NCBI GenBank assembly: GCA_943354745.1 | Contig: CALRDB010000005.1 | Location: 1 to 39,637, forward strand | Length of the DNA stretch: 39,637 bases | Reading direction: 5' to 3' | From: Candidatus Nomurabacteria bacterium | Lineage (GTDB): Bacteria > Patescibacteriota > Minisyncoccia > Phycocordibacterales > UBA10002 | In this document: positions 1 through 39,637 of the stretch, piece after piece | How the letters are laid out: each line of letters begins with the position of its first letter | Numbering within the stretch: the stretch's first letter is position 1 | Program-made: the position numbers and the translations under genes | The notes under the pieces: model-generated | Seen by the model: only the letters and a program-made list of their open reading frames with translations | Database searches by the model: none | What the model was told of the DNA's origin: nothing

Positions 1-546
1 GGCATTATCAAAAAAGTTTCTTTGCCGTCCGAGTGGAAAGAATTCATGCTCGCTGAACTAGAAAAGGAACAAGCGAGCAGTTTCCAATCTGACGCCCTTT
101 TCGTTCAAAATCTGAAAAATCAAATCAAAAGTGTTGAGGAGACGCTAGATAGGCTTCTTGACGCTCATTTGGACAGCACAATTACGAGCGAGGAGTATTT
201 AGGCAAGAAGCAAAAGCTCCTCAACCAAAAAATTGATTTTTCAGAGAAATTGAAGGATTTTGAACGAAAAGGCAATCGCTGGCTCGAACTTTCTCGTCAA
301 TTCATTTTAGACAGTAACCAAGCCCTAATTATCGCTTCTGAAGAAAATCTCGAAGCCAAAAGAGATTTTCTTAAAAAGATTGGCTCGAACCCCCGCCTCG
401 CGTCCCGCTCGCTCTTTTTGGATTTCAAAAACCCTTGGCGAATTCTGGCGGAAACTCCAGTCGCGTCGCTTTGCGACGCTCCGCATTTTGGCGAAAACGG
501 TGATTCTATTTCTTGGCTGGGGGACAGGGAATCGAACCCCAATTAA
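1..546 (+). CDS. Serine recombinase, C-terminal fragment (5' truncated by window edge); stop codon lies inside tRNA-Gln on the opposite strand
   Basis: Frame open from base 1 (GIIKKVSLPSEW...); coiled-coil C-terminal region resembling large serine recombinases; homologous to the ORF at the right end (VSLPxxW, LxRLLxxxLD, KxKLLxxK, KNPW). Confidence 0.75.
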   Translation, partial: GIIKKVSLPSEWKEFMLAELEKEQASSFQSDALFVQNLKNQIKSVEETLDRLLDAHLDSTITSEEYLGKKQKLLNQKIDFSEKLKDFERKGNRWLELSRQFILDSNQALIIASEENLEAKRDFLKKIGSNPRLASRSLFLDFKNPWRILAETPVASLCDAPHFGENGDSISWLGDRESNPN

Positions 547-587
547 AGGCTTCAAAGGCCTCTGTCCTACCGTTAGACGATCCCCCA
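514..587 (-). tRNA. tRNA-Gln (anticodon TTG), CCA encoded
   Basis: Acceptor TGGGGGA/TCCCCCA, anticodon loop CTTTGAA, T-loop TTCGATT, 3' G-CCA. Confidence 0.93.
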
Positions 588-662
588 ATATGCAATTGAC
601 GCTACAAATGTACAACAAAAACCTCATCCCCACAATATTTTAGGCACTCCCCCTACCATCTA

Positions 663-692
663 TATAGGCTAATTCGTACGAATTAGCCTATA
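663..692. repeat. 30-bp perfect loopless palindrome (core ATAGGCTAATTCGTACGAATTAGCCTAT)
   Basis: Direct reading; core repeated at 1004-1031. Confidence 0.97.
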
Positions 693-720
693 AGGCGTAA
701 GGCTGTCGTACGCGGTCACT

Positions 721-981
721 TCAGAGAAGCGAGAGAACATGGTCAAGAGCTGGATGCTTCCTTCCTGCAAGAAAATAGTAGACTTCAATTGACTGTTGCC
801 GCTTCTCCAGCACACCCGCAGTGAACAAAACCGATAAGTGACGAGAAGTTGAGCGAAACGAAAGATTGATAGCCTCTGAAAGTTCCGTCACACTGGCCTC
901 TTTATTTTTCTTTAAAAAGTGAACGATCGCCAACCTTCTCTTATTCGCAAGTGCTCTTAATATCTTTTCAAGCTCTTTCAT
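721..981 (-). CDS. ArsR-family winged-helix transcriptional regulator
   Basis: LRALANKRRLAIVHFLKKNKEASVTELSEAINLSFRSTSRHLSVLFTAGVLEKRQQSIEVYYFL matches the ArsR HTH pattern. Confidence 0.85.
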   Translation of the reverse strand: MKELEKILRALANKRRLAIVHFLKKNKEASVTELSEAINLSFRSTSRHLSVLFTAGVLEKRQQSIEVYYFLAGRKHPALDHVLSLL

Positions 982-996
982 ATTCGCCTAATCATA

Positions 997-1038
997 CCAC
1001 TCCATAGGCTAATTCGTACGAATTAGCCTATGGAGTGG
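997..1038. repeat. 42-bp perfect loopless palindrome, second copy of the 28-bp core with different self-complementary outer arms
   Basis: CCACTCCATAGGCTAATTCGTACGAATTAGCCTATGGAGTGG. Confidence 0.97.
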
Positions 1039-1121
1039 GTAGCATGTTAGTTTGTACCAGAGCAAAAAACTAATGAGCATCTGTTGCGAAACGATTCACT
1101 GCAAATAACGTTCTTGTACAC

Positions 1122-2162
1122 TTAGACCGTCAGCTTTATGATCGCAAGTTCAAGCGGAAGATGCGAAAGCGCTGCGTAACCGATGAGGTCGTAGACATTG
1201 AGGAATTCAAGAAGTACCGCCGAGGTGATACGAGAGTCTTTCGTTACAGAAAGTTTTTTCAAAAAATCGAAATCTTCCGCCGACACTTCGTTCTGTATCC
1301 CCTTTTCCATATCAGGAGCATTGCGGAGAAGAAGCACAAACCGAAGTTTTGCCAGTAAGAGTTTCGCAAACACTTTGATATCGATATTTTGCTCCACGGC
1401 CTTCCCTATCGCGATTAAGCCAGCTGAAGTATCCTTCTTTTCTAGTGCCTCGATAACTTCGTTGACAAGTGTCCCTTTTGGTGATCCCGTAATCTTCTCT
1501 ACTTCAGCCAATGTTATTTTTTTATCCGAAGAAGACCCCATCGCTTTCTGTAATATTCCATGGGCATCTCTATATGAGCCATCAGCGAGAAGCGCGATCA
1601 GTTCTGCCGCTGGAGATTCGATAGTAAAACCTTCCTTCTTCGAAATACGCTCCGCCGCCTCCTTTAGAATTTTCTGCGAGGGACGTTTAAAGGTAAAGGT
1701 TTGACAGCGGGAAATAATGGTGTCCGGAACCTTTTCAAGCTCTGTAGTGGCCAAAATAAAGATGACATGTGCGGGTGGTTCCTCAAGAGTCTTCAGGAGC
1801 GCGTTAAACGCTTCCTTCGTCAGCATGTGCACTTCATCAATAATATAGACTTTGTACTTTGACTCAAAGGGTGTTGCGGTCACTCCTTCTCGTAGTAGGC
1901 GAATATCGTCAATACCACGGTTTGATGCGGCATCTATTTCATAGAGATCGGAGTCGGTAGTACCAAGCGCTTTGGCGAGAATGCGCGCCACAGAGGTCTT
2001 GCCCGTGCCGCGCGAGCCAGAAAAAAGATAGGCATGAGAAACGCGATCAAGTTTTATAGCTCCCTCCAGAGCCTCCACTACATGGTTCTGTCCAAGCACA
2101 TCTTTAAAAATTTGTGGTCTGTATTTTCTATACAGCACATTACTATCGTGATCGTTTGACAT
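1122..2162 (-). CDS. dnaX: DNA polymerase III subunit gamma/tau (short form)
   Basis: YRKYRPQIFKDVLGQNHVVEAL, GSRGTGKTSVARILAKAL, DEVHMLTKEAFNALLKTLEEPPAHVIFILATTE. Confidence 0.95.
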   Translation of the reverse strand: MSNDHDSNVLYRKYRPQIFKDVLGQNHVVEALEGAIKLDRVSHAYLFSGSRGTGKTSVARILAKALGTTDSDLYEIDAASNRGIDDIRLLREGVTATPFESKYKVYIIDEVHMLTKEAFNALLKTLEEPPAHVIFILATTELEKVPDTIISRCQTFTFKRPSQKILKEAAERISKKEGFTIESPAAELIALLADGSYRDAHGILQKAMGSSSDKKITLAEVEKITGSPKGTLVNEVIEALEKKDTSAGLIAIGKAVEQNIDIKVFAKLLLAKLRFVLLLRNAPDMEKGIQNEVSAEDFDFLKKLSVTKDSRITSAVLLEFLNVYDLIGYAALSHLPLELAIIKLTV

Positions 2163-2247
2163 AGGAATAGTATAACGAATTGTTTAAGAAAAAACGAGGA
2201 AAAAAAGGCACGCCGGTTATCCAGCGTGCGTGAAGCGCGAGGCGCTA

Positions 2248-2466
2248 TCAGAGAATAGTCGCCGCAAGTTTAACGAGAGCCTCTCGAGCCTCGGGAATAT
2301 CTACCCCCAAGAGGACAAGGTGAGGTCGAATGAGATCTGACCGACATTGTAAAAATTCACTTTTGCAGACACTGGAGCAGAAGGTAAAGGTTTTCGCAAT
2401 CCACACGGCCTCATCAGTGTGGAACATCCGGGAACAATTGGGATTATCGCACTTTGAGATTGACAT
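2248..2466 (-). CDS. Small putative zinc-binding protein (CDNPNC...FCSSVC)
   Basis: CxxxxC and CxxxC cysteine pairs; internal Met start preferred over the 2577 start. Confidence 0.45.
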   Translation of the reverse strand: MSISKCDNPNCSRMFHTDEAVWIAKTFTFCSSVCKSEFLQCRSDLIRPHLVLLGVDIPEAREALVKLAATIL

Positions 2467-2634
2467 GAGGAAAGGGTGTGCAGGTTGTTGTTTCAGTGAG
2501 TATGGGTGCCGATGTAATGCTACGGTAGTTTTAAAAATGTGCAAATAACTACACTGTGGATAACTTTTAGTATACATCGCATGAAACTAAACTAAAAGGC
2601 ACATAACCATACTTCCAAAAAAAGCAAAAGAAAA

Positions 2635-2683
2635 CAGAGGACGTTCGGTGTTGGTCGTGAAAGTAAGACCCGAACGCCCCCTG
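2635..2683 (-). terminator. Rho-independent terminator, minus strand
   Basis: Minus strand CAGGGGGCGTTCGG ... CCGAACGTCCTCTG followed by TTTTCTTTTGCTTTTTTT. Confidence 0.7.
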
Positions 2684-2840
2684 TTTAAGCTAACCGAATT
2701 GACTGGGAAATCTCATATTCCCTTCCTTTCTGGTAGCGTCCACAAGAGAACGAGCGTTACATAACAAAGTTGGTTTTGTTATGCTGAGTGCGCCTAGGAG
2801 AAAGCGACGAGGTGGGAACAATCGTCTCTTTTTTGCTACC
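2635..2840 (-). ncRNA. Candidate structured small RNA or leader (~200 nt)
   Basis: Promoter-like TTGAAA-16-TATACT upstream, GGTAGC/GCTACC closing stem, internal hairpins (GACGA/TCGTC; ATAACAAA/TTTGTTAT), 3' terminator. Confidence 0.4.
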
Positions 2841-2846
2841 TTCGAG

Positions 2847-2874
2847 AGTATAGCAGGTGCCTGCAAAATTTCAA
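2847..2874 (-). promoter_or_regulatory. Sigma70-type promoter, minus strand
   Basis: TTGAAA (2869-2874), 16-bp spacer, TATACT (2847-2852). Confidence 0.5.
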
Positions 2875-3839
2875 CTTGATGCAAGCGGTGTGACGATATG
2901 ACCAACCTCTGTTGCCGATTCGGTTTCCATGAGTTTGACTCGGAGATCCTTTGCTCCTTCAAACCCTTCAACATACGCCTTAAAATGCTTCTTCATAATC
3001 GCGAAGTTTTTGTGCTCACCAAGCAGATCCTCGAACAGTTTTGTATGCTCCACCAGAACTTCCAACCTTTTTTTTACATCATACATCTTAAATTCTGAGT
3101 CTCCTCTTTGCCGAGCAAAAAGAAATGGATTACCGAAAATGGCGCGACCGAGCATGACGCCGTCCGCACCGGTTTCTCTTACTTTTTGGCGTGCGTCGGC
3201 AAGGTCCTTTACGTCACCGTTGCCGAGAATTAGTGTTCCACTCTTGAGTTCGTCCCGAATCTCCACTGCACGCTTGACCCGTTCCCACCTTGCGGGAACC
3301 TTCGACATCTCCTTTCGTGTGCGTGCATGAATCGTAATCGCGACCGGTTTTTCCACTAAGAGTTCAGGTAACCACTCCTCCAAAATATCCTTGTTGTATC
3401 CGAGACGCGTCTTAATGGATACCGGTAGGCCTGACCCCTCCCTCGCAGCCCGAATAAGCTCTTTCGCCAGCCGTGGATTTTTTATGAGGCACGCTCCCGC
3501 ACCCGACTTCTCAATGGAGCGGTCTGGACAGCCCATGTTAATGTCGAGTCCGTCGAACCCAAGCTCTTTGACCAGCTTTGCCGCTTCAAACATTTTTTCC
3601 GGATTACCGGAGAAGAGCTGCGCCACGATAGGCCGCTCGCTTTCTGAGTACATTAAATCCACGAGAAGATTTTTCTGTCCCACGCTCATGAGGCCGTCCG
3701 CCGATGTAAATTCAGTGAACATAACGTCTGGTTTGCCGTATTTGGCAATGATACGCCTAAAAGCCGCGTCGGTTACATTGGCCATCGGCGCCAACACCAT
3801 TATTGGCTTCCTTAGTTTTCCCCAAAATCCCATTTCCAT
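2871..3839 (-). CDS. dus: tRNA-dihydrouridine synthase
   Basis: VLAPMANVTDAAFRRI, GLDINMGCPDRSIEKSGAGACLI, GADGVMLGRAIFGNPFLF. Confidence 0.93.
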   Translation of the reverse strand: MEMGFWGKLRKPIMVLAPMANVTDAAFRRIIAKYGKPDVMFTEFTSADGLMSVGQKNLLVDLMYSESERPIVAQLFSGNPEKMFEAAKLVKELGFDGLDINMGCPDRSIEKSGAGACLIKNPRLAKELIRAAREGSGLPVSIKTRLGYNKDILEEWLPELLVEKPVAITIHARTRKEMSKVPARWERVKRAVEIRDELKSGTLILGNGDVKDLADARQKVRETGADGVMLGRAIFGNPFLFARQRGDSEFKMYDVKKRLEVLVEHTKLFEDLLGEHKNFAIMKKHFKAYVEGFEGAKDLRVKLMETESATEVGHIVTPLASS

Positions 3840-3869
3840 ATCACGCTACTGTAGCATTTTTCCCAAATA

Positions 3870-3898
3870 TTGACAAAATGCTCTTTTCATTCTATTGT
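3870..3898 (+). promoter_or_regulatory. Sigma70-type promoter for the 3959 ORF
   Basis: TTGACA-17-TATTGT. Confidence 0.55.
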
Positions 3899-3958
3899 TA
3901 TCTCGGCTTTCCATACATTCTGGAAAGATAGATCAACCTAGAAAAATCATCAGATTCT

Positions 3959-4381
3959 ATGAAAATTAACAGTCCTTTGATTGTCTCGCTCCTTATTGTG
4001 CAGTTGCTAGTTACCATTGTCTCTCAAGTCGACCTCCGACAAAAGATGGGGGAAACTGAGACACACCTCAAGATGTCGGTTATCCAAAACGGTTTCCAAA
4101 ACAGCATGGATAGCGAGAAAATTCGGCGACTCGGAGGAACGCTTGTCGCTAAACAAACAGGTAGCGTCATGTACTTTAGAGCGATGACAAACCCCGGGCC
4201 TGGTGGTGGGGAACGAGTACCCGTGCCTATTGTCTCCATGACCAACGTCATGACGGCCATTCTGCAGACAACAAAACGGATGGGACCGAATTACGTCCCG
4301 CTGGCGGTTACTCCAGAGTACGGCTTCTACGACGGGGAATGGGCGCTTATGGGCGCTATAGTGACCTTAAACGCTCCCTAA
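3959..4381 (+). CDS. Hypothetical protein with N-terminal signal/TM anchor
   Basis: Hydrophobic N-terminus SPLIVSLLIVQLLVTIV; own promoter and terminator. Confidence 0.7.
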   Translation: MKINSPLIVSLLIVQLLVTIVSQVDLRQKMGETETHLKMSVIQNGFQNSMDSEKIRRLGGTLVAKQTGSVMYFRAMTNPGPGGGERVPVPIVSMTNVMTAILQTTKRMGPNYVPLAVTPEYGFYDGEWALMGAIVTLNAP

Positions 4382-4392
4382 GTAAAATTGTG

Positions 4393-4424
4393 CGGGGTTG
4401 GACTTCTTCCAGCCCCGTTTTTTT
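4393..4424 (+). terminator. Rho-independent terminator
   Basis: CGGGGTTGG acttctt CCAGCCCCG + TTTTTTT. Confidence 0.85.
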
Positions 4425-6882
4425 ATGTAAGCTCCGCACCAGTCAGCTCCACCTTTGACCCTGCCCCGATTTCCCCACGAAGCATTTTCTCAGCAATTAC
4501 CTGCTCCACCTTCTCCTGAATCGCGCGGTTCATCGGGCGGGCGCCGAACTTCGGGTCCTGTCCGACAGATACAAGGTAGTCGAGTAGCGCGTCGGTGATG
4601 ACAAACTCCAATCCTTTTTCCTTCAAACGAACTGCTAATTTCTTGAGTTGGAGCCTCGCAATGGTTCGTACATCCTGCTTCGTAAGCGAATGAAAGAGGA
4701 CAACACCGTCAAACCGGTTGAGTAGTTCTGGCTTGAAGATGGCGCGATTAATAATTTCCGTTAAAACAATATCCTTACTGAGTTCTTTACCCTCTTGTTC
4801 CGCTTTCCAAATTACATCACTTCCAGCATTTGATGTAGCGATAACGATAAGATTTCGAGCGTTGACTCTCTTCCCTACTACATCGGTGAAAAACCCTTCA
4901 TCAAGTATTTGAAGAAACAGATCGTGTACCTGCTTGTTTGTTTTCTCAAACTCATCGAGAAGGAGGACTCCATAGGGATGTTCCCGAAGAAGCGATGCTA
5001 GGATTCCAGGCCTACCACTCTCGAAAGTACCAATAAGACGCGGGAGAGCATCTTCGCTTTGGTATTCAGACATATCAAGGCGTATTACTGACTTCTCATC
5101 ACCAAAGAAAACTTGTGCCAGGGCTTTTGTCGTCTCCGTCTTCCCTACGCCGGTAGGCCCAAGGAAAAGAAAAGATCCCATCGGACGGTTTGGTGAGCTG
5201 ATACCCGAACGTGCACGGCGAAGCGCACCAGAAATAGCCTTAACGGCTTCGTCCTGCCCAACAATGCGCTCATGGAGCGTCTCTTCAAGCTTGAGGAGTT
5301 TAGTGCGTTCCTCTCCCTTCGCCTCCGAGACAGCAATACCCGTCTTCTCAGAAATCAGCTCAAGAACATCTTCCCTCACAATGACACTTTTTCCAGAAGC
5401 CTTGATTTTAGGGACAAGCTCAAGTAAGAGATCTATTGCTTTATCCGGCATAATTCCTTCAAAGAAATATCGCTCGGCGCTTTCGGTAACGGTACGCAAA
5501 GCTGGATAGGTAAAAAAGACGCGACTCTTCACTTCAGAGCGTAACGCTTCATCTTCCACAAGCGGTATTGATCCGGACACGCCCGCCCCTGTTATCAGCA
5601 CGTGCTCGAAGCGTTCACGGATCTTGGGGTTCCCCTCAAACACCTGGCGAAAGGCCCCGAGCTCTACGATGGCTACAATTTGAATGCTGGCTACGGTGAG
5701 AAAAGGATCAAGTAAAGCAAGAACATCGGAATTGAGTAGTTTCGCTTCTTGATAAAATTTCTCAAAATTATCAAAGATAAAAATAATGTTCCCTGCTCGA
5801 GCCGTTTCGGAAAGAAGTCGCACAAGCTCTGTTTCAAACAGGGCTTTCTCTTTCATGGCGGTAAGGAAGGGAACGCCGTCAAAAATATACATCTGCTTGT
5901 GCGCGAGTGGGGGGAGCACCACACCTGAGTTAATCTTACGAGCAAGCCGTGCAAGTGGTGCAAGTTTTGGTACACCCTCTTCACCTACTAAAAGTACGTT
6001 CGACTCTCTTCCTCTTGAAAGAACACGCTCTATTTCCACTGCTTCACTCTTCCCAAACGTACCTTTACTTGAAGAGAATCCTGGATGGAGCATGAGTGGG
6101 ATTGCGTAACGTCGAAGTAACGGTATCTCACCATAGGCCCAATCCTTACCTATACCAGGGATTCGACCGAGAGTATCCTTACTCCACCAGCGAAGGTACT
6201 CTTTATACTCTTCTTCCATTCGGGAAACCCAGTCAGCAGCACCGGTAAAATCGGCGGCGTCTAATTTCTTCAAAGCAAGAAAATGTTGCAACCCCTCATC
6301 AAAAGAGAAAAGTGCTTTTGCTAGTTGTTCGAGACCAACCGCTCTTCCTTCGTCTTGCACCAGGTGAAATGTATGTGTGGATGGAACTCGGCTCTGAAGA
6401 AAGGTCGAAAGATCCGCGTTAGTAAGCCCTAATCGCATTGCGGTGATCCTGCCACACCGAGAGGAAAAAAAATCGACTATCGGTTCGTTATAGCCCCTTA
6501 GCACCACCTCGGCAACCTCAAAACGAATTGGTGGAACAACCATGCCAACTTCGGGCAACACGCTATCACTGTCCTTAAAATAGAAGGAGGCAAAAAAAGC
6601 ATACCCTAGAGCTGCAATAGCCCAAAGTCCACAGACAAGATATAAAACCGATCTAATGAACGGGGAAAAAGTAGCAGCAAAATCAGAGCCTCCTGGAAAT
6701 AGGTTGGTTAGAAACGATACTGACGGAAAAATGGAGACCCCGACCCACGCAAGAAAAAAGAGCATGGTAAGTATTCGGAGACATTTTTCAAGAGTGTGGA
6801 CGTGCGTACCCGATATCAGTTTTTCAATTCTGAGCGCCCCTTGATACACACTCGCCTCTCTTTGTAGCGATTGGTAATCCAT
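4423..6882 (-). CDS. Membrane-anchored Clp-family AAA+ ATPase (degenerate first AAA domain, intact second)
   Basis: Two hydrophobic segments near the N-terminus; D2 GPTGVGKTETTKAL, LLLDEFEKTNKQVHDLFLQILDEG, GARPMNRAIQ. Confidence 0.88.
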   Translation of the reverse strand: MDYQSLQREASVYQGALRIEKLISGTHVHTLEKCLRILTMLFFLAWVGVSIFPSVSFLTNLFPGGSDFAATFSPFIRSVLYLVCGLWAIAALGYAFFASFYFKDSDSVLPEVGMVVPPIRFEVAEVVLRGYNEPIVDFFSSRCGRITAMRLGLTNADLSTFLQSRVPSTHTFHLVQDEGRAVGLEQLAKALFSFDEGLQHFLALKKLDAADFTGAADWVSRMEEEYKEYLRWWSKDTLGRIPGIGKDWAYGEIPLLRRYAIPLMLHPGFSSSKGTFGKSEAVEIERVLSRGRESNVLLVGEEGVPKLAPLARLARKINSGVVLPPLAHKQMYIFDGVPFLTAMKEKALFETELVRLLSETARAGNIIFIFDNFEKFYQEAKLLNSDVLALLDPFLTVASIQIVAIVELGAFRQVFEGNPKIRERFEHVLITGAGVSGSIPLVEDEALRSEVKSRVFFTYPALRTVTESAERYFFEGIMPDKAIDLLLELVPKIKASGKSVIVREDVLELISEKTGIAVSEAKGEERTKLLKLEETLHERIVGQDEAVKAISGALRRARSGISSPNRPMGSFLFLGPTGVGKTETTKALAQVFFGDEKSVIRLDMSEYQSEDALPRLIGTFESGRPGILASLLREHPYGVLLLDEFEKTNKQVHDLFLQILDEGFFTDVVGKRVNARNLIVIATSNAGSDVIWKAEQEGKELSKDIVLTEIINRAIFKPELLNRFDGVVLFHSLTKQDVRTIARLQLKKLAVRLKEKGLEFVITDALLDYLVSVGQDPKFGARPMNRAIQEKVEQVIAEKMLRGEIGAGSKVELTGAELT

Positions 6883-6885
6883 AAT

Positions 6886-7272
6886 TTAAAACTTAAGTAG
6901 CCCCATGACACCTCTTACGAGGAGTACGCCAATAACGAAGGGGAGGGTGGGCCACAGAAGTAGAAAAAGTACAAAAAACACGGTAAAGAAGAAGAGTGTG
7001 ATTACTCCAAGAAGAATGATGAAGAGTCGAGCAACGAAACCGACACCTCGTAGCATGATATTCATAATGAACCCCCCCAGCATCGCTTCTCCACCCTTAC
7101 CTCCGCGGTCGTGCATTCTGTGTAATGGAGAAAAGAGTGTGGAGAGAAAAAGTCTGATTGAGAAAAAATGGGACAAAAACCAGAAAAAATTCCGATACAA
7201 TCGAAAAAGGTCCACCCAGGCAGTAGTGTAGTGCCAGAAAAAATATGCCAAGGGTAATTGAAAAAATATCAT
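6886..7272 (-). CDS. Small multi-helix membrane protein
   Basis: Hydrophobic ORF ending 3 bp upstream of the Clp-like gene. Confidence 0.7.
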   Translation of the reverse strand: MIFFQLPLAYFFWHYTTAWVDLFRLYRNFFWFLSHFFSIRLFLSTLFSPLHRMHDRGGKGGEAMLGGFIMNIMLRGVGFVARLFIILLGVITLFFFTVFFVLFLLLWPTLPFVIGVLLVRGVMGLLKF

Positions 7273-7296
7273 ACCTAGTTGAGAAAATACGAATCG

Positions 7297-8103
7297 CTAC
7301 CGCGGCTTAAAATAAATCTTATTTCCATACCGCAGGTCAATGTAGTCAACCACCGGTACACCCTGCTTTTGAGGAAGAAGATCACGTTCACCTATAAGTG
7401 CCTTCAATTTAACCAACACACGATCATATTCTCCCTCCCGTAGTAAAAGTCTAGTCCCGTCTTTCAGAACAACCTCAAGCTCTTGTTGTTCCTTCTGTAC
7501 TACTTTTTCTGGGTTGAGTCCCGCCTCTTCAAGATTTTTAAGAAACCGCAGAAGAGACGTCAGTTTTTCCTCGGTCATTATGTGAGTACCAAGTAAAGGG
7601 GTAGAGGCTTCCCTCTCGAGACGATAGTACAAGGGCTCAGTTGGAGCTTCAGCCCTTGTAAATGCAAAACCTGTTCCGTCTATAAGGAAACAATCTTGAA
7701 CCGTGGCACAGAACATAGCCTTTGGTTCACGCTCATGAACCGCAACATGGAGGAGACTCAGGCTCCGAAGCGAAACCGAGACTCCAGAAAAAGTTGGGAA
7801 ACTTTTCAAAAGTGACTCCTTTAGTGCTCTATTGGGATAGAAAAGTGTATGTGATTTTGGTATAACACCAAGGTAAAATCCTGAAATAGTAGTTTGCACT
7901 GACGTACGTATTTCATCCTCCGGCACCCTACCGTAACCACTTATTTCGATTGTTGTAATACGAAATTCAGGACGAGAAAGAGCATACAAGATTCCTCCAA
8001 CAACGAGAACAGAAAAGGAGAGCAGCAGAAGAACTTTCTTTCCTTGCCTCTGACGAGCTTTTTCTGCGAGACGTGGAGAACGAAGTATTTTCTTTCGAGC
8101 CAT
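7297..8103 (-). CDS. FtsQ-like POTRA-domain protein
   Basis: Basic N-terminus, single TM, FRITTIEISGYGRVPEDEIRTSV POTRA-like segment. Confidence 0.65.
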   Translation of the reverse strand: MARKKILRSPRLAEKARQRQGKKVLLLLSFSVLVVGGILYALSRPEFRITTIEISGYGRVPEDEIRTSVQTTISGFYLGVIPKSHTLFYPNRALKESLLKSFPTFSGVSVSLRSLSLLHVAVHEREPKAMFCATVQDCFLIDGTGFAFTRAEAPTEPLYYRLEREASTPLLGTHIMTEEKLTSLLRFLKNLEEAGLNPEKVVQKEQQELEVVLKDGTRLLLREGEYDRVLVKLKALIGERDLLPQKQGVPVVDYIDLRYGNKIYFKPR

Positions 8104-8225
8104 AAATAAACACCGAATCTTGTATCTTACTATCTAAAAATGAAGAACGTAGGAAACTCTCCTCCCTATTTACTTAGTCCCGTGATTCTTTCTACATTCG
8201 AGCTTTGATCTGCAACACTCGCAAC

Positions 8226-9497
8226 TCAAGACACAGGCTTAATCGTTTCTTTCCCCATATACTTCCGAAGGACTTCGGGAATAACAATGGAACCATCTGC
8301 TTGCTGATTATGTTCAAGTAGCGGAACAAGAATGCGAGGAGTGGCGAGCGCTGTGTTGTTGAGCGAATGCGCGAAACGCATCTTACCCTCGGCGTCTTTA
8401 TATCGAATATTGAGTCGTCTTGTCTGAAAGTCATGAAAATAGGAAGATGAATGCGTCTCTCGGTAAGCTCTCTCCGTAGGAACCCAGGTTTCAATATCAT
8501 ATTTTTTGACCTGTCCGAGTCCTAAGTCAGCTCCGCAATTAATCACCACATGGTAGGGTAGGTTAAGCGCCTGCAAAAGATCCTCAGCGTTACGAGTAAG
8601 CTCTTCATGGAAACCAACAGAGACTTCATGACTTGCTTCGCACAAAACCACTTGTTCAAGTTTAAAAAACTCGTGCACACGAATCAGTCCTTTGGTATCT
8701 TTCCCATGACTGCCTGCCTCGCGACGAAAGCACGGGGAAAAAGCAAGAATCTTTTTCGGTAACTCTTCCTTTTTCATAATGGTCTCCGCGAAATACGACA
8801 TCGTAGCAACCTCTGCCGTTCCCGCAAGATAGTCGCCATCCTGCGTCTTGTAGAGATCATCCTCCCCTTGTGGGAGGTAGCCGGTACCAAGTAACGTCTG
8901 CCGGCGGACGAGAGAAGGAACCATCATGAGAGTAAAGCCCTTCTTGATAAAGTGTTCGATAGTACATTGATACAAGGCGAAGGCGAGAAGTGCGCCCTCA
9001 TTCTTTAAAAAATATCCGCGAAACCCTGCGACATCTCCACCTCGTACAAAGTCTGCAAGATCGCAACTTTCCGAGAGCTCCATATGAGTCTTAGGGACAA
9101 AAGAAAAGTCAGGGCGTGTCCCCCATTCCCGCACTTCTACGTTATCTTTATCACTCTCGCCATGCGGAACGGACATGTCAGGAATATTAGGGACCTGCAA
9201 CATAAATCCATGCCACTTTTGCATGATTTCTTTAAGCTTTCCTTCTTGCTCTTCAAGACCGGCTTTTTGGGTCCGGAGCTCCTCTACAAGAAGCTGGCGT
9301 CTTTCGGGAATGACCGTATGCGCAACCTGCGCGCTCTTCAGATTATGTTCTGAACGTTTCTGCTCTACGATAAGCAGAAGGGCACGTCGTTCGTCGTCGA
9401 GTTTCAACAGTTCATCAACGTTAAAATTGACTCGCTTTTTCTCAGCCGCAAGCGCGATGAGCTCTTTATTCTCTCTAATGAATTTGATGTCTAGCAT
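8226..9497 (-). CDS. serS: Seryl-tRNA synthetase
   Basis: MLDIKFIRENKELI, LAGTAEVATMSYFAE, SPCFRREAGSHGKDTKGLIRVHEFFKLEQV. Confidence 0.96.
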   Translation of the reverse strand: MLDIKFIRENKELIALAAEKKRVNFNVDELLKLDDERRALLLIVEQKRSEHNLKSAQVAHTVIPERRQLLVEELRTQKAGLEEQEGKLKEIMQKWHGFMLQVPNIPDMSVPHGESDKDNVEVREWGTRPDFSFVPKTHMELSESCDLADFVRGGDVAGFRGYFLKNEGALLAFALYQCTIEHFIKKGFTLMMVPSLVRRQTLLGTGYLPQGEDDLYKTQDGDYLAGTAEVATMSYFAETIMKKEELPKKILAFSPCFRREAGSHGKDTKGLIRVHEFFKLEQVVLCEASHEVSVGFHEELTRNAEDLLQALNLPYHVVINCGADLGLGQVKKYDIETWVPTERAYRETHSSSYFHDFQTRRLNIRYKDAEGKMRFAHSLNNTALATPRILVPLLEHNQQADGSIVIPEVLRKYMGKETIKPVS

Positions 9498-9569
9498 ACG
9501 AAAATGCGAATTAGGCGAATATACGAATGGTTACGAATCAGAAACTTCCCTTCAATCATTCCACAACTG

Positions 9570-9598
9570 AGCAGTAGCGGAGTAGTCGTAGACTGAGG
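9570..9598. repeat. Dispersed 29-bp repeat copy 1 (AGCAGTAGCGGAGTAGTCGTAGACTGAGG)
   Basis: 25/29 identical to 15027-15055. Confidence 0.85.
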
Positions 9599-9653
9599 GG
9601 GAATCCAGCTCATTGTCCCAGTAGTATAGCAAGGGTGGTACAATAATTATACT

Positions 9654-10526
9654 ATGACTGTTGATATAAAAGAACTTCAACCGAAGTACTTCCCGAAACG
9701 TGTGAAGGAAATCACTGACCCGCCGAAGAAGCTGTACGTGCAGGGAACATTACCTTCCGAAGACCACAAATGGCTTGCAGTGGTTGGTTCGCGTAAATAT
9801 ACGAATTATGGGAAGGAAGTCTGTGAGAAACTGATTGAAGGTCTCGCCGGATATCCGATTGTGATTGTCTCAGGCCTTGCCCTCGGCATTGACGCGATAG
9901 CACACCGCGCGGGGTTGGAAGCAAAGCTCCCCTGCGTCGCGGTACCCGGCTCCGGTCTCGACCCGAAGGTGCTTTACCCTTCTACTAATAGACGACTTGC
10001 TGACGAGATACTTAAGGCCGGAGGAGCACTGTTATCGGAATTCGAGCCGGATTTCCGCGCCACCGCGTGGGGCTTCCTTCAGCGAAACCGTATCATGGCC
10101 GGCCTTTCCGATGCTGTCTTAGTGATAGAGGCGGAACAACGCTCCGGCTCACTCGTGACGTCAAAATTCGCTACGGAATACAATCGTGACGTACTTACGG
10201 TTCCCGGCTCGATTTTCTCTTCTTCCTCTACCGGACCGCACATGCTTATCAAGCTTGGCGCGACACCAATCACCTCCGCCGCCGACCTTCTCGAAGCACT
10301 CGGATTTTCCGCCGAAGGCGGATCCGCCTTCGGCGGAAAACAACGCGACTACTCCGACTGCACGTCTGAAGAGAAAAAAGTTATCGAACTCCTCCAAAGT
10401 CCCCTTTCGCGAGATGACCTTATAGATGCCCTCGATATTCCCATAAACCAAGCCAACGCGCTTCTTTCGTTTATGGAACTCAAAAGCCTTATCAAGGAAT
10501 CTGCAGGAGAAATCCATCTAAGTTGA
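9654..10526 (+). CDS. dprA: DNA processing protein DprA/Smf
   Basis: LAVVGSRKYTNYGKEV, VSGLALGIDAIAHRAGLEA, VLVIEAEQRSGSLVTSKFA. Confidence 0.93.
   Translation: MTVDIKELQPKYFPKRVKEITDPPKKLYVQGTLPSEDHKWLAVVGSRKYTNYGKEVCEKLIEGLAGYPIVIVSGLALGIDAIAHRAGLEAKLPCVAVPGSGLDPKVLYPSTNRRLADEILKAGGALLSEFEPDFRATAWGFLQRNRIMAGLSDAVLVIEAEQRSGSLVTSKFATEYNRDVLTVPGSIFSSSSTGPHMLIKLGATPITSAADLLEALGFSAEGGSAFGGKQRDYSDCTSEEKKVIELLQSPLSRDDLIDALDIPINQANALLSFMELKSLIKESAGEIHLS
10305..10340. repeat. 36-bp perfect loopless palindrome inside dprA
   Basis: TTTTCCGCCGAAGGCGGATCCGCCTTCGGCGGAAAA, translated in frame as FSAEGGSAFGGK. Confidence 0.97.
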
Positions 10527-10606
10527 AGGATGCGCATACATTCTCCGACTTTGCTTCCAAATTGTTGTTATTTTTCCCATATGGGTAAAATAACAGTAAA
10601 GTAAAT

Positions 10607-11242
10607 CTACTTAGATAGTCTGAAAAATTTGAGCAGCATATCTTCATCAAACAAGGATTCGGCCACGGCAAAATTGACGAATTTTGCCACGCCAAAAAAA
10701 TCTGCAACAAAGAGAATCTCGGCTTCACATCGGTACGGATACACCCAAAGACTCTTCTGAAGCGGATACATGCCTAGTTCGTCCGCCGTATTTCGAAATG
10801 CCATACGCGCCGCGTTGAACTTTACCGGCATATCGTAAAAGAGGAGGCGCCATTTCTTATCCCATACGGGCATTAGAGGGAGTTTGATGGTTTCCAGAGA
10901 GAGTCTGCGGGCATGTTTCATTCCCTTCTTAGTTATGCATACTTCTGCGGTTGCGTTTGGATAACGCTTGATTGAGAGGTATTTACTTCTGTCTAAAAGA
11001 GTAAGCGCATAACTCACGTCCCTTCCGGAAAGGGAGCGTTTTGTATACGGCTTCAGTAGTTGAACAATATTGGGTGCCATTGCGCCGATACACACAATCG
11101 GCGCCAGTGCGGCGAGCGCCAAGATAATCTGGGTCGCAGTTGCAGCAGGAGTATCAGATTCTAAAAATTTCTTCGCTGACGAGTACGCGTGCTTTGCCAA
11201 TTCCACGGCGGTCATCCCAGTTATTACTGCTTTTTTACTCAT
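10607..11242 (-). CDS. PaaX-like/Cas2-fold-domain regulator with N-terminal TM segment
   Basis: Winged-helix-like middle then WDKKWRLLFYDMPVKFNAARMAFRNTADELGMYPLQKSLWVYPY (Cas2-like ferredoxin fold signature). Confidence 0.65.
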   Translation of the reverse strand: MSKKAVITGMTAVELAKHAYSSAKKFLESDTPAATATQIILALAALAPIVCIGAMAPNIVQLLKPYTKRSLSGRDVSYALTLLDRSKYLSIKRYPNATAEVCITKKGMKHARRLSLETIKLPLMPVWDKKWRLLFYDMPVKFNAARMAFRNTADELGMYPLQKSLWVYPYRCEAEILFVADFFGVAKFVNFAVAESLFDEDMLLKFFRLSK

Positions 11243-11325
11243 ATGAAGGAAATAACATTACAGTGGTGGAATGATTGTAACATAGGTACGCAGCGTGTGT
11301 GTGAAGTGCAAAAGAGGACGGCAAT

Positions 11326-11354
11326 TTGCACATATTTTTTCTTTCATGTAATAC
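11326..11354 (+). promoter_or_regulatory. Sigma70-type promoter for topA
   Basis: TTGCAC-17-TAATAC, 8 nt before the ATG. Confidence 0.5.
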
Positions 11355-11362
11355 TTAACCCG

Positions 11363-13600
11363 ATGTCATACAAACTACTCATCGTTGAGTCTCCGTCCAA
11401 AGCGAAGACAATTGGAAAATATTTAGGTAGCGAGTACGCGGTGAAAGCGTCCGTCGGACACGTCCGAGACCTTCCGAAAAACCAAAAAGCTGCTCTCGAT
11501 ATTGAGGGCGGATTTATTCCGCATTACGAAATCGTAAAGAAAAAAGAAGAAGTGGTGGAGGAGATTTCCGCGGCCGCCAGAAAAGCTTCCGAGATTATCC
11601 TTGCAACCGACCCCGACCGTGAAGGAGAGGCTATCGCATGGCACTTGGCCGAGATATTGAAGGATAAACTGGGAAAATCCCTTCCACCGATAAAGAGAGC
11701 GGTCTATCACGAAATTACCAAGGAGGCTGTGGAGGAGGCACTTACGCATCCGCGAGATATAGACCAGAATCTCCGCCGTGCGCAGGAGGCGCGGCGCGTA
11801 CTTGACCGCCTTGTGGGCTACGACCTTTCCGGCATTATTTGGAAGAAAGTGCGCTACGGGCTTTCCGCCGGACGAGTTCAATCCCCCGCTCTTCGTATTA
11901 TCGCCGAACGCGAGCGAGAAATTCTGGCATTCAAACCTGAAACCTTTTGGGTGATAACTGCTGACACAGAAACTGCAAAAAAGGCAAAACTGCTTTTGAG
12001 TTGCAGTGAAGAGCCACGTGAGAAAAAAGTGGTCGACTATATCCTGGATGCGGGAAACAAAGGTGACTGGAGCGTCACGGACGTGACGGAGACAAGTGTG
12101 AAGCGCTCGCCCAAAGCCCCGTTTATTACCTCGACATTACAGCAGACCGCCTCAACACGGCTCGGGTTTTCTCCCGGGAGGACTATGGGAGTAGCGCAGA
12201 AGCTTTACGAGGCGGGTCTTATCACCTATCACCGTACCGACTCGACCAACCTTGCGGAATCAGCAAAGAAGCAAATCGCGGAAACCATTGAAAGGAAATT
12301 CGGGAAACAGTTTGTGTCTTTGCGGGTCTATGGGGGTAAGGTAAAGAACGCACAGGAGGCGCATGAGGCGATTCGCCCAACGCATTTTGAAAAGGAAAAC
12401 GGCGGAAGTAATCCCGACCAAAAACGGCTCTATGACCTGATTTGGAAGCGAACGATATCTTCCCAAATGCCCGACGCCGAAATGCTTCGCACTAAAATTA
12501 GTGCGAATATTTCGAAGGGACCTATTCCGGATTTTTCCGCGAACGGTGTTCGTCTTACTTACGACGGCTGGCTTAAGGCCGACCCCGAGGCTCGCGGAGA
12601 AGATGTGGAACTTCCCAAAGTTGCAACGGGCGATTCGCTCAAACTGATTGAACTTAAAACCGAGGAAAAGCAAACTCAGCCACTCCCGCGCTATAGCGAA
12701 GCAGGCCTGATCAAGGAACTTGAAAAACGTGGCATCGGACGCCCGTCAACCTATGCGTCCATCATGGAGACCCTCGTGGACCGCGAGTACGTCACACGCG
12801 AAAATCGTTCACTAAAGCCGACCGATACCGGAATGGTGGTGAGTGGTTTTCTCGAGGAACACCTTCCTTCGTATATTAGCGATACATTTACTGCTGAAAT
12901 GGAAGACAAGCTCGACGAAATTGCCATTGGAACTCGAGAGTACGAGAAGACTCTTAAAGATTTCTATACCCCGTTCCACAAGGACGTAAAGTCTAAGGAG
13001 AAGTTAGATAAGGCAACGACTCTTGGCGAGGCTCCAAAGGAATTCAAGTGTCCTGTGTGCAAAGGCGATATGGTCTGGAAGCTTGGTCGCGGTGGCAAAT
13101 TCCTCTCGTGCGCTAAGTTCCCCGACTGTATTGGGGCGCTTACCGCCGACGGCACGGAAATCAAACCCGATGAGCCGATTGGCGTGTATCCGCCAACCGG
13201 AGAGAACATCTATCTCCTTAACGGACGATTCGGCTTTTACGTACAGGTGGGTCAAACTGAAAAAGGGGGAAAGGGTAAGAAAAGGGGTAAAGGGGAAAAG
13301 AAAAAAGATGTTCCCAAACTTCATCGCGCCAGTGTGCCCCGAACATTCGATGTTTCAAAATTGACGATTGCTGACGCACTGAAGTTTCTCTCTCTTCCTC
13401 GCATCCTCGGAACTCACCCAACCAGCGGAAAGGAAATTAAGGCGAGCATGGGGCGATTTGGTCCTTACGTCGTACACGATGGAAACTTTCGATCGGTAAA
13501 AGTGCCTGATGATGTCTACACCATCGAGCTTCCCCGCGCGCTTGAACTCTTAGCTCAAGAGAAGAAACCGCGCGGATTTCGAAAGAAAAAGGCGGACTAA
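11363..13600 (+). CDS. topA: DNA topoisomerase I
   Basis: MSYKLLIVESPSKAKTIGKYLG, ATDPDREGEAIAWHLAE, SAGRVQSPALRIIAERE, YHRTDSTNL; start set at 11363 rather than the longer ORF. Confidence 0.96.
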   Translation: MSYKLLIVESPSKAKTIGKYLGSEYAVKASVGHVRDLPKNQKAALDIEGGFIPHYEIVKKKEEVVEEISAAARKASEIILATDPDREGEAIAWHLAEILKDKLGKSLPPIKRAVYHEITKEAVEEALTHPRDIDQNLRRAQEARRVLDRLVGYDLSGIIWKKVRYGLSAGRVQSPALRIIAEREREILAFKPETFWVITADTETAKKAKLLLSCSEEPREKKVVDYILDAGNKGDWSVTDVTETSVKRSPKAPFITSTLQQTASTRLGFSPGRTMGVAQKLYEAGLITYHRTDSTNLAESAKKQIAETIERKFGKQFVSLRVYGGKVKNAQEAHEAIRPTHFEKENGGSNPDQKRLYDLIWKRTISSQMPDAEMLRTKISANISKGPIPDFSANGVRLTYDGWLKADPEARGEDVELPKVATGDSLKLIELKTEEKQTQPLPRYSEAGLIKELEKRGIGRPSTYASIMETLVDREYVTRENRSLKPTDTGMVVSGFLEEHLPSYISDTFTAEMEDKLDEIAIGTREYEKTLKDFYTPFHKDVKSKEKLDKATTLGEAPKEFKCPVCKGDMVWKLGRGGKFLSCAKFPDCIGALTADGTEIKPDEPIGVYPPTGENIYLLNGRFGFYVQVGQTEKGGKGKKRGKGEKKKDVPKLHRASVPRTFDVSKLTIADALKFLSLPRILGTHPTSGKEIKASMGRFGPYVVHDGNFRSVKVPDDVYTIELPRALELLAQEKKPRGFRKKKAD

Positions 13601-13739
13601 TCGCCCTAGAAGCAAGCATAAAAAGAGGAAAGTAGCATCACAACAATTCATGCTATATAGTTGAAGGTGGAACAAAAATGTAGGCGTTGTGCTTATCTTT
13701 TGATTGTTCCTTCACAACAACATTAATACCGGAGGTGCT

Positions 13740-14900
13740 ATGAAGGGGAAAAAGAAGCCGGAGCACCTGAAAAGGGTGCTCATAGGTCGATTTGTAAAGC
13801 AGATCGGAATGGGTCGGCGACGGACAGATATTAAAATTAAGTGGGTTTCAAGTCTTGGTGAAATTGCCGGGAAAGAGGCCACCTCAAGTAAAAGCAGTCA
13901 AGTAGTTGGCCTACACGCAACATTTAATGACGGCCACGTTGACGATCGAACAATCTGTCTTCGTTATGGATCTGACAAACCTTTGTTGCGACTTCGTCCT
14001 GAGCTGACTCTCGCTGATGCAATGGGGGTTACGCGCATTATGGGCGCTCTTCGCGAACGATTGAAGGCAAGATATGGAAGCGACGCTTTACGGGTTCCTT
14101 CTCCATCGCACCACTGGATTGTCTTAAAGAGTGGGAAGCTGCATAAACTTCCACAACCGGAGGAATGGGACTGTACAGCATCTATACGACCATTTGTCTT
14201 AGATCTAAACAGCTATCTCTCTTGTCTAAAGAAGCGGCAAAGTAATACAGAGCCGGAAGCGACTGATGCTACAACAATGCAAGCCCTTGCGGAGCTTCTC
14301 TCCATTATCCACGTAAAACCTAACGTGGAAGACGTTGAGCGAAAACCGCCGTACAGGGAGTGTGTAAGCTACATACTCTCACGAATTGGTGGATGGCATA
14401 ACCTTTCACTTGGGGCGCATAGCATACTTGCCCCAGCTGAAGCCCGAGGATTACACAGCCTCATCTGTGATACCCTCCATGAAAATACTGGCACCTCAGA
14501 CCGATTGCGAGAGGTGTGGGGTGATATGCATTTCGGAAATCTACTCTGTGATAATAACAGGCGATTTATACCTATCGACCCCCGCGTCCGGGGAGGCTTT
14601 CCTCAAGTAGGAGACGCGGGGCTAGATGTAGGCTTTCTCCTCACTGACCTCTGGTGGTTCTATCGTGTCTTCGATAACTCGGTCTTTCGATACCTCGCAC
14701 ATCTGCTCCTTGAGGCATACGAAAAGGCAACGGGAGATACCAAGATTCGTTTTATGGCGGCACAATGGGGTGTTCCCTATCGTACCGCAATGAGACTCAA
14801 GTCGGAGTATGTGAAAGAAGGCGAATTGGCGAAAGCACGCCCCTTCATCCAAGACATGCAGACTTGGATGTCAAACCGATGTGTTGATGTTACCTTGTGA
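13740..14900 (+). CDS. Aminoglycoside-phosphotransferase/kinase-fold protein of unknown substrate
   Basis: VWGDMHFGNLLCDNNRRFIPIDPR...GDAGLDVGFLLTDLWW resembles APH catalytic (D-x-H-x-x-N) and metal-binding motifs; GGAGG ribosome-binding site before 13740. Confidence 0.6.
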   Translation: MKGKKKPEHLKRVLIGRFVKQIGMGRRRTDIKIKWVSSLGEIAGKEATSSKSSQVVGLHATFNDGHVDDRTICLRYGSDKPLLRLRPELTLADAMGVTRIMGALRERLKARYGSDALRVPSPSHHWIVLKSGKLHKLPQPEEWDCTASIRPFVLDLNSYLSCLKKRQSNTEPEATDATTMQALAELLSIIHVKPNVEDVERKPPYRECVSYILSRIGGWHNLSLGAHSILAPAEARGLHSLICDTLHENTGTSDRLREVWGDMHFGNLLCDNNRRFIPIDPRVRGGFPQVGDAGLDVGFLLTDLWWFYRVFDNSVFRYLAHLLLEAYEKATGDTKIRFMAAQWGVPYRTAMRLKSEYVKEGELAKARPFIQDMQTWMSNRCVDVTL

Positions 14901-14913
14901 TGTAGTTGCCGTT

Positions 14914-14943
14914 GCCGCCACCTTTCGAGGAGGCGGCTTTTTT
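14914..14943 (+). terminator. Rho-independent terminator
   Basis: GCCGCCACCT ttcg AGGAGGCGGC + TTTTTT. Confidence 0.85.
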
Positions 14944-15026
14944 CACTGACAAGGATCATCGGAAGGACTTCTGAGTTTTTACGGGAGACCTATGAATGTT
15001 GTTTTTTTCTGTTATCCTCGCGACGC

Positions 15027-15055
15027 AGCAATAGTGAAGTAGTCGTAGACTAAGG
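15027..15055. repeat. Dispersed 29-bp repeat copy 2 (AGCAATAGTGAAGTAGTCGTAGACTAAGG)
   Basis: 25/29 identical to 9570-9598. Confidence 0.85.
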
Positions 15056-15089
15056 CACGGATCTAGAATATCGCTCATTTTCACGGCAT

Positions 15090-15114
15090 GGATTCCCGCA
15101 TTCGCTGGAATGAC
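15090..15114. repeat. GGATTCCCGC...GGAATGAC palindromic intergenic repeat
   Basis: GGATTCCCGCATTCGCTGGAATGAC; related copies at 19423 and 33807. Confidence 0.75.
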
Positions 15115-15221
15115 AACCGAGAATGAGTCTTTGTGTAAGTCCTATTATGACTTCCTACTTACCCGCCATAGCTTTGGCAAGCAAGGCTGAGACAAAATAT
15201 AAAGGTTTAATAACTCTTTTA

Positions 15222-15249
15222 TTGACAATGTCACACTCTTCTCTACACT
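15222..15249 (+). promoter_or_regulatory. Sigma70-type promoter for the first RelA/SpoT homologue
   Basis: TTGACA-16-TACACT; predicted start site at the ATG. Confidence 0.65.
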
Positions 15250-15255
15250 GAACTC

Positions 15256-16788
15256 ATGCGAAGTCTACAGGAGATATTGACAGTAACACGTTTTCTAACT
15301 GAAGAGAAAAAGTCCTTAATCGAAAAGGCTTACATTTTTGTAGTGGAACTACATAAGGAACAGTTACGGCACTATTCCACCGAATCTATTACGAAACATG
15401 CGACCAGAGTAGCGTTTATTCTTGCCGAGCTTGGAATGCCCACCGAAATGATCATTGCGGGACTACTGCATCATGCAATTCGCGAAGGGTTAGTCTCCAC
15501 ACAGACAATTTCAAAGCAATTTGGAACAACCGTCAGTCTTTTGCTCGAAGGAACGATGAGACTTCGAGATATTCGATACCAAGGTGAAATAAGCCACCTT
15601 GAAAGCCTGCGTAAACTATTTGTCGCATCTGCTAAGGATATGCGCATCCTCGTATTGAAGCTCGCGGATCGCCTTGATACGATGAGATCATTACAGTTCG
15701 CCAAGGAGCACCAGCTTCGAATCGCCCAAGAAACGATGGAAATATACGCGCCACTTGCACGCCGTCTGGGATTACTTCGAATGAGCCGCGAAATGGAAGA
15801 TCTTGCGTTTAAATATATAAGTCCACAGGACTATCAAAGCATCAGTGTGTGGGTAGAGAAGAAACAAAAGGAAGATACGCATCCGTTTGATCAATTCCAC
15901 AAATCACTTCTAAAGCGCTTGGCGAAAGCCGGTGTGCACCAAATTGAAACCGATACACGCTTGAAAGGCATCTACAGCATCTACCAAAAGATAAACCGGA
16001 AGAAGAAGGAACCGGAGCTCATCTATGACCTTCTGGCAATTCGTATGCGAGTAGACACTGTTGAAGACTGCTATCGAAGCCTCGGTGTGATACATACCTC
16101 TTGGCGACCACTTCCGGGGAGGATTAAAGATTATATTGCCTTCCCTAAACCGAATGGGTACCAAAGTCTACACACCACGGTTTTTACAGGACATGGTGGC
16201 ATCATTGAAATCCAAATTCGGACAAAGTCGATGCACGAGGAAGCTGAGTACGGACTAGCATCACATCTTTCCTACAAGGAGCCTGCGAGAAAAAATAATG
16301 TTCCGTATGATTCTTGGCTATACCAATTCTTACCACCTCACAAAATAAACTCAGAAAAAAAATACTCTTTCTCTGCGTTCGAATGGCTACAAAAGATGGT
16401 TCAAGACGAGCATGGCGATGCGAAGGACGCGGACAACTTCACCAGCCTTCGATCGGACTTCTTTCAATATCGGATGTTTATTTTCGATACTCATGGCGAG
16501 GTAGTGGATCTCCCCATACATTCGACTCCTATTGATTTTGCCTACGAAATTGGAGTTACTTCCGGAAATCACCTGTATGGAGCAAAAGTGAACGGAAAAC
16601 TTGTCCACATCGACGCAGAGCTCAAAAACGGTGATATTGTAGAGATAGTTACCAAGCAATCCTCCCACCCAACAGTAAAATGGCTTTTATATGCAAAAAC
16701 AATACTAGCTAAAAAACTCATACAGGAGTACCTCGCATCCAAGACCACGCTTTCGCAAAAAAAGAAAACTAGCCGTTCCGAATCATGA
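15256..16788 (+). CDS. RelA/SpoT homologue 1, HD hydrolase motif degenerate (HH), synthetase and TGS regions present
   Basis: GRIKDYIAFPKPNGYQSLHTTVFTG, EIQIRTKSMHEEAEYGLASH; LLHHAIREG instead of LLHD..ED. Confidence 0.92.
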   Translation: MRSLQEILTVTRFLTEEKKSLIEKAYIFVVELHKEQLRHYSTESITKHATRVAFILAELGMPTEMIIAGLLHHAIREGLVSTQTISKQFGTTVSLLLEGTMRLRDIRYQGEISHLESLRKLFVASAKDMRILVLKLADRLDTMRSLQFAKEHQLRIAQETMEIYAPLARRLGLLRMSREMEDLAFKYISPQDYQSISVWVEKKQKEDTHPFDQFHKSLLKRLAKAGVHQIETDTRLKGIYSIYQKINRKKKEPELIYDLLAIRMRVDTVEDCYRSLGVIHTSWRPLPGRIKDYIAFPKPNGYQSLHTTVFTGHGGIIEIQIRTKSMHEEAEYGLASHLSYKEPARKNNVPYDSWLYQFLPPHKINSEKKYSFSAFEWLQKMVQDEHGDAKDADNFTSLRSDFFQYRMFIFDTHGEVVDLPIHSTPIDFAYEIGVTSGNHLYGAKVNGKLVHIDAELKNGDIVEIVTKQSSHPTVKWLLYAKTILAKKLIQEYLASKTTLSQKKKTSRSES

Positions 16789-18332
16789 CACTTCAGGATA
16801 TAACCAGTTTGATGAAAAATGCTTCGGTCAAGGATACCGCCTTGGTCGAGAAAGCTTACCTATTTGCACAAGATGCGCACAAAAGTCATACGCGCTACTC
16901 GGGTGAGCCTTATTTCTTGCACCTGTTTGAAACAGCGAAGCTCATCGCTGAGCTGGGGGCCGATGCCTCTGCCATTGCTGCGGGATTCCTCCATGACACC
17001 ATCGAAGATGTAAGCGTCAAACCAGAGACAATACAAAAGGAATTCGGAAGCGAAGTCCTGGCACTCGTCGAAGGAGTAACGAAGCTCGGACAGCTTCGTT
17101 ACCGCGGTATCGATCGCTACTCGGAAAGCATGAGACGACTGTTTGTTGCTAGCTCAAAGGATCTTCGTGTACTTATCGTCAAGCTATGCGATCGTCTTCA
17201 TAATATGCGGACACTAAAGCATGTTCCAAAAGAGAAACAAAAACGCATCGCAATGGAAACACTTGAAATTTATGCCCCTATCGCATACCGGCTTGGTATC
17301 AGAAAAATTAACCGAGAACTGGAGGAATTATCGTTTCCTTTTGTCTATCCAGAGGAGCACAAGAAAGTTACCGAAACCCTTAAACGTAAGCACCCTGAGC
17401 TTTCAAAAAAACTTACTAAATTCCACAAGTCCCTATTAAAGGCACTTGTGCGCCAGTCTATTAAAGTTTCTTCGTCAAACCTTCGTCTAAAAAATCTATA
17501 CAGTTTGTACAATAAGCTAAAACACCGAGAGTGGGACTTTGGTAAAATATATGACACGCTTGCCATTCGAGTTATCGTACCAAGTATTGAGGACTGCTAT
17601 CAGTCACTTGGAGTGATCCATGGTCATTGGAGGCCACTACCGGGCCGAATAAAGGACTACATCGCCTTCCCTAAACCAAACGGCTATCGTTCGTTGCATA
17701 CCACCGTATTTACCGGTGACGGAGAAATTATTGAACTGCAGATCCGGACTGAGGAAATGCACAAAGAGTCCGAGTACGGTGTCGCCGCGCACTTTAGCTA
17801 TAAAGAGTCCTCAAGGAAGGAAAAAAATAAGAATAATGACGAGCAACTCTCTCGCATTGGACAACTCTACAAAGGTTTACTCTCCTGGCGCTCTAAAGGG
17901 ACCGGAAATGGAAGCATCTCATTCGAAAGTGATCGGAGTGGCATACCTCGCTGGGTTCAAGATCTTGGTGACTTGAATGCCGGTGCGGAGGAAAAAGAAT
18001 TTTGGGAGCAACTTCGAGGTGACTTTTTTAAAAATCGTATCTTTATTTTCACCCCGAAAGGTGACGTTGTAGACCTTCCGTTTGACTCGAGTCCTATAGA
18101 CTTCGCTTACTCCATTCACTCAGATATTGGAGACCACCTCGTGGGAGCAAAAGTGAATGGAAAGCTTATGCCTATCGACACGGAGCTTAAAAGTGGAGAC
18201 ATCGTTGAAATCCTTACGAAGAAAGGAGGGCGACCAACTGCAAAATGGATTGACATTGTCAAAACATCGGTTGCTAAGAAACATATAAGGGCCAGCCTAC
18301 AAAAACAAGACGAAAAGAAGCCACGACCTTAG
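16785..18332 (+). CDS. RelA/SpoT homologue 2 (bifunctional-type, intact HD)
   Basis: FLHDTIEDVSVK, KLCDRLHNMRTL, GRIKDYIAFPKPNGYRSLHTTVFTGDGEIIELQIRT; ATGA overlap with previous gene. Confidence 0.94.
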   Translation: MTLQDITSLMKNASVKDTALVEKAYLFAQDAHKSHTRYSGEPYFLHLFETAKLIAELGADASAIAAGFLHDTIEDVSVKPETIQKEFGSEVLALVEGVTKLGQLRYRGIDRYSESMRRLFVASSKDLRVLIVKLCDRLHNMRTLKHVPKEKQKRIAMETLEIYAPIAYRLGIRKINRELEELSFPFVYPEEHKKVTETLKRKHPELSKKLTKFHKSLLKALVRQSIKVSSSNLRLKNLYSLYNKLKHREWDFGKIYDTLAIRVIVPSIEDCYQSLGVIHGHWRPLPGRIKDYIAFPKPNGYRSLHTTVFTGDGEIIELQIRTEEMHKESEYGVAAHFSYKESSRKEKNKNNDEQLSRIGQLYKGLLSWRSKGTGNGSISFESDRSGIPRWVQDLGDLNAGAEEKEFWEQLRGDFFKNRIFIFTPKGDVVDLPFDSSPIDFAYSIHSDIGDHLVGAKVNGKLMPIDTELKSGDIVEILTKKGGRPTAKWIDIVKTSVAKKHIRASLQKQDEKKPRP

Positions 18333-18353
18333 TCGAAGGGTTTTTTGTCTAGA

Positions 18354-19385
18354 CTATAGTGAAAAGTTTTTAACGGAATAGAGATCTTCCGTGTTTTCTT
18401 CGATGACTTTTTCTTGGGGAGTTCGATCATCGAGTGCCTCTGGGACAGACTCAACAGACACAGCGGCAAGCTCTTGTCCTTCGGCTACTTTTCCCTCGAT
18501 TGCCTTTGCCTCAACAGAAGCAATGTGTCGATCAAGCATTTCGCTTGAACTCTTAGCTTTATTCGTCTCCATAAGTTGCAACAAAGTACGAAGATCGTCG
18601 TTAGAGAAAAAATCAATAAGTATTTTACCGCCAGCCTCAGAACGTTCGATTTTCACTCGAGTACCAAGCTGTTCGCGTAGCTTCTCTTCAAGAGCGTTGA
18701 GCTCAGGATCAATCACTAGATCTTTTTTTCTAGCACGATCATAAGCGATTCGTCTTGCGATATTTTCCGCCTCTCGAACGGTCACCTTCTTATACATGAT
18801 CTCTTTAAACAAGGTTAATTGTTCTTGAGGACGACCAGAAAGCATAAGGAGGGGTCTTGTGTGACCTTCGGATATTTTCCCCTGCGAAACGGCCGCCAGA
18901 ATCTCGTCGGAAAGATCGAGAATGCGAAGCGTATTGGATACATATTCGCGACTTTTTCCAACCTTTTTCCCGATTTCAGCGTGCTTCATGCCGAACTCTT
19001 GCGCGAGACGTTGAAACGCACGTGCTCGGTCCACGGAATTGATATCCTCTCGTTGTAAATTTTCAATAATCGCCAGTTCGAGCTTCTCACGATCGCTCTC
19101 TTCGCCTTGTCGGATCAGTACCGGGACCTGCGAAAGACCTGCAAGACGCGAGGCACGCAAACGACGCTCGCCGGAAATGAGCTCATACTCCGTAGCAAGA
19201 CCACCATCTTCCTTTTTAATCTCCCTTCTCGTTACCACGAGTGGTTGAAGAATTCCGTACATACGAATCGACTCAGCGAGCTCAGAAAGCTTCGCCTCAT
19301 CAAATTCACGCCGTGGCTGATATGGGTTCGGTTTTATTTTTTCGACCTCCACCCAAAACACTGCATTGTTAACAAACTGTGGCAT
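18354..19385 (-). CDS. parB: ParB/Spo0J chromosome partitioning protein
   Basis: IKPNPYQPRREFDEAKLSELAESIRMYGILQPLVV, YELISGERRLRASRLAGL. Confidence 0.95.
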   Translation of the reverse strand: MPQFVNNAVFWVEVEKIKPNPYQPRREFDEAKLSELAESIRMYGILQPLVVTRREIKKEDGGLATEYELISGERRLRASRLAGLSQVPVLIRQGEESDREKLELAIIENLQREDINSVDRARAFQRLAQEFGMKHAEIGKKVGKSREYVSNTLRILDLSDEILAAVSQGKISEGHTRPLLMLSGRPQEQLTLFKEIMYKKVTVREAENIARRIAYDRARKKDLVIDPELNALEEKLREQLGTRVKIERSEAGGKILIDFFSNDDLRTLLQLMETNKAKSSSEMLDRHIASVEAKAIEGKVAEGQELAAVSVESVPEALDDRTPQEKVIEENTEDLYSVKNFSL

Positions 19386-19422
19386 GTAAATAACTTCTAG
19401 CTGATAGGTTAAAGAAAAAATG

Positions 19423-19480
19423 TGTCATTCCTGCGTAAGCAGGAATCCAGTCTTTCCTCCTCCCCTCTTTAGAGGGGAGG
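19423..19480. repeat. Composite intergenic repeat: GTCATTCC..GGAATCCAG hairpin plus CCTCCCCTCTTTAGAGGGGAGG palindrome
   Basis: Direct reading of two adjacent inverted repeats. Confidence 0.85.
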
Positions 19481-19625
19481 ATTGAGGTGGGGTGGTGTTA
19501 TTTTTACTCCTCCAATTGTACCACATGCACAATCAATGCAAAATTAAATTGCTGTGAACAGTTTTATTGCCTGCCCGTTGCACTCGGCTTGAAGCAGAGT
19601 GCTTTTCGGGGTAAAGTATCAAGGC

Positions 19626-19860
19626 GCCGGGATGGCGGAATTAGCAGACGCACGGGACTCCCGCCCGCCTTGACTTCGCCGATTGAAAACAATATATGCT
19701 GGGGTGGCGGAATTGGCAGACGCACAGGACTCAAAATCCTGCGATGGCAACATCATGAGGGTTCGATGCCCTCCCCCAGCACCACACTCGTCAAGGCGAA
19801 GTCGGGCAGGCAAAATCCCGCGATGGCAACATCATGAGAGTGCAAGTCTCTCTCCCGGCA
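19626..19860 (+). other. Interrupted tRNA-Leu(CAA)-like gene: 5' half 19626-19659, 151-bp insert 19660-19810, 3' half 19811-19860
   Basis: Joined halves give an 84-nt tRNA with paired acceptor GCCGGGA/TCCCGGC, anticodon stem CGGGA/TCCCG, T-stem GAGAG/CTCTC; loops altered (18G to A, 55T to G). Confidence 0.75.
19698..19784 (+). tRNA. tRNA-Leu (anticodon CAA), CCA encoded
   Basis: Acceptor GCTGGGG/CCCCAGC, anticodon loop CTCAAAA, T-loop TTCGATG, A-CCA. Confidence 0.94.
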
Positions 19861-19931
19861 CCGCTTTCCTTTCCCCTCTCCCCCTTTCTAAGGGGGAGAT
19901 TAAGAGGGGGTTGGCATTCTCTTCAGAAATT

Positions 19932-22316
19932 TTATAATTTTCTCACAACTCCCTTATCCGCATCCACCTCTACCATATCTCCGTCTTTCAGAACTTTGGT
20001 GGCAATCTTGGTGCCGATGATGCAGGGCTTTTTGAGTTCGCGGGCAGTAATCGCGGCGTGGGAAGTAATACCCCCTTCGTCTGTCACAATCGCACTCGCC
20101 TTTGAAAAAAGAGGAAGAAAAGAAAGATTTGTTGTCGTTGCGATAAGAATATCTCCTTCGTTGAAATTCTCAGCATCGGTCCTTATATTTAAAATGACCT
20201 TCGCAGTTCCACGAACAAGACCTGGGAAAGCCACTATTCCTTTGATTTTAGTGTCAGCAATGGTCGCATCCGCCTTTTTGATATGTTTAACGTCAAAATC
20301 ATAATCGACAACGCCTGCATGGGAGAAAACTTTAGAATAGACCCGCCGCGAAGCCAGTGTAACCTGAGAAGGAAGCGGAGTTTCTTTTTGCAGAAAATCC
20401 AACAACTCTTGACGCATACAGTACACTACCTCACCGATGGTCCGCCCTGCCCTCTGTCCTATTTCCATATACAGATGTCTTGCGAAAAAATAGCTTTTTT
20501 GCCGAATATCGTTTCGATACTCGCGCAAAAACGCGACTTGCTCTATCGCTTCCACAATATGTCGTACGTCCTCCGATAAATGGACTTTAGTTTCAAGTAC
20601 CTGAGCCAATTTCTCGGGCTTATATGCCCTATTTTCCTCCCGTAACTGCTTATACATATTTTCAAAGTGAGTATACGAAAGAGGCTCCTCATCCATGTTA
20701 AGAATGGAAAAATACGAAAACTCCTGAGTTATGGCTTCAAGACAAGCCTTAAAATTTTCATCATTCGCCGACAAATTACGCAGTCTTTCCTGAAGAAGTC
20801 TTGTTGCGGTCTTTTGTTTTGGAATAAGCGCGGAATTAAGAATCTCCGCAAAAGACGGACCCTGTTCTCTTTTTAATTTTTCTACTTCACTCGTCAGGGC
20901 TTCATCAAGAATAAAGATAAGCCAGATATAGTGCATCCAGTGGTCTTCTTGCTCTATAAAAGCCTGTAGCACGTCTGACAGCTTATTGTCCGTCATTTTC
21001 GAAAAGTCGGTACTACCTAGCTTTTGGGAAGTACGGAGAAAAGATTCAAATACTTTCTCGCCCATTCCAAAGAGTTTTTGGAATCCCGTTTTCTTAATTG
21101 TTTCAATCAGGACATTCTGACACTCAAAAAGCTGCGTTTCATCAACAAAACCTGCTCCCATTGAATCTCTCAGTTCAATAATCTGGTCGGGAAAGGAAAC
21201 ACCGAACAGCTCTTCAAATTTGAAACTTCCATAACACCAATTTTCTGCAAGACGAACGGAATGCCCTTTTGACCAAATCTTTTTCCAAACCTGTCCAGTT
21301 ACAACCCTCTTTGAAAGTGTCGTAATCGGTCGGCTTTGGAGAATATAGAACTTGCCTTTGGCCAGTGCCCACTCGATGTCGCAAGGAAAGCCATAATGTT
21401 TTTCAATTTTAAGGATGAGTTCCGAAAGCTCTAGGATTTGTTCGTCTGAGAGTTTTTGTTCTGACATTTTCTTTTCGGGAACATCCTGCCACTCATTTCG
21501 CTCTTGAATTCCTTCTTTCTGAAATCCCTCTCCGCCGAAGACGGCGGTACTCCCTTTTACAAAGGGAGAATAGGAAGAGCGGACTAACTGCTTGCTCTGC
21601 TCGGAGATATTTTTATCAAGTATGTGGTGAGGCTGTTTTTCCACCACATACGAATCTGGGGTAATTTGTCCGGACACTATTGCCTCGCCAAGTCCGAAGC
21701 CAGCCTCGATGATCAGCTGATTGTGATCTTCAGTGACGGGGTGCACCGAAAAGGCGATACCGGACACTTCACTCTCCACCATTTTCTGTACCACGACAGC
21801 TACACCTATTTTGAGGTCATGTAATCCTTTTTCAAGGCGATAGAAGATTGCGCGTGGCGTAAAAAGCGACGCCCAACATTTCTGTACGTTCTTGAGTAAA
21901 TCTCTCTCAGTCGTATTGAGGAAACTATCAAGCTGTCCCGCCCATGCCGCGCTTGCCGAATCTTCTGCCGTGGCGGAGGAGCGCACAGCTACATATTTCG
22001 CGCCAAGTTTCTTAAACTCCCTTTTTATTTCAATTGCAATATCTTCCGGCATTGCCTCCGAAAGGATGAGGGCCTGTATTTCTTCCGAAGCGTTCTCTAC
22101 CGTGTGCATTTCCTTGTGATTCACTTTATGTAAAAGGGCATCAATCTCCACATTCAAATCCGATTCCTTTAAAAATCGTTCGAAGGAAGGAGTAAGTACG
22201 ACAAAACCGTCCGGTACGGAAATCCCTACCCCAGTCATTTCCCCGAGCGAGGATCCCTTGCCACCCGTAACAGAAACATCACTCTTAGAGATATCCTTGA
22301 ATGGTCTAACAAACAT
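19932..22316 (-). CDS. PEP-synthase/rifampin-phosphotransferase-like dikinase
   Basis: N-terminal PPDK_N-type GGKGSSLGEM, EVSGIAFSVHPVTEDHNQLIIEA; C-terminal swivelling domain TDEGGITSHAAITARELKKPCIIGT at the very C-terminus, no TIM barrel after it. Confidence 0.85.
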   Translation of the reverse strand: MFVRPFKDISKSDVSVTGGKGSSLGEMTGVGISVPDGFVVLTPSFERFLKESDLNVEIDALLHKVNHKEMHTVENASEEIQALILSEAMPEDIAIEIKREFKKLGAKYVAVRSSATAEDSASAAWAGQLDSFLNTTERDLLKNVQKCWASLFTPRAIFYRLEKGLHDLKIGVAVVVQKMVESEVSGIAFSVHPVTEDHNQLIIEAGFGLGEAIVSGQITPDSYVVEKQPHHILDKNISEQSKQLVRSSYSPFVKGSTAVFGGEGFQKEGIQERNEWQDVPEKKMSEQKLSDEQILELSELILKIEKHYGFPCDIEWALAKGKFYILQSRPITTLSKRVVTGQVWKKIWSKGHSVRLAENWCYGSFKFEELFGVSFPDQIIELRDSMGAGFVDETQLFECQNVLIETIKKTGFQKLFGMGEKVFESFLRTSQKLGSTDFSKMTDNKLSDVLQAFIEQEDHWMHYIWLIFILDEALTSEVEKLKREQGPSFAEILNSALIPKQKTATRLLQERLRNLSANDENFKACLEAITQEFSYFSILNMDEEPLSYTHFENMYKQLREENRAYKPEKLAQVLETKVHLSEDVRHIVEAIEQVAFLREYRNDIRQKSYFFARHLYMEIGQRAGRTIGEVVYCMRQELLDFLQKETPLPSQVTLASRRVYSKVFSHAGVVDYDFDVKHIKKADATIADTKIKGIVAFPGLVRGTAKVILNIRTDAENFNEGDILIATTTNLSFLPLFSKASAIVTDEGGITSHAAITARELKKPCIIGTKIATKVLKDGDMVEVDADKGVVRKL

Positions 22317-22328
22317 ATTAGAAACGCA

Positions 22329-22817
22329 TTATATCATCCTGAGCGCGGCGCGAGAGGCAGAGCCTCCGGCGTCGATTTTTGTACCGGAACGAGCCTTCGC
22401 TTCGGCGAGTGTATTTACGGTAAGTACACCGAAGCCGATGGGTATAGAATACTTCAGCATTACCTCCATGATGCCTCGCGACACTTCTCCAGCGACATAG
22501 TAGTAGTGGTCGGTCTCGCCTTTAATGACACATCCGAGAGCGATGAGCGCATCGTACTTCCCTGTCTTCGCAAATTGCTGGCACGCAAGAGGAATCTCAA
22601 ACGAGCCCGGAACATACCGAACGGTAATATTCTCCTCCTGCGCCCCGTTTGTTCGGAGTTCCTTAAGTGCACCCAGAAGAAGCCGTGAGGTAATATCTGC
22701 ATTAAACTCGGCTACGGCAATCCCGATATACAGTTCTTTACTGTGTGTGTTTCCTTGCCCCGCACCAAATCCACCAATGCGAGGATGTACCAACCTAGTT
22801 GCAATTTTGCGTTGCAT
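22329..22817 (-). CDS. ribH: 6,7-dimethyl-8-ribityllumazine synthase
   Basis: VAEFNADITSRLL, VPGSFEIPLACQQFAKTGKYDALIALGCVIKGETDHYYYV. Confidence 0.95.
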   Translation of the reverse strand: MQRKIATRLVHPRIGGFGAGQGNTHSKELYIGIAVAEFNADITSRLLLGALKELRTNGAQEENITVRYVPGSFEIPLACQQFAKTGKYDALIALGCVIKGETDHYYYVAGEVSRGIMEVMLKYSIPIGFGVLTVNTLAEAKARSGTKIDAGGSASRAALRMI

Positions 22818-22825
22818 CGTTGTAA

Positions 22826-23455
22826 TTATCTTAGTCGTTTCTTCTTTTTAGATTTGGTGCTGGGGGTTGCATAGGAAATTACTTGTTTTGCGCGCTGTCT
22901 TCCTAAAATGTCAGTCTCAATATTTACAATATCGCCGACCGCACGTTTCTTCCAATTCGTGTGCTCTACCGTGTACGGTATAAGTGCAACCGCAAACCAG
23001 TTCTCTCCGACATCAGCAATGGTTAGGCTGACACCGTCAATCGCAACCGACCCTTTTTTTACCATTTTTTCGATCATATCTCCGGTTGTTTCTATCTTAA
23101 ACAATATGTCTCCTTTCTCATGCACCCCCGCGGCTATTTGCCCAACACCTTCGACATGTCCGGTAACCAAATGGCCGTCTAGAGAGTCACCGAAGCGAAG
23201 ACTTTGCTCGAGATTTAGCACCTCTCCTTTCTTCCACCAGCGAACCGTCGTCTGACGAAGTGTTTCGGGAATATACTCAAAAATAAGCTCTTTTTTTCGC
23301 ACGCCTCTAATGGTTGAACAAATGCCGTTCACCGAAATACTTTGCCCCAAAGAGATCTTAACCCCTTTCGGAATGGCAACAGAAACACCCAGATTTCCAG
23401 CCCTTTTCTCGACCGAAATGACTTTTGTCGTTTTTTTGATGATACCCGTAAACAT
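22826..23455 (-). CDS. ribE: Riboflavin synthase alpha chain
   Basis: MFTGIIKKT, SLGQSISVNGICST, GHLVTGHVEGVGQI, SVAIDGVSLTIADV. Confidence 0.93.
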   Translation of the reverse strand: MFTGIIKKTTKVISVEKRAGNLGVSVAIPKGVKISLGQSISVNGICSTIRGVRKKELIFEYIPETLRQTTVRWWKKGEVLNLEQSLRFGDSLDGHLVTGHVEGVGQIAAGVHEKGDILFKIETTGDMIEKMVKKGSVAIDGVSLTIADVGENWFAVALIPYTVEHTNWKKRAVGDIVNIETDILGRQRAKQVISYATPSTKSKKKKRLR

Positions 23456-23552
23456 ACGATAGAAATATACTATGCTTCCTAGAGAGAAATGCAACGATAC
23501 GTTCATTGCACCATTGACAGTGTCCACGGAAACTGGTATCAATCTGGCTAGA

Positions 23553-24068
23553 ATGAAATTTATTTTACATTGCAGTAATCGGATTACCGAACCTGGAGAA
23601 TCAAAAGTCTTAGGAGCACATCCGTTACCGGACCCATCAGTTATGGAGGAAGCCGCTGATATGTTGGTTCCTACGGCCTATCGGCTTAACCTTGATCCAT
23701 TCGACGCCATCTTCGCGGAAGTAAGTCCGCAATGCTTTGCGGTAGCCGCGCTTCTCTGCCAACTCTTTCAGACACAACGGTTTGAGCCTATGGTGAGCCT
23801 GAGCGCGCATATTGGCGAAACACCTGCTATTGTGAAGGAGCGCATAACACAAACAATTCAAAGGGTGGCGCAACAAGAAAGAATGCGGAGCGTTATCTAT
23901 CTCACATCTGACGTTGCCGCACTTGTCACCCTTCAGTGTCTCGCAAGTGGCGATCAGGAGCTGGCAAAAATTGAGCGTGCAATGGCAGGCAGGGGTGCCC
24001 CGATATCAATGTTTAGTATTTTCGAGTATCAGCACCCTGGAGTGATCTCCCAACTCAAACACGTCTAG
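23553..24068 (+). CDS. Hypothetical protein
   Basis: ORF with 3' terminator; faint resemblance to the histidine-phosphatase fold only. Confidence 0.55.
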   Translation: MKFILHCSNRITEPGESKVLGAHPLPDPSVMEEAADMLVPTAYRLNLDPFDAIFAEVSPQCFAVAALLCQLFQTQRFEPMVSLSAHIGETPAIVKERITQTIQRVAQQERMRSVIYLTSDVAALVTLQCLASGDQELAKIERAMAGRGAPISMFSIFEYQHPGVISQLKHV

Positions 24069-24081
24069 AGAGAAAAAGTCT

Positions 24082-24112
24082 CCGCAAACTCTTCGGGGTT
24101 TGCGGTTTTTTT
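24082..24112 (+). terminator. Rho-independent terminator
   Basis: CCGCAAAC tcttcggg GTTTGCGG + TTTTTTT. Confidence 0.88.
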
Positions 24113-24127
24113 ATAGAAACAAATATC

Positions 24128-25042
24128 ATGGGACCCATAACAAAAAAGCAAATCAGTATAGCCATTGTCGGTCCGACAGCGGTAGGGAAAAGCTCGCTTG
24201 CCATAGCCCTCGCTAGGAAATATAACGGCGAGATTATTTCTGCTGATTCAAGGCAAGTGTATAAAGGGCTCGATATCGGGACAGGAAAAGTGACTAAAAA
24301 AGAAATGTCGGGAGTCCCCCACCATATGCTTGATATCGTAAGTCCGAAAAAACAGTATTCTGTGGCCGAGTTTCAAAAAATAGGAAGAGAGAAAATAACG
24401 GACATTTTTTCCCGCGGGAAATTGCCAATTATCTGCGGAGGAACGGGGCTTTACGTAGATTCCCTTCTTAAAAATAGTCAGTTCCCGCAGGTCACACCAA
24501 ACGAAGAACTTCGGGCCCGCTTGGAAGAAAAGACGACCGCCGAACTTTTTCAGATAGTGAAGGGCCTTGACCCGAGGCGAGCTGAGACGATAGACCCGCA
24601 TAACCCTCGTCGGCTTGTCCGTGCGATTGAAATCGCCACGGCACTCGGCAGTGTTCCGAACGTACAACTAACAACTAGCAACTCACGACAAAGGGTTCTG
24701 TGGATTGGGCTAACGCTTCCGCCTGAGGAGCTAAAAAAAAGAATAGCCGACCGGCTTGAAACACGCTTGAAGACCGGAATGATACAAGAAGCAAAAAAAC
24801 TTCACACACTGGGTTTGTCATGGAAACGTATGGAGGAGCTCGGCCTAGAGTATCGGTATCTTGCCCGTTTTCTACAAGGCAACATAACAAAAGAGGAAAT
24901 GATTACTTCACTTCAGTCCGAAATTTGGCACTACGCCAAACGCCAGATGACCTGGTTTAGGCGGAATGAGGAAATTACGTGGTTTACTCCGCATAACGCC
25001 TTACAAATTATGACCACAGTTGGGAATTTTCTACGGGCATAG
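24128..25042 (+). CDS. miaA: tRNA dimethylallyltransferase
   Basis: IVGPTAVGKSSLAIALARKYNGEIISADSRQVYKGLDIGTGK, GGTGLYVDSLL. Confidence 0.96.
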   Translation: MGPITKKQISIAIVGPTAVGKSSLAIALARKYNGEIISADSRQVYKGLDIGTGKVTKKEMSGVPHHMLDIVSPKKQYSVAEFQKIGREKITDIFSRGKLPIICGGTGLYVDSLLKNSQFPQVTPNEELRARLEEKTTAELFQIVKGLDPRRAETIDPHNPRRLVRAIEIATALGSVPNVQLTTSNSRQRVLWIGLTLPPEELKKRIADRLETRLKTGMIQEAKKLHTLGLSWKRMEELGLEYRYLARFLQGNITKEEMITSLQSEIWHYAKRQMTWFRRNEEITWFTPHNALQIMTTVGNFLRA

Positions 25043-25066
25043 AATATGCTATGATGCCTTCGTCAA

Positions 25067-25140
25067 GGGCGATTAGTTAAGTGGTATAACAAGAGTCTCC
25101 AAAACTCTGGTCGGAGGTCCGATTCCTCCATCGCCCGCCA
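25067..25140 (+). tRNA. tRNA-Trp (anticodon CCA), 3' CCA encoded
   Basis: Acceptor GGGCGAT/ATCGCCC, anticodon loop CTCCAAA. Confidence 0.93.
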
Positions 25141-25179
25141 GTAAAGATCTCATCTGAAAACTGAAAAATCTTAACCTAT

Positions 25180-25629
25180 ATGAAACTTTACCACGGGTCA
25201 AAACAGAGGCTTGACCGAATTGAAAGTAGGCACGCAAATAAAGGAGATGTTGAGGTGCCTGAAGATGAACTTCTGAACGGTATTTATCTCACGCCAAACT
25301 ATGGATTTGCCGTAGCTATGGCCATACGACCAGAAAATAGCTCAATTTCAATTGATGAAAAGAAGGCACAAATTACTTTTGAAAAGCCTGAATTGTTTCA
25401 ACCAGCAGAGGATATTTTTATATATACTTTTGATTCGACACATATCCCAGCGGAAAATCTTAAATATGTCGACGAATTTCAACTTGTGGTGCTTGGAATG
25501 GATGCTTTGATTCCTGAGGAAGTAAGCGAAGCAAAAGCCTCAAAAGTATTGGACTATTATGAATTGACCAACTGGAAGCAAAACAATGAACCTACACAGG
25601 AAAGCCGAAATGAGTTCAAATTGAAATAA
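25180..25629 (+). CDS. Putative ADP-ribosyltransferase-fold protein
   Basis: MKLYHGSKQRLDRI...LLNGIYLTPNYGFAVAMA resembles the YHGS...GxYxTxxxxxA pattern of ART-like proteins. Confidence 0.45.
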   Translation: MKLYHGSKQRLDRIESRHANKGDVEVPEDELLNGIYLTPNYGFAVAMAIRPENSSISIDEKKAQITFEKPELFQPAEDIFIYTFDSTHIPAENLKYVDEFQLVVLGMDALIPEEVSEAKASKVLDYYELTNWKQNNEPTQESRNEFKLK

Positions 25630-25646
25630 GTGAGCTTACATAAGAA

Positions 25647-25669
25647 AAAACCGCCAGAGGGCGGTTTTT
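25647..25669. terminator. Rho-independent terminator (bidirectional)
   Basis: AAAACCGCC agag GGCGGTTTT. Confidence 0.82.
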
Positions 25670-25680
25670 GTATTTCTGGA

Positions 25681-25751
25681 TCCCGCATCAGGTGCGGGAT
25701 AACACAAATATAGTCCCCCGTATCAAGTACGGGGTCCTTATTTTGTGTTAT
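25681..25751. repeat. Two hairpins TCCCGCA-TCAGG-TGCGGGA and CCCCGTA-TCAAG-TACGGGG, the second nested in ATAACACAAA/TTTGTGTTAT arms
   Basis: Direct reading; arms differ but stay complementary. Confidence 0.9.
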
Positions 25752-25906
25752 TTCTTCGATTCCTTGTGAACGGTGCGCTTCATACACCAATTACAAAACT
25801 TCTTGAGCTCAATTTTTCGCTCAACTTTCTTTTTATTTTTCTCGCTCCAGTAGTTGGTTCGTTTACACTTCGTACAGGAGAGTTTTATTAGGCGGTCTTG
25901 GCTCAT
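25748..25906 (-). CDS. rpmG: Ribosomal protein L33 (bL33), 52 aa, missing from the ORF track
   Basis: Manual translation: MSQDRLIKLSCTKCKRTNYWSEKNKKKVERKIELKKFCNWCMKRTVHKESKK. Confidence 0.93.
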   Translation of the reverse strand: MSQDRLIKLSCTKCKRTNYWSEKNKKKVERKIELKKFCNWCMKRTVHKESKK

Positions 25907-25996
25907 ACGAATAGGTTTTAGCTGTTAGGTTATAGCTTTTAGGAAAAAGTAAGACCAAGAGAATATATCCCAAAAGCGGTAAAAAGGCAATGGGTG

Positions 25997-27157
25997 CTAC
26001 TTATAAATACGTTTGATGAGCGGGTTGAGGCGGGTTAAAAGTTCATACCACGAAGCATCGATAAGCCCAGAGATCCCTTCAGCTGAAACAAGAGATGCAT
26101 CGTCATTATCTAAGATAGTGACTTCGTCCCCCACCGAAACACTCGGTATACCGGTTATATCTATGGTAAGCATATCCATACTCACCCGACCAAGCACACG
26201 AACTTCATTCCCCTTCACCACCACATGACCAACCGACGAGAGTGCTCTCGGATATCCATGCCAATAGCCAATTGGTACGACCGCTATAGTACTGTCCTTT
26301 GAAAGTGTTTCAGTAAGGTCGTATCCTATCTTACTTCCCTTTGGCAATTTCTTTGTTTCGGCAATAAGTGATTTCCATACTAAGGCGGGCTTAAGCGTCA
26401 TACGACTTTGAAGAAAAGACCTGACTGCCTTTTCAGGCCACTGCCCATACAAACCAATACCGATACGAACCATGTCAAAATGTGATTCAGGAAAAAGAAG
26501 TGTCCCCGCACTCGCTGCCGCATGTACAATCGGTGTTATTCCACACTCCGTAAACGCCATCACCCATTTTTTAAATTCGTCAATCTGGCTTTGGGTATCC
26601 TTTGGAAACGAGGGGTTTTTTGCCGAGGCGAAGTGAGTGAAGAGTCCTTCCACCGAAGCGTTTAACGTAAAGCGATTAACGGTTAGTCTAGAAAGAACTT
26701 TTGGCATATCACTGATCAGAAAACCCTGTCGGTGCATTCCTGTATCCACCTTGATGTGAATCTTGAGCGGTTTGGAAAGCTTTGCTTTTGAAATAGCCTC
26801 AAGTGTTTCAAGCGTGGAGACGGCAATTGAAACATCGTCCTGTGCTGCTTCGGCGAGAAGTTCGGGCATCGTGTACCCCAGTACCAAAATAGGTAATGCA
26901 ATTCCCTCTCGTCTCAAGGCCCGAGCTTCAGTCATTGAATCCACCCCAAGAAAATCCGCCCCTCGTTTCTCCATCTCTTTTGAAAACTGAATAAGGTCAT
27001 GTCCGTAGGCGTTACTTTTTACCACTGCCATCAATTTTGTTTTCTTCGAGATGAGAGATCTAAATACATCAAAATTGTTCCGAATCGCTTTTCGGTCAAT
27101 TTCTATCCAAGTGCGCAACCCTTTTCGCTCACCTTTCGTCATAGTTATTTGTGGCAT
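25997..27157 (-). CDS. alr: Alanine racemase
   Basis: TWIEIDRKAIRNNF, MAVVKSNAYGHDLIQFS, HIKVDTGMHRQGF, GRVSMDMLTIDIT. Confidence 0.95.
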   Translation of the reverse strand: MPQITMTKGERKGLRTWIEIDRKAIRNNFDVFRSLISKKTKLMAVVKSNAYGHDLIQFSKEMEKRGADFLGVDSMTEARALRREGIALPILVLGYTMPELLAEAAQDDVSIAVSTLETLEAISKAKLSKPLKIHIKVDTGMHRQGFLISDMPKVLSRLTVNRFTLNASVEGLFTHFASAKNPSFPKDTQSQIDEFKKWVMAFTECGITPIVHAAASAGTLLFPESHFDMVRIGIGLYGQWPEKAVRSFLQSRMTLKPALVWKSLIAETKKLPKGSKIGYDLTETLSKDSTIAVVPIGYWHGYPRALSSVGHVVVKGNEVRVLGRVSMDMLTIDITGIPSVSVGDEVTILDNDDASLVSAEGISGLIDASWYELLTRLNPLIKRIYK

Positions 27158-27224
27158 CTTAGCTCAAAAAATAAAAACCCGCTAACAACGGGAAAAGTTA
27201 GCAGTACTAACATAAGTATTGAGA

Positions 27225-27307
27225 TGCGCCGGGGTGGACTCGAACCACCGATGCCCAATGGGCCGCGGATTTACAGTCCGCTGCAATAGCCGCTATGCGA
27301 CCGGCGC
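27225..27307 (-). tRNA. tRNA-Tyr (anticodon GTA), no encoded CCA
   Basis: Acceptor GCGCCGG/CCGGCGC, anticodon loop CTGTAAA, long variable arm. Confidence 0.93.
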
Positions 27308-27925
27308 GTATTTACCACACACAGAGTCTATCAGATTTTTCAGTTCTATCAACAATTTCTTATCACTGTAGCGAACATGAACCATCCCGTGTTTCATTTT
27401 TCGCCCGTCAGTCCGGAAATCATTCCGCACATAGGGTTTGCTGAACTGCGATAAAGGAATACCAGTGATCCCACTCCAAAAAGCTTTAAGCCGCGGAATA
27501 TCTTGATCTGAGTAGCAGTAGAGTAGGACTCTAAGTCGCTTTTCATCAATCCTGTATATCCTTCTTAAAAAATTGAGAAATAAGGAGATCATTTTCGGGT
27601 CACTATTAGCAAGATCAACCGTACTATTCGTGCTTGTTTCGTTTCCCTTAAAGCCCTCACACCAATAGAGCATCGCCCCAATGACTTGTAAGGATCTGTC
27701 ACGGGCATTCAAACGGTGGAAAATCGAAAAGGATAATGGTTTTCGTTCAAATCGAAGCCGCCTTGCTTCGATAAGTGTTCGTCGTTTCAAACCATGCCGT
27801 CGCATGAAGTAGACCACGGAGTCAATTGAAACACCGACTTTATCTGCAACGTCTTTTAGTGAGAGGTAGTCCTTGTAATACCAACCCCTAATTTCTTCTA
27901 GTCTACGGTCAGAAATGCTTGCCAT
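27293..27925 (-). CDS. HTH plus LAGLIDADG-like protein; stop codon inside the tRNA-Tyr 5' end
   Basis: HTH SLKDVADKVGVSIDSVVYFMRRHGL; LQVIGAMLYWCEGFKG...VDLANSDPKMISLFLNFLRRIY...YSDKKLLIEL resembles the LAGLIDADG-type fold. Confidence 0.6.
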   Translation of the reverse strand: MASISDRRLEEIRGWYYKDYLSLKDVADKVGVSIDSVVYFMRRHGLKRRTLIEARRLRFERKPLSFSIFHRLNARDRSLQVIGAMLYWCEGFKGNETSTNSTVDLANSDPKMISLFLNFLRRIYRIDEKRLRVLLYCYSDQDIPRLKAFWSGITGIPLSQFSKPYVRNDFRTDGRKMKHGMVHVRYSDKKLLIELKNLIDSVCGKYAPVA

Positions 27926-28006
27926 ATCATAATATGATACGTTCTATACAGAACAGGTCAAGTAAAGTTATACACATGTACTGTTTTACTTGATATTTCT
28001 CATTTG

Positions 28007-28037
28007 AAAAGCCACACTTATCAGAGTGTGGCTTTTT
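28007..28037. terminator. Rho-independent terminator downstream of clpB (bidirectional)
   Basis: AAAAGCCACACT tatcag AGTGTGGCTTTTT. Confidence 0.87.
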
Positions 28038-28046
28038 CGTGCATTC

Positions 28047-30770
28047 TTACTTTATCGCCTCTACCGACAGTTCCGGAACAATAGTGCTCTTTACCGCTTT
28101 TGCGTACACGTTTCCATTCCCATTTCTTACATTCCTCCCTTTTTTAACTTCAAAAGAAACTTCACTATTTTTAATCGTAAGAGTAACGGAGCCTCCTTTA
28201 TCTAGACTCCGAGAAATCATAAGCGAAGCGATTGGATTCAAAATCTTATTTTGAATCAGGCGCCTGAGCGGACGTGCACCGTATTGAGGGTTATATCCTT
28301 CCCTTGCTAAGTACGTATAGACCTCGGGTGCCACCACAAGCGCAATCTCTTTCGCGTTAAGTCTGCCTTCGACTTGTTTTAATTGGATGCCAACAATCTT
28401 CGCTATTGCTTCATGACTCAAAATATCGAAGATGACGATATCATCGAGACGGTTAAGAAATTCCGGACGAAAGTGATCCTTAAGAGCGGCAGTAACCTTA
28501 GTCTTTGCTTCCTCATATTCAGCCACTTTGTTTTTGTCTGAAACGGCAAAGCCAACCTTCTCCATCTTGTCTATAAACTGTGCACCGATATTCGAGGTGA
28601 GAATGATAATCGTATTACGGAAATTCACCGCGCGACCTTTCGCGTCGGTAAGGCGACCATTATCCAATATCTGCAGAAGAATATTGAACACCTCAGGATG
28701 TGCCTTCTCAATCTCATCAAAAAGCACGACCGCATACGGACGATGCCTAATCGTCTCCGTGAGAGTACCCCCTTCCTCATGTCCGACATATCCTGGAGGA
28801 GCCCCTATAAGCTTCGAGATAGCATGCTTCTCCATGAATTCTGACATATCCACACGGATAAGTGCGCGATCATCATTAAACATAAATTCAGCAAGCGCCT
28901 TGGTAAGCTCTGTTTTACCCACACCAGTCGGCCCGAGAAAAAGAAATGAACCAATAGGCCGATTCGGATCAGAAATACCTGCACGGCTTCGCTTAATAGC
29001 GTCAGAAACACGCTTAATCGGGTCATCTTGGCCGATAATACGAGCCCTGAGCTCATCCTCGATGCGTACGAGCTTGCTCACTTCTCCCTCGATCATGCGT
29101 GTCACAGGAATACCGGTCCACTTGGCGACAATCTCGGCAATGTCGTTTGAAACAATCTCCTCCTTGAGGATACGCCTCGAACTCTGTAATTTCTTAAGTC
29201 TTTTTGTACTGGCTTCAAGATCCTTCTGTAGACCCGGAATCTTGCCATACCGAATCTCTGCCGCCTTGGATAGGTCAGCCCGAGCTTCTGCCTGTTCTGC
29301 TTCGATACGAAGTGTCTCCAATTCTTTCTTTGCTTTCTTAATCTCAGTAAGCGTTTCTTTTTCGTTCTTCCACTTCAGCTCAAGTTCTTCGGTCTTTTCC
29401 TTGAAGTCGGCTATTTCAGTGTCAATTTCTTTAATGCGTGTTTTTGCCTGCTTGGAAGTATCGGCATCTTTCTTAAGTGCTTCGCGCTCGATTTCAAGTC
29501 GCATAACCTTGCGTCTTGTTTCCTCTAGGACCGGCGGCATATTTTCGAGTGAGATTTTAAGAGAGGAAGCTGCCTCATCAATTAGGTCAACTGCTTTGTC
29601 CGGTAAAAAACGATCAGTAATATAGCGAGCCGAAAGATTGACTGCCGCGATAATCGACTCGTCCGTAATATGTACTCCATGGAATAGCTCATACTTTTCC
29701 TTAAGACCACGAAGAATCGCAATAGCGTCCTCTACCGATGGCTCCGCGACAAACACCGGCTGAAACCGGCGTGTAAGGGCCGGATCTTTCTCAATGTGTT
29801 TTTGGTACTCCTTCAACGTGGTCGCTCCGATAGCGCGAAGTTCTCCTCGCGCAAGCGCTGGCTTAAGCATATTTGATGCGTCCATAGCTCCCTCAGCGGC
29901 TCCAGCACCAACGATGGTGTGGATCTCATCAATGAACATAATCACCTTCCCATCGGACCGTTCAACCTCCTTCATGATGTTCTTTAAACGTTCCTCGAAC
30001 TCCCCACGATACTTGGTACCGGCGATAAGGAGGCCTAGGTCAAGCGAGACGAGCTCCTTGTCCTTAAGCGATTCTGGGATGTCCCCTTGCGTCATGCGAA
30101 GTGCCAACCCTTCAACGATGGCGGTCTTACCGACACCTGCCTCTCCAATAAGCATCGGGTTATTTTTGGTACGGCGTGACAAAATCTGGATAATGCGCGA
30201 GATCTCGTTATCACGCCCAATAACTGGATCAAGCTTATTCTCACGAGCAAGTGAAGTAAGATTCCGTGTAAACCTGACTAGAAATTTAAACTTCTTAGGA
30301 ACAACACCCACATCAGTAACACGACTATGCCGGAGTTCCTCAAGCACACGAAGTACCGACGCCTTCTCAATCTTAAATCGAGCAAGTACCTCTCTTGCCG
30401 TTCCTGATACATCAAACATGGCAATAAACAAATGCTCAGTCGAGACAAACTCGTCCTTGAGGGTCGCGGCGACACGACTTCCGTTTTCAAGTATCTGCGC
30501 AAGCTCAGGTGTAAGGTAGATTTGGTACGAAGGAGATAACACTGGAGCCCCTTCGGTTCCTTCGAGTGAATCGAGTATTGAGTCGGTGAGTAGTACCGTA
30601 TCAACCTCAAGTTTCTCAAGAATTGAAATTACAATACTTTCTTCCTGTAACAAAAGCGCGGCGAGAAGATGCAGCGGATTCACATGGTTCTGTCCACGTT
30701 CAATAGCGAGCTCATGAGCTCTTCGAATGACTTCCTTTGCTTTGGTGGTGAAGTGGTGAAATGGTGGCAT
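28047..30770 (-). CDS. clpB: ClpB-type AAA+ chaperone
   Basis: Two intact AAA domains (GEAGVGKTAIVEGLA; GPTGVGKTELTKALAE), long coiled-coil M domain, KWTGIPVTRM; start set at MPPFHHFTTKAKE. Confidence 0.92.
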   Translation of the reverse strand: MPPFHHFTTKAKEVIRRAHELAIERGQNHVNPLHLLAALLLQEESIVISILEKLEVDTVLLTDSILDSLEGTEGAPVLSPSYQIYLTPELAQILENGSRVAATLKDEFVSTEHLFIAMFDVSGTAREVLARFKIEKASVLRVLEELRHSRVTDVGVVPKKFKFLVRFTRNLTSLARENKLDPVIGRDNEISRIIQILSRRTKNNPMLIGEAGVGKTAIVEGLALRMTQGDIPESLKDKELVSLDLGLLIAGTKYRGEFEERLKNIMKEVERSDGKVIMFIDEIHTIVGAGAAEGAMDASNMLKPALARGELRAIGATTLKEYQKHIEKDPALTRRFQPVFVAEPSVEDAIAILRGLKEKYELFHGVHITDESIIAAVNLSARYITDRFLPDKAVDLIDEAASSLKISLENMPPVLEETRRKVMRLEIEREALKKDADTSKQAKTRIKEIDTEIADFKEKTEELELKWKNEKETLTEIKKAKKELETLRIEAEQAEARADLSKAAEIRYGKIPGLQKDLEASTKRLKKLQSSRRILKEEIVSNDIAEIVAKWTGIPVTRMIEGEVSKLVRIEDELRARIIGQDDPIKRVSDAIKRSRAGISDPNRPIGSFLFLGPTGVGKTELTKALAEFMFNDDRALIRVDMSEFMEKHAISKLIGAPPGYVGHEEGGTLTETIRHRPYAVVLFDEIEKAHPEVFNILLQILDNGRLTDAKGRAVNFRNTIIILTSNIGAQFIDKMEKVGFAVSDKNKVAEYEEAKTKVTAALKDHFRPEFLNRLDDIVIFDILSHEAIAKIVGIQLKQVEGRLNAKEIALVVAPEVYTYLAREGYNPQYGARPLRRLIQNKILNPIASLMISRSLDKGGSVTLTIKNSEVSFEVKKGRNVRNGNGNVYAKAVKSTIVPELSVEAIK

Positions 30771-30771
30771 A
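30753..30771. repeat. 19-bp direct repeat copy 1 (GTGGTGAAATGGTGGCATA) spanning the clpB start codon
   Basis: Identical to 30869-30887. Confidence 0.9.
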
Positions 30772-30868
30772 CTCTTTATATATTCTGGTAGTGTAACGCT
30801 ATACAAAAGAATTGTTATTTCTCTTCTCGCCCCGTAGTGAACCGATTCAGCGAGGTTCTACTACCAGG

Positions 30869-30887
30869 GTGGTGAAATGGTGGCATA
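30869..30887. repeat. 19-bp direct repeat copy 2, upstream of clpB
   Basis: Identical to 30753-30771. Confidence 0.9.
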
Positions 30888-31053
30888 ACAATTGAAAAAA
30901 CAAAATCAAATTCCTCATACCCAGTTTCTAAAAAGACCAAATGGCAAACTCTAAAATCCCAGGGGGTGTCTCTCCTTTTTAATTCCCAAATTCTTCTCTA
31001 AGATTCAAAATTGAGTATACCACAAATACGCCAACTTTTCGAGCTTTTTTAGT

Positions 31054-31944
31054 CTAGAGTAGAGGCTCTGGGAGTCTAACTTTGCTCTGAATCTCCAGCA
31101 CTCTTTTAATGGGTAGAAATGTATTTCGGTTGGCACTAAGTGATCCAGCATTCAAGCCTATCATTTCACCTGAAAGATTGAGAAGAATGGAGCCCGAGAC
31201 AAGCTCATTGGACCGAAGGTCGGTTTTAATCAAACTAAGCTCTTTGCCTACCGTTGGTGTCGAAGTGGCAGCATCATCTGGCTTTTGGACATTTTTATAT
31301 ACGAGATTGGAAATTATACCCGTTGACACCGCGTTCGTCTCATCGCCACTTAGAGCAACCACAGCCTGGCCCAATTTAAGCTCACTCTGATTGAACTTAG
31401 GTATCATAAATCGATACACACCTTTTTCCTTGTCTTGTAACAGGACTTGAAAGAACACAAGACCTACCGCTTGATCCGAATACGCGATATTAAGCGGGAA
31501 AATGCGTCCATCGGGAAAGACCCCTTGGTAGCTTTCTGCAATTGAGTTCCCTAACTCGTCAGTTTTTCGATACACTACAGCGATATCAGCGGCGAGAAGT
31601 CCTTCTCGGGACATAACAATCCCTAGACCTGCAAAATTTGTCCGTCCTTCTTCTTTTACCTCTCGAATACGTACTACATTACCGGCATTCTTCTGAATAG
31701 CTTCAATAATCAGATCATCGGCCTTCACCACTACCGTTTCTTTCGTGATAACCGAGGCTGACTGATTCTTTGGTTCCGTGATCACCCGTTCAATTGTCTT
31801 TTCCACAACGCGGTTAATGGTCTGTGTTACGCCTTGGGGAGCTTGATCCATAAGTGCCACCGTCACAATACCCGTAGCGATGGACGTCACGAATGAGACC
31901 AAAAGCGCGAGAAGAATAAGTTGTTGTTTGTTGAGGCTTTCCAT
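31054..31944 (-). CDS. Membrane-anchored trypsin/HtrA-like protein with apparently degenerate catalytic sites
   Basis: N-terminal TM; NAGNVVRI, GLGIVMSREGLLAADIAVV, LRSNELVSGSILLNLSGEMIGLNAG align to HtrA core motifs. Confidence 0.65.
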   Translation of the reverse strand: MESLNKQQLILLALLVSFVTSIATGIVTVALMDQAPQGVTQTINRVVEKTIERVITEPKNQSASVITKETVVVKADDLIIEAIQKNAGNVVRIREVKEEGRTNFAGLGIVMSREGLLAADIAVVYRKTDELGNSIAESYQGVFPDGRIFPLNIAYSDQAVGLVFFQVLLQDKEKGVYRFMIPKFNQSELKLGQAVVALSGDETNAVSTGIISNLVYKNVQKPDDAATSTPTVGKELSLIKTDLRSNELVSGSILLNLSGEMIGLNAGSLSANRNTFLPIKRVLEIQSKVRLPEPLL

Positions 31945-32039
31945 AGAACACGAACGATGAACAAGATACAAAGTTACAAAAAAGACTCTTGAAAGTTTCG
32001 TTAGTAACTCATCTATACTACACAACTACTAAAACTGAT

Positions 32040-33266
32040 TCAATGTTCCAATCCAATAAGCGTTACCAACGTCTTTGCAGTATTTTCAACCTCCTTTGTG
32101 GTGGTGTTACGGCCGAGCGTAAACCGAAGACTAGATGCTGCACGCTTTGGTCCGCCGCCAAGTGCCACTACAACATACGATTCTTTTTCATCAGTAAGAC
32201 AAGAACTCTTTGTCGAGACGACGATACCTTTCGCATCAAGTTTAAGTGTCAAAAATTCCGTATCAACGTCAAAAAGTGAAATATTTAAATTATTCGGCAG
32301 CCGCTCCCCTTTTTCCATACTCCCGTTCACCACCACCTCTGTCATTCCAACATTCTTGAGAATGTTGGAATGTAACATGTCGCGTAAGGTGCCCACACGA
32401 GCCGTTTCTTTTTCGCGCTCTGCTGTCGCGACGCGAAGCGCTTCGGCGAAACCAACGATGGCGGGAATATTTTCCGTCGTTGACCGTAATCCTCTTTCTT
32501 GCCCTCCGCCCAGCAAAAACGGAGCAAGCGATGTATTTCGACGAACGTAAAGAACGCCCACACCCTTAGGGCCGTACATTTTGTGGCCATCTAGCGTCAT
32601 GAGGTCTACGCCAAGCGCATTCACCAGACAACGCAGATAAACTGGCGCCTGACAGGCATCCGAATGAAAAACGGGATACTGTTTTTCATTCGGAGAATTA
32701 TGAAGTATGAATTTAGAATTACGAATTGGTACAAGAAGTTGGCCGATTTTGCGGATCGGCTGAATTGTCCCGATTTCATTATTAGCGTACATCACGGAAA
32801 CCAAGGCGGTATTTGGTTTAATCGCGGAAACTATGTTTTCCGCTTTGACTATTCCATCGGCTTCAACCGGTACATAGGTCACCTCTACTCTTCCCTGTCG
32901 TTCAAGTTCTCGAAGCGGTTCGAGAACCGACGAATGTTCAATGTTGGTAGTAACGATGTGGGGCTTGAAGTTGGTAGAAGGTAGAAGGTAGAAGGTAGAA
33001 ATGACGCCAAATAAGGCGAGGTTATTCGCTTCGGTTCCACCGCTCGTAAAGACGATTTCTTCCGCATGTGCTTCAAGACAACGTGCGACAGTAGTGCGTG
33101 CATTCTCAAGCGCTTTTTTCGCGACTACCCCCTCAGTATGAATAGAGCTTGGATTACCAAACACTTTCGTGAAAAACGGCTCCATCACCTTGCCTACCCG
33201 TGGGTCAAGCGGGGTGGTAGAGGCGTAGTCTAGATATATTCGTTTCATCTCCGATATACTACACAA
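32040..33266 (-). CDS. Cysteine desulfurase (NifS/IscS family) with two unusual insertions
   Basis: IYLDYASTTPLDPRV, GNPSSIHTEG, FTSGGTEANNLALFGV, MYANNEIGTIQPI, FHSDACQAPVYL, DGHKMYGPKGVGVLYVR. Confidence 0.95.
   Translation of the reverse strand: MCSISEMKRIYLDYASTTPLDPRVGKVMEPFFTKVFGNPSSIHTEGVVAKKALENARTTVARCLEAHAEEIVFTSGGTEANNLALFGVISTFYLLPSTNFKPHIVTTNIEHSSVLEPLRELERQGRVEVTYVPVEADGIVKAENIVSAIKPNTALVSVMYANNEIGTIQPIRKIGQLLVPIRNSKFILHNSPNEKQYPVFHSDACQAPVYLRCLVNALGVDLMTLDGHKMYGPKGVGVLYVRRNTSLAPFLLGGGQERGLRSTTENIPAIVGFAEALRVATAEREKETARVGTLRDMLHSNILKNVGMTEVVVNGSMEKGERLPNNLNISLFDVDTEFLTLKLDAKGIVVSTKSSCLTDEKESYVVVALGGGPKRAASSLRFTLGRNTTTKEVENTAKTLVTLIGLEH
32661..32692. repeat. 12-bp-arm inverted repeat inside the cysteine desulfurase gene
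   Basis: CGAATGAAAAAC gggatact GTTTTTCATTCG. Confidence 0.95.
32973..33000. repeat. 4 x GGTAGAA tandem repeat inside the cysteine desulfurase gene
   Basis: Four perfect 7-mers; minus-strand reading gives STFYLLPSTNF. Confidence 0.95.
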
Positions 33267-33307
33267 CGACTAGCAGAATCGCAAAAAATGTCGTATTATG
33301 TTCCACT

Positions 33308-33778
33308 ATGGTGATTGATACTGAAACGCTCCTTATTATATTCGCTAGTGGTATAGTTATTGCCCTCCTTTTAGGACTGCACACCGAGTGGCGAATGCAT
33401 CGTCTACTCCAAGGTAAGGATGGTAAAAGTCTTGAAGATGTCATCGTTCGAAATGCTTCGGATATCGAAAAGCTCAAGCAGTTTCGAAATGAACTCGACG
33501 TATATCTTGAAACCGTAGAGAAGCGTCTAGACCAGAGTGTCAGAACCATAGGAACCGTGAGATTCAATCCATTCAAAGGCACCGGGGACGGTGGGAATCA
33601 AAGTTTCGCTATGGCGTTCCTTGATGAAGAAGAAAACGGCGTTGTTCTATCTACGCTATACACACGAGAGCGAGTCGGCATTTATGCCAAACCCCTGAAG
33701 GAAGGAAAATCGGAACATGAGCTCACCGGAGAAGAGAAGGAGGCGATAGAAGAAGCGAGAAAGAAGTTACGTTCCTAA
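33308..33778 (+). CDS. DUF4446-like protein with N-terminal TM helix
   Basis: VRFNPFKGTGDGGNQSFAMAFLDEEENGVVLSTLYTRERVGIYAKPL. Confidence 0.8.
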   Translation: MVIDTETLLIIFASGIVIALLLGLHTEWRMHRLLQGKDGKSLEDVIVRNASDIEKLKQFRNELDVYLETVEKRLDQSVRTIGTVRFNPFKGTGDGGNQSFAMAFLDEEENGVVLSTLYTRERVGIYAKPLKEGKSEHELTGEEKEAIEEARKKLRS

Positions 33779-33806
33779 ATAACGAATACCAAATTGACAT
33801 TTTTTA

Positions 33807-33871
33807 CTGTCATCCCAACGGAAACGGGAATCCAGAAAAGAACTGGATTCCCGCATTCGCGGGAATGACAG
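33807..33871. repeat. Paired ATTCCCGC-type inverted repeat between the DUF4446 gene and infB
   Basis: CTGTCATCCC...GGGAATCCAG...CTGGATTCCCGCATTCGCGGGAATGACAG. Confidence 0.9.
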
Positions 33872-33925
33872 AAGACTTCCATTTCCGAAATTTGATATTC
33901 CCGCTACGAAACGATTAAACCAATT

Positions 33926-35449
33926 ATGACAACCAATGCACTTATAACTAAACAAGGAGGAAAAACACCGCGACCCCCAGTCGTGGCGGTCATGGGTCAT
34001 ATCGACCACGGTAAATCAACCTTACTCGACTACATTCGTAAAACAAATGTAGTCGAAGGAGAAGCTGGTGGTATTACACAGCACTTGGGTGCCTATGAAG
34101 TACTACACACCACCAAGGAAGGAACGACGCACCCTATCACCTTTCTCGACACACCCGGACATGAAGCGTTTAAAGGTATCCGGTCACGTGGAGCAAATGT
34201 TGCCGATATCGGCATACTTATCGTTTCCGCGGAAGAAGGAGTGAAGCCACAGACAGTGGAGGCGCTCGGCTCAATAAAGAAAGCGGGCATTCCCTACGTG
34301 GTTGCCATCACCAAAATCGACAAACCAGGAGCGAACCTTGAACGCACCAAGCAGAGTCTCGCTGAACATGAAATCTATGTCGAGGGTTACGGCGGTGATA
34401 TCCCATTCGTCGCGATTTCAAGCAAGACAGGCGAGGGAATCCCCGATCTTCTCGATCTTATCTTACTTGTAGCTGAAATGAGTGACCTCCAAAGTCTCGA
34501 AGGTGCTCCGATGTCTGGCGTCGTTATCGAATCAAACATCGACAAGAAGAAAGGTATTTACGCGACGATCATCGTCAAAGAAGGCACTCTACAAAAAGGA
34601 AACATCGTTGTCACCGAAACAGCATTCACACCATCACGAAGGATTGAAGACTTTCTCGGTCAGTCAGTTGAGAAGGCCACCCCTGGCACACCGGTCGTCA
34701 TCGTCGGTTGGGACTCCGTCCCTCATGTCGGGGCGAAATGTTTCGTTGTCCAAAACAAACGTGAAGCTGAAGACTACATAGCGAGCGAAGGAGAAAAGAA
34801 GAAGAAAAGGCCGAACAATACCGCTACCACGATCTTAGTACAGACGGCGATTCTTCCCCTCGTTATTAAGGCAGACACTGGAGGAAGCTTGGAAGCCATC
34901 GAAGCGGAAATACAGAAACAAGCAACCGAAAAAGTCACCATAAAAATTGTCTCACGAGGCATCGGTTCGATTAACGAAAGTGATCTGAAGAGTGCCTCAG
35001 GAAGTGGCGAACCAGCGGTTGTTGGATTCAATGTAGATATTGACGCTCCGGCCCAAGGTGTTTTTGATCGTGGTGGTATTAAGGTGCAGACTTTTGACAT
35101 TATTTATAAATTGGGAGAATGGGTGGCAGAACTGGTAAAGACACGTACGCCAAAAGTTACCATTGTAACCGTCAAAGGAAATGTCCGAATTCTCAAGATT
35201 TTTACGACAGAAAAGGATCGTCAGGTTATTGGAGGCAAAGTTACCGAAGGAATACTAGAGACAGGTGACGAATTCAATATTCTTCGACGAGGCTCGCCGA
35301 TTGGTAAAGGCAGAGTGAAGGAACTTCAACGTTTCAAGGAAAAGACAACTACGATCCCAAAGGATAGCGAATTCGGAGCATTTGTATCGACCAGTATTGA
35401 GATTATGCCTGGTGATCACCTTGAGGCGGTAACGAGCATCGAGCAATAG
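33926..35449 (+). CDS. infB: Translation initiation factor IF-2 (short, no long N-terminal extension)
   Basis: [61 protein letters not shown]. Confidence 0.96.
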
Positions 35450-35450
35450 T

Positions 35451-35771
35451 ATGAAGGCGACCAAAAATGAAAAACTTCGAGAGGCCCTCCGCCACGCTGC
35501 TGCTGAATTTCTTGCTCTAGAGTCCAACAGAACATCACTTATCACTGTCACCAACATACACCTCTCACCTCGAGGTGATCGAGTCACCGTACTTGTCACC
35601 GTTTTTCCTGATGATAAAGAGAAGGAGGCCCTAGCATTCGTGAGTCGAACAGGTGGTGCTCTTCGAGACTTCATTTCAAAACGCATTTCACTCCAACATG
35701 TGCCTTATATTTCCTTTGCGTTGGATGTTGGCGAAAGGAACCGTCAAAAGATAGATACACTCTCCTCCTAA
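35451..35771 (+). CDS. rbfA: Ribosome-binding factor A-like
   Basis: Size, position after infB, EFLALESNRTSLITVTNIHLSPRGDRVTVLVTVFP, HVPYISFALDVGERNRQKID. Confidence 0.75.
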   Translation: MKATKNEKLREALRHAAAEFLALESNRTSLITVTNIHLSPRGDRVTVLVTVFPDDKEKEALAFVSRTGGALRDFISKRISLQHVPYISFALDVGERNRQKIDTLSS

Positions 35772-35827
35772 AAACTAGAAAAAAGAAGGCACTTGCGCTA
35801 TTCTTCTAGTAAAGCTTCAGTGCTTTT

Positions 35828-35863
35828 TGTGGCCACGTAGAAAAGTGGTAATTCGGAGATCTG
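35828..35863 (+). pseudogene. Duplicate 5' half of tRNA-Cys, interrupted in the anticodon loop
   Basis: 36 bp identical to 36143-36178. Confidence 0.9.
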
Positions 35864-35895
35864 TCTGGCTATGCCAGATCTGGCATAGCCAGACA
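35862..35895. repeat. 34-bp perfect loopless palindrome at the tRNA-Cys half-copy break
   Basis: TGTCTGGCTATGCCAGATCTGGCATAGCCAGACA. Confidence 0.97.
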
Positions 35896-35903
35896 AAATT
35901 TCC

Positions 35904-36155
35904 ATGAAGTATTATGCTTATGTTTTGAGAAGCCTAAAGAACGGTGATATCTACATCGGCAGCACTGAAAACGTGGAAAATCGAGTTATGCTTCACAATC
36001 AAGGTCGTGTAAAATCAACGAAAGGGTATCGTCCTTGGGAATTGTTGGAGAAAGAGGAGTTTTCTTCTCGAAATGAAACAGTGCGAAGAGAACGGTTTCT
36101 AAAGACTCATCAACAGAAAGCTTTGATAAAAGCGAAATATAGTGTGGCCACGTAG
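35904..36155 (+). CDS. Small GIY-YIG nuclease-domain protein; stop codon inside tRNA-Cys
   Basis: YYAYVLRSLKNGDIYIGSTENVENRVMLHNQG...KGYRPWELLEKEEF (GIY-YIG, UPF0213/YhbQ-like). Confidence 0.88.
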   Translation: MKYYAYVLRSLKNGDIYIGSTENVENRVMLHNQGRVKSTKGYRPWELLEKEEFSSRNETVRRERFLKTHQQKALIKAKYSVAT

Positions 36156-36217
36156 AAAAGTGGTAATTCGGAGATCTGCAAAATCTCTATGCGGGAGTTC
36201 GATTCTCCCCGTGGCCT
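36146..36217 (+). tRNA. tRNA-Cys (anticodon GCA), no encoded CCA
   Basis: Acceptor GGCCACG/CGTGGCC, anticodon loop CTGCAAA, T-loop TTCGATT. Confidence 0.93.
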
Positions 36218-36350
36218 TCAGGACGCGAGCCCCAAACTGCTTTGGGGCGTGGGGGAATCGAAGACCTTTCCCATATTTTTGAATGATTCTTATCATGAGA
36301 AAATGGGAAAGGTGTACTGAAACTGTAAGTTTCGATTCTCCCCGTGGCCT
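36218..36350. repeat. Hairpin unit A after tRNA-Cys, ending in a 20-bp copy of the tRNA-Cys 3' end
   Basis: TTCGATTCTCCCCGTGGCCT at 36198-36217 and 36331-36350; internal stems CCCCAAA/TTTGGGG and ACCTTTCCCAT/ATGGGAAAGGT. Confidence 0.85.
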
Positions 36351-36390
36351 CACTAAAATAATTCGCAAGTGAACGGATGCTTTTAGACAA

Positions 36391-36474
36391 GCCCGGGTGG
36401 CGGAACTGGTATACGCGCAACACTTAAAATGTTGTCTTGGAAACGAGATGTGGGTTCGATTCCCACCCCGGGCA
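36391..36474 (+). tRNA. tRNA-Leu (anticodon TAA), no encoded CCA
   Basis: Acceptor GCCCGGG/CCCGGGC, anticodon loop CTTAAAA, T-loop TTCGATT. Confidence 0.93.
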
Positions 36475-36760
36475 TAAGCAAGCGAAGCAAGCGTTGCACG
36501 AGCAAGCAAACTGCTTTGCTTGCGTGGGTGGAATCGAAAGGGTTCTCCCTAATTTTTGAGACATTCTTATGGCGAGAAAATGGGAAACCCGTACTGAAGC
36601 TGTAAGCTTCGATTCCCACCCCGGGCATAAGCAAGCGAAGCGAGCGTTACACGAGCAAGCAAACTGCTTTGCTTGGGTGGGTGGAATCGAAAGGGTTCTC
36701 CATAATTTTCACAGCATTCCTTTGGCGAGAAAATGGAAAACCTACACCAAACTGTAGTTT
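36455..36760. repeat. Two tandem 153-bp hairpin units (B, C) starting in the tRNA-Leu(UAA) T-loop
   Basis: TTCGATTCCCACCCCGGGCATAAGCAAGCGAAGC at 36455 and 36608; conserved internal hairpins. Confidence 0.85.
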
Positions 36761-36782
36761 CTATTTCGGCTTATAACTCAGT

Positions 36783-37454
36783 ATGAAAAGGCCATTTCTT
36801 TCTTCCTCTAGCCTCAAACTTATCGCCCTAGTGACTATGACGATTGACCATATCGGTATGCTGTTTTTCCCCAGCCAACTGTTATGGCGAATTATAGGAA
36901 GAGTTTCCTTCCCCCTTTTTGCATTTCTTATTGCTGAAGGTTTTGAAAAGACGAGTGACGTGCGAAAATATTTCTCCCGCTTGCTCTCATTTGCCGCCCT
37001 CTCGCAGATTCCCTACAGCCTCTTTATGTTTTCCACGGGGTTCCCTTCACCTCACCTAAACATTTTCTTCACCCTTAGCGCAGGGCTTTTCGCTCTCATC
37101 TTGTGGAAACAATTACCGCCTCGCTACTCAGCTCCCAGCATAGGACTTCTTATGTATCTTGCCGAATGTGCTTCTTTCGACTACGGAGCGTACGGAATAC
37201 TCACCATACTTGCGAGTGCGTTGCTTCTCCGATTCCGCACTACGGGCATCATATCGTTAACTCTCCTTCCCTTACTCTACACAGCTATATACTCTCTGGT
37301 TAGCGCTCTCTCACTGCAGATGTATGCTTCGATAAGCGTACCTCTCGTGACCATCTACAACAAAGAACATGGCAAACACTTTCCCCGCCGTTTACTTTAC
37401 TGGTTTTACCCAGTACATTTTTTACTACTTCTTTCGATTTGGCATTTCATTTAA
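36783..37454 (+). CDS. TraX-family membrane protein
   Basis: SSLKLIALVTMTIDHIGMLFF...IIGRVSFPLFAFLIAEGFEKTSD. Confidence 0.85.
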   Translation: MKRPFLSSSSLKLIALVTMTIDHIGMLFFPSQLLWRIIGRVSFPLFAFLIAEGFEKTSDVRKYFSRLLSFAALSQIPYSLFMFSTGFPSPHLNIFFTLSAGLFALILWKQLPPRYSAPSIGLLMYLAECASFDYGAYGILTILASALLLRFRTTGIISLTLLPLLYTAIYSLVSALSLQMYASISVPLVTIYNKEHGKHFPRRLLYWFYPVHFLLLLSIWHFI

Positions 37455-37551
37455 AACACATTTCTGCCTAGCACTCTGTACGGCCGTACGCTGGGACTTA
37501 AGAATGTCCTGAAGTTTGTCGTGAGCTTGGTGTAGCGGTATACTTCGCAGT

Positions 37552-38766
37552 ATGAAAAAAGGGAAGAAAATCTGCAAAGACTGTGAGCCCGCACAGGTCA
37601 ATCACTTCATCATGAGGACATCCTCCTACATGGGGCTTGTCATTAAACCGGCCTTAAAACCACTCGACTATTTGACACGTGTCCTTCTTCCACCTCGTTC
37701 GTTCTCTTGGTTTAACCTCGTTGCTCCATACACGTTAAAAGCTCTTGCTTTTTTTCGTATCGGCAAGCTGGACACCGAGATAGCGAAAGAAGACAGCGAT
37801 CGAACTCGCTGTTTTTGGAGTGAGGCAAAGAAACGTGGCATTGATATGACGATGTACCGTTGTGGTCCCATTAAAGATCTCTTTATTGCAAGACAAGGAG
37901 GCAAGACTATTTGCTTTGACGGACTTCCCCGCCCTGTGGGCCCTGAAGCTAAGTCACTCTATTGGATGGATAACAAACCGCTTATGCGCAAACATTTCAG
38001 CATGCACGGCATCCCTATAGCAAATGGTGATTCATGCTTCGGAGAGAAGCGAGCGCTCGAAATATTTTACTCGCTTAAAAAGCCAGTTATCATTAAACCT
38101 TATAGTGGATCACGGAGTCGTCACACCACCATTCACCTCGAGACCGCAGACGAGTTTCTAAGGGCATTTCGAAACGCCAAAGTACTTTCACCGCTTGCTC
38201 TTATCGAAGAAGAGCTTGAAGGCTTCGTGCACCGTGGCACACTTATCAATGGCAAGCTTATCGCGGTCATGCGCCGTGAACCACCTCATGTCATCGGAGA
38301 TGGCGTCCACAGCGTGCAGAAACTGGTCCAGGAAGAAAATAAGCGTGAAAAACGTCACGGAGCTACCTTCCACCCGATTGCCGTTGGCCCTGAGGCAGAT
38401 CAAGAACTTGCTCGACAAAGACTTACCTGGGAAAGTATCCCTAGCAAGGGAACGTTGGTAGCACTCAACCAAAAAGTAAGCCGAGGTATCGGCGCGAGTA
38501 CGACAGATCTCACTGACGAAATGCACCCCGAGAACAAAAAGCTTCTTGAAAAAATCGGTAGTGTTCTTAATGACCCATTGGTAGGAGTTGATTTCATTAT
38601 GAATGATGTGCGCGTACCGTGGCAGGAGCAAAAACGTTCCGGCGTCATCGAGTGTAATTCCTTACCTTTTATTGATTTGCATCATTTTCCACTCAACGGC
38701 AAGCCGCGGAATGTCGCGGGAGCACTGTGGGATCTCATCTTCCCTTCTACGGCGAGCAATCGATAA
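37552..38766 (+). CDS. ATP-grasp ligase (cyanophycin synthetase/GshAB-like)
   Basis: DNKPLMRKHFSMHGIPIANG, KPVIIKPYSGSRSRHTTI, ALIEEELEGFVHRGTLINGKLIAVMRREPPHVIGDGVHSV, GVDFIMND, VIECNSLP. Confidence 0.85.
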   Translation: MKKGKKICKDCEPAQVNHFIMRTSSYMGLVIKPALKPLDYLTRVLLPPRSFSWFNLVAPYTLKALAFFRIGKLDTEIAKEDSDRTRCFWSEAKKRGIDMTMYRCGPIKDLFIARQGGKTICFDGLPRPVGPEAKSLYWMDNKPLMRKHFSMHGIPIANGDSCFGEKRALEIFYSLKKPVIIKPYSGSRSRHTTIHLETADEFLRAFRNAKVLSPLALIEEELEGFVHRGTLINGKLIAVMRREPPHVIGDGVHSVQKLVQEENKREKRHGATFHPIAVGPEADQELARQRLTWESIPSKGTLVALNQKVSRGIGASTTDLTDEMHPENKKLLEKIGSVLNDPLVGVDFIMNDVRVPWQEQKRSGVIECNSLPFIDLHHFPLNGKPRNVAGALWDLIFPSTASNR

Positions 38767-38851
38767 GCTACGGCCAACCACTTGTCACCAGAAAAGTGGA
38801 CTTCCAAATAAGATGATTTTGTTGTAAGTTGTAGGGTGTCAGTTAATTTTT

Positions 38852-38924
38852 CCGCCCATAGCTCAGCTGGTAGAGCAGATCCCTCTTAAGGATAAGGTCC
38901 CTGGTTCGAGCCCAGGTGGGCGGA
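38852..38924 (+). tRNA. tRNA-Lys (anticodon CTT), no encoded CCA
   Basis: Acceptor CCGCCCA/TGGGCGG, anticodon loop CTCTTAA, T-loop TTCGAGC. Confidence 0.92.
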
Positions 38925-39011
38925 TAAGATTCCGAACTGTCACCTATAACTGGGACAGGTGACTGGAACAAAGCATTTGTACTACACGATGACTTGGTTA
39001 CAGTTATTCAG

Positions 39012-39637
39012 TTACCTGTTACAGTTACAGAGACGGGCGGGTGGCGAAATGGTAGACGCGCTGGTTTTAGGAACCAGTGGAGCAATCCATGGAGGTTCAA
39101 GTCCTCTCCCGCCCACCAATAAGGAACTCAAAGGTTTTTTCGGAGGATACAAGCGGACGGCACAAAGCGCCGACCAAGGATTTTTTGGCGAGATTGCAAG
39201 AGAATTCAGAATTTCTGGCGCGCTTGCGCGCACTGTTTTTTCGCCAAGAAGCAGGTGCGAGCCAAAGATTTCTTTGGCACAGACCTTTTTGGCAAAAAGG
39301 TCTGAATCAGAAGCAATTTTGTCCAATGATTGAGCGTCTTTTAGCCAGTTTTGGAAAGGTGCGAGCCAATCATTCTGCTTGTGTGAAAGAGAGGTCATTT
39401 CTTCTTCGAGCGACTTCTTTTCCAACAATAGTTTTGTTTTCTGTGAGGTATAGTCCACTTGGTCAATAACCTGGTCTAAATATCCCGTCAGAAGTCGCTC
39501 TAACTTTTGTGAAATGACCGACAGTCTGGTTTCCTTCTCTTTCACACTAGCAGTCAAAGACGGGGCGGAGTTTTTGTAGTCTTGCAAAGCAAGACGATTT
39601 AATTCCTCCGCCCAGTCTTTGGGCAAAGAAACTTTTT
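39012..39637 (-). CDS. Serine recombinase, C-terminal fragment (5' truncated by window edge); reads antisense through tRNA-Leu(UAG)
   Basis: Open to the window end (KVSLPKDW...); homologous to the left-end recombinase; tail GGRGLEPPWIAPLVPKTSASTISPPAR is antisense tRNA. Confidence 0.75.
   Translation of the reverse strand, partial: KVSLPKDWAEELNRLALQDYKNSAPSLTASVKEKETRLSVISQKLERLLTGYLDQVIDQVDYTSQKTKLLLEKKSLEEEMTSLSHKQNDWLAPFQNWLKDAQSLDKIASDSDLFAKKVCAKEIFGSHLLLGEKTVRASAPEILNSLAISPKNPWSALCAVRLYPPKKPLSSLLVGGRGLEPPWIAPLVPKTSASTISPPARLCNCNR
39035..39118 (+). tRNA. tRNA-Leu (anticodon TAG), CCA encoded
   Basis: Acceptor GGGCGGG/CCCGCCC, anticodon loop TTTAGGA, T-loop TTCAAGT. Confidence 0.93.

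What the first reader, a model, noticed from the sequence alone, without database searches (positions are those of the whole stretch)
19626..19860. A complete tRNA-Leu(CAA) nested inside a split tRNA-Leu-like gene
An outer tRNA-Leu-like gene is interrupted in its anticodon loop (GGGACT ^ CAAAATCCC) by 151 bp that contains an intact tRNA-Leu(CAA). Removing the insert gives exactly 84 nt, the same length as the inner tRNA without CCA. Relative to the inner tRNA, the outer has compensatory changes in the acceptor (GCTGGGG/CCCCAGC to GCCGGGA/TCCCGGC), anticodon stem (CAGGA/TCCTG to CGGGA/TCCCG) and T-stem (GAGGG/CCCTC to GAGAG/CTCTC). Both partners of the 18-55 tertiary contact are altered (G18 to A, T55 to G). 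Insert ends can pair (CGCCTTGAC with GTCAAGGCG). Paired-stem conservation argues against a simple pseudogene.
Basis: partly seen in the sequence, partly recalled or inferred. Interest (0 to 1): 0.82.

Follow-up and report, generated by a model that had tools for sequence, protein, structure and literature searches.

The report
Replacement tRNA nested in displaced tRNA
In this small-genome bacterium a leucine tRNA gene has been broken open by a short palindromic DNA insert that carries a second, intact copy of the same tRNA, so we are probably seeing one tRNA gene being replaced by another, not a new kind of RNA splicing.

Summary
A tRNA-Leu(CAA) (19626-19659 + 19811-19860) is split in its anticodon loop by 151 bp holding an intact, CCA-encoding tRNA-Leu(CAA) (19698-19784), the only intact copy found in the genome. 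A same-genus genome (G004) carries the uninterrupted outer gene at the same parB-miaA site, 83/84 nt identical, so the outer gene is the disrupted resident gene. The "altered 18-55 contact" is a natural variant: A18 and G55 covary in this order's tRNAs (6/6 against 1/101). The insert's ends form a palindrome of a dispersed family (CCCG...CGGGCAGGCA; 30 copies in the genus, control 3), with the inner tRNA in its loop. Four other species show related debris at this tRNA: a second tRNA-Leu(CAA), a palindrome, and a displaced 3' piece. Associated tRNAs encode CCA (5/5); resident ones do not (0/9). There is no group I intron core, integrase or RtcB ligase, so joining of the outer halves is unlikely. 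Best reading: recent insertion of a palindrome-bounded replacement tRNA, with the outer gene freshly inactivated. How the tRNA got into the palindrome is not shown, and misassembly cannot be excluded without reads.

The parts
19626..19659 (+). 5' half of the resident (outer) tRNA-Leu(CAA)
   Evidence: Identical over 35 nt (19626-19660) to the uninterrupted gene in G004
19660..19810 (+). 151-bp insert in the anticodon loop (GGGACT^CAAAATCCC; the C at the junction is ambiguous by 1 nt)
   Evidence: Empty site in G004
19660..19681 (+). Left arm of the palindrome (CCCGCCCGCCTTGACTTCGCCG)
   Evidence: Pairs with 19790-19810; family motif CCCG...CGGGCAGGCA
19698..19784 (+). Intact inner tRNA-Leu(CAA) with encoded CCA (19782-19784)
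   Evidence: ARAGORN, Rfam 53.8 bits; 84/84 to the G012 tRNA
19790..19810 (+). Right arm of the palindrome (GTCAAGGCGAAGTCGGGCAGG)
   Evidence: Shared, next to CAAAATCC, with G001 (43-nt exact match 19789-19831) and in two pieces with G002
19811..19860 (+). 3' half of the resident (outer) tRNA-Leu(CAA)
   Evidence: One difference from G004
19570..19611 (-). Second palindrome of the same family, inverted, inserted in the promoter spacer of the outer tRNA
   Evidence: Pattern match (L332); relatives have an unbroken 17-nt spacer
19589..19617 (+). Putative rebuilt promoter TTGAAG-17-TAAAGT, 8 nt before the outer tRNA; the only well-spaced promoter I see upstream of the inner tRNA
   Evidence: Inference from alignment with relatives; the -35 lies in the palindrome; not picked up by the consensus scan
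18354..19385 (-). parB, conserved left neighbour of tRNA-Leu(CAA)
   Evidence: Pfam; synteny
24128..25042 (+). miaA (IPP transferase), the next gene to the right in most relatives; displaced here by about 4 kb
   Evidence: Pfam

Best explanation
The outer gene is the resident tRNA-Leu(CAA) of the parB-miaA site. A palindromic repeat element of a dispersed family broke it in the anticodon loop, and the loop of that palindrome holds a different, CCA-encoding tRNA-Leu(CAA) allele that now does the job. Shown: the empty site, the family membership of the insert ends, the inner tRNA being the only intact Leu(CAA) found, and recurrent debris of the same kind in relatives. Inferred: the inner tRNA is cut by RNase P and 3' nucleases from a transcript started at the outer gene's promoter; the outer halves are by-products; the break is recent; direct repeats of the two tRNAs later let the nest collapse into a single tRNA plus a displaced 3' piece, as seen in G001, G002 and G010. 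The nest is therefore a snapshot of tRNA gene replacement. Not known: whether the tRNA moved in as cargo of the palindrome or entered it afterwards by recombination.
For: G004 carries the uninterrupted outer allele at the same place, 83/84 identical, although fourfold-site identity of parB is only 0.30 (saturated), so the outer gene was under selection until recently. The insert arms fit a dispersed palindrome family (30 copies vs 3 control), and a second copy ends 14 bp upstream of the outer tRNA. The GGCAGG^CAAAATCC junction occurs only in G000, G001, G002 and G009 among 13 genus genomes, always at this tRNA. It was not found at a tRNA-Leu in about 385 other genomes of the order. The site carries many different Leu(CAA) alleles between species. 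Inserted ones encode CCA 5/5, resident ones 0/9 (p = 0.0005, not corrected for relatedness). G010 has a chimeric tRNA with a mismatched acceptor stem (GCCGGGA/CTCGCCC), which is what collapse between repeats predicts. Y1 (PF01797) transposases are present in 12/13 genomes, four in the window's.
Against: This insertion has no target-site duplication, whereas 6 of 25 dispersed copies have a 7-bp one. The palindrome stems at this tRNA differ between species. The displaced 3' piece in G002 comes from a different allele, so several events, not one, are needed. No mobile gene lies in the insert or next to it. The cargo step is unproven.
Confidence: 0.72

Rival explanations
1. The outer gene is still used: the insert is a bacterial tRNA intron that itself contains a tRNA, and the outer halves are joined after its removal.
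For: Outer halves 83/84 identical to a functional gene with all stems intact; the insert ends pair and bring the halves together; the 5' piece ends in U and the insert ends in G, as in group I introns.
Against: No group I or II core; only 64 nt of insert outside the tRNA; no RtcB in 13 genomes with the control search positive; position 33/34 is not the archaeal 37/38 site; in relatives the outer pieces decay or are truncated. A recent insertion explains the intact halves.
Confidence: 0.03
2. Remnant of one or two integrase-borne islands that inserted at the anticodon loop, restored a tRNA, and lost their cargo by deletion.
For: Intact tRNA plus displaced 3' fragment is the classic island signature (PMC4383910), and the anticodon loop is a classic crossover site (PMC8371274). 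G001, G002 and G010 fit it better than the window does.
Against: Both a 5' and a 3' fragment flank an intact tRNA. The 7-bp loop is not duplicated at the two junctions (only CTC on the left, CAAAA on the right). No integrase recognised among the neighbouring genes examined. No match in phages or viral contigs beyond the tRNA itself.
Confidence: 0.15
3. Assembly artefact: two related tRNA-Leu loci from co-occurring species fused in the metagenome assembly.
For: The genome is a 44-contig draft with 2% estimated contamination; the inner tRNA is identical to that of G012.
Against: The right junction recurs in separate assemblies G001 and G002; the two insert arms are complementary to each other; both halves of the outer gene match one allele.
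Confidence: 0.08

Closest known systems
Genomic islands integrated in tRNA genes (Islander, PMC4383910; Williams 2002 as cited in PMC8371274)
   Same: A tRNA gene is interrupted, the incoming DNA supplies a replacement, and a displaced fragment is left behind.
   Different: 151 bp instead of kilobases, no integrase, a whole replacement tRNA instead of a restored half, fragments on both sides, no duplicated core.
REP and similar extragenic palindromes (GTAG/CGTC families, RAYT-mobilised; PMC3733652)
   Same: Short dispersed palindromes with a one-sided conserved tail, in genomes with Y1 transposases.
   Different: Tail is CCTG/GGCAGGCA, not GTAG or CGTC; very low copy; here the palindrome encloses a tRNA and sits inside a tRNA gene.
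Group I introns in bacterial tRNA anticodon loops (from general knowledge)
   Same: Same place in the gene; U before and G at the end of the insert.
   Different: No catalytic core; contains a tRNA.
Archaeal tRNA introns with bulge-helix-bulge motif (PMC4090602, abstract only)
   Same: Interrupted tRNA with pairing ends.
   Different: Wrong position, bacterial host, no RtcB; the splicing endonuclease was not searched for.

Membership tests
Group I intron | Catalytic core recognised by Rfam models | tested here: not met
   No intron match in the window at gathering score or in L001 at relaxed E-value
Group I intron | U before the 5' splice site and G at the intron end | tested here: met
   GGGACU^...GG^CAAAA in the sequence; weak, can be chance
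Archaeal-type tRNA intron | RtcB-type ligase in the genome | tested here: not met
   PF01139 0/13 genomes, 9/14 control genomes positive
Archaeal-type tRNA intron | Canonical 37/38 position | tested here: not met
   Insert lies at 33/34 or 34/35
Archaeal-type tRNA intron | tRNA splicing endonuclease | not tested
tRNA-integrated genomic island | Intact tRNA plus displaced fragment of the same tRNA | tested here: met
tRNA-integrated genomic island | Integrase gene in the element | tested here: not met
   A 151-bp insert cannot hold one; none recognised among neighbouring genes examined
tRNA-integrated genomic island | Core/identity block duplicated at both ends | tested here: not met
   Left junction keeps only CTC, right only CAAAA (sequence)
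Genus palindrome family (CCCG...CGGGCAGGCA) | Ends fit the dispersed family motif | tested here: met
   CCCGCC left and CGGGCAGGCA right; 30 copies vs 3 control. The whole insert is longer than the 10-40 nt gap of the pattern because it encloses the tRNA
Genus palindrome family (CCCG...CGGGCAGGCA) | 7-bp target-site duplication starting CA | tested here: not met
   Left GGGACTC vs right CAAAATC; only 6 of 25 dispersed copies have one, so it is not universal
RAYT-mobilised REP (GTAG/CGTC superfamilies) | GTAG or CGTC tetranucleotide tag | tested here: not met
   Conserved tail reads CCTG/CAGG
RAYT-mobilised REP (GTAG/CGTC superfamilies) | Y1 transposase linked to the repeats | tested here: inconclusive
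   PF01797 present in 12/13 genomes, linkage to repeats not examined
tRNA pseudogene (long dead) | Random decay of stems | tested here: not met
   83/84 identical to G004, all stems paired

The most novel reading that the evidence does not exclude
Palindrome plus CCA-encoding tRNA-Leu(CAA) is a minimal mobile unit that repeatedly lands in the anticodon loop of the resident tRNA-Leu(CAA) and replaces it: a self-complementing, protein-free tRNA-swapping element spreading through this genus with a transposase supplied in trans.
Probability: 0.2. Interest if true: 0.65.

Novelty: new variant of a known kind. Interest (0 to 1): 0.42.

Why it matters
tRNA genes are known to be displaced by large integrase-driven islands. 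Here the same outcome, a resident tRNA broken and a homologous one supplied, appears at a scale of 151 bp with palindromic repeats at the junctions, caught before the old gene has decayed. The parB-miaA site shows many different Leu(CAA) alleles in one genus, so it can be used to study how essential-looking RNA genes are exchanged between minimal genomes. It also warns that intact stems in a split tRNA do not prove splicing, and that A18/G55 is a normal alternative in this group.

Tried and rejected
Group I/II intron: no Rfam hit. Splicing with RtcB: gene absent. Phage or plasmid origin of the insert: only the tRNA part matches. Integrase island: no duplicated core, no integrase gene recognised nearby. 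Decay reading of A18/G55: rejected by covariation in other tRNAs. A genome-contig scan with a 17-letter pattern was too unspecific to use. Literature searches for a nested tRNA found none; that is absence from one open-access library, not proof.

Full report
WHAT IS THERE. The window is a whole contig (C5, 39,637 bp) of a 0.92-Mb, 44-contig draft genome. From genome size and gene content it looks like a Patescibacteria-type organism; this is inference, not tested. Between parB (18354-19385, minus) and a PEP-synthase-like gene lies a tRNA-Leu(CAA) split at its anticodon loop: 19626-19659 and 19811-19860. The 151-bp insert holds an intact tRNA-Leu(CAA), 19698-19781 plus encoded CCA 19782-19784. 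Joined, the outer halves give an 84-nt tRNA-Leu(CAA) with every stem paired. The inner one is the only intact Leu(CAA) found in the genome.

THE OUTER GENE IS THE RESIDENT ONE. In the genus (13 genomes held) tRNA-Leu(CAA) sits between parB and miaA. G004 carries at that place an uninterrupted gene that differs from the joined outer halves at one of 84 positions, including A18 and G55. G012 carries, also uninterrupted, an allele identical to the inner tRNA over 84 nt. Fourfold sites of parB are saturated between these species (identity 0.30 for G004, 0.34 for G002, the sister in the ParB tree). An unselected outer gene would therefore not stay 83/84 identical for long. Either the break is recent or the gene is still used.

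A18/G55 IS NOT DAMAGE. Among 107 distinct tRNAs in the fetched loci, all six with G55 have A18 (Cys twice, Thr(CGT), Leu(CAA), Met, Ala), against 1 of 101 others (Fisher p about 4e-9, not corrected for relatedness). The window genome's own Thr(CGT) has it. It is a covarying alternative of the 18-55 contact.

THE INSERT ENDS ARE A DISPERSED PALINDROME. The arms CCCGCCCGCCTTGACTTCGCCG and GTCAAGGCGAAGTCGGGCAGG pair and fit the form CCCG-hairpin-CGGGCAGGCA. This form occurs 30 times in the 13 genomes against 3 for the reversed control. Of 25 copies with resolved ends, 6 have a near-perfect 7-bp duplication starting with CA, against 0.6 expected by shuffling; some of these lie in simple repeats, so this is only suggestive. 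The anticodon-loop insertion has no such duplication. A second, inverted copy (19570-19611) sits in the promoter spacer of the outer tRNA. Relatives have an unbroken 17-nt spacer there. The copy brings a TTGAAG at 17 nt from TAAAGT, so the promoter may have been rebuilt (inference; the consensus scan did not list it).

RELATIVES SHOW THE SAME KIND OF EVENT. The junction GGCAGG^CAAAATCC is found in G000, G001, G002 and G009 only, always at this tRNA, and not at a tRNA-Leu in about 385 other genomes of the order. G001 and G002 have an intact tRNA, then a structured stretch, then a tRNA 3' end with CCA, then the palindrome arm and a displaced 3' piece of a tRNA-Leu. G001 shares a 43-nt exact match with the window (19789-19831) and G002 a 38-nt one (19762-19799). 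G009 has a degraded 5' piece, a new CCA-encoding tRNA, a different palindrome and a decayed 3' piece. G010 has a chimeric tRNA whose acceptor strands do not match, two palindromes and a 3' piece. Inserted tRNAs or their 3' ends encode CCA in 5 of 5 cases; resident uninterrupted or outer ones in 0 of 9.

MECHANISM. I conclude that the resident gene was broken by a palindromic element and that a second Leu(CAA) allele, sitting in the palindrome's loop, took over. Expression of the inner tRNA probably relies on read-through from the outer promoter and normal 5' and 3' tRNA processing (inferred). The 5' halves (31/35 identical, 72 bp apart) and 3' halves (83%, 79 bp apart) are direct repeats; slippage between them would give the G001/G002/G010 arrangement and the G010 chimera (inferred). 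Whether the tRNA travelled inside the palindrome or recombined into it later cannot be decided. That both tRNAs have the same identity points to homology or selection at some step, not random landing.

SPLICING IS UNLIKELY. No intron family matches. Only 64 nt of the insert lie outside the tRNA. No RtcB was found in 13 genomes although the control search works. The outer pieces in relatives are degraded or truncated. I give it 3%.

KNOWN KINDS. The outcome resembles tRNA-targeted islands (PMC4383910, PMC8371274), but size, missing integrase, missing core duplication and the two-sided fragments speak against membership. The palindromes resemble REPs (PMC3733652) but lack the GTAG/CGTC tag, so I do not file them there. 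I found no report of a tRNA nested in a tRNA in the library searched.

LIMITS. One draft assembly without reads; only 13 genus genomes; relatedness not corrected in the counts; the parB and miaA trees are poorly resolved and miaA has moved in the window genome. The number of independent insertions is unknown.

Noticed in passing
L042 about 408-563, L043 about 816-973, L046 (minus strand) about 577-727: About 130-nt structured stretch between tRNA-Leu(CAA) and a duplicated tRNA 3' end in three species; three base pairs change on both sides, no Rfam match, no viral match. Possibly a small RNA or a tiny element at the tRNA 3' end.
   Followed up: partly
tRNAs across the fetched loci, e.g. Thr(CGT) and the outer Leu(CAA) of the window genome: A18 and G55 covary: 6/6 tRNAs with G55 have A18, 1/101 otherwise.
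   Followed up: yes
L322-L351 (13 genus genomes): Dispersed palindrome family CCCGCC...CGGGCAGG with a 7-bp duplication starting CA in 6 of 25 copies.
   Followed up: partly
window 19427-19450, 19461-19495, 19868-19914: Other palindromic repeat types crowd the same intergenic region; the last matches several sites in this and related genomes.
   Followed up: no
L259 1216-1297 (minus): G005 carries a very different tRNA-Leu(CAA) (GCCGGAGTGATGAAATTGGTAACC...) at the same parB-miaA site although its ParB is among the closest to the window's; suggests whole-gene replacement of the tRNA.
   Followed up: no
window 15256-16788 and 16785-18332: Two adjacent RelA/SpoT-type genes, overlapping by 4 bp.
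   Followed up: no
window 19911-19938: Near-consensus sigma-70 promoter TTGGCA-16-TATAAT on the plus strand, pointing into the 3' end of the minus-strand PEP-synthase-like gene.
   Followed up: no
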